A stretch of DNA of 54,532 nucleotides from Bacteroidales bacterium (lineage in GTDB: Bacteria > Bacteroidota > Bacteroidia > Bacteroidales > P3). Made by a program: the position numbers and the translations under genes. Below the pieces are notes generated by a model. It was not told where the DNA came from, made no database searches, and saw nothing but the letters and a program-made list of their open reading frames with translations. Every line of letters starts with the position of its first letter. The stretch's first letter is position 1. The stretch covers positions 1-54,532 of the forward strand of contig JAKSMS010000007.1 of NCBI GenBank assembly GCA_024400415.1, written 5' to 3'. Shown in pieces: positions 1 to 54,532 of this stretch.

Positions 1-1
1 G

Positions 2-1066
2 TTTCTCGCTGTCCCAGTTCAATTCGTCAGCAGCCTTAGAGAAGATTTCTTGTCTGCCAGTCTCGTCCACATTATCCCATTGGCGGCTCATTTCTCTGAC
101 TTTTTGAGCGATGGTCTCTGGGTCATGTCCTTCAATCAAGGAACCGATGCCATAATGGGAAACGACTTTGCGTATCTCAGGAAAGTCGGTAGCCAATACG
201 GGTACGCCTACATGAACAAAATCTGAAATCCTATTGGGAAGTGAATAATAATAATTCTTGCCCAGATCAGCCAGAAGCACAAGCCCAATATGGGCCTGCT
301 GGGTCAGTTTCTTAAGTTCTTCCGGGGCGAGCCTTCCCACAAAAGTAATCCTATCATTCCATGGCTTGCTGGAAGCCAATGCCTTCATATCATCTAGTTC
401 ATCGCCATTCCCTGCCACAACAAGCCTGTATTCTGGCAAATATTCCATGGCTTCAATCATCCAGTCCACTCCCCTACCCACATTGACTGCGCCTTGGTAA
501 AGCAGCATTTTGGAGCCATCCCTTGGAATCATCTCCAGTTTTTCGCCCATAGGCACATTCCTAACCACTGAGAAGTCAACGCCATATTGATGATTATAGA
601 TCTGAGATATCGGTTCGCATACGGTGCAGGCCCCAGAGAGTCGCGGAATAACCTTATCCTCAATCCTCCGCCAAAAGCGCTTCACTCGCTCACGACCCAC
701 CAATTCGGGAACCTCGCAGAATAGCTCGTGCGCATCCATCATTAGGGGCTTTCGCTTGATTCTGGAGGCCCAGTAGCACCCCAAGAGGGTATCGGTATCG
801 TTGGCATAGATGATGTCGGCTTTCATGAAGAGCATCTTAAACAGCAGACGGATATTGAATTCGGCGTAGAAAGCGGCGCTCCGCCTGAAAAACAGATTCA
901 TCCTTATCGTGCGATAAGTGCGCTTGATTGGGAGGCTATCGGGAAGCATCCGGCCGATAAGGACCACTTCGTAGCCGGCCTCTTGTAGGGCCGTGCACGA
1001 CCGATGCACCCTTTGGTCGGTAACCAAGTCGTTGGTAACTGCCATCAATATCCTACGATTCTTCAT
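2..1066 (-). CDS. Glycosyltransferase family 4-like protein, 3' end cut by window edge
   Basis: The frame starts with ATG at 1066 and stays open to the window edge (355 codons), so the C-terminus is missing. It begins MKNRRILMAVTND and carries TDQRVHR near residues 16-22, a signature of Bacteroidota GT4-type glycosyltransferases. It also has a DAHELF segment mid-protein and, near the end, NRISDFVHVGVPVLATDFPE, which resembles the nucleotide-sugar binding loop of GT-B enzymes. Inference: a cytoplasmic or membrane-associated enzyme that adds a sugar to a surface glycan; donor and acceptor cannot be read from the sequence. It follows xerD by 18 bp on the same strand, so it may be co-transcribed from the mtgA promoter. 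Family call is firm, specific role unknown. Confidence 0.85.
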   Translation of the reverse strand, partial: MKNRRILMAVTNDLVTDQRVHRSCTALQEAGYEVVLIGRMLPDSLPIKRTYRTIRMNLFFRRSAAFYAEFNIRLLFKMLFMKADIIYANDTDTLLGCYWASRIKRKPLMMDAHELFCEVPELVGRERVKRFWRRIEDKVIPRLSGACTVCEPISQIYNHQYGVDFSVVRNVPMGEKLEMIPRDGSKMLLYQGAVNVGRGVDWMIEAMEYLPEYRLVVAGNGDELDDMKALASSKPWNDRITFVGRLAPEELKKLTQQAHIGLVLLADLGKNYYYSLPNRISDFVHVGVPVLATDFPEIRKVVSHYGIGSLIEGHDPETIAQKVREMSRQWDNVDETGRQEIFSKAADELNWDSEK

Positions 1067-1084
1067 AAGCGGACGCAACAATGA

Positions 1085-1990
1085 TTAATTCTTTTTGTAA
1101 TGGGGATGATAAGTGGTGATAGTATCGCGAAGAAACTGCTTAGAGAGGTGGGTATAGATTTCTGTAGTAGAGATGCTTTCATGACCGAGCATTTCTTGAA
1201 CGGCCCTTAGGTCGGCACCATTTTGCACCAACTCAGTAGCAAAGCTATGGCGCAGGCTATGAGGAGAAACCTTCTTTAGGATGCCCGCCTTTTTTACGGC
1301 TGCCTGAAGAAACATGAACACATAGTTGCGCGACAAGTGGGTTCCGTTGCGATTTAGAAAGACGTATTTGTCTTCGCCCGGCTTGGGGTCGATATGGCAA
1401 CGTACTAAATGAATATAGTTTGTAAGCAGTTCCAGCGCATGAGGGTTGATAGGCACCCATCGCTGCTTGCTGCCCTTTCCCGTCACCAGAAGGCAGCCTT
1501 CTTCGGGATAGATATTTGAGAGTTTGAGGCCTACTAGTTCGCTTACTCGCAGACCGCATCCATAAAGGACTTCGACAATAACATAATTACGCTCCTGGTC
1601 GGGCCGACTGCGATCGAAAGTGGCCTGAATGCGCGCAATTTCTTCATCGCTGAGCACATCGGGCAGATGCTTCGGGCGTGTGGGCATATCCAATAGTTCG
1701 GCAGGATTGTCGGCCATATCGTCGTCAACAACCAGCATCTTAAAAAAGGTTCGCCATCCGGAAATCAAGCGGCATTGGGTTGCCACGGCAATACCGACAT
1801 CGTTCAACTCGGCCAGTATTGCCTGAAGCGTTTCAAGGGTGAAGGATTCTGGTTCAATGCCATGATCTTCACCATACTGTCGAAGAACGTCAACATCACG
1901 AAGGTAGGCTTCAATACTATTTGAAGCCAAGCCCTTCTCTAGTTTAAGATAGGCCTCGAAATTCTTTATATGTCTGAGCCAGCCGTCCAT
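1085..1990 (-). CDS. xerD: Tyrosine recombinase XerD
   Basis: Site-specific tyrosine recombinase of about 301 residues, the usual XerC/XerD length. It has an N-terminal SAM-like core-binding domain (to about residue 90) and a C-terminal catalytic domain with the full active site: Arg148 in CGLRVSEL, Lys172 in GKGSKQR, His244 and Arg247 in HSLRHSFA, His270 in LGHES and Tyr279 in EIYTH. Family knowledge: with XerC it resolves chromosome dimers at dif in the FtsK-assisted reaction. I chose ATG at 1990, which shares one base with the mtgA stop (TGATG); an upstream TTG in frame is less likely. No phage, integron or ICE genes surround it, so a housekeeping Xer role is more likely than an element integrase, although XerC-type function cannot be excluded. 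Confidence 0.88.
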   Translation of the reverse strand: MDGWLRHIKNFEAYLKLEKGLASNSIEAYLRDVDVLRQYGEDHGIEPESFTLETLQAILAELNDVGIAVATQCRLISGWRTFFKMLVVDDDMADNPAELLDMPTRPKHLPDVLSDEEIARIQATFDRSRPDQERNYVIVEVLYGCGLRVSELVGLKLSNIYPEEGCLLVTGKGSKQRWVPINPHALELLTNYIHLVRCHIDPKPGEDKYVFLNRNGTHLSRNYVFMFLQAAVKKAGILKKVSPHSLRHSFATELVQNGADLRAVQEMLGHESISTTEIYTHLSKQFLRDTITTYHPHYKKN

Positions 1991-2799
1991 CAATCTTTTC
2001 TCTCAGTGAACCACCATTTAGCAAAGTCCCACAGTGTCTCTTGATTGCGATATTTCTTATTAAGGACTTCCCGTTTGGAGTCAAGATTGATGCGGCCGTA
2101 CTTGGCGGTACGTGCCTGGATAACGCCAGTCTGTTTCCGGAAGAATGGTGTCTGATGTCCGGGATTGCGCTTTAGTGGAGACGGCAAGGTGACTGCCAAT
2201 TGAGCGGCCTCGTAGCGGGAAAGCGTCTTGGCCGAGTGATGGAAGTAATGCTGAGAAGCAGCTTCCACTCCGTAGATGCCGTCGCCGAACTCGATAATGT
2301 TGAGGTACACCTCCATAATACGCTTCTTGCCCCACACCCACTCTATCAACTGAGTGTAGTAGGCCTCAAGGGCTTTGCGCAGATATGACCTATGATGCGG
2401 CAGAAAGGCATTTTTGGCCGTCTGCATACTGATAGTGCTGCCGCCACGGATACGGCGGCCCTGCTTATTCTCTCGATAAGCCGACTTCATCTGCTTCACA
2501 TCAAACCCATAATGGTACATATAAAGTCCATCTTCGCTAGCCACAACGGCATTCACGATATTAGGCGAGATATCGTCAATGTCCACATAGTCACGCTCAA
2601 AGTTGATGGGGCGCTCAGAGTCGAAGGTCTGCTCCACCAAGCGCTGAACCATGAGTGGAGTAATCGGAGGATTGACCCACTTATAAAAGAGAACCAATAC
2701 AAGTGACAGAGCCCATAATATTGCAACAGACATCCACAAGATACGCCATGCCTTGCGAGGCCATGTTTTTTTCGTTTTTTTCGTTTTCTTAGTATTCAT
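1990..2799 (-). CDS. mtgA: Monofunctional biosynthetic peptidoglycan transglycosylase (GT51)
   Basis: A 269-residue protein with a lysine-rich start, one membrane anchor at about residues 18-38 and a GT51 domain. Visible motifs are SEDGLYMYHYGFD (catalytic Glu about 89, the EDxxFxxHxGFD box), RGGSTISMQTAKN, KKRIMEVYLNIIEFG and a Y-EAAQLAVTLPSPLKRNP block, in the order typical of MtgA and the glycosyltransferase half of class A PBPs. Family knowledge: it polymerises lipid II into glycan strands at the outer face of the inner membrane. There is no transpeptidase domain. It is first in a run with xerD, whose start overlaps its stop by one base. A minus-strand TACTTTTG box at 2815-2808 lies just upstream, back to back with the gap promoter. 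Confidence 0.92.
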   Translation of the reverse strand: MNTKKTKKTKKTWPRKAWRILWMSVAILWALSLVLVLFYKWVNPPITPLMVQRLVEQTFDSERPINFERDYVDIDDISPNIVNAVVASEDGLYMYHYGFDVKQMKSAYRENKQGRRIRGGSTISMQTAKNAFLPHHRSYLRKALEAYYTQLIEWVWGKKRIMEVYLNIIEFGDGIYGVEAASQHYFHHSAKTLSRYEAAQLAVTLPSPLKRNPGHQTPFFRKQTGVIQARTAKYGRINLDSKREVLNKKYRNQETLWDFAKWWFTERKD

Positions 2800-2823
2800 T
2801 TCAGCTGCAAAAGTACAACTTTT

Positions 2824-2854
2824 TTTGCCATTAATAAAAAAAAGTGTATATTTG
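2824..2854 (+). promoter_or_regulatory. Bacteroidota-type promoter of gap
   Basis: TTTG at 2824-2827, 19 bp, then TATATTTG at 2847-2854, matching the -33/-7 consensus TTTG / TAnnTTTG. It sits about 54 bp before the gap start codon. A minus-strand TACTTTTG (2815-2808) for mtgA lies immediately upstream. Confidence 0.75.
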
Positions 2855-2907
2855 TAAAAAATTTTATTGAGATAATCAACACATAAAACATTAAAACATA
2901 TACAATT

Positions 2908-3918
2908 ATGGCAAAAGTTGCAATCAACGGTTTCGGCCGTATCGGAAGAATGTCATTCCGCGCAATCCTTGACAATCACCCAGAACTTGACGTAGTGGCC
3001 ATTAACGACCTCACCGATGCCAATACTCTTGCATACCTTTTCAAGTATGACTCTGTACATGACAATTTTCATGGTGAAGTACACGCTGATGGCGAGTATA
3101 TCGTAGTTAATGGAAAACGTATCCGCATCTATGCAGAACGCGACCCACAGAACCTTCCATGGAAGGAACTCGGCATCGACATCGTTGTTGAGTCTACTGG
3201 CTTCTTCAAGACCCGCGAACTGATGATGAAGCACATCAACGCTGGTGCCAAGAAGGTTATTCTTACCGTTCCAGCAGCCAAGGCCGCTGACGTAGACGCT
3301 ACCATCGTTATGGGCGTTAATGACAGCACCCTCACCAAGGATATGGCACTCGTATCAAACGCAAGCTGCACCACCAACTGCCTCGCACCAGTTGCTAAGG
3401 TTCTCAACGACAAGTTCGGCATCAAACGCGGCCTCATGAACACCGTTCATAGCTACACCAACGACCAGAAAATCCTCGACCAGCCACACAGCGACCTCCG
3501 TCGCGCTCGCGCTGCCGCAGTATCTATCATTCCTACTTCTTCTGGTGCAGCAAAGGCTGTAGGCCTGGTAATCCCTGAACTCATGGGCAAGCTCGATGGT
3601 TTCGCAATGCGCGTTCCTACTCCTGATGGCTCAGTAGTTGACCTCACCGCAGAACTCAACTGCAACGTTACTAAGGAAGAGGTAAACGCAGCAGTTAAAG
3701 AGGCTGCAGAAGGCGCAATGAAGGGTGTTCTCGAATACACCGAGGATCCTATCGTAAGCATCGACATCATCGACAATACCCACTCAAGCATCTTCGACAG
3801 CAAGCTCACCCAGGTAATGGATGGCAACTTCGTAAAGATCATCTCTTGGTACGACAACGAGAAGGGTTACAGCACCCGCGTAGGCGACCTCGCTGCCAAG
3901 CTGGCTACCCTCCTGTAA
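2908..3918 (+). CDS. gap: Type I glyceraldehyde-3-phosphate dehydrogenase
   Basis: A 336-residue GAPDH of normal length. The N-terminal Rossmann fold starts with INGFGRIGR, and the catalytic centre SNASCTTNCLAPV puts the nucleophilic Cys at residue 154. HSYTNDQ, DLRRARAAA and WYDNEKGYS near the C-terminus are family hallmarks. It oxidises glyceraldehyde-3-phosphate to 1,3-bisphosphoglycerate with NAD. Codon use is strongly biased to C-ending codons, as expected for a highly expressed gene. It stands alone: its own promoter lies upstream and a strong hairpin terminator directly follows. NAD rather than NADP use is inferred from Asp33 (AINDL) at the end of the second beta strand. Confidence 0.97.
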   Translation: MAKVAINGFGRIGRMSFRAILDNHPELDVVAINDLTDANTLAYLFKYDSVHDNFHGEVHADGEYIVVNGKRIRIYAERDPQNLPWKELGIDIVVESTGFFKTRELMMKHINAGAKKVILTVPAAKAADVDATIVMGVNDSTLTKDMALVSNASCTTNCLAPVAKVLNDKFGIKRGLMNTVHSYTNDQKILDQPHSDLRRARAAAVSIIPTSSGAAKAVGLVIPELMGKLDGFAMRVPTPDGSVVDLTAELNCNVTKEEVNAAVKEAAEGAMKGVLEYTEDPIVSIDIIDNTHSSIFDSKLTQVMDGNFVKIISWYDNEKGYSTRVGDLAAKLATLL

Positions 3919-3941
3919 TAGAATCTAACGAATCAAATTAT

Positions 3942-3971
3942 AAAAAAGGGAATAGCACTATTCCCTTTTTT
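3942..3971 (+). terminator. Rho-independent terminator after gap
   Basis: Perfect inverted repeat of GGGAATAG (3948-3955) and CTATTCCC (3958-3965), flanked by six A on the left and six T on the right. Confidence 0.85.
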
Positions 3972-3994
3972 ATATTCGTACACACCAAATACCA

Positions 3995-4885
3995 ATGAAA
4001 AGACTATTTCTCGCATTTGCAATAATCGCCTCAATGGCATCCTTCTGTTCCTGCAACAGCAATGGATCCTCATGCGAATCAGACACAACAACCTTTGTTG
4101 ACGACTATGGCGAGAGCGTATTCGTTCCCACCCACCCACAAAGAATCGTATCAGTATCGCCTGCCGTTACGCAGATCATCTTCGATCTTGGAGCCCAGGA
4201 CCTCTTGGTGGGCAGAACCGAATACTGCACTCATCCCGCCGAAGCGCTGCAAATCGAAAACATTGGAGGCATCTCCAACCTCAACATCGAGAAGGTTCTT
4301 TCCCTCAACCCAGATCTAGTCATTTCTGGATCTATGGTTCCCAAAAGCGCTGCTGATCAGATCCGGAACATGGACGTTCCATTCGTGAGTGTGATCGAAA
4401 AAGAGCACTTCAGCAATCTATACGACAATATCATGCGCATCGGAGTACTCACCAACCGACAGGAACAAGCCCAACACCTGTGCGACTCTATCCAAAAACA
4501 AATTGCCAATCTCACCCCAATAGACACAGCCAACAGACCAACCGTCTACTACGTAATAGGATATGGCAAAGGCGGCAACTTCACTGCAGGCGGAAACACT
4601 TTTATCGACGAGATCATTTCCATGGCCGGAGGCAGCAACATCGCCCATGACATAGAGGGATGGAGCTATAGCCTAGAAGCGCTAATGTCAGCCGACCCCG
4701 ACTGGATAATAGTGCGAAAGGAAGACTATCAAGGATTCTCAACTACCGCACCTTATACCAAACTGACTGCTGTCAAAAATGGAAATCTCGTAGTACTTGA
4801 AGAAAGTTCAATGCTCGACCTTCAAGTGCCACAAAACATAGAGGCGATAAAACTGCTCAACAAGAAGTTCTGTAATCACAAATAA
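3995..4885 (+). CDS. BtuF-like periplasmic binding lipoprotein (cobalamin/iron-siderophore type)
   Basis: A 296-residue protein with a lipoprotein-type signal peptide (about residues 1-20; MKRLFLAFAIIA..., Cys in FCSC). It has the two-lobed helical-backbone binding-protein pattern: QRIVSVSPAVTQIIFDLG (lobe 1 start), VGRTEYCTHPAEA, NIEKVLSLNPDLVI, a long linking helix (about 145-170) and a second lobe with WSYSLEALMSADPDWIIV. This is the ABC class III family that includes BtuF and FecB-type proteins. Family knowledge: it hands cobalamin or an iron chelate to a BtuCD-type importer. No permease or ATPase gene is next to it, so it is an orphan component here and its ligand is open. The downstream small lipoprotein is 29 bp away and may be co-transcribed. 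Confidence 0.8.
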   Translation: MKRLFLAFAIIASMASFCSCNSNGSSCESDTTTFVDDYGESVFVPTHPQRIVSVSPAVTQIIFDLGAQDLLVGRTEYCTHPAEALQIENIGGISNLNIEKVLSLNPDLVISGSMVPKSAADQIRNMDVPFVSVIEKEHFSNLYDNIMRIGVLTNRQEQAQHLCDSIQKQIANLTPIDTANRPTVYYVIGYGKGGNFTAGGNTFIDEIISMAGGSNIAHDIEGWSYSLEALMSADPDWIIVRKEDYQGFSTTAPYTKLTAVKNGNLVVLEESSMLDLQVPQNIEAIKLLNKKFCNHK

Positions 4886-4914
4886 CAATAAATCAAAATA
4901 TAATTATTAGTATT

Positions 4915-5355
4915 ATGAAAAGAATTGCAACTCTTATGATGGCCTTTGTCATGATCGGACTCGTGGCCACCTCTTGCGGATCATCTAACATGGCTGGCAA
5001 CACTGTTGCCTACGCCTCAGGATCCACTTGCGCCAAGGCTCTTACAGCCCTTCATTCTAGCAAAACAGCCAACGGAAGCATCAGCATCAGCAACGCTAAC
5101 GACGTGAGCAACATGCTGGCAGTAATCACCTGCTACACCCAGTTGCGCAACAACAAGGACAACGCCGAATACAAAAAGTCTTTCACCAATGGACTCATCG
5201 CCGGGTCCAATCTGATCAATGCCAGCAACGCCGGCACTATCGTAAATGGACTTCTTGGCGCCACCGGACTTGACGGAGTCAATGCCAGCAATATTGGGCA
5301 GAAAGTACAGACTGTAAGCACTATCATCACACTCCTTAATGCATTAAAGGGTTGA
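4915..5355 (+). CDS. Small Bacteroidales lipoprotein of unknown function
   Basis: A 146-residue protein with a lipoprotein signal (LVATSC, Cys about residue 21), so probably anchored in the inner or outer membrane. The mature part is Ser/Ala/Asn-rich and has a repeated feel: SISISNANDVSNMLAVI, then SFTNGLIAGSNLINASN and IVNGLLGATGLDGVNASN. This resembles small Bacteroidales lipoproteins with alternating Asn/Leu-rich helices seen in other genomes, but no function is known to me. It follows the BtuF-like gene by 29 bp and ends at a hairpin terminator, so the two form a likely transcription unit. No catalytic motif is visible. Confidence 0.75.
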   Translation: MKRIATLMMAFVMIGLVATSCGSSNMAGNTVAYASGSTCAKALTALHSSKTANGSISISNANDVSNMLAVITCYTQLRNNKDNAEYKKSFTNGLIAGSNLINASNAGTIVNGLLGATGLDGVNASNIGQKVQTVSTIITLLNALKG

Positions 5356-5380
5356 TACAAACCAAGCGCTTCTCAATAAT

Positions 5381-5411
5381 AAAAGAGGTTTCGGAAACGG
5401 AGCCTCTTTTT
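5381..5411. terminator. Bidirectional hairpin terminator
   Basis: AAAGAGG (5382-5388) pairs with CCTCTTT (5403-5409), with an inner GTTT/AAAC, and runs into T on the plus strand and into T (read from A) on the minus strand. It separates two convergent genes. Confidence 0.7.
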
Positions 5412-5431
5412 CTTTCAACGCAGCACGACCC

Positions 5432-6388
5432 TTAGGCCAAATATCCTAAAGCGCGGAAGACAAATATCCAAAATGTTAGTGTGAAGGCACTAAAGAAGGT
5501 GGTAAGAACGCAGATACTGGCGGTCAGACTGCCATCGTGGCCCATATTCTTGGCCATAATATAGCTGGCGGGAGTGGTAATGCTGCCTAGCATTACTATA
5601 AGAGCAATAAGCTTCTGATCCGTGAACCCCATCATGACTGCCAACGGGAGAAATATGGCCGGCATTACCAACAGCTTAATAGCAGCGGCCACCGAAGAGA
5701 GTCCGATATGTCCCAAAGCCTCTCCGCCTTTGAATCCTGCCCCAATTACGATAAGGGCTAACGGAGTAGTGAGGCTGGCAATGCTGGCTAGACCCTTATC
5801 AACCATCGTTGGGATTGGCAGTCTGACTAGACTGGCAACCAATCCTATCAAAATGCCCAATATAATTGGATTTGTGGCAATTCCCTTCAGACTGACAGAT
5901 ACGCTTTTCCACAATCCCATTTCTCGATTCCTATTAGGCGCCTCGACTATTAGAATGATTACGGCAAATATGTTATAGAGCGGCACCGCTCCAAGTATCA
6001 TCAGGCCCGACATGCTGCTTTCGCCATAAATATTCTGAATAAATGCTGTTCCCAATATGGCAGCCGACGACCGATAACAGCCTTGCACAAACTCGCCTAC
6101 CAGTTCTTTTCTACGGATAAAGAGACGTGCTAGCACCCATGTGACTGCAATACTTAGAAACGTTGCTATGGCGCAAAACAGCAAATAGCCAGCGTCAAAA
6201 TCCGTCCTTACGTCCACCTGGGTAAGGTCATGAAACAGCAACACAGGTATAGTAACCTTGAAAAGAAGCTTGTTGGCAACAGCAACAAATTCATCTGTAA
6301 GGAACCTATATCGTTTGAGCAGGTACCCTAACAGCATGATCAGGAAAAGCGGCACTGTGCCATTTAGGCTGAATAATAGATTTGACAT
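5432..6388 (-). CDS. AEC family transporter (auxin efflux carrier superfamily)
   Basis: A 318-residue integral membrane protein with about ten hydrophobic segments arranged as two five-helix halves. The first half begins NLLFSLNGTVPLFLIMLLGYLLKR; the second starts around KSVSVSLKGIATNPIILGILIG. The NPIILG motif and PLALIVIGAGFKGGEAL are typical of the AEC/membrane transport protein family. Some bacterial members carry malate, malonate or other anions, but the substrate cannot be read here. It lies 15 bp downstream of the Sel1-repeat gene on the same strand and is likely co-transcribed. No regulator or metabolic partner nearby hints at the substrate. Confidence 0.82.
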   Translation of the reverse strand: MSNLLFSLNGTVPLFLIMLLGYLLKRYRFLTDEFVAVANKLLFKVTIPVLLFHDLTQVDVRTDFDAGYLLFCAIATFLSIAVTWVLARLFIRRKELVGEFVQGCYRSSAAILGTAFIQNIYGESSMSGLMILGAVPLYNIFAVIILIVEAPNRNREMGLWKSVSVSLKGIATNPIILGILIGLVASLVRLPIPTMVDKGLASIASLTTPLALIVIGAGFKGGEALGHIGLSSVAAAIKLLVMPAIFLPLAVMMGFTDQKLIALIVMLGSITTPASYIMAKNMGHDGSLTASICVLTTFFSAFTLTFWIFVFRALGYLA

Positions 6389-6403
6389 TATTGAATGATT
6401 GGA

Positions 6404-7906
6404 CTATAGCTGTTCTGGCGTGATCAGCTTCTTTATGTTGCGTTTCTTCTCTTCAATTTGAATTTCTTCTTTCGAACGCTTCTCCTCAAAATACTTCTTG
6501 TGAAAATCTATGGCTGGCTGATATTTATGCCGAATAGCTTCCATAAGGTATTCATAAGCCATTTCCGTATTATAGATAGATGTGGGATGTCTGTATTGCA
6601 GGCTGGCATAACTGTACATCGACTCAATATGACCCATGTCCGCCGAGGTCCGATAATAGCGCAGCGCCTCTGCATTATCAGTCTTGCAGCCTTGTCCGTT
6701 CTCCTTGCATACTCCCATCATATAATGGGCATATAGATAATCACACAACTCCACAGATTTTGAGAAGTAGGCATAGGCAGAATCGTAGTTTTGTGCCACA
6801 TTTTGGCCAAGATAATACATCACACCCAAGCAATAATATCCGCGGCAATCCTTCTCTTTGATACACTTGGTCCAATACTGGGCAGCCTTTTGATAGTCTT
6901 GATCCACACCCATTCCGAAATAGCTGAGAATGCCAAGAGAATAGGACGCATCTACGTATCCCAGGGACTCTGCCTTCTTCCAATAGTCGTGAGCTTTAGT
7001 GTAGTCTTTTTCCACGCCATTGCCATAAAAATGATGAACTCCTAAATAAAAAAGCGCATCGGGAAAATCCTGTTGGGCTGCTGCCATATAATACACGTAT
7101 GAAGAGTCATAATGGTGTTCTGCCGACGACTGGTAATATAGCTTTCCAACAAAAGTTTGAGCATCAGGAAGACCGCTTTCCGCAGCCATCTTCATATATT
7201 GAAAAGCCTTTTTCAAATCCATCCCCACCACATAGCCCTCATAGTAGCATACTCCTAAGGCGTATTGCGCTTCAACGCATCCCGCATCTGCCGCCTTTTG
7301 ATATAGGCCTAGCGCCTTCAACTGGTTGGAATAGTAGCCTCTACCTTCGAAATAGATATTGCCAAGACGATACTGGGCATAGGCATCTCCCAAATTGGCC
7401 GCTGCCTGATACATATCCACTATCGGCTGATAAGTCTTCATGGAATAGTCGTCTTTGGGCACATGCTCCTCCATGATAAGGGCCGCCTTGCACATTGCGG
7501 GCGCATATTTCTGCTTGGCAGCAAGGTTAAGCCATTTTAAGGCCTCTTTCCAATCTGGACTTCCAACGAAACCCTCATTGAGGTAGATGCCTACTGTATA
7601 CTGGGCATACATATCTCCCAATTCGGCAGCACGCTTAAACCACTTGAAGGCCTCTGCGGAGTTTTGTTCCACAAGAGCACCCTCTTCATAAATAAGCCCT
7701 AGATTGTAGGCTGCCTCTATGCTGCCTGCCGACGCCGCCTTGCTCCAGTAGTAAAGCACTTTCGAAAAATCCTGCTCCGCTTGCGGGCAATAGTAATACT
7801 TCAGTCCTGTATTGTAGAGATACTTCACAGATGTTGTGTCCGAAGTCTGGGCAATAGCAGTCCCCATCAAGAAGAACGTAATTAATCCTATTAGCGAAGT
7901 TTTCAT
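6404..7906 (-). CDS. Sel1-repeat (SLR) exported protein
   Basis: A 500-residue protein with an N-terminal signal peptide (MKTSLIGLITFFLMGTAIAQ). Almost the whole mature part consists of about a dozen Sel1-like repeats of roughly 36 residues with the pattern A..YW.KAA..G..EA.Y.LG..Y..G, for example AAYNLGLIYEEGA, AQYRLGNIYFEGRG, AQYALGVCYYEG and ALFYLGVHHFYGNG. The C-terminus (last 40 residues) is charged and ends in KKLITPEQL. SLR proteins are alpha-solenoid scaffolds for protein contacts; a periplasmic or envelope location is inferred from the signal peptide. The upstream gene in the same direction is the GH2 enzyme, 46 bp away. No enzymatic domain is visible. Confidence 0.85.
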   Translation of the reverse strand: MKTSLIGLITFFLMGTAIAQTSDTTSVKYLYNTGLKYYYCPQAEQDFSKVLYYWSKAASAGSIEAAYNLGLIYEEGALVEQNSAEAFKWFKRAAELGDMYAQYTVGIYLNEGFVGSPDWKEALKWLNLAAKQKYAPAMCKAALIMEEHVPKDDYSMKTYQPIVDMYQAAANLGDAYAQYRLGNIYFEGRGYYSNQLKALGLYQKAADAGCVEAQYALGVCYYEGYVVGMDLKKAFQYMKMAAESGLPDAQTFVGKLYYQSSAEHHYDSSYVYYMAAAQQDFPDALFYLGVHHFYGNGVEKDYTKAHDYWKKAESLGYVDASYSLGILSYFGMGVDQDYQKAAQYWTKCIKEKDCRGYYCLGVMYYLGQNVAQNYDSAYAYFSKSVELCDYLYAHYMMGVCKENGQGCKTDNAEALRYYRTSADMGHIESMYSYASLQYRHPTSIYNTEMAYEYLMEAIRHKYQPAIDFHKKYFEEKRSKEEIQIEEKKRNIKKLITPEQL

Positions 7907-7952
7907 AGGCTTATTTTTATAGTATTATTACATCTGTCATAATCGATGCACA

Positions 7953-9998
7953 TCATTTCAAAAGACTATTGAGGCACATCACCTCAACCTCCTTTACCAT
8001 GGCAACCTCTTCTGGATGGAGAGGAATAAACGTGATCACTTTTGTTTCTTGGTCGATATCAAGATAATTTTCCGTAAAATGACCATCGATATGAGGTATG
8101 GTCGTTACCATCACATCACGAGCGTACCCCTTAGACCTAAGCTTGACATTAAGCTGTCCATCTTCCATATACATAGAATAATCCAACTGAGGGTCTGATT
8201 CTAGGTGAAGGTCTTTGGGGTAGATTTGATAATAAGCCTCCCATTTCTCTAAGTCTGCATCTTCGGCATAAAGCGCTTTGGCTCGATAATGGAGGGCTTT
8301 CCAGTTGCCAAAGCAGTCGATGCTGCTCCAAGAGGCAACAGGCCAGCAGTCGTTCAGCTGCCAATATAGCGTTCCCATGCAATGAGGCTGGGCGAGAAGA
8401 TGCTGGAGTATGCCGTAGCCCATTCCCCACGCCTGAAGCAGCTGGGAAACGTAGCAGTATTCCTTCAGCGAGAGGCTCTTGCTGTCCAACCCATAGTATT
8501 GCATCATCGCCTTATCGATAATCTGAACGCCTCTGCCGTGCTTCTGATGGTTCTTCATCGTTGGAGAATCAATAGTGCGCTGGTCTTCAGGGCAGAACCT
8601 CTCGATAGTGCTCCACTCGGGATATGACTGGAAACCATATTCGCTCATGAATCGGCCAGTCTTCTCTTTGTACACTTCAAAAGGCAGCTCGCCCCACCAT
8701 ACGCCCCAGTAATGGCTGTCGCCATTGGTTACGCACTCTGGGTGACCCCATCCATAAAGCGGAGATGAAGTTACATAGCTGCGCTTTAGCGGGTCGAGAG
8801 TCCTCACGGCATTTGCCAAAACTCCATTTTGACCAAAGATGGTGTCTATGCCATGCTGTAGTTCCGCAATCTGCTCTGGAGTCCATTGATATTGGCCCTG
8901 CCAGCCCCAGTCTTCCCATCCGTTCTTCACCTCGTTGTTGCCGCACCAGAGCACAACGCAAGGATGCTTGGCGATGCGGCGAACCTGCTGTTCGGCTTCT
9001 TTATGGATATTTTCAAGCATTTCGGGATCAGATGGATAGAGCGCACAACTAAAGTTAAAGTCCATCCAAACCATGAGACCCAGCGAGTCGCAAAGATCGA
9101 AGAAATAGTCGTGCTCATAGATGCCGCCGCCCCAAATGCGAATCATATTGAAGTTGGCCTCCTTGGCGGAGGTGAGGAAGGTGCGGTAGCGCTCCTTAAG
9201 GGCGGGCGTCAGCACAGGGAACGAATGGCACGGAATCCAGTTGGCGCCTTTACAGAAGACGAGCTCACCATTGTCGTAGAAAGTATAGGCAAGGCCAACA
9301 GAATCCTCCTTGGCCTCAAAAGTGATCACGTGATTATCAAACCAAGTACCTTTACGAACCTCACAATCATAAATATCCGATATCGGACGATCTTGTCCGC
9401 TTGGACCATTCCACATGACTATTCGCACTGGCTTCCAGATACCGCAGCTGTTGAGCTTGGGACCCCAATCCCACCCTTGCTGATATGGTGCCGTGCGAGA
9501 GAAGACGCGATGGTCTGGCACATCGTAGCCTAAAGCCGCCAAAGCAATAGAGTCGGCAACAGAGGTCGGATGGAAATGAACCTCAAGGATGTTGGTGTCG
9601 AGAAGCGAATCAACCGAAAGACTGCATGTGTATTGTATGAACATATTGTCGGCGCGAAGAATGGTATCGCCGTTAAGCAGCACATCGGCATAGCATTGCA
9701 GGCCGTCGAACTCAAGGTCTGCATAATTTGCTTCAACATCCTTTCCTAGGAAGGTTGTGCGATAGGTCCAGTCGCGAGCCGACACCCATTGCACAGAGTC
9801 CTCATTGGTGCCATAGAACGGGTCGGGGATAATGTCGTGTGCCATCAAGTCGGTATGGATACAGCCAGGAACGGTGGCCGAGAGCCACTGTCCGTCGTAT
9901 TCAAACTCCCACTGGGAGAGATCAAGAACCTTGGTGTTTTTATGGCAGCCGGCCAGCAGCAGAGCTGACGCTATGAGGCAATAGGCTATTTTCTTCAA
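7953..9998 (-). CDS. GH2 beta-mannosidase-like enzyme, shortened (middle domain missing)
   Basis: A 681-residue lipoprotein (lipobox LLLAGC, Cys18) of glycoside hydrolase family 2. The N-terminal jelly-roll (about 25-200) shows VPGCIHTDL, DWTYRTTF, DGLQCYADVLLNG and QQGWDWGPKLNSCGIWKPV. The TIM barrel starts at KGANWIP (about 250) with RIWGGGIYE; acid/base is Glu356 in WCGNNEV, nucleophile Glu453 in MSEYGFQ. LYWQLNDCWPVASWSSID is classic for beta-mannosidases. Usual family length is about 820-870: here the jelly-roll passes after about 30 residues into the line DSVGLAYTFYDNGELVF, so the immunoglobulin-like domain 2 (roughly 80 residues) is absent while the frame stays open. Predicted to remove non-reducing beta-mannose in the periplasm; activity without domain 2 is uncertain. 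Confidence 0.85.
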   Translation of the reverse strand: MKKIAYCLIASALLLAGCHKNTKVLDLSQWEFEYDGQWLSATVPGCIHTDLMAHDIIPDPFYGTNEDSVQWVSARDWTYRTTFLGKDVEANYADLEFDGLQCYADVLLNGDTILRADNMFIQYTCSLSVDSLLDTNILEVHFHPTSVADSIALAALGYDVPDHRVFSRTAPYQQGWDWGPKLNSCGIWKPVRIVMWNGPSGQDRPISDIYDCEVRKGTWFDNHVITFEAKEDSVGLAYTFYDNGELVFCKGANWIPCHSFPVLTPALKERYRTFLTSAKEANFNMIRIWGGGIYEHDYFFDLCDSLGLMVWMDFNFSCALYPSDPEMLENIHKEAEQQVRRIAKHPCVVLWCGNNEVKNGWEDWGWQGQYQWTPEQIAELQHGIDTIFGQNGVLANAVRTLDPLKRSYVTSSPLYGWGHPECVTNGDSHYWGVWWGELPFEVYKEKTGRFMSEYGFQSYPEWSTIERFCPEDQRTIDSPTMKNHQKHGRGVQIIDKAMMQYYGLDSKSLSLKEYCYVSQLLQAWGMGYGILQHLLAQPHCMGTLYWQLNDCWPVASWSSIDCFGNWKALHYRAKALYAEDADLEKWEAYYQIYPKDLHLESDPQLDYSMYMEDGQLNVKLRSKGYARDVMVTTIPHIDGHFTENYLDIDQETKVITFIPLHPEEVAMVKEVEVMCLNSLLK

Positions 9999-10033
9999 TT
10001 TTGGTTCGGTTTTAGTGGTTGTGTTTCTGTGGT

Positions 10034-10134
10034 TATTCTCTGGATATTCTCCGGCCTATCTCTATGTTAACTCCGAGTAAGGGCCAACCAGAATAGGTGG
10101 AGCTGCCTTAGCGTTTTACCGGCAAAGAATCCCC
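10034..10134. repeat. Intergenic mosaic repeat, copy A
   Basis: Contains the 22-bp core at 10054-10075 (starts GCCTATCTC, ends TTAACTCCG), preceded by TATTCTCCG, then GCTGCCTTAGC and CCGGCAAAGAATCCCC. The same blocks occur in the intergenic regions at 26.8 kb and 31.1 kb. It lies between the GH2 gene start and the rsmG stop. Confidence 0.6.
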
Positions 10135-10146
10135 TGAGGATAGCGG

Positions 10147-10770
10147 CTACTTAAAAGGTAGATAAATTACTTTCTTGGTCTCGAAAAATGATTCTTCATA
10201 GAACTGCGAGATATCCCAAGTCTGAATCTTCTTTGCGAAAGGAGCCAGTTCGGCCTCTAGGTCGCCGCCTTTGAGATATAGGATGCCGTTCTTCAAGTCG
10301 TGATAGTGACTTGGGGATAGTTTGCCCCTCACCCACTTGGTGAACTCGCTCAGTTCGGTCACGGCGCGGCTCACCACGAAGTCGTATTCCCCCTTAATCT
10401 GTTCGGCCCTTATCTGTTCGGCACGCACATTTTTGAGGTCCAGTTGTTGGGCAACATCGGTCACCACCTTGATCTTCTTGCCGATAGAATCTACCAGATG
10501 GAAGCGCGTCTCGGGAAACATTATGGCCAGCGGGATGCCTGGAAATCCGCCACCTGTGCCCACGTCGAGGATTTCGGCCATAGGCTTGAACGGCTGCACT
10601 TTGGCAATAGCCAGACTATGCAGCACGTGGTGCTCCATAAAGTTGTCCATATCCTTGCGGGAAATGACATTGATCTTCGAGTTCCAATCCTCATACAAGG
10701 CAGGTAGAGCCGCAAATTGCTCCTTCTGACGATCAGTCAGATTGGGGAAATATTTCAATATCTTGTTCAT
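10147..10770 (-). CDS. rsmG: 16S rRNA (guanine527-N7)-methyltransferase RsmG
   Basis: A 207-residue class I methyltransferase of the GidB/RsmG family. The opening part has YEDWNSKINVISRKDM with a following HHVLHSLAI, both characteristic. The SAM-binding loop is LDVGTGGGFPGIPLAI (about residues 69-84), then VDSIGKKIKV and the SRAVTEL block. Family knowledge: it methylates N7 of G527 in 16S rRNA in the cytoplasm; loss gives low-level streptomycin resistance. It lies downstream of the sigma factor gene in the same direction, but a hairpin at 10833-10857 sits between, so it may be read only partly from rpoD. Length and motifs are ordinary. Confidence 0.93.
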   Translation of the reverse strand: MNKILKYFPNLTDRQKEQFAALPALYEDWNSKINVISRKDMDNFMEHHVLHSLAIAKVQPFKPMAEILDVGTGGGFPGIPLAIMFPETRFHLVDSIGKKIKVVTDVAQQLDLKNVRAEQIRAEQIKGEYDFVVSRAVTELSEFTKWVRGKLSPSHYHDLKNGILYLKGGDLEAELAPFAKKIQTWDISQFYEESFFETKKVIYLPFK

Positions 10771-10832
10771 GTCGGGATGGGTCTATTAGTATAATTCCTA
10801 TTTCTCGATAGCTATGCTCTATAGAGCCGAAA

Positions 10833-10857
10833 AGCCGTCCTCCAATGGAAGACGGCT
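10833..10857 (-). terminator. Hairpin terminator of the sigma factor gene
   Basis: AGCCGTC (10833-10839) pairs with GACGGCT (10851-10857), extended inward by TCC/GGA. On the minus strand it is followed by TTTTCGG, a short T run, so termination may be partial. Confidence 0.6.
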
Positions 10858-10867
10858 GTATAGGTGA

Positions 10868-11728
10868 TTAAAGATATGCTATAAGATGCTTGCTCTTAGA
10901 ACTTGATTTCAAACGCTTAATGCCTTTCTCTTTGATTTGCCTTACGCGTTCTCGGGTAAGGCCGAACTTCATGGCAATCTCATCAAGGCTCAACGCATGT
11001 GGGAGTCCGATGCCGAAATACATCTTGATTACCTCACGTTCATATTCGGTCAGCGTGCTGAGTGCCCGCTCGATTTCGATGCTTAGCGACTCATGCATCA
11101 AGGAATTATCGGTAGCAGGCGTATCCTCATTCGGCAGCACATCCACAAAGTTTACGTCCTCGTCGGCCACTAGTGGCGCATCAATAGAGATATGTCGGCC
11201 AGAGATGCCAAGAATGCTCTTGATCTTGTCCTCGGGGAGGTCAAGCAGTTCTGCCAGCTCCTCCTCTGAAGGCGGGCGCTCCAATTCTTGTTCAAGTCTA
11301 GAGATTTCCTTCTTGAGTTTGTTTAGAGCTCCAAGCTGGTTGGAGGGAAGGCGGACTATACGCGAGTTTTCTGCAATAGCCTGAAGTATAGATTGACGAA
11401 TCCACCATACGGCATAGCTGATGAACTTGAAGCCACGAGTCTCATCAAAGCGCTTTGCAGCCTTGATCAGGCCTACATTGCCCTCATTGATGAGGTCTGG
11501 AAGGCTCAATCCCTGGTTCTGATACTGCTTGGCCACAGACACCACGAAGCGCAGGTTTGCCTTGGTAAGGCGCTCCAATGCCTCTTGGTCGCCCAACTTG
11601 ATCTGCTGGGCCAGACGCACCTCCTCTTCAGGGGTAAGCAGTTCTTCGCTGCAAATGTCCTGCAGATACTTGTCCAAGGACTTGATGTCGCGGTTGGTAA
11701 TCGAATGGGTAATCTTTAATTGTCTCAT
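10868..11728 (-). CDS. rpoD: Primary sigma-70 factor, Bacteroidota type
   Basis: A 286-residue sigma-70 that lacks region 1.1 and the large non-conserved insert of proteobacterial RpoD, exactly as in the Bacteroidota primary sigma (sigma-ABfr). Region 1.2 is about 18-50 ([17 protein letters not shown]). Region 2 is about 55-125 with [22 protein letters not shown] and [16 protein letters not shown]. Region 3 carries IVRLPSNQ, and region 4 (about 222-280) has [24 protein letters not shown]. Family knowledge: it directs RNA polymerase to TTTG/TAnnTTTG promoters, many of which are visible in this window. A weak minus-strand box (TGTATTTG, 11769-11762) with a CAAA-complement upstream may be its own promoter. 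Confidence 0.95.
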
Positions 11729-11843
11729 ACTTTACAATTTCAATTTCACTAAATCTTTTCACAAATACATCCTTCTTAACGGCAAAAAGTCAAAAAAGTT
11801 TCACGAAACGTAAAAAAAATTTAATAAAACCGAAAAAAAAGCG

Positions 11844-11851
11844 TATTTTTG
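11844..11851 (+). promoter_or_regulatory. -7 box of ffh promoter
   Basis: TATTTTTG directly followed by CA, 27 bp before the ffh start codon. The -33 region is A/T-rich without a clear TTTG. Confidence 0.55.
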
Positions 11852-11878
11852 CAAAAAATATAGAACCGAACCAGCGTT

Positions 11879-13204
11879 ATGTTTGAAAACTTAAGTAGTA
11901 AGATAGAGAAAGCGTTACATACGCTTAAAGGAAAAGGATCCATTACTGATATCAATGTTGCCGAAACAGTAAAAGAGGTTCGCAAGGCCCTTCTTGATGC
12001 CGACGTTAGCTATCCCATCGCCAAAGAATTCACCGACAAGGTGAAGCAAGAAGCCCTTGGCCGCAACGTAATCACCAGCATCGAACCTGGCCAGCTCATG
12101 GTCAAGATCGTGCACGAGAAGCTGACCGAGCTCATGGGCGGCACCACTGCCGACATCAACATCAAGGGCAGTCCAGCCATCGTTCTGATGTCCGGTCTCC
12201 AAGGTTCGGGTAAGACCACCTTCAGCGCCAAGCTGGCCAACTACTTGAAGAGCAAAAAAGGCAAAAATGTCATGCTCACCGCATGCGATATCTATCGTCC
12301 AGCCGCTATCAGCCAGCTCCAAACGCTCGGCGAGCAAATCGGAGTGCCCGTATATGCAGAGATCGGCAACACCAACGCCGTCGAGATTGCACAGCACGCC
12401 GTTCGCGAAGCCAAGATGAAGGGCGTAGACGTGCTGATAGTCGATACAGCCGGACGTCTGGCCATCGACGAGCAGATGATGAACGAGATTGCCGCCCTCA
12501 AGCAGGCCCTCAATCCTCAAGAGACCCTCTTCGTGGTTGACTCCATGACCGGTCAAGACGCCGTCAATACCGCCAAGGCATTCAACGAAAAGATTGACTA
12601 CGACGGAGTAGTGCTCACCAAGCTCGATGGCGACACCCGCGGCGGTGCTGCACTCACCATCCGCTATACCGTCGATAAGCCTATCAAGTTTGTAGGTATC
12701 GGCGAAAAGATGGACGCCCTCGACATCTTCCACCCCGACCGTATGGCAAGCCGAATCCTCGGCATGGGCGACGTGGTGTCACTCGTAGAGCGCGCACAAG
12801 AGCAATACGACGAACAGGAGGCACGCAAACTCCAGAAGAAGATCATCCACAACGAGTACAACTTTGAAGACTTCCTCCAGCAGGTCGGCCAAATCAAAAA
12901 GATGGGTTCCATGAAAGACCTTCTCGGCATGATACCAGGCATGGACAAAGTCACCAAAGACATCGAAATAGGCGACGACGCATTCAAGCCCATCGAGGCC
13001 ATGATCGGATCCATGACCCCCTACGAGCGCCAGCACCCAAGCTGCATCAACGGCAGCCGCAAGCAGCGTATTGCAGCAGGCTCAGGCCGCAGCATCCAGG
13101 AAGTGAACCGATTCCTCAAGCAGTTTGAAGACACCCGCAAGATGATGAAGATGGTTTCAACCAAAGGCAGCAAGATGCCCAAGATGCCCCTCCGCAAACG
13201 ATAG
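11879..13204 (+). CDS. ffh: Signal recognition particle protein Ffh (SRP54)
   Basis: A 441-residue GTPase with N, G and M domains. The N domain (1-90) begins MFENLSSKIEKAL. The G domain has GLQGSGKTT (106-114), DTAGRLAID and TKLDGDTRGG. The methionine-rich M domain (about 300-441) shows FLQQVGQIKKMGSMKDLLGMIPGM and GSRKQRIAAGSG with many Met in the last helix. Family knowledge: with 4.5S RNA it binds signal sequences at the ribosome and docks with FtsY for co-translational membrane insertion. Start ATG 11879 follows a TAnnTTTG box by 27 bp. folD follows 61 bp downstream on the same strand and may be co-transcribed. No SRP RNA gene was seen in the window. Confidence 0.96.
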   Translation: MFENLSSKIEKALHTLKGKGSITDINVAETVKEVRKALLDADVSYPIAKEFTDKVKQEALGRNVITSIEPGQLMVKIVHEKLTELMGGTTADINIKGSPAIVLMSGLQGSGKTTFSAKLANYLKSKKGKNVMLTACDIYRPAAISQLQTLGEQIGVPVYAEIGNTNAVEIAQHAVREAKMKGVDVLIVDTAGRLAIDEQMMNEIAALKQALNPQETLFVVDSMTGQDAVNTAKAFNEKIDYDGVVLTKLDGDTRGGAALTIRYTVDKPIKFVGIGEKMDALDIFHPDRMASRILGMGDVVSLVERAQEQYDEQEARKLQKKIIHNEYNFEDFLQQVGQIKKMGSMKDLLGMIPGMDKVTKDIEIGDDAFKPIEAMIGSMTPYERQHPSCINGSRKQRIAAGSGRSIQEVNRFLKQFEDTRKMMKMVSTKGSKMPKMPLRKR

Positions 13205-13265
13205 GCGGATCCCCATCATATGCTATAACTAAAAAAAGAAATATTACTAATAAACTCTTAACCAT

Positions 13266-14153
13266 ATGACCCAGTTTTTAGATGGAAAATTGATGGCCCA
13301 ACAGATCAAAGAGGAAATAGCCAACGAAGTGCGCCAGCTTACCGCCAAAGGTATGCGTGCACCTCATCTGGCCGCCGTCCTCGTTGGCAACGATGGCGCC
13401 AGCGTGACCTATGTGGCCAACAAAGAGAAGGGCTGCAACGAAGTAGGATTCACATCCTCCGTTTACCGCTATCCAGAAAACATTTCCGAGGACGAACTTC
13501 TCAAGTCAATCGAATTCATGAACAACGATCCTGAAATCGACGGATACATCGTCCAGCTGCCCCTTCCTAAGCATATCGACGAAAAAAAGGTCATCAACGC
13601 CATATCTCCAGAAAAAGACGTCGATGGATTCACCTCCATCAATCTTGGCCGTATGGTGCTCAACGAAGACTGCTTCCTCCCTGCCACTCCGATGGGCGTA
13701 GTTACCATGCTCCAACGCAGCGGACTAGAAACTTCTGGCAAACATTGCGTTGTCGTTGGCCGTTCTAATATTGTAGGCACCCCCATGTTCAATCTCATGA
13801 GCCGCAACGAGAAATGGGCTAACTGCACCACCACCGTATGCCACAGCCGCACCAAAGACCTCGCCTCCTTCACTCGTCAGGCCGATATCCTCATTGTCGC
13901 TATCGGAAAGCCCGAGTTCATCACCGCCGACATGGTTAAAGATGGCGCCACCGTCATCGACGTTGGTATCCACCGCATCCCAGACGAGACCCGAAAGAGC
14001 GGCTACCGCATCATCGGCGACGTAAAGCATTCCGAAGTAGACCCCAAGTGCGAATGGGTAACCCCTGTTCCAGGCGGCTGCGGTCCACTCACCATCGTAA
14101 GCCTTCTTCAGAACACCTACAAGGCCTACAAGAAAGCGCACAACCTCCAATAG
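13266..14153 (+). CDS. folD: Bifunctional methylenetetrahydrofolate dehydrogenase/cyclohydrolase FolD
   Basis: A 295-residue FolD of usual length. The catalytic pair lies in YVANKEKGC (Tyr49, Lys53), followed by QLPLPKHI, DVDGFTSINLGR, the cofactor loop VVGRSNIVGTPM and VTPVPGGCGPLTIVSLL. It converts 5,10-methylene-THF to 10-formyl-THF through methenyl-THF, feeding purine and formyl-Met synthesis in the cytoplasm. The usual GGVGPMT is GGCGPLT here, a conservative variation. Start ATG 13266 agrees with the conserved N-terminus. It ends before a strong hairpin terminator and probably shares a transcript with ffh. Confidence 0.96.
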   Translation: MTQFLDGKLMAQQIKEEIANEVRQLTAKGMRAPHLAAVLVGNDGASVTYVANKEKGCNEVGFTSSVYRYPENISEDELLKSIEFMNNDPEIDGYIVQLPLPKHIDEKKVINAISPEKDVDGFTSINLGRMVLNEDCFLPATPMGVVTMLQRSGLETSGKHCVVVGRSNIVGTPMFNLMSRNEKWANCTTTVCHSRTKDLASFTRQADILIVAIGKPEFITADMVKDGATVIDVGIHRIPDETRKSGYRIIGDVKHSEVDPKCEWVTPVPGGCGPLTIVSLLQNTYKAYKKAHNLQ

Positions 14154-14180
14154 GCACACAAGCTTTATCCACTCATAAAC

Positions 14181-14207
14181 AAAAGGCAGCCTCTCGGCTG
14201 CCTTTTT
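14181..14207. terminator. Bidirectional terminator between folD and the PspC gene
   Basis: AAAA, GGCAGCC (14185-14191), loop TCTC, GGCTGCC (14196-14202), TTTTT. It serves folD on the plus strand and the PspC gene on the minus strand. Confidence 0.85.
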
Positions 14208-14217
14208 CATTTTCTTA

Positions 14218-14409
14218 TTAGCATTCTGGCATGAACAACCAACATATAAGGTATATCCACAATCCGCCAGTAGCAAATATCAAGGCCAATAGAAACAAGA
14301 TGCGCACTAAAGTAACATCAACATCAAAATACTGAGCCAGTCCAGCACATACACCCGCAATCTTGCCTTGAGATGGAATACGATAGAGTCGTTTACCTTG
14401 AATAGACAT
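14218..14409 (-). CDS. PspC-domain small membrane protein
   Basis: A 63-residue protein that is almost entirely a PspC domain: RLYRIPSQGKIAGVCAGLAQYFDVDVTLVRILF followed by one hydrophobic stretch (LFLLALIFATGGLWIYLICWLF). The motif GVCAGLAxYF is diagnostic of the family. Phage-shock-protein C homologues sit in the inner membrane and take part in envelope stress responses; in Bacteroidota short stand-alone PspC proteins are common and uncharacterised. It is 50 bp downstream of glmM on the same strand; a short ATTTAAG-type tandem repeat (about 14420-14442) lies in between. No PspA or PspB gene is nearby. Confidence 0.88.
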   Translation of the reverse strand: MSIQGKRLYRIPSQGKIAGVCAGLAQYFDVDVTLVRILFLLALIFATGGLWIYLICWLFMPEC

Positions 14410-14459
14410 GGATATTATTATTTAAGATTTAAGATTTAAGAGTTATATCCACAACAATC

Positions 14460-15845
14460 CTACATCAAGCCTTCAATATCCTTGATAATCTGCTGAGCGA
14501 GAGCATCTGCCTTCTCAGTGGTTGAAGCCTCAGAGTAGATACGGATAATAGGCTCGGTGTTGCTCTTGCGGAGATGAACCCAGCTGTCTGCAAAGTCAAT
14601 CTTCACGCCGTCAATGGTATTTACCTGCTCGTGGGCATACTTCTGAGCCATCTTGGCCAAGATGCCGTCCACATCCATATCTGCCGTCAGATCCTTGCGG
14701 TTCTTTGAGATCTCATAGTTAGGATAAGTCTTGCGCAGCTCGCTCACCTTCATGCCCTTATGAGCCAGAAGGCTAAGGAATAATGCCACACCTACAAGGG
14801 CGTCTCGGCCATAGTGCAGCTCGGGATAGATCACGCCTCCGTTGCCTTCGCCGCCGATAATTGCATGGGTTTCCTTCATCTTGGCCACTACGTTCACCTC
14901 ACCTACTGCGGCAGCAGCATAAGAGCCGCCACGGGCATTGGTCACATCTCTCAGAGCACGGGTCGAAGAAAGGTTGCTCACGGTATTGCCAGGAGTGTGG
15001 CCGAGCACATAGTCAGCAACACTTACAAGGGTATACTCCTCGCCAAACATCTCGCCCGTCTCGCAAATCAGGGCCAAACGGTCAACGTCTGGGTCAACCA
15101 CAATGCCCAGGTCGCACTTCTGTGCAGGAACTGCCTCTGCAATCTGAGTCAGATTCTGTGGTATTGGCTCTGGATTATGGGCAAAGTCGCCAGTAGGCTC
15201 GCAGTTGAGTTCCACTACCTCCTTCACTCCAAGAGCGCGAAGCAGTCGAGGAATGGCGATACCGCCAGTAGAGTTCACTGCATCCACTGCTACACGGAAG
15301 CCGGCCTTCTTGATAGCCTCAACGTCAACAAGAGGCAGATTAAGCACCATCTCAATATGGCGGTCGATAGTATTAAGGTCTTCGGTCACATGGCCGAGGG
15401 TTTCTACGTCGGCATACACCAGCTCATCGCTCTCAGCCAGACGCAGCACCTCGTTGCCTTCTGCAGCATCAAGGAACTCGCCGGTAGAGTTGAGCAGCTT
15501 CAATGCGTTCCAATGACGTGGGTTATGGCTGGCAGTAAGAATGATGCCGCCGTCGGCCTTCTTATCCACAACGGTCACCTCTACGGTAGGAGTAGTAGAC
15601 AAACCGGTCTCAATCACGTCGATACCCATGCCCATGAGGGTTCCGACCACTAGACGGTCAACCATGGCACCAGAAAGGCGGGCATCACGACCCACCACAA
15701 TCTTAAGGCGTTTGCCTGGCTGCTTGCGCTGCTGGAAAGTAGCAAAAGCAGTAGTGAATTTCACAACATCGATAGGACTAAGCCCATCTCCTGGAACACC
15801 GCCAATGGTGCCGCGGATGCCTGATATAGACTTAATTAATGACAT
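14460..15845 (-). CDS. glmM: Phosphoglucosamine mutase-type phosphohexomutase GlmM
   Basis: A 461-residue alpha-D-phosphohexomutase. The active-site serine loop is TASHNPRHWNALK (Ser106), the Mg-binding loop is VDPDVDRLAL (about residues 244-253), the sugar-binding loop is GGEGNGGVIYPE and the phosphate loop is RKSNTEPIIRIYSEA. The HWNALK sequence is typical of the Bacteroidota/archaeal-like GlmM branch. Likely reaction: glucosamine-6-phosphate to glucosamine-1-phosphate for UDP-GlcNAc, and thus peptidoglycan and lipid A. A phosphomannomutase/phosphoglucomutase role is possible because these subfamilies share motifs. A clear minus-strand promoter at 15908-15877 precedes it. Confidence 0.88.
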   Translation of the reverse strand: MSLIKSISGIRGTIGGVPGDGLSPIDVVKFTTAFATFQQRKQPGKRLKIVVGRDARLSGAMVDRLVVGTLMGMGIDVIETGLSTTPTVEVTVVDKKADGGIILTASHNPRHWNALKLLNSTGEFLDAAEGNEVLRLAESDELVYADVETLGHVTEDLNTIDRHIEMVLNLPLVDVEAIKKAGFRVAVDAVNSTGGIAIPRLLRALGVKEVVELNCEPTGDFAHNPEPIPQNLTQIAEAVPAQKCDLGIVVDPDVDRLALICETGEMFGEEYTLVSVADYVLGHTPGNTVSNLSSTRALRDVTNARGGSYAAAAVGEVNVVAKMKETHAIIGGEGNGGVIYPELHYGRDALVGVALFLSLLAHKGMKVSELRKTYPNYEISKNRKDLTADMDVDGILAKMAQKYAHEQVNTIDGVKIDFADSWVHLRKSNTEPIIRIYSEASTTEKADALAQQIIKDIEGLM

Positions 15846-15876
15846 ATTCTATTAGTTCTTATATTATTTTGAAGTG

Positions 15877-15908
15877 CAAAGTTACACTTTTTTTCAAAAC
15901 TATGCAAA
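15877..15908 (-). promoter_or_regulatory. Promoter of glmM
   Basis: On the minus strand: TTTG (15908-15905), 20 bp, TAACTTTG (15884-15877), about 32 bp before the start codon. Confidence 0.7.
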
Positions 15909-15993
15909 TATTTTCTGATTTCTTTTCCTATTGAAGGTTCTATACCCAGCAAGACGCTCCCCTTTCTGCGCTCTACAAGCGGGCAAGTACAAT

Positions 15994-16023
15994 AAAAGGA
16001 TGGCCTATTGAGGACCATCCTTT
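15994..16023 (-). terminator. Terminator after the YitT gene
   Basis: AAAGGATGG-type stem: minus strand reads AAAGGATGGTCC, loop TCAATA, GGCCATCCTTTT, then TATTG. Confidence 0.75.
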
Positions 16024-16063
16024 GAGGTATTATAGAGACTATGTTTGTTTCTTCTAGGGGCAG

Positions 16064-17008
16064 CTACTTCTCTGCTTCCATCTCCAGCTTCTGGCGATGC
16101 TTCTTCTTGCTATGGCTGGTCCAGAGGCCATACACCTCGCTAACGTTGCCGGCAGTGGTGAAGTTGCTGATGTTGTTTTCTCCCATGAATTTCATGAGGT
16201 CCGAGAACTCATTCTGGGTGAGGAGCGACTGAATCTCCACGGTCTCATCGCCGGTGAAGCCGCCAGTAACCTTGTAGAGCGAACAGCCGCGGTCGAGGTC
16301 GTTGAGGATAAACTGGCGGATGCGCTCATGATCCTTCGAGATGATGCACACACGCTTGCGCTTGTTGAGGGAGGCCGTGAAATAGTCTACCACAAGGCCG
16401 TTGATCCAAGTACCGATAAGGCCGATAACGACCATTCTTGGCGAGTTGATGGCAAAGGCGGTGCAGCAGATGCAGGCTCCAGCCACGCTAACAGATGCTC
16501 CAATGTCGAAATGCAGGTATTTGTTAACAATCTTGGCAAGGATATCCAGTCCTCCAGTAGATGCGTTGATACTGAAGAGTACTGCCTGCGAGGCGCTGAG
16601 CATCAGAACAAAGCAGCAGAGGTCGAGCCAAGGGTCGTTCATCACCGAGGTGGCACCAGCTTCGCAGATGCTCTGCCAAGGCATCACTCTGTCCCAGAAA
16701 TCGGTGAGGGGACCTAGGATAAGGGCGGTATAGACCGTCTTTACGCCGAACTCCTTACTTACGAGGAAGTAGGCCAATATCAGCAGAATCACATTGATTA
16801 TGGTAATGTACGTGGGCACGCTCATGATTGGCAATATGCCGTTGAGGACAATGGAGAGACCCGAAATGGTACCAATAATCAGTTTGCTCGGAACGAGGAA
16901 ATAATAAACGGCGGCGGCAGCTATCATCATGCCTATCGTCATAATGACCATTTCCTTCCAGAATTTGAAAGTTCCTAAGACTTTTAGAACATCTATTTTT
17001 TTGTTCAT
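16064..17008 (-). CDS. YitT family membrane protein (DUF161 + DUF2179)
   Basis: A 314-residue protein with five to six membrane segments in the first 200 residues (IMTIGMMIAAAAVYYFLVP, FGVKTVYTALILGPLTDF, LDLCCFVLMLSASQAVLFS and others) and a soluble C-terminal DUF2179 domain. The sequences IIGTISGLSIVLNG, INASTGGLDILAKIVNKY and, in the tail, CIISKDHERIRQFILNDLDRGCSLYKVTGGFTG are family signatures. Function is not settled for the family; membrane transport has been proposed. It appears to be monocistronic: a TACCTTTG box (17067-17060) upstream and a hairpin terminator downstream. Confidence 0.87.
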   Translation of the reverse strand: MNKKIDVLKVLGTFKFWKEMVIMTIGMMIAAAAVYYFLVPSKLIIGTISGLSIVLNGILPIMSVPTYITIINVILLILAYFLVSKEFGVKTVYTALILGPLTDFWDRVMPWQSICEAGATSVMNDPWLDLCCFVLMLSASQAVLFSINASTGGLDILAKIVNKYLHFDIGASVSVAGACICCTAFAINSPRMVVIGLIGTWINGLVVDYFTASLNKRKRVCIISKDHERIRQFILNDLDRGCSLYKVTGGFTGDETVEIQSLLTQNEFSDLMKFMGENNISNFTTAGNVSEVYGLWTSHSKKKHRQKLEMEAEK

Positions 17009-17059
17009 AATATTGAATGTTAATATGTTGTAACAATATTGATATTTCTAAATCGATTG

Positions 17060-17067
17060 CAAAGGTA
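17060..17067 (-). promoter_or_regulatory. -7 box of the YitT gene promoter
   Basis: Minus strand TACCTTTG followed by CA; about 52 bp before the start. No clear -33 TTTG. Confidence 0.5.
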
Positions 17068-17165
17068 CGCATATTTTTGAATCGATACTAGAAAAACGAT
17101 ATTTTTTTGTCAAATTTAAGGATTATTAGCAGTAGCGGTTGGAGAATGTCCATTCTGAGAAGCGA

Positions 17166-17190
17166 AAGGCGGCCCATACAAGGACCGCCT
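17166..17190 (-). terminator. Terminator after pepD
   Basis: AGGCGG (17167-17172) pairs with CCGCCT (17185-17190); on the minus strand followed by TTTCGCTTC. Lies 27 bp past the pepD stop. Confidence 0.6.
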
Positions 17191-17217
17191 ATTTGGGCTG
17201 TATATTTTCGAAAGAAA

Positions 17218-18672
17218 CTATTTCTGAGGAACCACTTTGAGCACTTCGCAGAGATACTCGAAGAACTTGCCAACCGAGTCGATATTTACGCGCTCAGCTG
17301 GGCTGTGTGGGCTCATGATGGTAGGTCCGAAGGAGATCATATCCCAGTTTGGATACATACCGCCGAGGAGACCGCACTCAAGTCCGGCATGAATAGCCAT
17401 TACCTTAGGCTCGGTCTTATAGAGCTTCTTATAGGTGTCCTGCATGCACTTGAGCAGTGGGCTCTCCATGTTGGGTTTCCATCCTGGATAAGCTCCGGTG
17501 AGGTCGCAGGTACCGCCAGCGAGTTCTGCCAGGCATACGAGTCGCTCTGCGAGAGCATCCTTAGCGGTGTCAACAGAACTGCGGAGGAGGGCCATGATCT
17601 GGAATTCTTCGCCCTTGGTGCGAGCAATGGCAACGTTCAGCGAGGTCTCAACGAGGCCTGGCATAGAGTCGCTCATGCGCTGCACGCCATTAGGAATGGC
17701 CATCATGGTGTTGATGATGCGCTGGGTAGCAACTCCAGTGTATACTCTTGAAGGCATCTTAGCCTCTGCATAGCTCATGGTGAAGTCTGGCTCGGTAGCG
17801 GAAAGCTCTTTCTTTACCCAACCCTGTACCATGTCGAATTCAGCAAGGATGCAGTCTTTGTGCTCAGCTGGGAAAGCGATGGTAGCTACTGCCTCACGTG
17901 GGATAGCATTACGCATGTTGCCGCCGTCGATGCTGATGATGCGGAGGCCGCACTCTGCCACCCAGCGAAGGGCGCGGAAGAGAATCTTGTTGGCGTTGCC
18001 GCGGCCGAGGATGATATCCATGCCCGAGTGGCCGCCCTTGAGGCCGCCTACGGTCAGCGTGTAGGCCACATAGCCCTTAGGTGCTGCCGACTTGGATGCT
18101 GGGATATGCATGGTAGCGTCGATACCTCCTGCACAGCCTACATACAGTTCGCCCTCAGTCTCGGAATCGAGGTTCAGGAGGAGGTCGCCCTTGATAACGC
18201 CCTGCTCAAGGTTCTCAGCACCGGTCATGCCGGTTTCCTCGTCAATAGTGAAAAGGGCCTCGATAGGGCCGTGCTGGATGGTATCTGAAGCAAGCACAGT
18301 CATAGCTGCTGCTGCGCCGATGCCGTTGTCTGCGCCGAGGGTGGTGCCGTTAGCCCATACCCATCCGTCAATGATGCGGGTCTCGATGGGGTCGGTCAAG
18401 AAGTCGTGCTGCTTGTCGTTGTTCTTCTGAGGCACCATGTCAACGTGTGCCTGGAGGATAACGCCGCGACGGTTCTCCATGCCCTTGGTGGCTGGCTTGC
18501 GCATGATTATGTTGCCAATCTTGTCAACATAGCATTCAATATTGTGGTCTTTAGCAAACTTCACAAGCATCTCACGTACGATTTCTTCATGTTTTGAAGG
18601 ACGTGGACATTGGGTGAGTGAGTAGAAATTATTCCACAACTCTTTTGGTTGAAGATCTTTGATAGTGCTCAT
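17218..18672 (-). CDS. pepD: Aminoacyl-histidine dipeptidase (PepD, M20 family)
   Basis: A 484-residue metallopeptidase of normal PepD length. Metal-ligand motifs appear in order: AHVDMVPQ (about residue 80), LGADNGIG (bridging Asp), DEETGMTGA (general base and ligand Glu), LNLDSE, and near the C-terminus HAGLECG. The central lid domain contains GGLKGGHSGMDI. Family knowledge: it hydrolyses Xaa-His dipeptides such as carnosine and other dipeptides in the cytoplasm, which fits a peptide-using anaerobe. A possible minus-strand promoter (TTG 18744-18742, 19 bp, TAATTTCG 18722-18715) precedes it. It lies downstream of the IPExxxVDY-like gene with a 102-bp gap. Confidence 0.95.
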   Translation of the reverse strand: MSTIKDLQPKELWNNFYSLTQCPRPSKHEEIVREMLVKFAKDHNIECYVDKIGNIIMRKPATKGMENRRGVILQAHVDMVPQKNNDKQHDFLTDPIETRIIDGWVWANGTTLGADNGIGAAAAMTVLASDTIQHGPIEALFTIDEETGMTGAENLEQGVIKGDLLLNLDSETEGELYVGCAGGIDATMHIPASKSAAPKGYVAYTLTVGGLKGGHSGMDIILGRGNANKILFRALRWVAECGLRIISIDGGNMRNAIPREAVATIAFPAEHKDCILAEFDMVQGWVKKELSATEPDFTMSYAEAKMPSRVYTGVATQRIINTMMAIPNGVQRMSDSMPGLVETSLNVAIARTKGEEFQIMALLRSSVDTAKDALAERLVCLAELAGGTCDLTGAYPGWKPNMESPLLKCMQDTYKKLYKTEPKVMAIHAGLECGLLGGMYPNWDMISFGPTIMSPHSPAERVNIDSVGKFFEYLCEVLKVVPQK

Positions 18673-18774
18673 AATGAATATATTTTATTAATTTATTATC
18701 AAGTTTGACGCTACGAAATTACTATTTTTTTTGGAATTGTACAAGAAAAATCCGAAAAAAATCATTTCCGACGG

Positions 18775-19380
18775 TTAATCGAGCTCTTCCATTTCCATGG
18801 TATCCGAAAGGGTTTGAAAGAGATTTTGCAAGCATTCCGACAGCGCTTTCACATGGCGCGCTACTTTTGATGGGACAGTACCCGTAAAAGAGGACAGCAG
18901 CGAGCAATCCGCTCCGCCCGGGGCGTCAAAACCCAAATAGTCGACCTGGATCACTCCCCCATCTCGAAATGCCGCCACCTCCGCAGACAGCTTGCCAAGA
19001 CGGATGTTGTAGGGGTCGTCAACCTCCACGCCAAAGACCATATCGTGATGTATGCGACGGCTTACCTCGTGGGAATCACGACCGGCAATGAAGAGCACCT
19101 TGTCGTAATAGTCCAGCGTCGGGTCAATAGACCCCGTGGCCACAGGATTGTCTATCACTACGTATAGGAGCTTGAGCATCTCATCATAATAGGAATAGCG
19201 CGGGCAGTTCACCTCGCGGCCGTCTTCGGTATAGTATACTATCTCGGGATCGCACGAGAGCGACAGCGAGAAGACCTCGTTCAACTGGTGTACAAAGTCA
19301 TAGTTCACATATCGCGTGTCCCATAGGAGCACTTGCGTGTCTGAGTAGTTTAGCGTTATTTCCGGTCTACGTCGTGCCAT
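18775..19380 (-). CDS. Uncharacterised protein, possibly IPExxxVDY family
   Basis: A 201-residue cytoplasmic protein with no signal peptide. It begins MARRRPEITLNYSD and contains FVHQLNEVFSLSLS, a Tyr-rich RYSYYDEMLKLLYVVID, and IDPTLDYYDKVLFIAG, a spacing that resembles the IPExxxVDY motif of a small Bacteroidota family of unknown function. The last 40 residues (KVARHVKALSECLQNLF...MEMEELD) look helical and acidic. It lies 15 bp downstream of the PflX-type radical SAM gene and is probably co-transcribed. The family assignment rests on the pattern only; no catalytic residues are evident. Confidence 0.6.
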   Translation of the reverse strand: MARRRPEITLNYSDTQVLLWDTRYVNYDFVHQLNEVFSLSLSCDPEIVYYTEDGREVNCPRYSYYDEMLKLLYVVIDNPVATGSIDPTLDYYDKVLFIAGRDSHEVSRRIHHDMVFGVEVDDPYNIRLGKLSAEVAAFRDGGVIQVDYLGFDAPGGADCSLLSSFTGTVPSKVARHVKALSECLQNLFQTLSDTMEMEELD

Positions 19381-19395
19381 TATGCATTAGTGTAT

Positions 19396-20334
19396 TTATT
19401 CTGATTCAAAAGCTTCTCGATTTGAAAACTGGGGCACATAATGCTGCTGCGACGAGAATTCCTGCACCCATCCGCGATGAAATCCCAACTCATAGAAGTG
19501 GTCCACCACTCGGTCGTACTCTTCCTGTGTGATAGTGCGCAGCAGATACTCGGGCACCTGGCCGCCGGCATCACCCTCCGCACCGAAGATCGGCGTATAC
19601 TGCGACATCAGCGATATATGGAGATTGAGCGACAGGTTGTCGGCCATCCAATCCAGCACACGCAGCGAATTGTCCACCTGCCCAGGCAAGATCAGATGCC
19701 TGATGATAATGCCGCGATAGGCCAGGCCGTCATCGTCGGTGGGCAAGCCCGAACCCTTCTGCGAATACATCTCGAGCAAGGCCTTCTGCGCCACCTCAGG
19801 ATAATCGGCAGCATGGCTGAGCGTTGCCGCCAATGAAGAATCCATATACTTGAAATCTGGCAGATACACATCCACATAGGGGGCCACCATCTTGAGCGAC
19901 TCCACCGAGTCATATCCGTTGGTGTTGTACACCACCGTCGGGAAACACCCTCTTCGATGGAGCTCCTCCACTATCTGAGGCACACAGTAGGAATAATGCG
20001 CCGGACTTACAAATCCAATGATGTTCTCGGTTTGGGCCAGCACCTCCTCTACCCTGTCGCACACAGCCTCCAAACCGCGGTAATAGAGACACGACTCGTC
20101 GACATGGACTCCCGATATCTGATAGTTCTGGCAGAAGCAGCAATGAAGATTGCAATGGGCAAAAAAGATATTGCAGATACCCTTCGTGCCACAGATAGGC
20201 GGCTCTTCGCCCTTATGCACACATATCGACGCCACCTCGGGCTGGTGAGGCGCTTGGCAGTAGCCCTTCGCCAATGTGCGGTCCACTCCGCATTGCCGCG
20301 GACAGGAAGTACAGATCCAATCAGTTTGATTCAT
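19396..20334 (-). CDS. PflX-type radical SAM protein (pyruvate formate-lyase activase homologue)
   Basis: A 312-residue radical SAM protein. The 4Fe-4S cluster motif CxxxCxxC is in HCNLHCCFCQNYQISG (about residues 58-73). An N-terminal cysteine set (ICTSCPRQCGVDR and GYCQAP, within the first 30 residues) probably binds a second cluster or metal. Later motifs fit the COG1313/PflX group: GIIIRHLILPGQVDNS and SLMSQYTPIF. The true target of this group is unknown; some members lie near pyruvate formate-lyase but none is here. The gene starts divergently from pgpH with about 120 bp between start codons, containing an inverted repeat. The IPExxxVDY-like gene follows closely. Confidence 0.85.
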   Translation of the reverse strand: MNQTDWICTSCPRQCGVDRTLAKGYCQAPHQPEVASICVHKGEEPPICGTKGICNIFFAHCNLHCCFCQNYQISGVHVDESCLYYRGLEAVCDRVEEVLAQTENIIGFVSPAHYSYCVPQIVEELHRRGCFPTVVYNTNGYDSVESLKMVAPYVDVYLPDFKYMDSSLAATLSHAADYPEVAQKALLEMYSQKGSGLPTDDDGLAYRGIIIRHLILPGQVDNSLRVLDWMADNLSLNLHISLMSQYTPIFGAEGDAGGQVPEYLLRTITQEEYDRVVDHFYELGFHRGWVQEFSSQQHYVPQFSNREAFESE

Positions 20335-20350
20335 ATATCTCCGTAACGAG

Positions 20351-20408
20351 GATAGTGGCTATTTATTCTGTAAAAGCCTCTTTTTTTTCTCAAAGAGTGG
20401 CCACTATC
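20351..20408. repeat. Inverted repeat in the pflX-pgpH divergent promoter region
   Basis: GATAGTGGC (20351-20359) and its exact complement GCCACTATC (20400-20408) are 40 bp apart; the right arm contains AGTGGCCACT and abuts the pgpH -7 box. Could be an operator or a hairpin. Confidence 0.4.
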
Positions 20409-20421
20409 AAAAAAAAAGTCG

Positions 20422-20429
20422 TATCTTTG
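20422..20429 (+). promoter_or_regulatory. -7 box of pgpH promoter
   Basis: TATCTTTG followed by CA, 27 bp before the start codon; the -33 position is occupied by the inverted-repeat arm GCCACTATC rather than TTTG. Confidence 0.55.
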
Positions 20430-20455
20430 CATTCATATTATATATACGTGCACGC

Positions 20456-22447
20456 ATGGGAAACCTGATATCCAAAATAATAAGCCACCTAAGGATACTT
20501 TATCTTATACTTGCTTTGCTTGGCAGCGTGGCTATAATCCTCTTGCTTTTTCCTCAATCGCAGAAAAAATCCAACTACGAGACCGCTATTGGAACCTCTT
20601 GGAAAGAGAGCGACCTCTACGCCCCGTTCGATTTTGCCATACTCAAAAGCCCTGACGAGATCAGCCGCGAAGCAGCCATCGCCAGGTCAAAGGCACTGCT
20701 TTATTACCACCAAGACAGCTCGGCACACATCTTTGCCCTTCAAAACCTCCAGAAAAGCGGACTCCCCCGCATGCAGCAGGCTCGCCTGCATAAAACCATC
20801 GACAGCATCTACCGTATCGGATATCTCGAAATTCCAGAAGAGATTGCCGACCTCTACAGCCACACCGTAGTGCTGCTTACTGGCAATATCGGCTCCGAAC
20901 ATTCGCCCGAAGAATACGTCACCCCCTTCGACATCGAAAGCGACCTTCTTGCCGACAGCATTCTCGTGCCCAACATCAGATACGACGCCATTCGCACCAA
21001 ACTGGAGATGGACTCAAGGCTCTCCCAAGGCGTCTACACACTCCATTCCGTTAAGAAAAACGCCTTGATCATCTCTAAAGGGGAACTGATCACGCCCGAA
21101 AAGTCTCAAATCATCAAATCCCTCAACCACGAACTGGGCATCCGCTTCGAATCCGGACACACCATCTGGGGCTTCATCTTCGGCCAGGGACTCCTCTGCA
21201 TCATGGCCCTGCTAGCCCTATATCTGTTTCTCCGAAACACCAACAGCCCCATCCTTAAAGACACCCGCAAGGCCTCATTCCTTATCACCCTCATCCTCAT
21301 GATGGCTGCCTCAGTGGCCCTCATCATGAACATCCGCGAGGAATGGATCCTTGGCGCGCCACTCTGCATAGCGCCCATCCTCATCTGCGTATTCTTCGAC
21401 ATGCGCGTGGCCCTCTATGTCCACCTGGCCACCATCATCATGCTCGGCAACCTCGTCCCCAACAGCTTCGAATTCATTTTCTACCAGCTGGTAACAGGCA
21501 TGCTCTCCATCATCACGGTGAGGAACTTCGACAAGCGCAGCAACTTCTTCACCGTCAGCGCAGTCATCATGCTTAGCTATTCGCTCATCTACGTGTGCGG
21601 CATCATGAGCCAGGAAGGCCACCTCGGCAATATCCAGTGGCAGCGCTTTGCCGTGTTCGGCATGAATGCCGTGCTCACCCTCCTCGCCTACCCCTCCATC
21701 TACCTTTTCGAGAAACTCTTCGGAATGACCACCCCGCTCACCCTCCAAGAGATCGCCAGCACTAACACCCCTGCCCTGCGCGAATTGAGCCGCAAGGCCC
21801 CAGGCACCTTCCAGCACTCCATGCAGGTGGCCAACATCAGCGAAGACCTCATCAACGAGATTGGCGGCAATGCCCTCCTGGCACGCGTTGGCGCCCTCTA
21901 CCACGACATCGGAAAGAGCTGCAACCCACTATTCTACACCGAAAACCAAAACTCAGGATACAACCCCCACGACGAACTCGACTACGAAGAGAGCGCCCGC
22001 GTCATCACCAGCCACGTGGTCGACGGCATCAGACTGGCCAAGAAATACAAGCTGCCCAACGTAGTGATCGACTTCATCCGCACCCACCACGGCACCTCAA
22101 AAACGCTATACTTCTACAACAAATTCGTCAACGAGTTCCCCAACGAGGAGGTCGACGAGAGCGCATTCACCTATCCAGGGCCACGCCCATTCTCCAAAGA
22201 GACCGCCATCGTCATGCTCGTTGATGGCGTAGAGGCCGCCTGCAAGAGCCTCAAAAACCCCGACAAAGATTCCATCAACGAACTCGTAGACCGAATCATC
22301 GACGGAAAGATAGAAGACAACCAGCTCAGCAACTGCGACATCACCTTCAACGACATCAGCAAGATCCGCCAGAAGCTCAAGAGCAAGATGAACAGCATCT
22401 ACCACATCCGCATCTCCTACCCAGTAAAGAACGAACAAAACAAATAA
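20456..22447 (+). CDS. 7TM-HD phosphodiesterase (PgpH-like)
   Basis: A 663-residue membrane protein. One N-terminal membrane helix (about 10-32) is followed by an extracytoplasmic domain (about 35-260). Then comes a seven-helix block (about 265-450) and a cytoplasmic HD domain (about 460-650). The HD motif is ALYHDIGKSCNP, with the preceding histidine in GTFQHSMQVANI and further ligands in IRTHHGTSKTLYF. This is the 7TMR-HDED/7TM-HD architecture of PgpH, which in Firmicutes hydrolyses cyclic di-AMP to pApA. Inference: same activity here, controlled by an external ligand. mntP follows after 10 bp, so the two are an operon. Confidence 0.85.
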   Translation: MGNLISKIISHLRILYLILALLGSVAIILLLFPQSQKKSNYETAIGTSWKESDLYAPFDFAILKSPDEISREAAIARSKALLYYHQDSSAHIFALQNLQKSGLPRMQQARLHKTIDSIYRIGYLEIPEEIADLYSHTVVLLTGNIGSEHSPEEYVTPFDIESDLLADSILVPNIRYDAIRTKLEMDSRLSQGVYTLHSVKKNALIISKGELITPEKSQIIKSLNHELGIRFESGHTIWGFIFGQGLLCIMALLALYLFLRNTNSPILKDTRKASFLITLILMMAASVALIMNIREEWILGAPLCIAPILICVFFDMRVALYVHLATIIMLGNLVPNSFEFIFYQLVTGMLSIITVRNFDKRSNFFTVSAVIMLSYSLIYVCGIMSQEGHLGNIQWQRFAVFGMNAVLTLLAYPSIYLFEKLFGMTTPLTLQEIASTNTPALRELSRKAPGTFQHSMQVANISEDLINEIGGNALLARVGALYHDIGKSCNPLFYTENQNSGYNPHDELDYEESARVITSHVVDGIRLAKKYKLPNVVIDFIRTHHGTSKTLYFYNKFVNEFPNEEVDESAFTYPGPRPFSKETAIVMLVDGVEAACKSLKNPDKDSINELVDRIIDGKIEDNQLSNCDITFNDISKIRQKLKSKMNSIYHIRISYPVKNEQNK

Positions 22448-22457
22448 TAACTATAGC

Positions 22458-23030
22458 ATGACCATCTGGGAGTCCATACTGCTAGGCATAGCCTTATGCT
22501 TTGACACACTCGCCGTCAGCGCCACCTGCTCCATCAAGTCGCGCATACCCATCCAAAGAGGGATGCTTATGGCCCTCATCTTCGCCCTATTCCAAGGCGG
22601 CTTCCCGCTCATCGGAGCCCTCATAGGCACCGCGGCAGAACAGCTGGTGTCCAGCCTCGATCATTGGGTAGCATTCGGACTTCTGGCCCTAGTGGGCGGC
22701 AACATGATCCGCGACGCCTTCTCCAACAAAAAGGAAGACGACAACTTCGACATCTCTAAGTTCGGCGTCATCATCACCCTCGCCGTCGCCACCAGCATCG
22801 ACGCCTTCGTCGTAGGCATCGGATTCGGCCTCCACAGCGCCATCCACGAAAGCCTGCTCACCTGCCTCATCATCGGCATCGTAACGTTCATAGCAGCCAT
22901 GATAGGCCAGATCATCGGTCGCATCAAGCTGCCCTTCAACGACCGAATAGCCACCCTCATAGGCGGCCTGGTGCTGATCGCCCTCGGCACCAAGACCCTC
23001 ATCGAGCACCTAGGAATACTAGCCAACTAG
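22458..23030 (+). CDS. mntP: Manganese efflux pump MntP
   Basis: A 190-residue protein with six hydrophobic segments, the normal MntP/YebN size. The two-fold repeated motif is visible: ALCFDTLAVSATC in the first half and TSIDAFVVGIGFG in the second, both with the Asp needed for transport. Family knowledge: it exports Mn2+ across the inner membrane and protects from manganese excess. In E. coli the gene is controlled by MntR and a riboswitch; no yybP-ykoY-like element is evident here, where the start lies only 10 bp after pgpH. The last codons overlap the first of a short direct-repeat series. Confidence 0.93.
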   Translation: MTIWESILLGIALCFDTLAVSATCSIKSRIPIQRGMLMALIFALFQGGFPLIGALIGTAAEQLVSSLDHWVAFGLLALVGGNMIRDAFSNKKEDDNFDISKFGVIITLAVATSIDAFVVGIGFGLHSAIHESLLTCLIIGIVTFIAAMIGQIIGRIKLPFNDRIATLIGGLVLIALGTKTLIEHLGILAN

Positions 23031-23071
23031 AAAAACACTAGGAAACTAGAAAACCGGCCAACTAGAAAAAC
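23022..23071. repeat. Short direct repeats after mntP
   Basis: GCCAACTAGAAAAAC occurs exactly at 23022-23036 (over the mntP stop) and 23057-23071, with a degenerate third copy GGAAACTAGAAAACC at 23041-23055 between them. Confidence 0.65.
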
Positions 23072-23091
23072 AGAAAACTATCAAGAAACAC

Positions 23092-23125
23092 AAAAGGTCC
23101 CTCGCAGCCGAGAGACCTTTTATAA
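23092..23125. terminator. Bidirectional terminator
   Basis: AAAAGGTC (23092-23099) pairs with GACCTTTT (23114-23121), inner CTCG/CGAG; lies between convergent mntP and the outer membrane protein gene. Confidence 0.85.
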
Positions 23126-23144
23126 TATCTTATTATATACAGCC

Positions 23145-23951
23145 CTATCTATTTACGAATGGGATACGGTAGGTCGCTGTCAGGAAGAAGGCAAGGTTGT
23201 TGCCCTGAGGCACAACCGTACGGCCAAAGTTTACGTTTTGGCTACCATTGCCAGGATCCTCGGCCTTAGTTCCGTTGCCGTAAGATTCTTTCTCGATAAC
23301 GCGCACGCGGTCATCTGACAGAGAGACTGCCAGGAAGCCATAGTCCATCGACAGGTCCAATTCCCAATCAGAATGCTGATAGCCCACGTTGAGCAGGAAG
23401 TTCACATCCGGACGACGGATATGCTTGAAGGCGCCGCGCATAGACTTAGGCTGCGTCGTATAAGTGTCGAAATTCATGCTCTCCTGAGGCATCTGCGGAC
23501 TGATCTTGCGCTCGCGATAGCGGCCGAACATGCCGAAACTGAAGGCCGGTCCGAAGCTTACCACGATATTGTGGCCAGCCTCATTGACAGGCAGCTCATA
23601 CTCATATCTGGCAAGCACTGGCAGCTGCACATACCATGCACGGCAGCGGCCATAGTCGAGGCTCATGCTGGCATTCTTCTGGTACACCTCCTCGAAGCGG
23701 TATCCGCGGCGGATAAAGTTCATGCCCACCTGGATAGACACATTTTCAAGAAGAAACGAGCTAGTCTCTTCAAAACCATATTCGGCAAATCCGCCGAGGT
23801 TGGTGGCCATGATGCCGCCTGAGGTGATGAGGTCGTCAACATAGGTGGCATAGCCAAGACCCAGCTTAGCGCCGAAATGCGACCATTGGGCCTGTGCGGC
23901 GCCCATTCCTAAGGTCAGTAAGAGAGCGAGGGTAAAAAGTATCTTTTTCAT
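23145..23951 (-). CDS. Outer membrane beta-barrel protein (PorT-like family)
   Basis: A 268-residue protein with a cleavable signal peptide (MKKILFTLALLLTLGMGAAQAQ) and a mature part of alternating hydrophobic strands: FGAKLGLGYATY, NLGGFAEYGFEE, SIQVGMNFIRRGYRFEE, YVQLPVLARYEYELP and NLAFFLTATYRIPFVNR. The GFE and LQLPVLARY-type strands and the aromatic C-terminus suggest an 8-10-stranded barrel of the PorT/OMP_b-brl_2 group. Some relatives help type IX secretion, others are uncharacterised; I cannot tell which. It lies 7 bp downstream of the dipeptidyl peptidase gene and must be co-transcribed. Confidence 0.8.
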   Translation of the reverse strand: MKKILFTLALLLTLGMGAAQAQWSHFGAKLGLGYATYVDDLITSGGIMATNLGGFAEYGFEETSSFLLENVSIQVGMNFIRRGYRFEEVYQKNASMSLDYGRCRAWYVQLPVLARYEYELPVNEAGHNIVVSFGPAFSFGMFGRYRERKISPQMPQESMNFDTYTTQPKSMRGAFKHIRRPDVNFLLNVGYQHSDWELDLSMDYGFLAVSLSDDRVRVIEKESYGNGTKAEDPGNGSQNVNFGRTVVPQGNNLAFFLTATYRIPFVNR

Positions 23952-23958
23952 GGCTGGA

Positions 23959-26160
23959 TTATAATTTTCTAAGGATAAAGTCGGTCATAAGCTTGTAGAG
24001 GTTCAGTCGGGTGTTGCCTCCATAAATGCTGTGGTTCTTATTTGGGTAGATGCGCATCTCAAACTGCTTGTCTGCCTTCTCAAGGGCCGTCACCAGGTCC
24101 GTGCAGTTCTGGAAGTGCACATTGTCGTCGCCGGTGCCATGGATCAGCAGATAGTTGCCGTCAAGCAGGTGGGCGAAATTGAGCGGCGAGTTCTCGTCGT
24201 AGCCCTGAGGGTTGTCCTGCGGACGCTGGAGGAAGCGCTCGGTATAGATATTGTCGTAGTAGCGCCAGGTGGTGACAGGTGCCACAGCTATGGCACTCTT
24301 GAACACATCGTGGCCCTTCAGCACGCTGAGCGTCGACAGGTAGCCGCCGAAGCTCCAGCCCCAGATGCCTATGCGCTCTGCGTCGATCCACTTCTTCTGG
24401 CCAAACCACTTGGCAGCTGCAATAGCGTCCTCGCATTCCATCTTGCCAAGGTTCTTGTAAGTCTGCATCTTGAATTCGCGACCCCTTCCGCCAGTGCCGC
24501 GGCCGTCAAAGCAGGCCACCACATAGCCCTTCTGGCTGAGCATATGGTACCAGTAGAAGTCGGCACCGCCATAAGTATTGTTCACCTGCTGGTTGCCCGG
24601 ACCGCCATACACATAGATCAGCAGCGGGTACACCTTAGTAGAGTCAAAGTCTGGAGGCACGATCATGTAGTAGTTCAGCAGCGTGCCGTTAGCATTGGCC
24701 AGCTGGCCAAACTGCTTGCGGTTAGCGCCATATTCTTTCATCTTCTTCTGCAGGGCAGCATTGTCTTCAAGCACCTTCACCAGCTTGCCTTTGCCGTCGT
24801 GGAGAGTATATACAGGGGCAGAATTGGCGTCAGAGAACATCTGGATGAAGTACTTGCAGCCGTTGCTGAAATTTGCGCTGTAAGTGCCCTCTTTCGTACC
24901 CAGGTTCACCTTCTTCTTGCCCTTGAAGTCTATCACATAGAGGTCCTTGTTGATAGGGCTGCTCTCGTGGCTGAGGTAGTAGATCTGCTGCTTCTTCTCG
25001 TCGATGGCGCACACGCTCACCACGTCGAACTCGCCGCTAGTGATCTGTCGCACCTGGTTGCCCTGCATGTCATACATATAGAGGTGGTTGAAGCCGTCCT
25101 TCTCAGAGTTGATGAGGAAATGCTTGCCATCCTGCAGGAACATCCAAGTGTCAGGAACCTCCACATACTGGCCACACTTCTCATTGTAGAGCTGGCTGAT
25201 GGCGCCGGTGGTGGCGTCGGCCAGATATATAGTCATATCGTTCTGCAGACGGTTCATGTGCATGTATGCCAGAGTGTTGGCATCCTTGGTCCACTGCATG
25301 CGGGGCAGGTACTGGTCGCGCTCGCTACCCGTATTCAGCTTCAAAGTCTTGGCAGAGGCAAGGTCGTAGATCATGATGTCCACCACCGAGTTGTCCTCGC
25401 CAGCCTTAGGATATTTGAAGTTGTTGTCCTGTGGGTAGAGGTCGCCCCAGAGCTGCATGTTATACTGCTTCACCTTCGACTCGTCGAAGCGGTAGAAGGC
25501 AATCTTCTTCGAATCCGGACTCCAATAAAAGCCCTGGGTGATGGCGAATTCCTCCTCATACACCCAGTCAGTAGTGCCGTTGATGACATGGTTCAGCTTG
25601 CCGTCAAAGGTCACCTGAGTCTCCTTCAGCGAGGCCAGGTCCATGATGAAGAGGTTATTGTCGCGCACAAAAGCCACCATCTTGCCGTCAGGCGAGAACG
25701 TCGTGAGGCGCTGCTTGCCGTTCTTGGTCAGGCAGGTGAACGAGCCCTTCTGGATATCATAGAGATAGTAGGTGCTAACACCGCTGTGGCGGTAGAGAGG
25801 CTCAAACTCTGCCGAGAGGAGAATCTGCTGCTCGTTGGCGTCAAACACATAAGACTCGATAACAGGCATAGGCTTGGCCGACTTGGTTCCCGGAGCGTTG
25901 AAGGCACAGATCGTTGCCACCAGCTCGCCAGTGCGATAGGAGTATTTGTCTATAGAGCTGCGGGTGAGCACCGTATAATGCTCGCCATCCTGCATAGAGG
26001 TAAGTCCGCCGAAGCCGCTCACCCTAAACGTTCCTTTAGCCCAAACGTCTTCCAGAGTAATCTCTTTAGGGGCATTGTTTTGAGCAACAGCCACACCCCC
26101 CGAAATCGTGGAGGCAAAAAGCATCAAGCCCGCTATCATTGTAGTCTTTTTCATATCCAA
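23959..26160 (-). CDS. Dipeptidyl peptidase IV (S9B family)
   Basis: A 733-residue exported serine peptidase. After a signal peptide (to about residue 26) comes an eight-bladed propeller (about 60-480) with the DPP IV motif DWVYEEEF (198-205), whose Glu pair holds the substrate N-terminus. The alpha/beta-hydrolase domain has Ser603 in GWSFGGYL, Asp678 in HGTGDDNVHF and His710 in NKNHSIYGG; the spacing Asp-His of 32 matches human DPP4. It cleaves Xaa-Pro (and Xaa-Ala) dipeptides in the periplasm, fitting a proteolytic anaerobe. ATG at 26160 or the Met two codons later could be the start. A minus-strand promoter at 26310-26279 leaves a leader of over 100 nt. Confidence 0.95.
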   Translation of the reverse strand: MDMKKTTMIAGLMLFASTISGGVAVAQNNAPKEITLEDVWAKGTFRVSGFGGLTSMQDGEHYTVLTRSSIDKYSYRTGELVATICAFNAPGTKSAKPMPVIESYVFDANEQQILLSAEFEPLYRHSGVSTYYLYDIQKGSFTCLTKNGKQRLTTFSPDGKMVAFVRDNNLFIMDLASLKETQVTFDGKLNHVINGTTDWVYEEEFAITQGFYWSPDSKKIAFYRFDESKVKQYNMQLWGDLYPQDNNFKYPKAGEDNSVVDIMIYDLASAKTLKLNTGSERDQYLPRMQWTKDANTLAYMHMNRLQNDMTIYLADATTGAISQLYNEKCGQYVEVPDTWMFLQDGKHFLINSEKDGFNHLYMYDMQGNQVRQITSGEFDVVSVCAIDEKKQQIYYLSHESSPINKDLYVIDFKGKKKVNLGTKEGTYSANFSNGCKYFIQMFSDANSAPVYTLHDGKGKLVKVLEDNAALQKKMKEYGANRKQFGQLANANGTLLNYYMIVPPDFDSTKVYPLLIYVYGGPGNQQVNNTYGGADFYWYHMLSQKGYVVACFDGRGTGGRGREFKMQTYKNLGKMECEDAIAAAKWFGQKKWIDAERIGIWGWSFGGYLSTLSVLKGHDVFKSAIAVAPVTTWRYYDNIYTERFLQRPQDNPQGYDENSPLNFAHLLDGNYLLIHGTGDDNVHFQNCTDLVTALEKADKQFEMRIYPNKNHSIYGGNTRLNLYKLMTDFILRKL

Positions 26161-26278
26161 AAGCTAATCTTTTTATATATGTTTACAAAGTTTTCAAGTT
26201 TTAGAATCGGGCCACTAACCAAAGATAATCAGAAGATTAATCCAATAGCCGAACCCTATTCGCAACAATAACAACGTG

Positions 26279-26310
26279 CAAAGTTACAAAAAAAAAGGCA
26301 CTTGTGCAAA
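26279..26310 (-). promoter_or_regulatory. Promoter of the DPP IV-barrel operon
   Basis: Minus strand TTTG (26310-26307), 20 bp, TAACTTTG (26286-26279), about 118 bp upstream of the start codon. Abuts the tRNA promoter on the other strand. Confidence 0.65.
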
Positions 26311-26316
26311 TTATTT

Positions 26317-26347
26317 TTTGCCAATTCAAAAAAACTTTGTAATTTTG
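26317..26347 (+). promoter_or_regulatory. Promoter of tRNA-Ser
   Basis: TTTG 26317-26320, 19 bp, TAATTTTG 26340-26347, 63 bp before the mature tRNA 5' end. Confidence 0.75.
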
Positions 26348-26410
26348 CAAACCGTAAAGAGACGACGACAATTGCCGCAAAGCTAAGTCAAACGTTTCAA
26401 AATCAGCCAC

Positions 26411-26500
26411 GGAGAGATGCCGGAGTGGTCGATCGGGGCGGTCTCGAAAACCGTTGACCAGCTTGCTGGTCCCAGGGTTCGAATCCCTGTCTCTCCGCCA
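26411..26500 (+). tRNA. tRNA-Ser (anticodon CGA)
   Basis: Full cloverleaf: acceptor GGAGAGA (26411-26417) pairs with TCTCTCC (26490-26496). The anticodon loop CTCGAAA has the anticodon CGA at 26445-26447. A long variable arm (GACCAGCTTGCTGGTC) marks a class II tRNA. The T arm is CAGGG-TTCGAAT-CCCTG, followed by discriminator G and an encoded CCA (26498-26500). It reads UCG serine codons. Confidence 0.97.
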
Positions 26501-26504
26501 AACG

Positions 26505-26536
26505 ATAGAAGTCAATGCTTGTTGGCTTCTATTTTG
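26505..26536 (+). terminator. Hairpin terminator after tRNA-Ser
   Basis: ATAGAAG (26505-26511) pairs with CTTCTAT (26526-26532), followed by TTTTG. Confidence 0.7.
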
Positions 26537-26779
26537 TTATGTATTACAGCGATAAGTATCTAAGTGGTAAGGCTCTTGAGAAGAGTAAAAGTATTGACAT
26601 CCACCTTTCTACTCTAAAAGTAATGCCTTCTGTTCTCGAAAATTCATTTATTAGAGAGGCCAACTGTCCAATTTGGTAGAGGCCATTTGTCGCGACTTCC
26701 GCAAGCACGACGACGAGAACTCCTCCAACCTCTGACAAAGCAGACCCTCACGAAGGCAGCTTCGCTCTGAGTAATCTCC

Positions 26780-26836
26780 GTATTTTCTCCGGCCTATCTC
26801 CGTATCAACTCCGATGCCATAGGCCGAAGAAACCCC
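26780..26836. repeat. Intergenic mosaic repeat, copy B
   Basis: TATTTTCTCCG, then the 22-bp core at 26792-26813 (GCCTATCTCC...TCAACTCCG), then CCGAAGAAACCCC ending at 26836; these blocks match copies A (10.0 kb) and C (31.1 kb). Confidence 0.6.
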
Positions 26837-27121
26837 ACCCCCTGAAGCCCCTTAGGCCATAGAACACCCAGAAGCAGGTGGAAATCATCAAAAAAGACAC
26901 CTCGGCGAACCCTGACAAAAACGACCATTATAGTACAAGTTTGCCGCCCTGCAAAGCGGCCTGCAACACCGTGCAGCGAATAGAAAATATCGAACCAATC
27001 CCCTTCGTATCTTTGCAAACGCATTTCGACCGAAGGCCAGAGACCTCCCGACGAATGAATAGTCTTTAACCGCTGATGACGATGTATACTAAATGGCGTT
27101 CAGTAATGGGAGTATTGCAAA

Positions 27122-27149
27122 CAAAGGTGCCGGGATGCAGGCACCTTTG
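27122..27149 (-). terminator. Terminator after rubrerythrin
   Basis: Perfect 10-bp stem CAAAGGTGCC (27122-27131) / GGCACCTTTG (27140-27149), 8-nt loop; on the minus strand followed by TTTGC. Confidence 0.7.
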
Positions 27150-27172
27150 CTTCGTTGTTATGGCCGTTTGGA

Positions 27173-27712
27173 TTAGAAATCCTCGGCACTTACCTCAAAG
27201 TAGGACTGTGGATGGTTGCAGGTGGGGCACACTTCTGGTGCCTTGGTGCCTACCATGATATGGCCGCAGTTGCGGCACTCCCACACCTTGACTTCGCTCT
27301 TCTCGAACACCTGAGAGGTCTCGATATTGCGCAACAGGGCGCGATAGCGCTCTTCATGGCGCTTCTCGATGGCGGCGACTAGGCGGAATTTGGCAGCCAG
27401 CTCGGCAAAGCCTTCTGCCTCTGCAGTCTTGGCAAAATTCTCATACATGTCAGTCCATTCATAGTTCTCGCCTTCAGCGGCGGCTTGAAGATTCTCGGTG
27501 GTCTTGCCTACTCCGTCGTGGAGCTCTTTGTACCATAGTTTGGCGTGCTCTTTCTCGTTCTCGGCGGTCTGCAAAAAGATGGCTGCCATCTGCTCATAGC
27601 CTTCCTTCTTGGCCACTGAGGCAAAATAGGTATACTTGTTGCGAGCCATGGATTCGCCGGCAAAAGCGGCTTCCAGGTTCTTCTCGGTCTGTGATCCAGA
27701 ATACTTTGACAT
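27173..27712 (-). CDS. rbr: Rubrerythrin
   Basis: A 179-residue rubrerythrin. The N-terminal four-helix ferritin-like domain (about 1-140) carries the di-iron ligands in [52 protein letters not shown] and [11 protein letters not shown]. The C-terminal rubredoxin-like domain has two Cys pairs in CRNCGH and CPTCNH. Family knowledge: it reduces hydrogen peroxide in the cytoplasm using electrons from NAD(P)H via rubredoxin-type carriers, a standard defence of anaerobes. It lies 34 bp downstream of a lipoprotein gene and shares its promoter region; a strong hairpin follows. Confidence 0.96.
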
Positions 27713-27746
27713 AATATATAGTTGTTTATTAATAAATTATTGATTA

Positions 27747-28181
27747 TTATTCAAGTATAGACTCGGTTTCATCCATGATGCCGTCTACGGCATTCATAAA
27801 TGAGTCGTCGGGACTTCCGCCCTCTAGGCCGCCGTCCATCTCATCCATATAGCCTTCTAGGAAATTACGTCCGGCCTCGAAGGTGGACTTGAGGATATTC
27901 ATGGAGCATCCTAGAATCACTTTCTGGTATCTGGCGGATATTTGTCCGAACTGGCGAAAATCCTCTTGGGTCAGCTCTGACCTATATTTAGAAAGGGACT
28001 CTTGGTAGGCGTCGTACTGCTTCACAAACTGATCCCAGTCAGAATCGGTATATTGATCGCCATGAGCTTCGGCATCTGCCACTAGGGATTCCATGCCCTT
28101 GAGATTCTTCTCTACTGGATCGCAGGCCGCCATTGCGAAAACTGCAATCAAGAATAATACCTTTGTCAAATAACGTTTCAT
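27747..28181 (-). CDS. Small lipoprotein, DUF6565-like
   Basis: A 144-residue protein with a lipoprotein signal (FAMAAC, Cys20). The mature part is acidic and helical: GMESLVADAEAHGDQYTDSDWDQFVKQYDAYQE, then KYRSELTQEDFRQFGQISARYQKVI. The spacing of YTDxDW, KYxxxLTxE and GxISARYxK resembles the DUF6565 domain found in Bacteroidales lipoproteins, a pattern-based call. Function unknown. A good promoter (28344-28313) lies about 130 bp upstream; rbr follows after 34 bp, so the two may be expressed together under oxidative stress, which is inference only. Confidence 0.65.
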   Translation of the reverse strand: MKRYLTKVLFLIAVFAMAACDPVEKNLKGMESLVADAEAHGDQYTDSDWDQFVKQYDAYQESLSKYRSELTQEDFRQFGQISARYQKVILGCSMNILKSTFEAGRNFLEGYMDEMDGGLEGGSPDDSFMNAVDGIMDETESILE

Positions 28182-28312
28182 TGTATCGAGTTTTAAGATT
28201 TGCGTATTTAAGAACCCATTGCCCTGCCTCCATCATTATCTAACATATGCACGGAGATTGAACGATTCTCATTCCGAACCGGCGCAACAACAGGCAATGG
28301 CGTTTTGCGATG

Positions 28313-28344
28313 CAAAGATACAAACTTTATCTGAATTGGGCAAA
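28313..28344 (-). promoter_or_regulatory. Promoter of the lipoprotein-rbr unit
   Basis: Minus strand TTTG (28344-28341), 20 bp, TATCTTTG (28320-28313), leaving a leader of about 125 nt. Confidence 0.65.
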
Positions 28345-28433
28345 TCTTTATCAGCAACCTCGAAAAAAGACACATTATTGGGTGTATAAACTAAGGCAAC
28401 TGCACGTATAGGAAACTCTTTATCTGAATTTTT

Positions 28434-28465
28434 TTTGTCTATGTAGTATGAGTTTTGTATTTTTG
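28434..28465 (+). promoter_or_regulatory. Promoter of the glutaredoxin-like/Nudix unit
   Basis: TTTG 28434-28437, 20 bp, TATTTTTG 28458-28465, about 98 bp before the first start codon. Confidence 0.65.
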
Positions 28466-28563
28466 CAAGAAGGAAGCGTCAACCATGATTGGTGCTAACT
28501 AATTAATCATCACTTTAATAAAGAACAATCGAACTCAAATAATAATCATTCCAACAAGCTGCT

Positions 28564-28845
28564 ATGATAAAAGTATTTGTAATGGAGACATGTCCCGACT
28601 GCCGACAAATCAAAGATATTGCCCTAAACGACCACCGATTCGAGCTGATAGACATCGGAGAGCACGTGCACAACCTAAAGCAGTTTCTCGCTCTTAGAGA
28701 CAACAATGCCGCCTTCGACGACGCGAAACGCAACGGATGGGTGGGCATTCCATGCTTCGTATTGGAGAATGGTGAAATTCTATTCGAAATGGACGAGCTG
28801 CCGATTGAAGGGTCGGCTTGCCGCCTAAACGGGAAAGGATGCTGA
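28564..28845 (+). CDS. Glutaredoxin-like protein
   Basis: A 93-residue thioredoxin-fold protein. MIKVFVMETCPDCRQIK carries a CPDC redox motif at residues 10-13, and GIPCFVLENGEILF holds the cis-proline. It lacks the CPYC of classical glutaredoxins, and the family of short Bacteroidota glutaredoxin-related proteins fits best. Likely a small cytoplasmic thiol-disulfide oxidoreductase; its partner is unknown. A Cys-containing tail (ACRLNGKGC) follows the fold. The Nudix gene begins one base after its stop, so the two are translated from one mRNA. Confidence 0.8.
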   Translation: MIKVFVMETCPDCRQIKDIALNDHRFELIDIGEHVHNLKQFLALRDNNAAFDDAKRNGWVGIPCFVLENGEILFEMDELPIEGSACRLNGKGC

Positions 28846-28846
28846 C

Positions 28847-29248
28847 ATGGAAGCTGCCCAAAAGACGATCCGGGTGGCTGCCGCTATAATCGTTGATGGC
28901 GGCCGAGTTTTTGCCACCCAGAGGGGCTATGGAGAATGGAAGGACTGGTGGGAATTTCCTGGTGGAAAAATCGAGCAGGGAGAGCAGGCCGAAGAGGCGT
29001 TAAGACGCGAAATCAAAGAAGAGTTAGACATCAACATTGAAGTAGGCGAACTGGTTGATACCGTTGAGTATGACTATCCAAATTTCCACCTCTTAATGAA
29101 CTGCTACCAATGCTCAATAGCAAACCCCTCTAAGATAAGGCTGATGGAGCATGAGGACGCCCGCTGGCTGACCAAGGATGAGCTGCGCTCGGTAAACTGG
29201 CTGCCTGCCGACATCGAAATCCTTCAAAAGGTGGAAATGATGATTTGA
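28847..29248 (+). CDS. Nudix hydrolase (MutT-like 8-oxo-dGTP diphosphatase)
   Basis: A 133-residue Nudix protein. The Nudix box GGKIEQGEQAEEALRREIKEEL (about residues 38-59) has all the key residues (GX5EX7REUXEE). The upstream WEFPGG and downstream HLLMNCYQC with an EHEDARWLTKDEL segment match MutT/CTP pyrophosphohydrolase-type proteins. Likely it hydrolyses 8-oxo-dGTP or another damaged nucleotide to the monophosphate and PPi. It is coupled (1-bp gap) to the glutaredoxin-like gene, suggesting a small oxidative-damage unit. Confidence 0.88.
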   Translation: MEAAQKTIRVAAAIIVDGGRVFATQRGYGEWKDWWEFPGGKIEQGEQAEEALRREIKEELDINIEVGELVDTVEYDYPNFHLLMNCYQCSIANPSKIRLMEHEDARWLTKDELRSVNWLPADIEILQKVEMMI

Positions 29249-29313
29249 AACCGGCCAAAGACACACCGGCCACGCCCCTAGAAGAGACTGCTACGGAAGT
29301 TTAACATTTTTTA

Positions 29314-29345
29314 TTTGGTTATGTCACCCGTTTTTTGTACCTTTG
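29314..29345 (+). promoter_or_regulatory. Promoter of the crotonase-dehydrogenase operon
   Basis: TTTG 29314-29317, 20 bp, TACCTTTG 29338-29345, about 38 bp before the ATG. Confidence 0.7.
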
Positions 29346-29382
29346 CAATTCGAAATAATCTTTGAAACAAATCATATCTATC

Positions 29383-30156
29383 ATGTATAACTTCTTGAAA
29401 ATTGAAAATAACGGAGCCATTTGCACGCTGACCATCAATGCGCCTAAATCGCTCAATGCTCTCAACAGCACCATCCTGAATGAAATGAACGACGCCCTCG
29501 ACAACCTGCCGAAGGACTGCCGCTGCCTCATCATCACGGGCGAAGGCGAGAAGAGCTTCGTGGCTGGTGCCGACATCAGCGAGATGGCCACCCTCAACGA
29601 GCAGCAGGGCTATGAGTTCGGCAAGCGCGGAGCCGCTGTATTCCGCAAGATTGAGACGCTTGAGATACCTGTGATTGCTGCAGTAAACGGTTTCGCTCTT
29701 GGCGGAGGCTGCGAGCTGGCCATGGCCTGCGATATCAGAATCTGTTCCGCCAACGCCAAATTCGGACAGCCCGAGGTAGGCCTTGGAATCATTCCAGGCT
29801 TCAGCGGCACCTACCGTCTGGCCAAGCTCATAGGCATGGGCATGGCTAAGCAGCTGGTCTACACCGCTAAGGTGATCAAGTCGGATGAGGCTCTGAGAAT
29901 AGGTCTTGTGAATGCCGTATACGAGCAGGCCGACCTTATGGCCGAGGCAATGAAGCTGGCCGAGAGCATCTGCGCCAACGCCCCTGTTGCCGTAGCCTAT
30001 GCCAAGCAGTGCATCAACGAAGAGTACGACCTGGCTGCCGACGAGGCTATCGACTTCGAAAGCCGCATGTTTGGCAAATGCTTTGTGACTGAAGACCAGA
30101 AGAACGGAATGGCCGCATTCCTGAACAAAGGCAAATGCGAATTCCAAGGCAAATAA
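29383..30156 (+). CDS. Enoyl-CoA hydratase/crotonase family (3-hydroxybutyryl-CoA dehydratase type)
   Basis: A 257-residue crotonase. The oxyanion-hole segments are FVAGADISEM (about 59-68) and ALGGGCELAMACDI (about 105-118). Both catalytic Glu are present, Glu111 in GCELA and Glu131 in QPEVGLG, 20 apart as in active hydratases. It should interconvert 3-hydroxybutyryl-CoA and crotonyl-CoA in the cytoplasm. I prefer ATG 29383 to an in-frame TTG at 29362, because the family N-terminus fits and it follows the promoter closely. The dehydrogenase gene lies 37 bp downstream; the pair forms two steps of a C4 acyl-CoA route. Exact acyl-chain preference cannot be read. Confidence 0.88.
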   Translation: MYNFLKIENNGAICTLTINAPKSLNALNSTILNEMNDALDNLPKDCRCLIITGEGEKSFVAGADISEMATLNEQQGYEFGKRGAAVFRKIETLEIPVIAAVNGFALGGGCELAMACDIRICSANAKFGQPEVGLGIIPGFSGTYRLAKLIGMGMAKQLVYTAKVIKSDEALRIGLVNAVYEQADLMAEAMKLAESICANAPVAVAYAKQCINEEYDLAADEAIDFESRMFGKCFVTEDQKNGMAAFLNKGKCEFQGK

Positions 30157-30193
30157 TCCATCGAACAATAACTAACATAAAAACATCTATATC

Positions 30194-31030
30194 ATGAAAA
30201 TCTGCATTATTGGTACCGGTACCATGGCAAAAGGCATCGTAAAGGCCTTCGCCGCTAAAATGCCTGTAGTAATGAAGAGCCGCAGCCAGGCCAGCATCGA
30301 CAAGGCCATGGGCTCTATCACCAAGTCTTACGCCAAGCTGGTAGAGAAAGGCAAGATGACTCAGGAGGCCGTTGACGCCCTGCTGAAGAACATCATCACC
30401 ACTACCGACTACGCTACCTTTGCTGACGCCGACCTCGTCATCGAAGCCGCATCTGAGGAAATGGAGCTGAAGAAAGCCGTATTCGGCGAGATCGACAAGA
30501 TCTGCAAGCCAGAGACCATCTTCGCTACCAACTCATCCAGCCTCTCCATCACCGAGATCGCTGCCTGCACCAGCCGTCCTACCCAGTTCATCGGCATGCA
30601 CTTCTTCAACCCAGCAGACCGCATGGCCCTCGTTGAGGTGATCAAAGGCCAGCTCACCAGCGAAGAAGTTTGCAAGACCGTCGTTGACCTCGCTACCGAG
30701 GTTGGCAAGACCCCTGTGCTCGTAAACGAGGCTCCTGGATTCGTTGTTAACCGCATCCTCATCCCAATGATCAACGAGGCTGTAGGCATCCTCGCCGACG
30801 GCGTTGCTAGCGCAGAAGATATCGACAAGTGCATGAAGCTTGGTGCCAACCACCCAATGGGACCTCTCGCATTGGCCGACCTTATCGGCAACGATGTGAA
30901 CCTAGCCATCATGGAGGTGCTCTACAAAGAATATGGCGATCCTAAATATCGTCCTCACCCACTGCTCCGCAAGATGGTTCGCGCAGGCCTCCTCGGTATG
31001 AAGACCGGCGAAGGATTCTACAAATATTGA
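30194..31030 (+). CDS. 3-hydroxybutyryl-CoA dehydrogenase, predicted NADP type
   Basis: A 278-residue protein aligned by eye with clostridial Hbd over its whole length: CDLVIEAA-like [43 protein letters not shown] (catalytic His), [20 protein letters not shown] and a Lys-Thr-Gly-Glu-Gly-Phe-Tyr end. Reaction: acetoacetyl-CoA to 3-hydroxybutyryl-CoA. Two differences stand out: the nucleotide loop is GTGTMA (residues 7-12), GxGxxA instead of GxGxxG, and the acidic residue at the end of strand 2 is replaced by KSR (28-30). Both point to NADP(H) use, an inference. It ends at a strong terminator and pairs with the crotonase gene. Confidence 0.9.
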
Positions 31031-31056
31031 TCCTAGACCATAAATCACTCTAAGAA

Positions 31057-31085
31057 AATCCCACCACGCTGGTGGGATTTTTTTT
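31057..31085 (+). terminator. Terminator of the crotonase-dehydrogenase operon
   Basis: AATCCCACCA (31057-31066), loop CGC, TGGTGGGATT (31070-31079), with an unbroken T run to 31085. Confidence 0.9.
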
Positions 31086-31090
31086 GACTG

Positions 31091-31201
31091 CCACGCTGCC
31101 TTAGCAGTTGCCGGAGTGCCGAGTCCTAACTGAGGCCTAACTGGCGCTATTCTCCGGCCTAACTGGCGGTCAACTCCGGCAAAGAGTCCCGAAGAAACCC
31201 C
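31091..31201. repeat. Intergenic mosaic repeat, copy C, with two tandem 22-bp units
   Basis: GCTGCCTTAGC, then GCCGGAGTG, followed by two adjacent 22-bp units at 31135-31156 and 31157-31178. Both start GCCTAACTGGCG; the first ends TTCTCCG and the second CAACTCCG. GCAAAGAGTCCCGAAGAAACCCC-like sequence closes the element. The 31202-31541 remainder holds a TATCTTTG box (31395-31402) and no convincing gene. Confidence 0.65.
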
Positions 31202-31394
31202 ATAAGACGAATCCAATTACCACGCAGCAATATGGGAGTTCGGAGAAAGACTATGCCCAAAAAAGACCTGATGGAGGATCTCCTGACGACTGGCTTGACC
31301 CATCCATTCGACGCAGTTTAAACCGACTTTTACCTACAATGACACACTTCACCCCACAACGACCGACATAAACCAAACCGAAAAAAAGATTGTG

Positions 31395-31402
31395 TATCTT
31401 TG
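31395..31402 (+). promoter_or_regulatory. -7 box upstream of the T9SS-protein gene
   Basis: TATCTTTG followed by CA; implies a leader of about 130 nt that contains long A and T tracts. No TTTG at -33. Confidence 0.5.
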
Positions 31403-31541
31403 CAAAAGATTTGTGGGATCGTTCTGGAGCGAGAAAAAAAAATAAACCCGGCGAAGCCTAGCTGTTTTTTTTCGTTTTTTTTGCAAGTTTCATCGGTTGA
31501 GGGATACTAAAGAGAAAAGCATAATTAATAATCGTTCCAAA

Positions 31542-32009
31542 ATGAAAAGAATCATCACATTAGGGGTATTTGCCATGTTGGCCGGAACGGCGTGGAGCCA
31601 GACTGGACTCACGCTCACGACTAGCAATGGCGCACAACACCACTACAACATCGAAAGATCCGGCGCCATCTACATGGACAACGACCAACTAGAGATCCGC
31701 GAAAACCTAAACAATGGCGCTCACGACTACTTCAATATGGCCGAGGTCAGAAAAATCACCTTCGACAAGCCGCTGTCGATTGACGCGCTGCAACAGAACC
31801 AGATACTCCTCTACCCCAACCCAGCATCGACCCACATCGTGTTGAGAGGCATAGAGGAACAGAGCAAGGTGCAGATTCTTGACGCGATGGGACGTATCGT
31901 AACGGAACAGAAAAGAAGCGACAACGAACAGATCAACATCGCCCAACTTGCTCCAGGAGTGTACGTCGTAAGAGTGAAAGACCAATTAATAAAGTTCATC
32001 AAACAATAA
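31542..32009 (+). CDS. Small secreted protein with type IX secretion C-terminal sorting domain
   Basis: A 155-residue protein: signal peptide (MKRIITLGVFAMLAGTAWSQ), a short middle part with DYFNMAEVRKITFD, and a C-terminal T9SS type A sorting domain from about residue 85. The domain shows ILLYPNPASTHIVL, KVQILDAMGRIV, INIAQLAPGVYVVRV and a KFIKQ end. The cargo part is only about 65 residues, so there is no enzyme domain. Family knowledge: the domain directs translocation across the outer membrane and attachment to lipopolysaccharide. ATG 31542 fits the signal peptide; an upstream in-frame start at 31497 does not. The beta-helix gene follows 21 bp downstream. Confidence 0.85.
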   Translation: MKRIITLGVFAMLAGTAWSQTGLTLTTSNGAQHHYNIERSGAIYMDNDQLEIRENLNNGAHDYFNMAEVRKITFDKPLSIDALQQNQILLYPNPASTHIVLRGIEEQSKVQILDAMGRIVTEQKRSDNEQINIAQLAPGVYVVRVKDQLIKFIKQ

Positions 32010-32030
32010 TCCCAGGGAGGAAGCATAGAT

Positions 32031-34463
32031 ATGAAAAAAGCACTATTATTATTTGCAATAAGCACCCTAATGAGTTCCTTCTCTTGGGCACAGAACCAGT
32101 ATGAGATGAGCATCTTCCGCCAAGGAACCAAGGTGTTCACCCTGCCTACCGAACAGACCGACAGCATCAAGGTGGTTGACGGCAGCATGCTAGTGAACTA
32201 CGGCGGAACGACCTGGAATAGGAGCACCTCCGACATAGACAGCATCACATTCTCGCTCGTAATGAGCCAAGACACCACGTTTGCTGACACTACTGCAATA
32301 GACACTACTAACAGCATTCGTATCAACTGGACCCCGAGCGGAGTAGTTGTGACCAACCCCTACTCTGCCAGCGGAGTAACGATTACCGCAAGCGGAGATG
32401 ATGTGAATGTCGCTTCCACCTCATCTACCAGCGATCTGGTATATGTGCTCAACGGCACTACGAGCGAGGGCAGCCTAAACATCACCTCCGACAAGAAGCT
32501 GATACTGGTGCTAGAGAATGTGAGCATCACTAATTCCGATGGACCTGCCATCAAGATGGTAAGCGACAAGCGCGTGCTGCTGCATCTAACAGAGAAATCA
32601 ACCAACGCCTTCAGCGACGGCACTGCCAACACAGAGAAGGGCGCCATTCAGTTTAAAGGCAAGCTCGACATCCAAGGCAATGGAGCCCTAAACGTGAGCG
32701 GACTGGCAAAGCACGGCATACAGAGCGCCGGCAAATGCAACGTCATGAATGGCAATATCAACATTACCACTACCGCCAAAGATGGCATGAATGTGGACGA
32801 CTTCGTGATGGACGGAGGCCACATCAACATTACCGGCGCAGGAGACGGCATTGACGGAGACAAAGGCATGGTAGAAATCAACAACGGCACCATCATCGTC
32901 AACTGCTCATCAGAGGACGCTAAAGGCATCTGCTGCGACAGCACAATGACCATCAATGGAGGCCACATCAACGTAACCATGGCCGGCGACATGGCAAAAT
33001 GCCTTAAGGCAAAACAAGATATTGCCATTCACAATGGAACCCTCGACCTCAATGCCAATGGAAGCGTAGTGCTGGAACCCGCAGGCAGCGGATACGACCC
33101 ATCCTACTGTACCGGAATCAAGACAGATGGATCGCTGACGATTGACGGCGGAGAGATCAACATCAACTGTCCAGCAAGCAATGCTGGAGGCAAAGGCATC
33201 AGCACCGACGGCAACGTAACGATCAGCAATGGATTCATCTCTATCAACGCCCTTGGAGGCTCGGCTTCATACATCGACGAGAACGGAGCAACTGACGACT
33301 ACTCATCGACCTGCATCAGCAGCGATTCGGACATCACTATCAACGGCGGATTGCTGACTCTCAATGCCGGCGGCAAGGCCATCAAAGCTGACGGCAACTA
33401 CACTCAGAACGGAGGAGAGCTGACCCTCACCACCAACGGCGACGGCGCCGTAACGGTAGGCAGTGGAACCAGCGCATCTGACGGATACTCATCGGCATGC
33501 GTAAAGGCAGACGGAAGCATCACCATCATAGGCGGAAAACTAGACGGAAAGAGCACTGGTCGCGGCGGTCGAGGCTTAGTAGCAGCCCATTTTGTAGTGG
33601 GTGCTATAGATGCTGACAACGATTTGATCGACATTAACATCCAGACAAGCGGATCACCCGTAAACGCCAGCGGAAACGGCGGCTGGGGCGGTCCTGGCGG
33701 CGGCAACGGAAGCAGCGACTACTGGAAAGGCCTGCCCAAAGGCATCAAGATGGATTCATCCATCGTAATCAACAGCGGCCACGTATCAGTATACTGCTCA
33801 CAGACCAGCGGCGACCCTAACGGCGAAGCCATAGAAAGCAAAGGCACCATCGTAATCAACGGCGGAGAGATCGAGGCCAATTCATACGACGACGCCATCA
33901 ATGCTGCACAAGCCATCACCATCAACGGCGGCAAGATATGGGCCTATGCCCGCGGCAATGACGCCATCGACTGCAACGGCACCAGCGTCACAATCAATGA
34001 CGGCCTCGTAATAGTGCAAGGTTCGGAGGTCGGCATTGACGCCGACACCGAGAATGGAGGAAGATTCAACATCGTAGGCGGCACCATCATCAGCAAAGGC
34101 GGCAACATGGGATGCTGGGACACCCCAACCTGCACTGGAAGCCAGCGATATATCACAGCCACAGTCACCCCTGCTAACGGATTCGCCATTGCCGACCAGA
34201 ACGACAACATACTGCTCGTGTTCAAAGCACCAACCGTATCGGGCAGCGGCTTTATTGACCAAACAAACGGCACTGGCACCAAACCTCCTCCAGGAGGCGG
34301 CGGAAATAATGGCGGAGTAGGCATTTCTCTTCCTGGAATGACCCAAGGCAGCTATAAGGTGTACACCAATGTGGCCATCAGCAACGGAAGCCAGTGGCAC
34401 GGATACTATACCGGAGCCGACTGCACGACGAGCGGCAATGCCACAACTGTCAACACCCGATAG
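32031..34463 (+). CDS. Large secreted beta-helix protein, Cthe_2159-type carbohydrate-binding family
   Basis: An 810-residue protein with a signal peptide (about 1-20) and an N-terminal module (to about 90) that includes STSDIDSITF. The rest is mostly short repeats of INGG/INNG-type turns every 20-25 residues, for example MTINGGHINVTMAGD, SLTIDGGEININC and ITINGGLLTLNAGGKAIKADG. This matches the Cthe_2159-like carbohydrate-binding family, a right-handed parallel beta helix reported to bind acidic polysaccharide. Gly-rich linkers (GGWGGPGGGNG near 550, PPPGGGGNNGG near 760) interrupt it. No T9SS domain is visible at its C-terminus. It is translationally close to the small T9SS protein, so they may act together on the cell surface. 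Confidence 0.82.
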   Translation: MKKALLLFAISTLMSSFSWAQNQYEMSIFRQGTKVFTLPTEQTDSIKVVDGSMLVNYGGTTWNRSTSDIDSITFSLVMSQDTTFADTTAIDTTNSIRINWTPSGVVVTNPYSASGVTITASGDDVNVASTSSTSDLVYVLNGTTSEGSLNITSDKKLILVLENVSITNSDGPAIKMVSDKRVLLHLTEKSTNAFSDGTANTEKGAIQFKGKLDIQGNGALNVSGLAKHGIQSAGKCNVMNGNINITTTAKDGMNVDDFVMDGGHINITGAGDGIDGDKGMVEINNGTIIVNCSSEDAKGICCDSTMTINGGHINVTMAGDMAKCLKAKQDIAIHNGTLDLNANGSVVLEPAGSGYDPSYCTGIKTDGSLTIDGGEININCPASNAGGKGISTDGNVTISNGFISINALGGSASYIDENGATDDYSSTCISSDSDITINGGLLTLNAGGKAIKADGNYTQNGGELTLTTNGDGAVTVGSGTSASDGYSSACVKADGSITIIGGKLDGKSTGRGGRGLVAAHFVVGAIDADNDLIDINIQTSGSPVNASGNGGWGGPGGGNGSSDYWKGLPKGIKMDSSIVINSGHVSVYCSQTSGDPNGEAIESKGTIVINGGEIEANSYDDAINAAQAITINGGKIWAYARGNDAIDCNGTSVTINDGLVIVQGSEVGIDADTENGGRFNIVGGTIISKGGNMGCWDTPTCTGSQRYITATVTPANGFAIADQNDNILLVFKAPTVSGSGFIDQTNGTGTKPPPGGGGNNGGVGISLPGMTQGSYKVYTNVAISNGSQWHGYYTGADCTTSGNATTVNTR

Positions 34464-34486
34464 TCAAAAAAACATACTCAATATAG

Positions 34487-34513
34487 AAAGGGCGGCCGAA
34501 AAGCCGCTCTTTC
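34487..34513 (+). terminator. Terminator after the beta-helix gene
   Basis: AAAGGGCGGC (34487-34496) pairs with GCCGCTCTTT (34503-34512) with one mismatch. Confidence 0.7.
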
Positions 34514-34610
34514 ATATTTTGGCAATTTCTGAATGACTTGTTGATAACTAATAATAAATAATTAGAAATAATTAATAAAAAAGTTGTAATTTTGTCCAAA
34601 AATATTAGAA

Positions 34611-35291
34611 ATGAAAAGACTCCTTATCATATTAGCAGCCACACTAATAGCAGTTTCATGCGGCCGCAAGGTTGAAGAAAAAGTTATCCAGACATACCCT
34701 AACGGCGACCCAATGATCGTTCAACAGGTGAAAGACACCATCATCGTTGGTGAAACAAGATATTACGAGAATGGCGAAATCCAATATCAAAAGCACTATT
34801 CGGATAATGCCGTTCCCGAGGGCACTTGGAATTTCAACTACCCAAATGGAAAGACCTTTGCCACCGCCGACTACAGCAATCCTTCAGCACCCACATGGAT
34901 GATTTACGATCACGACGGAGCGCCCTACTACAAAGACGAGTTTGACTCTATGAAGGTGATGGAGCTTGGCATGTTTGAAACTCCAGCCACCCTCGTATAC
35001 TACAAAGACCATTACCAGACCGAACTGCAATTCTTCAGCAACGGACTGCTCCGCTGCATGGGCACTTGGCTGGACAACCAGCGCGACGGCCTATGGACCT
35101 ACTACCACCCTACTGGCCAGAAGCAGACCGAGGCCACCTTCAAGAACGGACTCAGAGACGGCCAATACACTGTCTACTACGAAAACGGCATTCCGCTCTA
35201 TATAGGCCACTACAATATGGACACTCCTTGCGGCACGTGGGAATATTACGACCCAGACGGAGAACTCATCAAGACAGAAACCATCAAATAA
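34611..35291 (+). CDS. YwqK/MORN-repeat lipoprotein
   Basis: A 226-residue lipoprotein (IAVSCG, Cys17). The mature part is built of MORN-like YwqK repeats of 20-24 residues: TRYYENGEIQYQKHYSD, EGTWNFNYPNGKTFATADY, DGLWTYYHPTGQKQTEATF, DGQYTVYYENGIPLYIGHY and CGTWEYYDPDGELIK. Database entries often label such proteins as toxin-antitoxin antitoxins, but that name is poorly supported; here they look like surface or periplasmic beta-rich repeats. A TAATTTTG box at 34587-34594 precedes the start by 17 bp. The CCA-adding-type gene begins 9 bp after its stop, so the pair is likely co-transcribed. Confidence 0.85.
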   Translation: MKRLLIILAATLIAVSCGRKVEEKVIQTYPNGDPMIVQQVKDTIIVGETRYYENGEIQYQKHYSDNAVPEGTWNFNYPNGKTFATADYSNPSAPTWMIYDHDGAPYYKDEFDSMKVMELGMFETPATLVYYKDHYQTELQFFSNGLLRCMGTWLDNQRDGLWTYYHPTGQKQTEATFKNGLRDGQYTVYYENGIPLYIGHYNMDTPCGTWEYYDPDGELIKTETIK

Positions 35292-35300
35292 TTGCTGACA

Positions 35301-36722
35301 ATGGAAGTAGAACTCACCAATCCCATATATAGAATTATCGGCCAGGAAGCCGACCGCATGGGCGTAAGAGCCTTCGCTGTGGGAGGCGTGGTTCGCGACT
35401 ATTTCCTAAAACGCCATTGCACAGATATCGACGTAGTATGCGTAGGCTCGGGAATAGAGCTGGCCAAAGCATCGGCCGCTGCCATCTCGCCACACAAAGA
35501 AGTGGCCGTGTTCAAATCATTTGGCACCGCCAGCTTCCACTACCACCACGACGGACAAGACTGGCAGATTGAATTCGTTGGCGCCCGCAAAGAATCCTAT
35601 AGGGCAGACAGCCGCAAGCCCATAGTGGAAAACGGAACCATCGAAGACGACCAAAACCGACGAGACTTCACCATCAACGCCATGGCCGTATCGATCAACG
35701 AAGATACCTTCGGCCAGCTAGTAGACCCATTCGGGGGCATCAGCGACCTACATAACGGAATACTTCGCACGCCACTTGACCCCGACATCACTTTCTCTGA
35801 CGACCCGCTACGAATGATGCGGGCCATACGATTCGCCTCACAACTGAACTTCGAAATCGAGGCCAAGACTTTCGAGGCCATATCTCGTAACGTTGACAGA
35901 ATCCACATCGTTTCGCGCGAACGCATCACCACCGAACTCAACAAGATAGTGCTATCTCCTAGACCATCGGTAGGATTCAAACTACTGATGAAGACCCGCC
36001 TGCTGCAGGCTATCTTCCCCGAAATGGCACGCCTCAAAGGAGTAGACACACGAGAAGGCCGAAGCCACAAAGACAACTTCTACCATACCCTCGACGTAGT
36101 AGACCATGTGGCCGAACAATCCGACGATCTTTGGCTGAGATGGGCCGCCGTACTGCACGACATCGGCAAACCCGCCACCAAACGCTTCGACAGCAAGCAA
36201 GGCTGGACTTTCCACGGCCATGAGGTCAAAGGTGCCAAGATGGTAAAGAAGATTTTTACCAACTTACGCCTGCCTCTGGACGGAAAAATGAAATATGTAG
36301 AAAAGCTTGTCCAACTACACCTCCGCCCCATCATCTTGGCCGAAGACGAAGTAACGGATTCGGCAGTAAGACGACTGCTTTTCGATGCCGGAGACGACAT
36401 TGACGACCTGATGACCCTTTGCGAAGCCGACATCACTTCCAAGAATGAGATAAAGGTAAAGCGCTATCTGGACAATTTCAAGCTTGTGCGTCAGAAACTT
36501 GTCGAACTGGAAGAAAAAGACAGGATTCGAAACTTCCAACCGCCCGTCAGCGGTGAGGACATCATGACCACCTTCGGAATCAAGCCCTGTCGCGAGATCG
36601 GAATCATCAAGGACGCCATCAAAGACGCCATACTCGACGGCAAGATACCCAACGACCGCGAGTCAGCCTGGACGATGATGATGGAAATAGCCGAAAGTCT
36701 TGGACTAACTCCCGTAAAATAA
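35301..36722 (+). CDS. CCA-adding-type tRNA nucleotidyltransferase with HD domain
   Basis: A 473-residue protein. The class II nucleotidyltransferase head has GGVVRDYFL and DIDVVCVGSG with the catalytic Asp pair (DxD), followed by RRDFTINAMAV and DPLRMMRAIRFASQL. The C-terminal half contains a metal-type HD domain: HDIGKPATKRF preceded by FYHTLDVVDHV. This is the Bacteroidota CCA tRNA nucleotidyltransferase/poly(A) polymerase group. Inference: it repairs or adds the tRNA 3' CCA; the tRNA-Ser in this window encodes CCA, so repair may be the main need. I chose ATG 35301 rather than an upstream TTG. Confidence 0.9.
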   Translation: MEVELTNPIYRIIGQEADRMGVRAFAVGGVVRDYFLKRHCTDIDVVCVGSGIELAKASAAAISPHKEVAVFKSFGTASFHYHHDGQDWQIEFVGARKESYRADSRKPIVENGTIEDDQNRRDFTINAMAVSINEDTFGQLVDPFGGISDLHNGILRTPLDPDITFSDDPLRMMRAIRFASQLNFEIEAKTFEAISRNVDRIHIVSRERITTELNKIVLSPRPSVGFKLLMKTRLLQAIFPEMARLKGVDTREGRSHKDNFYHTLDVVDHVAEQSDDLWLRWAAVLHDIGKPATKRFDSKQGWTFHGHEVKGAKMVKKIFTNLRLPLDGKMKYVEKLVQLHLRPIILAEDEVTDSAVRRLLFDAGDDIDDLMTLCEADITSKNEIKVKRYLDNFKLVRQKLVELEEKDRIRNFQPPVSGEDIMTTFGIKPCREIGIIKDAIKDAILDGKIPNDRESAWTMMMEIAESLGLTPVK

Positions 36723-36750
36723 TCTTACCTTAAGAACAACTAAAATAGAA

Positions 36751-36775
36751 AGGCGCCGAACAATGTTCGACGCCT
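36751..36775 (-). terminator. Terminator after the PPi-phosphofructokinase gene
   Basis: AGGCGCCGAAC (36751-36761) and GTTCGACGCCT (36765-36775), one mismatch; the minus strand continues TTTCTATTTT. May also stop the convergent CCA-type gene. Confidence 0.7.
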
Positions 36776-36801
36776 ATATTATTACTAACCTCTCAAAATG
36801 C

Positions 36802-38031
36802 TTACCAGTTGAGGATCTTCTTAAAGTCGTATTCCTCAGGATTTGGGAGATACTTCTTAGCAGCATCGTAATCGGCAGGAGTGATATAGTCCATAATGTC
36901 GTTCACGTAGCTCTGAACCTTGTTGGTGTTGACGTTAACCAGTCTTGGTGGGATCTTGCCGGTGGTAGGATCCTGAAGGTCTTTAAGATAGAGAGGACTT
37001 ACGTTGCCTTGATGGTCGACATATACCATGCAGCCAGTGCAGCCGTCGTTGAAAAGCTTATGCACGCCCATACCCATCAATGAGCAATACGTAAGGTCAA
37101 AGGCAATAGGAGTATGGCAACGAACCTCGTAGCCGATTTCCACAGGACGGGTCTTAGTGCCGATCTTGAGGTCCTTAAGTTTGCGCTCAAGCATATCGTT
37201 AAAGATATGGGCCTTGCTCACCTTGCCAAGTTCTGGATGGCCGTGGTCGTCATAGGTGAAGTTGATGCCCGACTTCTTGATTTCTTCGTCGCTGAGGCTA
37301 TGGAACACGCCTTCGGAAATCATGGCAGCACCATAATTGATGCCCATCAGCTTGCGCTTCACGATGCAGCTAACCACCATGTTCACAATCTTCTCGACGG
37401 TAATCTCAGTCTTGTTGAAGAACTCAGGAATCACTACCATAGGATAGTGGCATGCGCCTGCAATGCCGAGAGCCAAATGGCCGGCAGAGCGACCCATGGC
37501 GCTGACCACGAAGAAGTTCTCGCTGGTGCGGGCATCTTCCATAACGGCAGTAGCGAGCACGCATCCCTGAGCCTTAGCGCTATTGTAGCCAAAGGTTGGA
37601 GAGCTGTTTGGCAGCGGGAGGTCGTTATCGATAGTCTTTGGAACGTGGATATTAGCAATAGGATAATGCTTGCTCTCGAGGAACTTAGCAATGCGGTTGG
37701 CCGTAGAGGCAGTATCGTCGCCGCCCACGGTAACCAGCAGCTTGATCTCGTTCTTTACAAAGAGGTCGAGGTTAAAGCGCTTCTCAAAATCCTCATCAGT
37801 AGGCTTGAAACGGCTCATCTTGAGCACAGAACCGCCCTTGTTGAAAATCTCGTCTGCAATAAGGAAGTCGAGATCCTGCATTCTTGGTTCGGTGGTGAAG
37901 AGCGAGCTGTATCCGCCGTGGAGACCTATTACGCGATAACCATCGCGAAGAAAGGTTTTAGCCACAGAGGCCACTACGGTGTTCATTCCTGGGGCAGGAC
38001 CGCCGCCAGTGAGGATTGCTATAGATTTCAT
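36802..38031 (-). CDS. pfp: Pyrophosphate-dependent phosphofructokinase
   Basis: A 409-residue phosphofructokinase. The phosphoryl-donor loops are GGDDTAST (103-110) and VPKTIDND (130-137). The second Asp in GGDD and the Lys in PKT mark PPi use; ATP enzymes have GGDG and PGT. Other motifs are GGGPAPGMN, MGRSAGHLAL and ISEG. It reversibly phosphorylates fructose-6-phosphate with pyrophosphate in the cytoplasm, saving ATP in glycolysis and serving gluconeogenesis. It lies 101 bp downstream of the DUF4139 gene; the leader contains a 9-bp inverted repeat (38074-38120). Confidence 0.94.
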   Translation of the reverse strand: MKSIAILTGGGPAPGMNTVVASVAKTFLRDGYRVIGLHGGYSSLFTTEPRMQDLDFLIADEIFNKGGSVLKMSRFKPTDEDFEKRFNLDLFVKNEIKLLVTVGGDDTASTANRIAKFLESKHYPIANIHVPKTIDNDLPLPNSSPTFGYNSAKAQGCVLATAVMEDARTSENFFVVSAMGRSAGHLALGIAGACHYPMVVIPEFFNKTEITVEKIVNMVVSCIVKRKLMGINYGAAMISEGVFHSLSDEEIKKSGINFTYDDHGHPELGKVSKAHIFNDMLERKLKDLKIGTKTRPVEIGYEVRCHTPIAFDLTYCSLMGMGVHKLFNDGCTGCMVYVDHQGNVSPLYLKDLQDPTTGKIPPRLVNVNTNKVQSYVNDIMDYITPADYDAAKKYLPNPEEYDFKKILNW

Positions 38032-38073
38032 AATGTTATATGTTTTTGATTATCGATTATCTTTTTTATACTA

Positions 38074-38120
38074 ACGCGCAACGCTCGCAATTATTGCATA
38101 ACTGGCCGAAAGTTGCGCGT
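38074..38120. repeat. Inverted repeat in the leader of the phosphofructokinase gene
   Basis: ACGCGCAAC (38074-38082) and GTTGCGCGT (38112-38120) are exact complements, 29-nt loop that itself contains GCAATTATTGC. No T run follows on the minus strand, so it is not a plain terminator. Confidence 0.5.
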
Positions 38121-38132
38121 CCGCCGCCGTAC

Positions 38133-39791
38133 TTAGCGCAATACCACCTTGTGCTCCTTCTCTTTAGGGTATTTCACCGAGTAGGACAAAGTAATGTTTT
38201 TCTGCTCTCTAGGCTGCAAAGCCACCTTCCAGCGCACCACGCCGGTCTTCTCGTCGAGCACTCCGCCGTCGGTCTTCACGTCAACCACCTTAAGGTCGGC
38301 AGCATTAGAGATAGGAATCTGGTCTTTCACATTCACCTCTACAGCCTCGTTCTTGGTATTCTTTATCGTAAGGGTGATGGTGGCCGTCTCGGTAATCTCC
38401 TTCGAGAGCATGCCGCTCTTGTCGGGCGACGACTTCACCATCTTGCGGCCAACGAGCACATTAGGGTCCTGGCCAACGGCAAAGCGCATCGTATCGCCAG
38501 AACCCGAAGTGACGATGTTCGACATCGACACATATTTGTTGTTCAGATACACGTTGCATCCGGCATCAAGCAGTCCCAGCTGCTCCCATTCGGGCAGCAA
38601 AGCCGTGAAATGCACCTTCTCCTCCAGTTTAGGAGTAGCATAGCGGGCAAAGAGCACGTTTGTGGTGTCGTTGTGAAGCAGAATGGTTTGAACAGCCTCT
38701 CCAGAAGGCACCGTTTGAGGCATCTGGAGCGAATATTCGCGAGACAGCGTCTGCACACCGACAACCGACACTTCGTTCAACGTCACAAATGAATTGCCGG
38801 CCGAAGCATCCATCATCACCTCCTCCTTTTCCATAACCGTGGCGTTGCGCATAGCCATCTTGGCAGCCACAGGACGCTGCACGCCCTGCTCGATATAGTT
38901 CAAATAATAAGGATACAGCTGGCGGTCGAAACCAGCGTAGCCTGCATCAGCAGTGGAGAAAACCACTGGGCAGTTGTTCCAGTGCTCGCCAGTATTCTGC
39001 TGCACGCTGCCCTTCAACGAAAACACGGCCAGATGCTTAGCCTCGTCGAGCATCACGTCGTAAGAATATCCGCAATAAACATGGTCCGTCTTATAGGAAT
39101 AGCTTATCTTGGCATTGGGCACACTCTTAGAGGAATAGACCGTCACATAGATGTCGTTCTGCGACGACGAGACGTTCTTGCCGCCAGTATAGCGCTTCAC
39201 GAGCTGGTCGATATCCTTAGCCAGCTGGCGTTGGCGGGCAGCAAGGTCCTCCATTTCCTGCAGGGCCTTTTGGCGGGCCGTGTTGATGGCCTGCGACTCT
39301 TTGCGCTGGTATTCAAACTGGGCCTTGAGGTTGACAATCGTGTCAAAAGCCTGAGTGTTGCGCACCGCCTTCAGATTATTGAGTGCCGACGACTGCTGGT
39401 TGAGCGTGGCCACCAAGAGGTTGGCATTGCTGATCTTGAGGGTCACATCGTCCATCTGAGCCTTAAGGGCAACATACTGGTTATAGGCAGCTTGAGGCAT
39501 CTCGCGAGCCAGCGATTCCTTTGCCGGAAGATTCTCCTGCTCGCTGCGCATAGAACTGATAAACCAGTCGGGAGATGCCGAGAAGTGGATATCGTTGGTG
39601 CCCACAGTGAGGGCATTGCCAGTAATAACAAACTTATTTTCACCCTTTTGGAGCGAAGCCACGATACACTTCTCCACAAGAGCGCTGGTGGGGAAAACCG
39701 TAACCTTCTCAATCTTTCCCTTCACCTCGGTTTGCGCCATCGAACTGGCGCACAGACATGCCAAAGCGGCAGCAACAATAGTCTTTTTCAT
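38133..39791 (-). CDS. Exported DUF4139/DUF4140 protein (MuiA-like family)
   Basis: A 552-residue protein with a signal peptide (MKKTIVAAALACLCASSMAQ). An N-terminal DUF4140-type part (about 22-120) starts KIEKVTVFPTSALVEKCI. Next is a coiled coil (about 100-215; LKAQFEYQRKESQAINTARQKALQEMEDLAARQRQLAKDI would be the core). The C-terminal DUF4139 region (about 220-552) has ISYSYKTDHVYCGYSYDVMLD, TILLHNDTTNVLFARYATPKLEEKVHFTALL and ending strands ITLSYSVKYPKEK. Proteins of this family are often called mucoidy inhibitor A; no biochemical role is established. An envelope role is inferred from the signal peptide. Located just upstream of pfp. Confidence 0.85.
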   Translation of the reverse strand: MKKTIVAAALACLCASSMAQTEVKGKIEKVTVFPTSALVEKCIVASLQKGENKFVITGNALTVGTNDIHFSASPDWFISSMRSEQENLPAKESLAREMPQAAYNQYVALKAQMDDVTLKISNANLLVATLNQQSSALNNLKAVRNTQAFDTIVNLKAQFEYQRKESQAINTARQKALQEMEDLAARQRQLAKDIDQLVKRYTGGKNVSSSQNDIYVTVYSSKSVPNAKISYSYKTDHVYCGYSYDVMLDEAKHLAVFSLKGSVQQNTGEHWNNCPVVFSTADAGYAGFDRQLYPYYLNYIEQGVQRPVAAKMAMRNATVMEKEEVMMDASAGNSFVTLNEVSVVGVQTLSREYSLQMPQTVPSGEAVQTILLHNDTTNVLFARYATPKLEEKVHFTALLPEWEQLGLLDAGCNVYLNNKYVSMSNIVTSGSGDTMRFAVGQDPNVLVGRKMVKSSPDKSGMLSKEITETATITLTIKNTKNEAVEVNVKDQIPISNAADLKVVDVKTDGGVLDEKTGVVRWKVALQPREQKNITLSYSVKYPKEKEHKVVLR

Positions 39792-39910
39792 ATGATATGA
39801 TTATAATACTTCATAAACGGAACCTCTTACAAATTATTGCCACAACAGGCAGAAATATCGCCAATACACCGCCTTATCATGGTCCCCACCTAGCTCTAAT
39901 CTGAATCATT

Positions 39911-40001
39911 TGTGCTATATATGTGCTATATATGTGCTATATTTGTACTATTCTATAGAGATAGCAGATATATAGCACATATATAGCACATATATAGCAC
40001 A
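39911..40001. repeat. Inverted array of 11-bp tandem units
   Basis: Left arm: TGTGCTATATA at 39911-39921 and 39922-39932, TGTGCTATATT at 39933-39943, and a degenerate fourth unit TGTACTATTCT at 39944-39954. Right arm: the exact reverse complement TATATAGCACA three times at 39969-39979, 39980-39990 and 39991-40001. The centre TATAGAGATAGCAGA links them. The two arms can form a stem of over 33 bp with one mismatch. It lies in a non-coding stretch (39792-40258). Confidence 0.9.
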
Positions 40002-40160
40002 TATGCACCAGATAATACAGAAATATGAACCAAGATAGGGAGTTAGGCAGTCTTTGAAAAATCTCGCCAGCAAGCAAGAAGGATTGATCAGTCATTTTCT
40101 TATATGAAAGCAACCTATTTTTTATACAACAGTCAACTATTTAACAATCAACACGTTAAG

Positions 40161-40169
40161 CCCCCCCCC
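40161..40169 (+). repeat. Homopolymeric C tract
   Basis: Nine consecutive C in an otherwise A/T-rich intergenic region, 24 bp upstream of the promoter at 40193. Such tracts can vary in length by slipped-strand mispairing. Confidence 0.6.
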
Positions 40170-40192
40170 ACCTAAATAACGGCAAAAAAATG

Positions 40193-40222
40193 TTGTAGAA
40201 TAAAAAAAAGTATGTATATTTG
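40193..40222 (+). promoter_or_regulatory. Promoter of a short transcription unit
   Basis: TTG at 40193-40195, 19 bp, TATATTTG at 40215-40222 followed by CA. With the terminator at 40502-40547 it defines a transcript of about 320 nt. Confidence 0.6.
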
Positions 40223-40258
40223 CAAGTCGAAAGAAAGGAAACATCTAACATCAAAGAT

Positions 40259-40444
40259 ATGGATAACAATTACAAATCAACAAGTTGGACAAATAGCAAG
40301 AACTCAAAGAAGTATCTATGGATTGCTATACTCACATTCTCAACACCTTCGTATGTGTACGAAGTGGCACATAGAGGTTACGCCGTAAAGAGAAAGGATG
40401 ATACTATACTAAGCCAATTAAAGAAACACAAAATGATATCGTAG
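40259..40444 (+). CDS. Possible 61-residue protein of the short transcript
   Basis: ATG at 40259 is the first ATG after the promoter (leader about 30 nt). The 61-residue product starts MDNNYKSTSWTNSKNSKKYLW, has a weak hydrophobic stretch (YLWIAILTFSTPSYVY) and ends in the basic tail AVKRKDDTILSQLKKHKMIS. I recognise no family. The hydrophobic segment is too short for a secure membrane helix. The transcript could equally be a small RNA whose open frame is accidental; the frame occupies the first half of the transcript. Confidence 0.35.
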   Translation: MDNNYKSTSWTNSKNSKKYLWIAILTFSTPSYVYEVAHRGYAVKRKDDTILSQLKKHKMIS

Positions 40445-40501
40445 GCGAAACTCTTTTTACGCTTACGAATACTGAAATAATAGTTTTTCCAGCAAAACAA
40501 T

Positions 40502-40547
40502 AATACCCCTCGACCGCCGCACCACGGCTGATTGGGGTATTTTTTTG
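40502..40547 (+). terminator. Strong terminator of the short transcript
   Basis: AATACCCC (40502-40509) pairs with GGGGTATT (40534-40541), with an inner GCCG/CGGC hairpin, followed by TTTTTT. Between here and rdgB (40548-40861) I see a GTTTTGC/GCAAAAC hairpin (40628-40644) and the rdgB promoter, no gene. Confidence 0.85.
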
Positions 40548-40770
40548 TATTCGCTTAGCTATTGCGCTGACAATCACCACACCGCCCATATTGAAGTAGA
40601 TTATTTGTGTTGACCTAATACACCCTTGTTTTGCATTGCAAAACGTTGGGTCCCGCATGCCGAGCATACTCAGCAAGTGTGACAATACGTAAACAATTAT
40701 TTAGTTCCCTTATTGAAAGCATTCCATGTACGCGCACGGGAAACAATATAAAAAAAATAGGGCGAAACGC

Positions 40771-40801
40771 TTTGAAAAGTGAAGAAAAATGCGTATCTTT
40801 G
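40771..40801 (+). promoter_or_regulatory. Promoter of the rdgB operon
   Basis: TTTG 40771-40774, 19 bp, TATCTTTG 40794-40801 followed by CA, about 61 bp before the rdgB start. Confidence 0.8.
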
Positions 40802-40861
40802 CACAACAACGCAAGTTGAGCAAATCAATATAATACACTCCACATCAAACAATTAACAGTA

Positions 40862-41446
40862 ATGAAGACTTTGATATTTGCCACCAACAACAAGCATAAG
40901 ATCCACGAGGTGCGCCAACTTCTTGAAGGTGTGGTGGAAATCAAAAGCCTTGACGAGATGGGTCTTGCTGGCGACATTCCCGAAACCAGCGACACGCTCC
41001 AAGGCAACGCCCTTCAAAAGGCCCAATGGATATGGGATCGCACGCATACCGACTGTTTTGCCGACGACACTGGACTAGAAGTGGAGGCGCTTGACGGCCG
41101 CCCGGGAGTATACAGCGCCCGCTACGCCGGAGAGCATTGCTCTTTTGACGACAACGTGGACAAGATGCTGCGCGAAATGGAAGGCAAGACTAATCGCAAC
41201 GCCTGCTTCCGCACAGTAGTATGCCTGATGGAAGGCGGAGCGCCGCGATACTTCGAAGGAAGAGTTGACGGACAGATACTTACCGAGCGCTATGGCAAAG
41301 AGGGATTTGGATACGACCCCATCTTTATGCCCGACCGCTTTGCCGTGAGCTTTGCCGAAATGCCTTTGGAAGTAAAGAACCGAATCAGCCATCGCGGAAA
41401 AGCCGTGGCCAAACTGGTAGAATACCTCAAAGACATCAATAAATAA
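40862..41446 (+). CDS. rdgB: XTP/dITP diphosphatase (RdgB/HAM1 family)
   Basis: A 194-residue protein of normal length. Start motif FATNNKHKIHEVRQLL, then the metal-binding FADDTGLEVEALDGRPGVYSARYAG, GFGYDPIFMPD and NRISHRGKA near the C-terminus are all family signatures. It removes non-canonical purines by hydrolysing XTP, dITP and ITP to the monophosphate and PPi in the cytoplasm. It opens a five-gene operon that also holds purine nucleoside phosphorylase, consistent with purine housekeeping. Confidence 0.96.
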   Translation: MKTLIFATNNKHKIHEVRQLLEGVVEIKSLDEMGLAGDIPETSDTLQGNALQKAQWIWDRTHTDCFADDTGLEVEALDGRPGVYSARYAGEHCSFDDNVDKMLREMEGKTNRNACFRTVVCLMEGGAPRYFEGRVDGQILTERYGKEGFGYDPIFMPDRFAVSFAEMPLEVKNRISHRGKAVAKLVEYLKDINK

Positions 41447-41464
41447 TAAAAACACACGACCCAG

Positions 41465-42022
41465 ATGGACTACACAAAGGTATATCCGGTAGAGATAATG
41501 GAGGGATTCACCGAGAGCGGATCCTGCATGCTGATGCTGATGGAGCCGGGCAGCAACCGATACATTCCCATCATGATAGGCGAGCACGAAGCCCAAGCCA
41601 TCATACTGGCCCAGGAACAGACCGACACCAAGCGCCCCATGACGCATCAGCTGATCCACAACATCATGGACTCCTTTGCCCTAGAGCTCAAGCTGGTGAC
41701 GATAGACAAGTTCGAGGAAGGCATCTTCTACGCCAGCCTCCACATGACCGACGGCATTCTTGAAAAGCGTGTGGACAGCAGAACAAGCGACGCCGTAGTG
41801 CTGGCCATCATGCACGGATGCGACATCGAGATGGAGAACTCGACACTTGAAGACACCGCCATCGAGCGCGACAGCCTAGAGCACGGATACCAACAGAAAG
41901 AAGACTTGCGCGAGGCCTCCTTAGAGGAACTGCGACAGCAGCTGGAAGAGGCCGAAGCCAACGAAGAATATGAACTGGCAGCAGAGCTGCAACTTAAAAT
42001 TGACCAATGGACGAAAGAGTAA
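41465..42022 (+). CDS. Bifunctional nuclease family protein (DUF151) with UVR motif
   Basis: A 185-residue protein. The N-terminal DUF151 domain (about 1-130) has [25 protein letters not shown] and [12 protein letters not shown]-terminal UvrB/UvrC-type motif (about 150-185) reads [27 protein letters not shown]. The DUF151 fold has been reported to have RNase/DNase activity in some organisms; the role here is open, possibly nucleic-acid turnover or repair. It sits 18 bp after rdgB and overlaps the start of the phosphorylase gene by 16 bp, which suggests translational coupling. Confidence 0.88.
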
Positions 42023-42828
42023 TTCGATTCGACGAATCGGCAGACTTCCTCAGAAGCCGCATCAAAGAAATTCCCGAAATAGGAATCATCTTGGGAAGCG
42101 GCCTCGGCAAACTGGCCGACAAGATTGAGGACCCGACCATCATACCTTATACTGAGATTCCCAACTTCAAGCGCTCGACAGCCGTAGGACACAAAGGCAA
42201 CCTCATCTTCGGACGATTGGGCGGACGCTCGGTAGTGGCCATGCAAGGAAGATTCCACTATTATGAAGGCTACACGATGCAGGAAGTGACCTTCCCCGTC
42301 AGAGTGATGGCAAGACTGGGCGTAAAGACCCTCTTTGTAAGCAACGCCGCGGGCGGCATAACCACCGACCTGCACGTGGGCGACCTCATGATAATCACAG
42401 ACCATATCAACCTAATGCCCAATCCATTGATAGGAAAGAATATTGACGAGATGGGAGTAAGGTTCCCCGATATGACAACTGCATACAGTACCCGTATTCG
42501 GAAGATTGCCGACGAGGAGGCCGCCCAAATGGGCATCAGCCTAAAACGTGGCGTATACGTAGCCGGCACGGGTCCAACCTACGAGACTCCGGCAGAATAC
42601 CGCTACTTTGGAGCCATTGGCGGAAACGCCGTAGGCATGTCCACCGTTCCAGAAGTAATAGTGGCACGCCACTCAGGCCTAGAAGTATTCGGCATGAGCG
42701 TGATAACCAACGAATCTGCAGCCTTGAGCGAAGAGGTAAAGAACGACGAGAACGACGTGGTGATAGCCGCCGACAAAGCCGCCGACAAGATGACCGCGCT
42801 GTTCGAAAGAATCATCAGCAAGCTATGA
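42007..42828 (+). CDS. punA: Purine-nucleoside phosphorylase
   Basis: A 273-residue trimeric-type phosphorylase. Motifs: GIILGSGLG (phosphate loop), [43 protein letters not shown] (purine site Glu), [11 protein letters not shown] and VITNESA. It splits inosine, guanosine and related nucleosides with phosphate into base and ribose-1-phosphate in the cytoplasm. The final residue pattern is Asn in VITNE, typical for 6-oxopurine preference. It overlaps both neighbours, DUF151 by 16 bp and the HAD gene by 4 bp. Confidence 0.95.
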
Positions 42829-43592
42829 TCAAGGCCGCATTTTTCGACATAGACGGCACACTGCTCAGTTTCAAGACCCACCAAGTGTCGGAAGGGACCA
42901 TACGCGCCTTCGACCGACTGCACAAAATGGGCATAAAGACTTTTCTTTCAACAGGAAGAGCGCCTGCGCTTATTCCAGACATGCCCCTCCATTTCGATGG
43001 AAGAGTGACCACGAACGGAAGCTTGGTGTTTGTCGACAACAAAGTGCTGGTAAGGAATTTCATTCCTCAAGAAGAGGTTAAAGCGTGGCTTGAATATGCA
43101 AAGCGCAACCAAGTGAGCACCATGCTGTTTGGAGAAACTGAAATGTGGGGTGCACAGAGAGATGCCATATTCGACAAGATTCACGACCAGCTGCAATTTA
43201 AGCTGCCGCCATGGACAGATATTGACAACTTGTGCGATTTCGAGACCGTACAGATAATTGCCGACATCAAAATAGAGCAAGAGCCCGAACTGGCCAAACT
43301 GCTGCCACACTGCAAGTTCCCAAGATGGCATCCAGACTTTACCGACGTGCTGGCTGCAGGCAACAGCAAGGCCACCGGAATCGAGCGAATACTCAACCAC
43401 TTCGGATGGAATCGAGAAGAATCCATCTGCTTTGGCGACGGCGGCAACGACATAGAAATGCTAGAGTACTGCGGAATCGGAGTAGCCATGGGCAACGCAG
43501 CCGACAACGTGAAAGCCCATGCCGACTACGTGACCACAAGCGTTGATGAAGAAGGCATAGAGCAAGCCGTCAACAACCTAATCAAACAGTAA
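42825..43592 (+). CDS. HAD-superfamily hydrolase, Cof-type (IIB)
   Basis: A 255-residue phosphatase. Motif [11 protein letters not shown] (Asp nucleophile about residue 8), motif [10 protein letters not shown], motif III Lys in [12 protein letters not shown] and motif [14 protein letters not shown] are complete. The large C2b cap between motifs II and III places it in the Cof/YbiV group that dephosphorylates sugar phosphates and phosphorylated cofactors. Substrate cannot be read; neighbours suggest a ribose or nucleotide phosphate, which is inference. Its start overlaps punA by 4 bp, and the CoA-transferase gene follows after 10 bp. Confidence 0.9.
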
Positions 43593-43602
43593 ACCACTAT
43601 TT

Positions 43603-44877
43603 ATGAGATACCTATCCGCCGAAGAGGCACTTCAGCCCATCCAGAATGGAGACCACATTCACTGGCCCTGCGTTAGCGCAGTACCCGAGCACCTAGTTAA
43701 AGCGTTGGTAGAAAGAGTATCCTACAATACATTAAAAGACATACATATAAGCCACTTCTATACTGAGGGATATTCCGACTACACCTTACCCGAATACCAA
43801 GGCCTGATACACCTTGACTCCTTCTTTGTAGGTGCCAACGTACGCAAAGCAACCAACGAAGGCAGAGCGGGCACCATTCCCTGCTCGCTAAGCGAGGTGC
43901 CCAGAATGATTGAAAGCGGAGCCATTCGTAGCGACGTAGTACTACTGATGGTTAGCGAACCAGACGAAAATGGATATGTGTCACTAGGCACTTCATGCGA
44001 CTACATGCGCGAGGCCATGAAGGCAGCCAGATACATAGTAGCGCAGGTAAACAGGTATGTACCATACACTTACGGAGATACTAAAATCAACATCTCAGAG
44101 ATAGACGCTTTCGTTCATTACGACCAGCCACTCAATGAAGCCGGTTCTATGCCGCTAAGCGAAACCGACAAGATGATTGGCCGCCATACCGCCGAACTGA
44201 TTCCAGACGGAGCCACATTGCAAGTGGGCATAGGAAACATTCCTTCAGCCGTTCTGGCTCAGCTAAAAGATCACAAACATCTTGGAATCCACAGCGAAAT
44301 GATTTCCGACGACGTGGTTGACCTCTACAATACCGGAGCTATTGACGGCAGCAAAAAGAAGACCGATCCAGGGAAGATGGTTGCCATGTTCCTAAAAGGC
44401 TCCAGCAAGCTATACAACTATGTGGATCATAACAAAGAGGTGATGATCAACAGCGTAGCCTACACAAACAACCCATTCAACATTGCGCAAAACCCTAACG
44501 TCATTGCATTAAACTCAGCAATAGAGATAGACCTAACAGGTCAGGTTTGCGCTGATTCCATCGGAACTAAAATATTTTCAGGAAGCGGTGGACAGCTAGA
44601 CTTCATGATAGGAGCCACCTACAGCGAAGGCGGAAAACCGATAATCGCCATGCCTAGCATTACAGGCAAAGGCGCCTCGAAAATAGTGCCAACACTTACC
44701 CAAGGGGCAGGTGTCGTGACACCTAGGACACTAACACAATGGGTTGTAACAGAACAAGGAGCTGTTAACTTATACGCCAAACCAATCCACGAAAGAGCCA
44801 GACTACTCATATCTATAGCACACCCAAGCCAGCAAGAAACCCTCGAACGCCAAGCACGAGAACTCGGCATATTGTAA
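43603..44877 (+). CDS. Acetyl-CoA hydrolase/CoA-transferase family protein
   Basis: A 424-residue class I CoA-transferase. The catalytic Glu is Glu232 in GIHSEMISDD; the CoA-loop GIGNIPSAVLA (209-219) and SGSGGQLDFMIGA (the GGQ/VDF box) are typical of 4-hydroxybutyrate/butyryl-CoA:acetate CoA-transferases. Likely reaction: moves CoA between a C4 acid and acetate. Together with the crotonase and dehydrogenase 13 kb upstream, it could complete part of a butyrate-type pathway, but a pure acetate/succinate transferase is possible. It is last in the rdgB operon, an unusual companion for purine genes. Decayed transposase sequence follows. Confidence 0.85.
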   Translation: MRYLSAEEALQPIQNGDHIHWPCVSAVPEHLVKALVERVSYNTLKDIHISHFYTEGYSDYTLPEYQGLIHLDSFFVGANVRKATNEGRAGTIPCSLSEVPRMIESGAIRSDVVLLMVSEPDENGYVSLGTSCDYMREAMKAARYIVAQVNRYVPYTYGDTKINISEIDAFVHYDQPLNEAGSMPLSETDKMIGRHTAELIPDGATLQVGIGNIPSAVLAQLKDHKHLGIHSEMISDDVVDLYNTGAIDGSKKKTDPGKMVAMFLKGSSKLYNYVDHNKEVMINSVAYTNNPFNIAQNPNVIALNSAIEIDLTGQVCADSIGTKIFSGSGGQLDFMIGATYSEGGKPIIAMPSITGKGASKIVPTLTQGAGVVTPRTLTQWVVTEQGAVNLYAKPIHERARLLISIAHPSQQETLERQARELGIL

Positions 44878-44992
44878 TCACCCCACCAAAAAAAAACGTT
44901 TCGTGGAAATGGGAATAGAATAAACAATTCGACTTGTCTACGAGTCGGCGCACCGGCTTAGTATAATACTCCCGAAATATTAGACACCTGCA

Positions 44993-45208
44993 TTGGTAAT
45001 ACTGACGATGGTCAACATGCTCGCACTGATAGGTATAGCGGTCAACCAAAAGCGAGTCAGAAGGCTACTCAGACTGATGGGGATTAATGCTATATACCCT
45101 AAGAACTGTCTCTCTAAAGGAGGCTGTCCTCAATACATACATCTGTATCTGCTGAGAAGGCTGGACGTTGGGCAACCGAACCTATTATGGATCACGGACA
45201 TATCTTAA
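44993..45208 (+). pseudogene. IS3-family transposase (OrfB) remnant
   Basis: A 71-codon open stretch reads VNQKRVRRLLRLMGINAIYPK and ends LLRRLDVGQPNLLWITDIS, matching the region of IS3/IS150-type OrfB up to the first catalytic Asp (WxTDI). The stop comes directly there, so the DDE domain is lost, and no start or OrfA is found upstream. The segment spans 44878-45218 with no other gene. It is a decayed mobile element, presumably inserted between the CoA-transferase and lipoprotein genes. Terminal inverted repeats were not identified. Confidence 0.8.
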
Positions 45209-45218
45209 TCGAAGTATC

Positions 45219-45242
45219 AAAAAAAAGCCCCGAAATGGGGCT
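45219..45242 (-). terminator. Terminator after the 45.3-kb lipoprotein gene
   Basis: AGCCCC (45226-45231), loop, GGGGCT (45237-45242) with an eight-base T run on the minus strand. Confidence 0.85.
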
Positions 45243-45271
45243 CTGTATTTTTGATAAGGATATGATTCGGA

Positions 45272-45685
45272 TTAGCGGACCACGCACACTTTGAATCGCA
45301 TTGGGTCGATGCTTTCCATTCCCTCTGGAAGACCGCCGTCGAGATCCTGGATAATGAAGGTTACCTCGCCAGTTCTCCAATCGAAACGAATATTCTCGCC
45401 CCAGGTAGCGTTCTCTGCTGCACTGTAGTATGGGAACACGTAAGGGAGCTGATTCCAACGGCCGTCTTCAAGCACGTAGGCAACAACCATGCCGTTTGCA
45501 GCTACCGAAGGGGTGATATCGGAGTTGGCGAAGGTGGCATAGTAGTAGTTGAGGCCTGCCTGGGTGATCCAGTTGTTTGGATATACGTCATATTCGTAAG
45601 AAAGGGTTACTTCTTTGGAACAGCCTGAAGTGATTGCCAGGACGATGCATGCCAAGATAGGCAGTAAAATCTTCTTTGCTTTCAT
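45272..45685 (-). CDS. Uncharacterised lipoprotein
   Basis: A 137-residue lipoprotein (signal ends ITSGC, Cys22). The mature part is aromatic and beta-like: VTLSYEYDVYPNNW, GLNYYYATFANSDITPSVAANGMVVAYVLEDGRWNQLPYVFPY, VTFIIQDLDGG and RFKVCVVR. This resembles a group of short Bacteroidales lipoproteins of unknown function with WxxLPY and a KxVV end. No conserved catalytic residues. A TAATTTTG box on the minus strand (45740-45733) precedes it; a terminator follows. It is separated from mutS2 by 136 bp. Confidence 0.75.
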   Translation of the reverse strand: MKAKKILLPILACIVLAITSGCSKEVTLSYEYDVYPNNWITQAGLNYYYATFANSDITPSVAANGMVVAYVLEDGRWNQLPYVFPYYSAAENATWGENIRFDWRTGEVTFIIQDLDGGLPEGMESIDPMRFKVCVVR

Positions 45686-45821
45686 GGTGTTATGTTTTTG
45701 GTGTTAATGTTTTTTTCGTTTTTTTCCAATTGCAAAATTACTACTTTTTATTGGATATTTTCCTTTTTTTGTCAGTATTTTTCCTTTACGTGTGTTTTTC
45801 TTTCTATCGCTGACGCTATAA

Positions 45822-48257
45822 CTACTTCAGATGAACGATAGTTATGCCATCGCCGCCTAGCTGGAGCTGTTCGGAGTGAAACGACTGTACATCGCGGTTG
45901 CCTTGCAGGGTCTCTCTCACGATGGTCTTGAGGATTCCGTAGCCTTTGCCGTGGAGGATGCGGAGGTCTTTCTCTCCAAGGAGCATGGCCTCGTCGATAT
46001 GGCGATGGAGCATATCTAATGCCTCGTCGGCACGACAGCCCCTGAGATCGAGCGTGGGGCTAAAGTATTTTCGCTTCTCATTTATCTCGTTGTAGATGGA
46101 CTGGAAGTGTGTCTCTTGACGCTTGGTCTTGTCCGTCGGGATGCGCTTCTTCTTGGTCTTTGTCAATCGTGACACGGCTATAGTCATCCGTATGGAGTTG
46201 GACTCTACGACGGCTTTCTTGCCCTTGAGTTCTACTACTTCGCCATAGGTGTCCTGGTCGTCGACCTTGACGATATCGCCTACTGTAATAGGACTGTTAT
46301 CTACCTCGTCGTCGGCTGGCTGCTGCGGGGCTGGTGCCAACTGCTGAGACTGCTTCTTCCGGGACTCTTGGTGCTGCTGCTGTGCAAGGTCGATGGCTTC
46401 TGCCTCTGCTTTGAGCTGTTCGCGAGCTGCTTTGGTCTGCTCCTTTTCGGCTTGAGCAGTCTTAATGTCGGAGATAGTCTGCTCCACTGTGCGATTGGCC
46501 TTCTGGAGTATCTGCTTTGCCTCGTTGCGGGCGGTGGAGAGTATCTCATAACGCTTGTTTTCCAGTTTTTCGTTGAGGGTCTGGTATTTCTGTATCACCT
46601 CGGAAAGGAACTGGTCTGAGACTTCGAGTTCGGCTTTCTGGCGAGCGATCTCTTGCTTGTCGAGCTCTATCTGCTGCAGCTGATGCTCGAAATTCAGCAT
46701 TTCCTGACCCACCTTGCTTCCGGCCGCCTGGAGCACATCTGCCGGAAAACCGATATTCTGGGCGATTTCGAAGGCGAAAGAACTGCCAGGATGGCCTATG
46801 CTGAGACGATAGAGAGGCTTCATGATGGCGGTGTCGAAGAGCATGGCACCATTGATGATGCCGTCGTAGCGGTCGGCTAGGAGCTTGAGGTCGGCGAAAT
46901 GGGTGGTAACCACACCGAAGGCTCCCCGCGAGTAGAGTTCTTCCAGCACAGCCTCGGCAATAGCGCAGCCGGAACGCGGCTCGGTGCCCCCGCCTAGCTC
47001 GTCAAGGAGGAAGAGGGTGCGATTATCGGCAACAGAAAGCAGCTGCTTCATGTTTTGCAGATGAGAGGTGTAGGTGGAAAGCTCGTCGTCGATTGACTGC
47101 TGGTCGCCAATATCGATGAAGATGCTGCCGAAAAGGCCCATCTCCGACGTTTCTCTACAAGGCACTAGCAGTCCGCACTGAAGCATATACTGAATAAGTC
47201 CAACTGCCTTGAGGCAGACTGACTTGCCGCCCGCGTTGGGGCCGGAGATGATAAGAATCTTGGAGACTTCGTCGAGCTGAATAGAGAAGGGCACCACTTG
47301 GCGATGCTGGCTCTCTGATTGGGCAAGCAGGAGGGGGTGGCGCGCTTCGATCCAGTTGATCTGTGGGGTATCGGTGATAACCGGAAGGCCGCAATGCAGG
47401 CTGAGTGCCAGACGAGCCTTAGCACGAACGAAGTCAATCCTGGCGAGTACCCAGTAGGCATTTTGCAGCCTAGATATCTCTGGGCGAAGCAGGTCGGAGA
47501 ATGCGAGGAGAATCTTGTGGATCTCGTGGCGCTCGGCAAACTCGAGTTCGCGAAGGTCGTTGTTGAGCTCTACCACCTCGGAGGGTTCCACGAAAGCTGT
47601 CTGACGCGTAGCGGACTCGTCGTGAATGAAGCCTTTGATCTTGCGGCGATGGGTGTCGAGCATAGGGATGACGAGGCGGCCGTTTCGGATGGTCACTTCG
47701 GCGTCATCAGGAGCCCAGCCTTCTTTTTTGGCGCGGTTGAGCGAGCGGGAGATCTGCATGTCTACCTCGGACTGCTTGCGGTGCATCTGACGACGTATCT
47801 CGCTGAGAAGCGGCGATGCATTATCGTATATCTCACCTTTGTCGTCGACGATCTTATTGATTTGGCGAAGGAGCGCGGGATTGAGTTCGGCATGGGATGC
47901 CAGCTGGGCCAGCTGGGGATATTTCTCCGGATTGTCGTGTAGGAGAAAGCGCAGGCAGTCTGAGAGGGTCTTGAGGGAGACCTTCATATTCTGCATATGC
48001 TGGAGTTCGATGACGGTATTGCCGATCTTGAGGTGTTCCAGCTCGTCGGTCAGGTCTACAAAGTCTTGCTGAGGAAACGAGCTTTCGAGCATGAGAATCT
48101 GACGCATCTCGTCGGTCTGCTCCAATTCGCGCAGCACTCGGCCATAGTTGTCGGTAAAGGCCATTTCCTGCACCATGCGAAGGGCCAGACGATTGCTGCA
48201 TTCGGCTGCCAGCATCTGACGTATGCGATCAAATCCTATTTGTTGTTCAACATTCAT
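45822..48257 (-). CDS. mutS2: MutS2-type ATPase/endonuclease
   Basis: An 811-residue protein. It has a clamp/core region, Walker A ISGPNAGGKS (337-346), the MutS signature STYTSHLQNMKQLL, Walker B LFLLDELGGGTEP and a C-terminal Smr domain with LDLRG near 735 and HGKGYGIL near 780. A coiled coil (about 515-630) precedes a KOW-like GDIVKVDDQDTYGEV segment. Family knowledge: MutS2 suppresses homologous recombination or helps rescue collided ribosomes. DELGGGTEP and HGKGYGIL differ slightly from the common DELGAGTDP and HGKGTGAL. It is the last gene of the long minus-strand run and lies 45 bp after the omega-amidase gene. Confidence 0.94.
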   Translation of the reverse strand: MNVEQQIGFDRIRQMLAAECSNRLALRMVQEMAFTDNYGRVLRELEQTDEMRQILMLESSFPQQDFVDLTDELEHLKIGNTVIELQHMQNMKVSLKTLSDCLRFLLHDNPEKYPQLAQLASHAELNPALLRQINKIVDDKGEIYDNASPLLSEIRRQMHRKQSEVDMQISRSLNRAKKEGWAPDDAEVTIRNGRLVIPMLDTHRRKIKGFIHDESATRQTAFVEPSEVVELNNDLRELEFAERHEIHKILLAFSDLLRPEISRLQNAYWVLARIDFVRAKARLALSLHCGLPVITDTPQINWIEARHPLLLAQSESQHRQVVPFSIQLDEVSKILIISGPNAGGKSVCLKAVGLIQYMLQCGLLVPCRETSEMGLFGSIFIDIGDQQSIDDELSTYTSHLQNMKQLLSVADNRTLFLLDELGGGTEPRSGCAIAEAVLEELYSRGAFGVVTTHFADLKLLADRYDGIINGAMLFDTAIMKPLYRLSIGHPGSSFAFEIAQNIGFPADVLQAAGSKVGQEMLNFEHQLQQIELDKQEIARQKAELEVSDQFLSEVIQKYQTLNEKLENKRYEILSTARNEAKQILQKANRTVEQTISDIKTAQAEKEQTKAAREQLKAEAEAIDLAQQQHQESRKKQSQQLAPAPQQPADDEVDNSPITVGDIVKVDDQDTYGEVVELKGKKAVVESNSIRMTIAVSRLTKTKKKRIPTDKTKRQETHFQSIYNEINEKRKYFSPTLDLRGCRADEALDMLHRHIDEAMLLGEKDLRILHGKGYGILKTIVRETLQGNRDVQSFHSEQLQLGGDGITIVHLK

Positions 48258-48302
48258 TGTGTGATTCTGAATATGATTATGTGTCGTGATTTAGTAATGT
48301 AA

Positions 48303-49082
48303 TTAGTCAAAATCTAGATAGAACGGCCAATGGCTGCGGAATTTGGCAAGGCTCTGGGCGTCAAGAACGGCCTCCTGCACCTGCGATGCCGAGGGGTCGC
48401 ACTCGGAGACGGGTTGGCCCTTGAAGTCGATGACGGCAGAATTCCCCGTATAGGGAATGCCTACGCCATCAGTGCCTACGCGGTTGACTCCGACAACATA
48501 GCAGAGATTTTCGATAGCGCGTGCGCGTAAGAGCGTAGACCAAGCCTCGTGGCGCGATCCGGGCCAGTTGGCGCTTAGAATGAGTAGGTCGTAGGACAAC
48601 GCCTCCTCTCCTGCCCTATCATTGCGGAGCCACTTGGGGAAACGGAGGTCGTAGCAGATAGCGGGCTTGATACGCCAGCCTCGAAACTGGGTAACTACGC
48701 GACGCGAGCCCCGACCGAGCTGGGCGTGCTCGCTAGACATGCGAAAAGTGTGCGCCTTGTCGTAGTATTCGTAGCTGCCGTCAGGGAAGACGAGATGCAT
48801 GCGATTATAGACAACCCCTTGGTCGAGGACCGTCCATGTGGCCACAAACAGAGCATCCTTTGTACGAGCCATTTGGCGTGCGAATTCCAGGGTTGGCGAC
48901 TCTGGAGGCTGGGCCATGCAGGCCATATTATCGGAAAATCCGGTAGAAAAAGTTTCGGGCACCACCAGAATGTCGGCATCGGAAACTGTGGCAAAGGCGC
49001 GTTCCACCATAGCATAGTTGGCTTGTGGATCTTCCCAAGCGATATCCTGTTGGAAGTAGGCTATTTTAAGTTGTTCTTTCAT
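48303..49082 (-). CDS. Nitrilase-superfamily omega-amidase (YafV/NIT2 type)
   Basis: A 259-residue hydrolase with the complete Glu-Lys-Cys triad: Glu43 in VVPETFSTGF, Lys109 in YYDKAHTF and Cys143 in ICYDLRFP. NMACMAQP and ILSANWPGSR match the YafV/NIT2 branch that hydrolyses alpha-ketoglutaramate and alpha-ketosuccinamate, a metabolite-repair function. The substrate assignment follows from family membership. It sits 9 bp after the LRR gene in the minus-strand run. Confidence 0.9.
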   Translation of the reverse strand: MKEQLKIAYFQQDIAWEDPQANYAMVERAFATVSDADILVVPETFSTGFSDNMACMAQPPESPTLEFARQMARTKDALFVATWTVLDQGVVYNRMHLVFPDGSYEYYDKAHTFRMSSEHAQLGRGSRRVVTQFRGWRIKPAICYDLRFPKWLRNDRAGEEALSYDLLILSANWPGSRHEAWSTLLRARAIENLCYVVGVNRVGTDGVGIPYTGNSAVIDFKGQPVSECDPSASQVQEAVLDAQSLAKFRSHWPFYLDFD

Positions 49083-49091
49083 AGACGGGTA

Positions 49092-49661
49092 TTAGTGGGA
49101 ACAGTTGCAGGCTTGATCCCAAACCTTCTTGACATCGGGAAGAAGGTCGGAGATGAGTTCTTGATCTTCGAGCGTAAGAGGACACGCCCTGAGGTCGATC
49201 ACCTTGAGCGACCCATTGAGCATAACAATAGAGGGCGGAAGCTCATAGATGCCGGTCTTCCACAGCACGAGCTGCTTCAGGGAAGCAAGCTTGGCGATAG
49301 TGACGGGCAGTTCTTCGAGGGGGTTGCGGCTGGCATCAAGCAGCTCTAGCGAGGATAACTGCTCGACGGTCTCTGGCAGGAAATGAATCCAGTTGCGCGA
49401 CACATCGAGCGACTTGAGTTGGGAGAGTTCTCCGATCCAGCTTGGGATAGAGTCGATAAAGTTCTTGCTGAGGTCTAGCTGCTGGAGATTCTTCATCTGG
49501 CGTATTTCGGGCGGAACCGCTTTGAGCCGCTTATAGGTAAGCTTGAGGCTATAGACTGCGTTGGGATCATTGACTTCGGAAAGGCTTGTATACACCTTGC
49601 CCGGCTGGGCATAAAGAACGCCAAACGAAGCAACAAAGACGAGTATCAGAAGACGTTTCAT
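49092..49661 (-). CDS. Exported leucine-rich-repeat protein
   Basis: A 189-residue protein with a signal peptide (MKRLLILVFVASFGVLYAQ). About five LRR units of 23 residues follow: LKAVPPEIRQMKNLQQLDLS, FIDSIPSWIGELSQLKSLDVS, WIHFLPETVEQLSSLELLDAS, PLEELPVTIAKLASLKQLVLW and IYELPPSIVMLNGSLKVIDL. It ends with KKVWDQACNCSH, containing two Cys. LRRs are protein-binding surfaces; a periplasmic or surface role is inferred. It overlaps ribF by 4 bp, an odd pairing that suggests operon-level shuffling. Confidence 0.85.
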   Translation of the reverse strand: MKRLLILVFVASFGVLYAQPGKVYTSLSEVNDPNAVYSLKLTYKRLKAVPPEIRQMKNLQQLDLSKNFIDSIPSWIGELSQLKSLDVSRNWIHFLPETVEQLSSLELLDASRNPLEELPVTIAKLASLKQLVLWKTGIYELPPSIVMLNGSLKVIDLRACPLTLEDQELISDLLPDVKKVWDQACNCSH

Positions 49662-50542
49662 AACAGGCTCTCTTTATCTTTATTGAGTTGGGCGATGAGT
49701 GCTTCGCGCGACGCGAAACGGACAATATCGCGGAGACGTCTAAGAAACAGGACCTCCACCTGCTGGCCATAGAGGTCGCCATTGAAATCGAGGAGATGTA
49801 CCTCTAGCACCGGACGTTCTAATCCGAACGTAGGCTGCGAACCCAGGTTGGCCATGCCCTTCCACTGCCCGCCATTGCATCTAAGCGTTACGGCATACAC
49901 GCCCTCTTTGGGCACGAGCTTGCGGCATTGCGAGAGGTCGACATTAGCCGTTGGGAATCCTATGAGGCGACCCACCTTACGGCCTTCCACCACACGCCCA
50001 AAGAGCGAATAGGGCCTTCCGAAGAGGCTTTCCGCCTCAACCATATCGCCTTCATTAAGAGCAGCGCGAATACGGGTGGAACTGATAGGTTGGAGCCCCT
50101 GCAATATCGCCTGATCGTGGATGAGGTCCAATCCGAGTCTTTCGGCCAGCTGTGGGAGCTGGTCGAAGTCGTCGCGGCTGCGGTTGCCGAAGCGGGTGTC
50201 GTAGCCCAGAAGCAGGGCTTGCATTCCATAATGGGGCACGAGCACTTTTTCCACAAATTCGCAGGCCGAGAGATCAGATACTTTTGGGGTAAAGTCCATC
50301 ACCACAACCTCTTCAACACCCATCTCTCGAAGGAGCCCGACACGTTCCTGTTCTTCGTCGAGCCACATCTCAGCCGACCTCCTGCCCAGCACAAATCCCG
50401 GATGACTGGAGAAGGTGATCACGACGGGGCGCAACGACCTCTCGCGGGCTTCGTCCACAAGTCGATGAATCAAGGCCTGGTGTCCGAGATGGAGTCCGTC
50501 AAAGACTCCCACTGCTATTATGGAGGGTTGTTTTCTTAGCAT
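49658..50542 (-). CDS. ribF: Bifunctional riboflavin kinase/FAD synthetase RibF
   Basis: A 294-residue protein. The N-terminal FMN adenylyltransferase domain has GVFDGLHLGHQALI (the nucleotidyltransferase HxGH) and STRIRAALNEGD. The C-terminal flavokinase domain contains RPYSLFGRVVEGRKVGRLIGFPTANV, EGVYAV and LEVHLLDFNGDLYGQ. It makes FMN and FAD from riboflavin in the cytoplasm. No FMN riboswitch precedes it: it starts only 5 bp after the sialyltransferase-like gene and so appears to ride on the surface-glycan operon. Confidence 0.95.
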   Translation of the reverse strand: MLRKQPSIIAVGVFDGLHLGHQALIHRLVDEARERSLRPVVITFSSHPGFVLGRRSAEMWLDEEQERVGLLREMGVEEVVVMDFTPKVSDLSACEFVEKVLVPHYGMQALLLGYDTRFGNRSRDDFDQLPQLAERLGLDLIHDQAILQGLQPISSTRIRAALNEGDMVEAESLFGRPYSLFGRVVEGRKVGRLIGFPTANVDLSQCRKLVPKEGVYAVTLRCNGGQWKGMANLGSQPTFGLERPVLEVHLLDFNGDLYGQQVEVLFLRRLRDIVRFASREALIAQLNKDKESLL

Positions 50543-50547
50543 AAGTT

Positions 50548-51564
50548 TTACACTATGGGCGAATTACTAGCTTCTATAATCCAATTCTGATTATAGGCAG
50601 GAGTTCCTTCCAAAAGGTTCATATAGCTAAAACATTTGGCCCCCATCTGGCTTGCATAGATCGATACTGACGAACTGAGCGAATAAAAGTCAGACGGATG
50701 TGCATTGATCATGTTTTCCAGAACGGCACTTGCTGGCAGCTGTTCTATTTCATTGCCAAAGTGGCGATGAAGCATATCGAGGTAGACCTGTCTGTGAGCT
50801 GTATTTTGAGGAGCATCAAATCTGGGGTGCATCTTATAAGCCACTTTCTGATAGTGGAACTGCTCCATGAAGGCGGCAACCTTGGCATATATATCGTCCA
50901 CTTGCTCATTGCTAAGCACATTATATAGCGGGTCCACCGAAATAATGGCATCTGGGTAACTATCAGACTCAGTCTTTTCAAATGGAATGCCCACCACCCT
51001 CAAGCAATCTTGGTGCATCGGGAATCCACTTTGCTGAGTGGCTATGCACCCTAGAAACTTTTTGTGGTCGGAACTGATGAAATGATTCTTTACGTCGAAC
51101 AAGCGCCGCCATATCGGACAGAGCAGTAGTTTGTAAATCCAATAACGATAGCCAGTAAAAGTCTGCGGGTTACAACGCAGATAGGAGGGAAAGCCGTCCT
51201 CTATCACATAGAAGCCCCTGCAATTGGATTTGGTTACCATAAGGCTAGTGATGTCGTTAGAACACACCTGGGTGTAGAAGATGAAGTCTTCTCCTCCAAG
51301 ATATGGATCCACCAGTTCGTCAAATTCGCGTATGTTGCGATTGGTCTGCATAATATGTCTGCCTGCGAAGACTCGCCCCGTCTTTTGGTCCACATTGTAT
51401 GATGTGCCAATCTGATGTGGGAATCGAGAGTAATACTGCTCCGGAATATGATAGTTACGCAAGAGAATGAAGATGCAGTCATCTGCAGCAATGTTGTCTA
51501 AGTCGGCGATGCGCTTAGATATATAAAAAGTCAGATGGCTTGATACGGAAAAGACATGTTTCAT
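50548..51564 (-). CDS. Polysialyltransferase-like glycosyltransferase
   Basis: A 338-residue protein without signal peptide. It carries the sialyltransferase-type motifs of the GT38/GT52 bacterial families: an acidic-acidic-glycine motif in YVIEDGFPSY (122-124), KMHPR with the HP pair (246-247) and a SSSVSIYAS serine motif (297-303). Inference: it transfers a CMP-activated acidic sugar onto a surface glycan. It overlaps the IMPase-like gene by 4 bp and lies in the same run as a NeuA-like cytidylyltransferase, which supports a nonulosonic-acid donor. Overall similarity is low, so the exact donor is open; capsule polymerisation or end-capping are both possible. It appears more A/T-rich than ribF by eye. 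Confidence 0.65.
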   Translation of the reverse strand: MKHVFSVSSHLTFYISKRIADLDNIAADDCIFILLRNYHIPEQYYSRFPHQIGTSYNVDQKTGRVFAGRHIMQTNRNIREFDELVDPYLGGEDFIFYTQVCSNDITSLMVTKSNCRGFYVIEDGFPSYLRCNPQTFTGYRYWIYKLLLCPIWRRLFDVKNHFISSDHKKFLGCIATQQSGFPMHQDCLRVVGIPFEKTESDSYPDAIISVDPLYNVLSNEQVDDIYAKVAAFMEQFHYQKVAYKMHPRFDAPQNTAHRQVYLDMLHRHFGNEIEQLPASAVLENMINAHPSDFYSLSSSVSIYASQMGAKCFSYMNLLEGTPAYNQNWIIEASNSPIV

Positions 51565-52268
51565 TTTACCAAGAATTTATATTTGATGCCAGGCAATAGA
51601 AATTCGCCTTTATAAGGCTTACCATCAATAAAGACTTCTCTACCATGTTCCAGCGCAAGGTTCATTCCTGGTAGAATGTCCCAAGAATAGCAGCCTTTTA
51701 GGTGCTGAAATTGGGCGTAACTTCCATGGATGACATTGTACATGTTATACATACAACACCCCATAATTCTAAATTCGAATCCGCCACCCAACTGAGCAAA
51801 GTCTTCGGGTGTCATATAGGAGGAAAGTCCACAGATTCTTGATCTTGGAATACGATGCAGTTCATCGCCTGTGCAGAGGCAGATATCTAGTTCTGGTAGA
51901 GCAATCATTGATTGGTAGTGCGTTCCTTTGCGATACACACTTACACCCACACCCCACTCTTTGAGTCCTGAAACAAAATTTTCTGTCCCGTCTATGGGGT
52001 CCACAGTGATTACATATTCCTCCTTGTTCAGCCTAGAGATGTCGTGATAAGACTCTTCAGAAATGAGCAGACAATTATTAACGTTGTTTTTTATCCAGTC
52101 GCCGACCAACTTTTCGCAAAGTAGGTCACCTTCCGATACGAATGAATTGTCGGACTTCAAAGTACCAGTGCTTCTCAGCGAGAGGATCTCGTTCAGGTGT
52201 TCCATAATCAGGGTGTATAGGCTGCGACAAATATCCATTGTATTAGTCATAAAGTGATGGTGTGACAA
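51561..52268 (-). CDS. Inositol-monophosphatase-family phosphatase
   Basis: A protein of up to 235 residues. Metal-binding motifs are ISEES (Glu near 71), VDPIDGTENF (90-97 by the longest start) and WDILPGMNLALEHG near residue 196. These are the three sites of Li-sensitive IMPase/FBPase-like phosphatases. The start is uncertain: ATG 52268 overlaps the previous gene by 26 bp, and Met7 at 52250 (overlap 8 bp) is a better candidate. In this cluster it may dephosphorylate a sugar-phosphate intermediate, analogous to the phosphatase step in sialic or Kdo-type sugar synthesis; that is inference. Related CysQ-type PAP phosphatases are an alternative. Confidence 0.82.
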   Translation of the reverse strand: MSHHHFMTNTMDICRSLYTLIMEHLNEILSLRSTGTLKSDNSFVSEGDLLCEKLVGDWIKNNVNNCLLISEESYHDISRLNKEEYVITVDPIDGTENFVSGLKEWGVGVSVYRKGTHYQSMIALPELDICLCTGDELHRIPRSRICGLSSYMTPEDFAQLGGGFEFRIMGCCMYNMYNVIHGSYAQFQHLKGCYSWDILPGMNLALEHGREVFIDGKPYKGEFLLPGIKYKFLVK

Positions 52269-53817
52269 ATCTGATGTCCATGTTCTGGCGCAAAGACTTC
52301 ATCTTGGCTGTCATGGCATCGTTTAGTATTTTATAGTGCTCTACGTCTTGAACAAATTTCAGGCTCTCTAGATAATAGTTGTCTTGGTTAGCCCTATAAC
52401 CATCCATGCCGGCCACAAAGATGGTGCTGACCTCCAACCTCTTCAGTAGGTTGATCAGCATCACCGAGGTGTTATCTCTAATGGCATCCTCCTCATTGAG
52501 TAGAGAACTGTAATTCACCACATAGAGGTTCGGCTCGTCAATAGAAATATTAGAGGTGCAAATCAAGTTCACCTTCCGCTTGTCAGTATTAAAAGTAGTG
52601 TTATAGCGTTTCAGGTTGCTCAAGAACACGAAGTCGGTCTCTAAAAAGTTAGGCACGAAGGTTGCCGAGATCACCAGGCACTCCTCCCTCTTCACCACAT
52701 CGAGGAGCTTCTCCACGTTGTCGTTCAGAGAAGGTCCCGGAGCTATCAGCATCACCTTGCGCCCCTTCACCTGATCCTTCAGCTGGGCAATGGCCTGAGT
52801 GTCGTCAATCTCGTTCGACTGGTATTCCAAATACTTTTCCTCGGCAATCTTCTTGTCAAAGAGCGAGCGCTTCTCGGGCTCTATCATCCTCAGTATGGCA
52901 CCTATGCTCTGTATGGTCAGAGTCTGCTTGCCGCTGAGGTAGGAGGCATAGTTCGGGTGGCAACCATTGATGGCTGCCAAATAGTAGGGCACAGAGTATC
53001 CCCAATCGTGTTCCGCCTTGATATTGAGTATATATTCATCTATCACCTCAAGCAGTGGTTCAATATTATACCTCCTAGATATGTGGTCGTTGATATAGTT
53101 GGCTATCAGCTCTGTGTTGAGGTTTCCAGCCCCTCTGCCCATGCCATATACAGAGGCATCGAGCGAAATCACGCGACTCGTCACTACCCCTACCAGGGCC
53201 TGGCAGTTCGAATACGAAAGCTGCAGATTGTTGTGGCTGTGGAAACCGATGTGGATGTTCTTATCAAGGTTGTGGTCTATCAGGTAGAAGAACCTCATCA
53301 CGTCCTGCTTGTGCATCAGTCCCAGCGTATCCACCAGGTAGAACGAATAGGGCTGCAGTCCGTTTACCTGATGGATGAGAGCCATCAGCTGCTCGTCAGA
53401 ATAGCTGGTGGTGCCCACCGGCTGCACAAACACCTTGTAGCCTTTATCCTTGATCTGGCGGCAGTATTCTATGGCCTCATCCACCTCATTGTAGTGGAAG
53501 GTAACCCTGATGCCGTCTATCGACTTGCCGTCATAGGGTTTCAACTGACTGATGTCATATTCTCCATAGCAGGCCATAGCCACATACATCGAGCAGCCAT
53601 GGTCTTGGGGCAGGTGCTCAGCAATCTGGTCCACCGTCGAGTAGAGCGAGAGGTCTGGGTCGTCGTTTCCGTCTTCCAAAAATCCGCACTCAATGATGTC
53701 GATATTCGAGCGGGTCAGTTGGGCGATGATCTTCTTGATGCCCAACCTGCCGAACTCGAAGTCGTTGATATACCCGCCATCGCGCAGCGTACAGTCCAAA
53801 ATCTGAATTCTATTCAC
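52243..53817 (-). CDS. DRE-TIM aldolase fused to a Maf/DUF115-like domain
   Basis: A 524-residue fusion. Residues 1 to about 300 are an HMGL-like DRE-TIM aldolase: DCTLRDGGYINDF (Arg12-Asp13), IIECGFLE, GFHSHNN metal His pair (193,195) and YGMGRGAGN. It is closest in pattern to 4-hydroxy-2-oxovalerate aldolase MhpE. The C-terminal 350-524 opens with VMLIAPGPSLND and continues with Rossmann-like strands (ECLVISATFVPNFLETDFVFLSNL would be the core), resembling the DUF115/MAF_flag10 fold. That fold is found in Maf enzymes linked to transfer of pseudaminic or legionaminic acid. Inference: the aldolase joins pyruvate to a sugar aldehyde. It lies 14 bp after the NeuA-like gene. Confidence 0.7.
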   Translation of the reverse strand: MNRIQILDCTLRDGGYINDFEFGRLGIKKIIAQLTRSNIDIIECGFLEDGNDDPDLSLYSTVDQIAEHLPQDHGCSMYVAMACYGEYDISQLKPYDGKSIDGIRVTFHYNEVDEAIEYCRQIKDKGYKVFVQPVGTTSYSDEQLMALIHQVNGLQPYSFYLVDTLGLMHKQDVMRFFYLIDHNLDKNIHIGFHSHNNLQLSYSNCQALVGVVTSRVISLDASVYGMGRGAGNLNTELIANYINDHISRRYNIEPLLEVIDEYILNIKAEHDWGYSVPYYLAAINGCHPNYASYLSGKQTLTIQSIGAILRMIEPEKRSLFDKKIAEEKYLEYQSNEIDDTQAIAQLKDQVKGRKVMLIAPGPSLNDNVEKLLDVVKREECLVISATFVPNFLETDFVFLSNLKRYNTTFNTDKRKVNLICTSNISIDEPNLYVVNYSSLLNEEDAIRDNTSVMLINLLKRLEVSTIFVAGMDGYRANQDNYYLESLKFVQDVEHYKILNDAMTAKMKSLRQNMDIRFVTPSLYD

Positions 53818-53831
53818 CCTTCAGCAGTCTT

Positions 53832-54485
53832 TTATTTTGCAAAATATTTCACATAAAGGGCTTCGGCCACGTCGAAGTCCTCTGGATTGTTGATGTCGGT
53901 AGCCTCTATTTTCGACACCTCAACTAGAAATGGCTTGTTGCCAATACGGCGGCGGTCCTTCTTGATGGTGTCTCTATTGTATATATACATGCCGCAGGTC
54001 TCCACAAACATCGGCTCCAGATCCTGGGTACGCGGGATAGCATCTGGACTATAGTTGAAGGGCTTGCCCTCCTTCCACAGGAACTCCTGCATCTTCTGCA
54101 CGGCCAGCGCTGAGTCGTAGCCCTTCTCAGCCACAGCCCTGATTCCAGTCTCAAAGCTTCCTGTCGAGATAAATGGAGCCGTGGCATGGGTGAGCACATA
54201 CACGTCGGCCTCCACCCTTTCGGCAAAGGTGGTCAGCACCTCGTTGAACGGGGTGGTCGAGAGGTCCAGATACGGATCTCGCTTCAAGAACTTCACCCCT
54301 TCTGGGATATATCGGCAGATTTCCTCACTGCTGCAATATACATAGATTTCGTCCAGTCCCTCCACATTCTTCAAAGTCTGCAGTATACAGCTTATCAATG
54401 GAGTCCCATCAGGAAAGGCTTTCGTGTTCTTGCCAGGGAGTCGCTCGTTGTTGAGCTTTATAGGAACAAATGCAACTACTTTCAT
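53832..54485 (-). CDS. Acylneuraminate cytidylyltransferase-family (NeuA-like) CMP-sugar synthetase
   Basis: A 217-residue nucleotidyltransferase. The CTP-binding N-terminus VVAFVPIKLNNERLPGKNTKAF (PGKN at 17-20), then EIYVYCSSEE, YVLTHATAPFIS and SALAVQKMQEFLW follow the CMP-NeuAc synthetase family. A Glu-Thr-Cys-Gly-Met-Tyr segment and final DINNPEDFDVAEAL also match. It should activate an acidic sugar as the CMP derivative. The exact sugar (sialic, legionaminic, pseudaminic or Kdo-like) cannot be told. It heads the visible part of the run; its promoter and any synthase gene upstream lie outside the window. Confidence 0.85.
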   Translation of the reverse strand: MKVVAFVPIKLNNERLPGKNTKAFPDGTPLISCILQTLKNVEGLDEIYVYCSSEEICRYIPEGVKFLKRDPYLDLSTTPFNEVLTTFAERVEADVYVLTHATAPFISTGSFETGIRAVAEKGYDSALAVQKMQEFLWKEGKPFNYSPDAIPRTQDLEPMFVETCGMYIYNRDTIKKDRRRIGNKPFLVEVSKIEATDINNPEDFDVAEALYVKYFAK

Positions 54486-54532
54486 ATTTCGATTATCGAT
54501 TATTAGCTTTTGATTTTTAAGTTTTCCATATC

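Follow-up and report, generated by a model that had tools for sequence, protein, structure and literature searches.

Which enzyme forms the carbon-carbon bond of the acidic sugar for which a small Bacteroidales gene run appears to be equipped? To our knowledge, the established routes to CMP-sialic acid and CMP-Kdo rely on a PEP-dependent synthase to make the acid. The window considered here, meaning the whole stretch of DNA analysed, is an entire contig of 54,532 nucleotides, and at one end of it (50548-54485, minus strand) lie genes for a CMP-sugar-acid synthetase, an aldolase, a phosphatase and a glycosyltransferase (Table 1), with no KdsA in the run. We propose, with a probability of roughly 60%, that this is a four-gene cassette for the synthesis and transfer of a CMP-activated 3-deoxy-2-ulosonic acid, with the aldolase in the place of KdsA or NeuB. 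The proposal draws on gene content, conservation of predicted metal ligands, a recurring neighbourhood and the swapping of partners around the aldolase.

Table 1. Features of the four-gene cassette
Feature	Positions	Strand	Details
CMP-sugar-acid synthetase, NeuA/PseF-like	53832-54485	-	217 aa; first gene as far as the contig reaches
Aldolase + C-terminal domain protein	52243-53817	-	524 aa
DRE-TIM aldolase domain, HOA-like	52843-53817	-	about residues 1-325; PF00682
C-terminal domain, weakly MptE/DUF115-like	52243-52842	-	about residues 326-524; PF01973 below cut-off
IMPase-fold sugar-phosphate phosphatase	51561-52268	-	235 aa; TTG start as listed; PF00459
Glycosyltransferase, bacterial polysialyltransferase type	50548-51564	-	338 aa; PF07388

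A tight run of four genes had been picked out by the sequence-only reading, and all four open reading frames were found in place: 14 bp separate the first gene from the second, which in turn shares 26 bp with the third, and the third shares 4 bp with the fourth. Only 47 bp of contig remain above the first cassette gene. Since the window is the whole contig, the 10 kb beyond position 54532 is absent from the assembly, and NeuB was therefore sought in the remaining genome, which is 81% complete. GC content gives no sign of recent transfer, as the value for the cassette (0.47, against 0.50 for the remainder) falls within the range of 4-kb windows (0.458-0.542).

In profile searches, the cytidylyltransferase matches CTP_transf_3 (PF02348, 47.9 bits; cut-off 22.6) and has PpNeuA (9t4z) as its best PDB relative, while the PseF equivalog model (57.9 bits against 205.7) and the KdsB model (27.3 against 193) score below their cut-offs. 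The phosphatase matches Inositol_P (PF00459, 71.3 bits; cut-off 27), and its translation contains SEES, DPIDGTENF and SWD, which we take to be motifs of the IMPase family. The transferase match to A-2_8-polyST (PF07388, presumably CAZy GT38) is marginal at 24.0 bits against 23.3; the EDG, HP and SSS motifs previously noted in it were corroborated, with E122-D123-G124, H246-P247 and S298-S299 invariant in all four aligned rows (the window protein and three relatives). A sequence search returned no PDB relative of the transferase at E ≤ 1, and its structure model, built from a two-row alignment of the window and L024 proteins, is poor (mean pLDDT 37.5).

The aldolase protein matches HMGL-like (PF00682) at 69.6 bits against a cut-off of 29, while the HOA subfamily PRK08195 (82.8 bits against 229) and the 4-hydroxy-2-oxovalerate aldolase equivalog TIGR03217 (67.2 against 286) lie below theirs. 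Relatives of the aldolase domain in the PDB are 3dxi, 4lrs and 1nvm, with 3dxi the closest. Residues R12, D13, H193 and H195, forming R-D and H-x-H motifs, are invariant in 14 of 14 alignment rows, and the conserved Asp and His residues are predicted metal ligands. The domain thus shares with the 4-hydroxy-2-oxovalerate aldolases DmpG and BphI (1nvm, 4lrs) the superfamily, the aligned metal ligands and the arginine. It differs from them in its sugar-gene context, the extra C-terminal domain, the lack of an aldehyde dehydrogenase among the four window genes, and the residue after LRDG: this is Tyr16, whereas the aligned HOA aldolases carry a His at that position, which we take to be the catalytic base, and the difference counts against the proposal. 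A structure model from the window and L024 sequences alone (mean pLDDT 51.9) is too poor for judging either the active site or the C-terminal domain; the best 50 rows of a Foldseek search with it are metabolic TIM-barrel enzymes, 3dxi first, hardly more than the sequence comparison had already given.

The C-terminal domain had been read as DUF115/Maf-like and hence as a sign of nonulosonate transfer. This reading is not borne out: neither the whole 524-aa protein (MptE-like, 23.0 bits) nor the isolated domain (PF01973, 26.5 bits) reaches the cut-off of 34.6, a profile search of the domain by itself reported no GT42 or Maf model, and six aldolase relatives of 346-349 aa do without it. The domain is present in ten fused proteins, including that of the window.

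A single-sequence scan of contigs gave one further locus, L024, and wider searches were made in other genomes. The surroundings of 33 aldolase-family genes were read; L019-L021 and most matches of a wider aldolase search lie outside this set. Three classes, 24 genes in all, were found with sugar genes: the ten fused aldolases, the six of 346-349 aa and eight of 508-519 aa. A CMP-sugar synthetase is the direct neighbour in 21 of these 24, and in the other three it lies three genes away, is absent from the stretch read, or the contig ends. The fraction depends on the grouping, in that BLAST recognised no CMP synthetase in the stretches read around the nine genes left out, so that over all genes it becomes 21/33. 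These nine comprise L077-L079 (316-317 aa), which form their own clade in the tree and adjoin a small chorismate-mutase-like gene, together with L037-L040 (338-364 aa, 28-31% to the window) and the tandem pair L087 (363 and 365 aa), which were set aside by class and size and are outside the tree. The recurrence in 21 of 24 shows that the gene set is more than chance. The view of it as a coherent set of CMP-ulosonate type is supported. The closest solved structure, the N-terminal domain of BVU_2661 of Bacteroides vulgatus (3dxi), falls in the 508-519-aa class, scoring 484 bits against L034 and 92 bits against the window protein. In this class the synthetase adjoins the aldolase in all eight loci; the PDB entry is titled only 'putative aldolase', with no function in the title.

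The cytidylyltransferase gives an indication of the product. Its subfamily was found above 250 bits in 17 places, with an aldolase nearby in nine, KdsA and/or KpsF in seven and both in one. KdsA and KpsF, an arabinose-5-phosphate isomerase, are Kdo-8-phosphate genes. Every close relative without an aldolase (7/7) thus has one or both of them nearby, which points to a Kdo-like ulosonate, and on these sequence grounds the product is more likely Kdo-like than nine-carbon; of the ulosonic/nonulosonic sugar first suggested, the nonulosonic option is not supported. With one exception, the KdsA/KpsF-linked synthetases group in a supported clade of their own (98/95), separate from those linked to the aldolase, and the product may therefore be something other than Kdo itself. 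The cassette copy is dedicated, since a high-scoring cytidylyltransferase (175-220 bits) lies elsewhere in 11 of 12 tested genomes; that of the host, on contig C1, passes the kdsB cut-off (224.8 bits against 155.2).

The same association would fit a Kdo-type cassette for a capsule or glycolipid, supplied by the housekeeping KdsA, with the aldolase acting elsewhere, for example in modification or elongation of the sugar acid, rather than in the step that forms the carbon-carbon bond. A member of the DAHP/KDO8P-synthase family occurs in 12 of 12 tested genomes, although the family does not separate DAHP from KDO8P and the sole member in genome G132 looks DAHP-like by score; the KdsA-like pieces of the host genome are found at the ends of two contigs, C55 and C36. 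Moreover, L073 holds KdsA, KpsF, two synthetases and a fused aldolase in one run. Its NeuA-like enzyme, however, falls in the KdsA/KpsF clade, which leaves the KdsB-like one as the partner of the aldolase, as in L024, L026 and L027. Discounting the lone KpsF of L033, the synthetase has an aldolase or KdsA/KpsF nearby, but not both, in 16 of the 17 places. We therefore consider this explanation unlikely.

Around the aldolase, the synthetase may be NeuA- or KdsB-like, the phosphatase of IMPase, HAD or KdsC type, and the transferase of PF07388 or GT52 type. The aldolases of the window, L024 and L073 group together with 100/100 support, and yet the window has a NeuA-like enzyme and an IMPase where L024 and L073 have a KdsB-like enzyme and a HAD phosphatase; the L024 synthetase just passes the KdsB subfamily cut-off (255.4 against 255) and just misses the kdsB equivalog (148.6 against 155.2). 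That one slot can be filled by unrelated phosphatases, and another by different synthetases, reveals the role of each. In L028 and L030-L033 (5/5 scanned), a KdsC-type phosphatase carries a YhcH/DUF386 domain that resembles the N-acetylneuraminate anomerase model, below its cut-off, and this resemblance points to an ulosonic acid. In L033, KpsF adjoins the synthetase and aldolase, with no KdsA recognised in the 20 kb read. The pattern is not uniform: no synthetase or phosphatase was recognised near the fused aldolase of L029, none of the eight loci of the 508-519-aa type has a recognised phosphatase, four of these eight have a KDG-kinase-like gene, and only 11 of the 24 loci have a recognised transferase of PF07388 or GT52 type. 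The aldolase loci look rich in glycosyltransferases.

An acetolactate-synthase-like TPP enzyme, outside the proposed scheme, is present in 8 of 24 loci. Together with the HOA enzymes being the nearest characterised aldolases, which make short hydroxy-oxo acids, this would favour activation of another pyruvate-derived acid, such as a short-chain 4-hydroxy-2-oxo acid, or a branched one to whose synthesis the TPP enzyme contributes. Against it, the cassettes contain NeuA/KdsB-type CMP activation, KdsC-YhcH fusions, the KpsF of L033 and polysialyltransferase-type transferases, all known from sugar-acid pathways, and we judge such a product quite improbable.

Like the NeuB-dependent sialic, legionaminic and pseudaminic acid pathways, the cassette pairs NeuA/PseF-like activation with a polysialyltransferase-like transferase; unlike them, it lies in a genome where a search for NeuB (PF03102) gave no match, at 81% completeness, while the same search was positive in 9 of 14 genomes. 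An ordinary nonulosonate pathway with its NeuB in an unassembled part would suit the incomplete genome, the nearby contig end and a UDP-GlcNAc-2-epimerase-family gene on contig C23. Three of the 15 cassette genomes do contain NeuB; in L074 it lies within the same locus, about 2.7 kb away, and an HpaI-type aldolase adjoins the fused one there. It was not found in the other 12 of 15, including six of the eight genomes at least 90% complete, and within the stretches read at the 24 loci it was recognised only in L074; a hidden NeuB is thus highly improbable. These searches agree with the sequence-only reading that a pyruvate-type aldolase is the only visible enzyme forming a carbon-carbon bond. 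Aldolases are reversible and many pyruvate aldolases are catabolic, but breakdown of a sugar acid is barely credible here, since what steadily accompanies the aldolase is an activating enzyme, often together with a transferase, and the loci seem rich in glycosyltransferases.

In the proposed cassette pathway, the aldolase would take the place of the PEP-using KdsA or NeuB by joining pyruvate, as the probable donor, to a phosphorylated sugar aldehyde. The IMPase would then remove the phosphate, presumably after the aldol step, the NeuA-like enzyme would convert the putative ulosonic acid to its CMP-activated form, and the PF07388 protein would transfer the acid from CMP to a surface glycan. In at least one relative, D-arabinose 5-phosphate is a likely acceptor, which would give Kdo-8-phosphate or a stereoisomer. 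The scheme parallels the Kdo pathway (KdsD/KpsF, KdsA, KdsC, KdsB) in its slots for aldehyde supply, bond formation, phosphate removal and CMP activation, and the cytidylyltransferase subfamily of the window is itself shared with KdsA/KpsF loci. It differs in having a DRE-TIM aldolase for KdsA, an IMPase for KdsC and a NeuA-like enzyme for KdsB, with pyruvate probably replacing PEP.

A literature search gave no description of such a pyruvate-aldolase CMP-ulosonate pathway among the matches listed, and the accessible part of PMC3989065 holds nothing relevant to one. Genes annotated as 4-hydroxy-2-ketovalerate aldolases occur in capsule loci of C. jejuni, the group 5 locus also having a sialyltransferase-type gene (PMC9858101); the likeness to the window is by annotation alone, and the accessible part of that article gives no function for the putative aldolase.

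Whether Bacteroidales and some other Bacteroidota hold an undescribed family of pathways, with a metal-dependent DRE-TIM pyruvate aldolase standing in for PEP-dependent KdsA or NeuB to yield CMP-activated ulosonic acids and new surface sugars, is in our estimate evenly balanced. Surveys predict nonulosonic acids by looking for NeuB. If the proposal is true, a pyruvate-aldolase route would be invisible to NeuB-based surveys, the acidic ulosonic sugars of Bacteroidales would be under-counted, and the orphan BVU_2661-type aldolases, with a structure already solved, would gain a candidate role.

The last 4 kb of the window carries a cassette of four genes (CMP-sugar synthetase, aldolase, phosphatase and transferase; see table), with positions and content exactly as the sequence-only reading had described; a riboflavin kinase/FAD synthetase gene follows downstream. 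The window is one entire contig (C67) of a 1.84-Mb, 81% complete genome, and ends 47 bp upstream of the first cassette gene. The closest named relative of its aldolase is found at locus L024, in a Bacteroidales MAG from horse faeces. Both contigs break less than 50 bp from the first cassette gene, perhaps owing to repeats or strain variation.

The window cytidylyltransferase is nearest to NeuA/PseF, far under the curated cut-offs (PseF, 57.9 bits vs 205.7), and a true KdsB is also encoded in this genome, on contig C1 (kdsB model 224.8 bits, cut-off 155.2). The aldolase domain is of the DRE-TIM/HMGL superfamily, in which the 4-hydroxy-2-oxovalerate aldolases are its nearest group (HOA subfamily 82.8 bits; best citramalate synthase model 45.0). 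Among solved structures it is closest to 3dxi, which covers the N-terminal domain of the Bacteroides vulgatus putative aldolase BVU_2661. In an alignment of 14 rows including the window, R12, D13, H193 and H195 are invariant; from alignment with 1nvm and 4lrs, we take R12 to be the arginine and the other three to be metal ligands. HOA enzymes have His after LRDG, whereas this alignment has Tyr in 13 of 14 rows and Cys in one (L028). The C-terminal domain of the aldolase scored 26.5 bits against MptE-like (DUF115), under the cut-off of 34.6. The IMPase retains the visible motifs of its family, and the PF07388 protein scored barely over its cut-off, with EDG, HP and SS motifs invariant in four of four rows. 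Both predicted structure models were too poor in quality to help.

The neighbourhood singled out by the sequence-only reading recurs elsewhere. The surroundings of 33 aldolase-family genes were read and nine were dropped by class, leaving 24 loci: ten of the fused type (window, L024-L029, L073, L074, L128), six of a 346-349-aa type lacking the C-terminal domain (L030-L033, L075, L076) and eight of a 508-519-aa type with a distinct C-terminal domain (L034-L036, L080-L084). In 21 of the 24 the aldolase directly adjoins a CMP-sugar synthetase; of the others, L074 has one three genes off, L029 has none recognised, and L128 lies at a contig end. BVU_2661 is a member of the 508-519-aa class (484 bits to L034).

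Partners of the aldolase are exchanged between loci. The fused type has a cassette phosphatase in 9/10 loci: IMPase in the window, HAD_2 in L024-L027, L073 and L074, another HAD (Hydrolase_6) in L128, and KdsC fused to YhcH/DUF386 in L028, where the latter domain resembles the N-acetylneuraminate anomerase model (77.2 bits, cut-off 160). All six loci of the 346-349-aa type have a KdsC-type phosphatase over its subfamily cut-off; it carries a YhcH domain in L030-L033 and none in L075, and in L076 the contig end truncates it. In the 508-519-aa type no phosphatase was recognised at any of the eight loci. Transferases are of PF07388 type (window, L024, L026, L027) or PF07922 (GT52) type (L025, L028, L030-L034), with neither recognised in the other 13 loci. 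The window, L024 and L073 aldolases form one clade (support 100/100; aldolase-domain identity 68-69%), within which the window has a NeuA-like synthetase and IMPase, and L024 and L073 have a KdsB-like synthetase and HAD phosphatase. With one aldolase at the centre, the phosphatase slot is thus taken by unrelated proteins and the synthetase slot by different ones, which marks the two slots as phosphate removal and CMP activation of a sugar acid.

Features of the cassette loci and related neighbourhoods
Feature	Locus	Position	Remark
Cytidylyltransferase, 217 aa	window	last 4 kb	minus strand; first gene
Aldolase with C-terminal extension, 524 aa	window	last 4 kb	minus strand
IMPase-like protein, 235 aa	window	last 4 kb	minus strand
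PF07388 protein, 338 aa	window	last 4 kb	minus strand
Contig end to first cassette gene	window	54486-54532	
Contig end to first cassette gene	L024	1-49	
KdsC-YhcH/DUF386 fusion	L028	4145-5062	
Acetolactate-synthase-like TPP enzyme split into two genes	L032	10603-12239	adjoins 346-349-aa aldolase in 6/6 loci; matching genes in L030, L031, L033, L075, L076
508-519-aa aldolase, CMP synthetase, PfkB kinase resembling KDG kinase	L034	9198-11769	also L035, L083, L084
Free-standing 197-aa MptE/DUF115-like protein	L080	11795-12388	26.3 bits, under cut-off; near 514-aa aldolase and its synthetase
316-317-aa aldolase relative	L077	3732-4995	small chorismate-mutase-like gene beside it, judged by sequence
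316-317-aa aldolase relative	L078	8909-10229	as L077
316-317-aa aldolase relative	L079	8543-9930	as L077
KdsA-KpsF-NeuA-like run	L118	4474-7320	with KdsC
KdsA-KpsF-NeuA-like run	L119	5210-7600	
KdsA-KpsF-NeuA-like run	L121	1512-3887	G111; separate high-scoring cytidylyltransferase elsewhere in genome
NeuA-like synthetase, KdsA-family paralogue, ribulose-phosphate 3-epimerase, KdsC-like phosphatase	L122	3916-7395	paralogue 50% to L073's
CMP-sugar synthetase near HpaI-type aldolase and HAD-like protein	L126	7632-11319	HAD-like judged from first residues; possibly a third kind of aldolase-based cassette
CMP-sugar synthetase near HpaI-type aldolase and HAD-like protein	L127	4981-9277	as L126

The distribution of the fused form is patchy: genomes G009, G038, G020, G111 and G132 (in two pieces) beyond the window among 190 of the family, full-length matches in G192 and G373 among 393 drawn from the order, and G898 alone besides the window among 395 drawn from the phylum (E <= 1e-70).

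No NeuB was found in the window's own genome, at its 81% completeness. The search took in 15 genomes that carry an aldolase of the fused or the 346-349-aa type (G000, the window's own, G009, G020, G021, G023, G038, G092, G094, G111, G132, G192, G308, G373, G432 and G898; the set leaves out L024's genome). NeuB was absent from 12 of them, and from six of the eight with a completeness of 90% or more. It was present on another contig in G038 and G898, and at the aldolase locus itself in G373. A DAHP/KDO8P-synthase family member occurred in 12/12 genomes searched, a family that does not tell DAHP synthase from KdsA.

The synthetase alignment was searched against 190 family and 393 order genomes, giving 17 places over 250 bits; the match in G107 is reported to contain a stop. 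The aldolase is nearby at nine of the places (one, L033, also with KpsF) and KdsA and/or KpsF at seven, and G192 (locus L073) has both. The seven comprise KdsA with KpsF (G054, G071, G111 contig C245), KpsF alone (G056, G501, and G339 contig C8 at a distance of one gene) and, in G107, ribulose-phosphate 3-epimerase and a KdsC-like phosphatase beside a KdsA-family paralogue. Aldolase and KdsA thus occupy the same place beside the window's synthetase family, which makes a Kdo-like ulosonic acid, rather than a nine-carbon one, the best guess. The synthetase tree has a supported clade (98/95) that unites the L073 sequence with six of the seven linked to KdsA/KpsF; the G107 sequence (L122, long-branched) and all nine linked to the aldolase fall outside it. 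The two groups are separate lines, suggesting products that are related, not identical. The KdsA-KpsF-NeuA-like runs are possibly a second, NeuA-type CMP-Kdo synthetase line, and the L122 set perhaps makes another ulosonate from a different pentose phosphate.

We propose a pathway in which the aldolase would condense pyruvate with an aldose phosphate to a 3-deoxy-2-ulosonate phosphate; D-arabinose 5-phosphate, made by KpsF, is one candidate acceptor. The IMPase would release the ulosonate, the NeuA-like enzyme would convert it to CMP-ulosonate, and the PF07388 protein would transfer it to a glycan. What is observed is the set of genes and the exchange of partners; each of the chemical steps is inferred. 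Outside this scheme stand the TPP enzyme (8/24 loci), the HpaI-type aldolase of L074, the KDG-kinase-like gene (four of the eight 508-519-aa-type loci; under KDG-kinase cut-offs in the two scanned) and the C-terminal domain. Putative 4-hydroxy-2-ketovalerate aldolase genes are reported from C. jejuni capsule loci in one paper (PMC9858101). No description of the pathway was found among the papers listed by the literature searches, which is weak evidence of absence, most subscription journals lying outside their scope. A NeuB-less acidic-sugar pathway by aldol condensation, as the sequence-only reading had it, is still the best available reading; its "nonulosonic" option gives way, on the links to Kdo genes, to a cassette product that would be ulosonic and probably Kdo-like.
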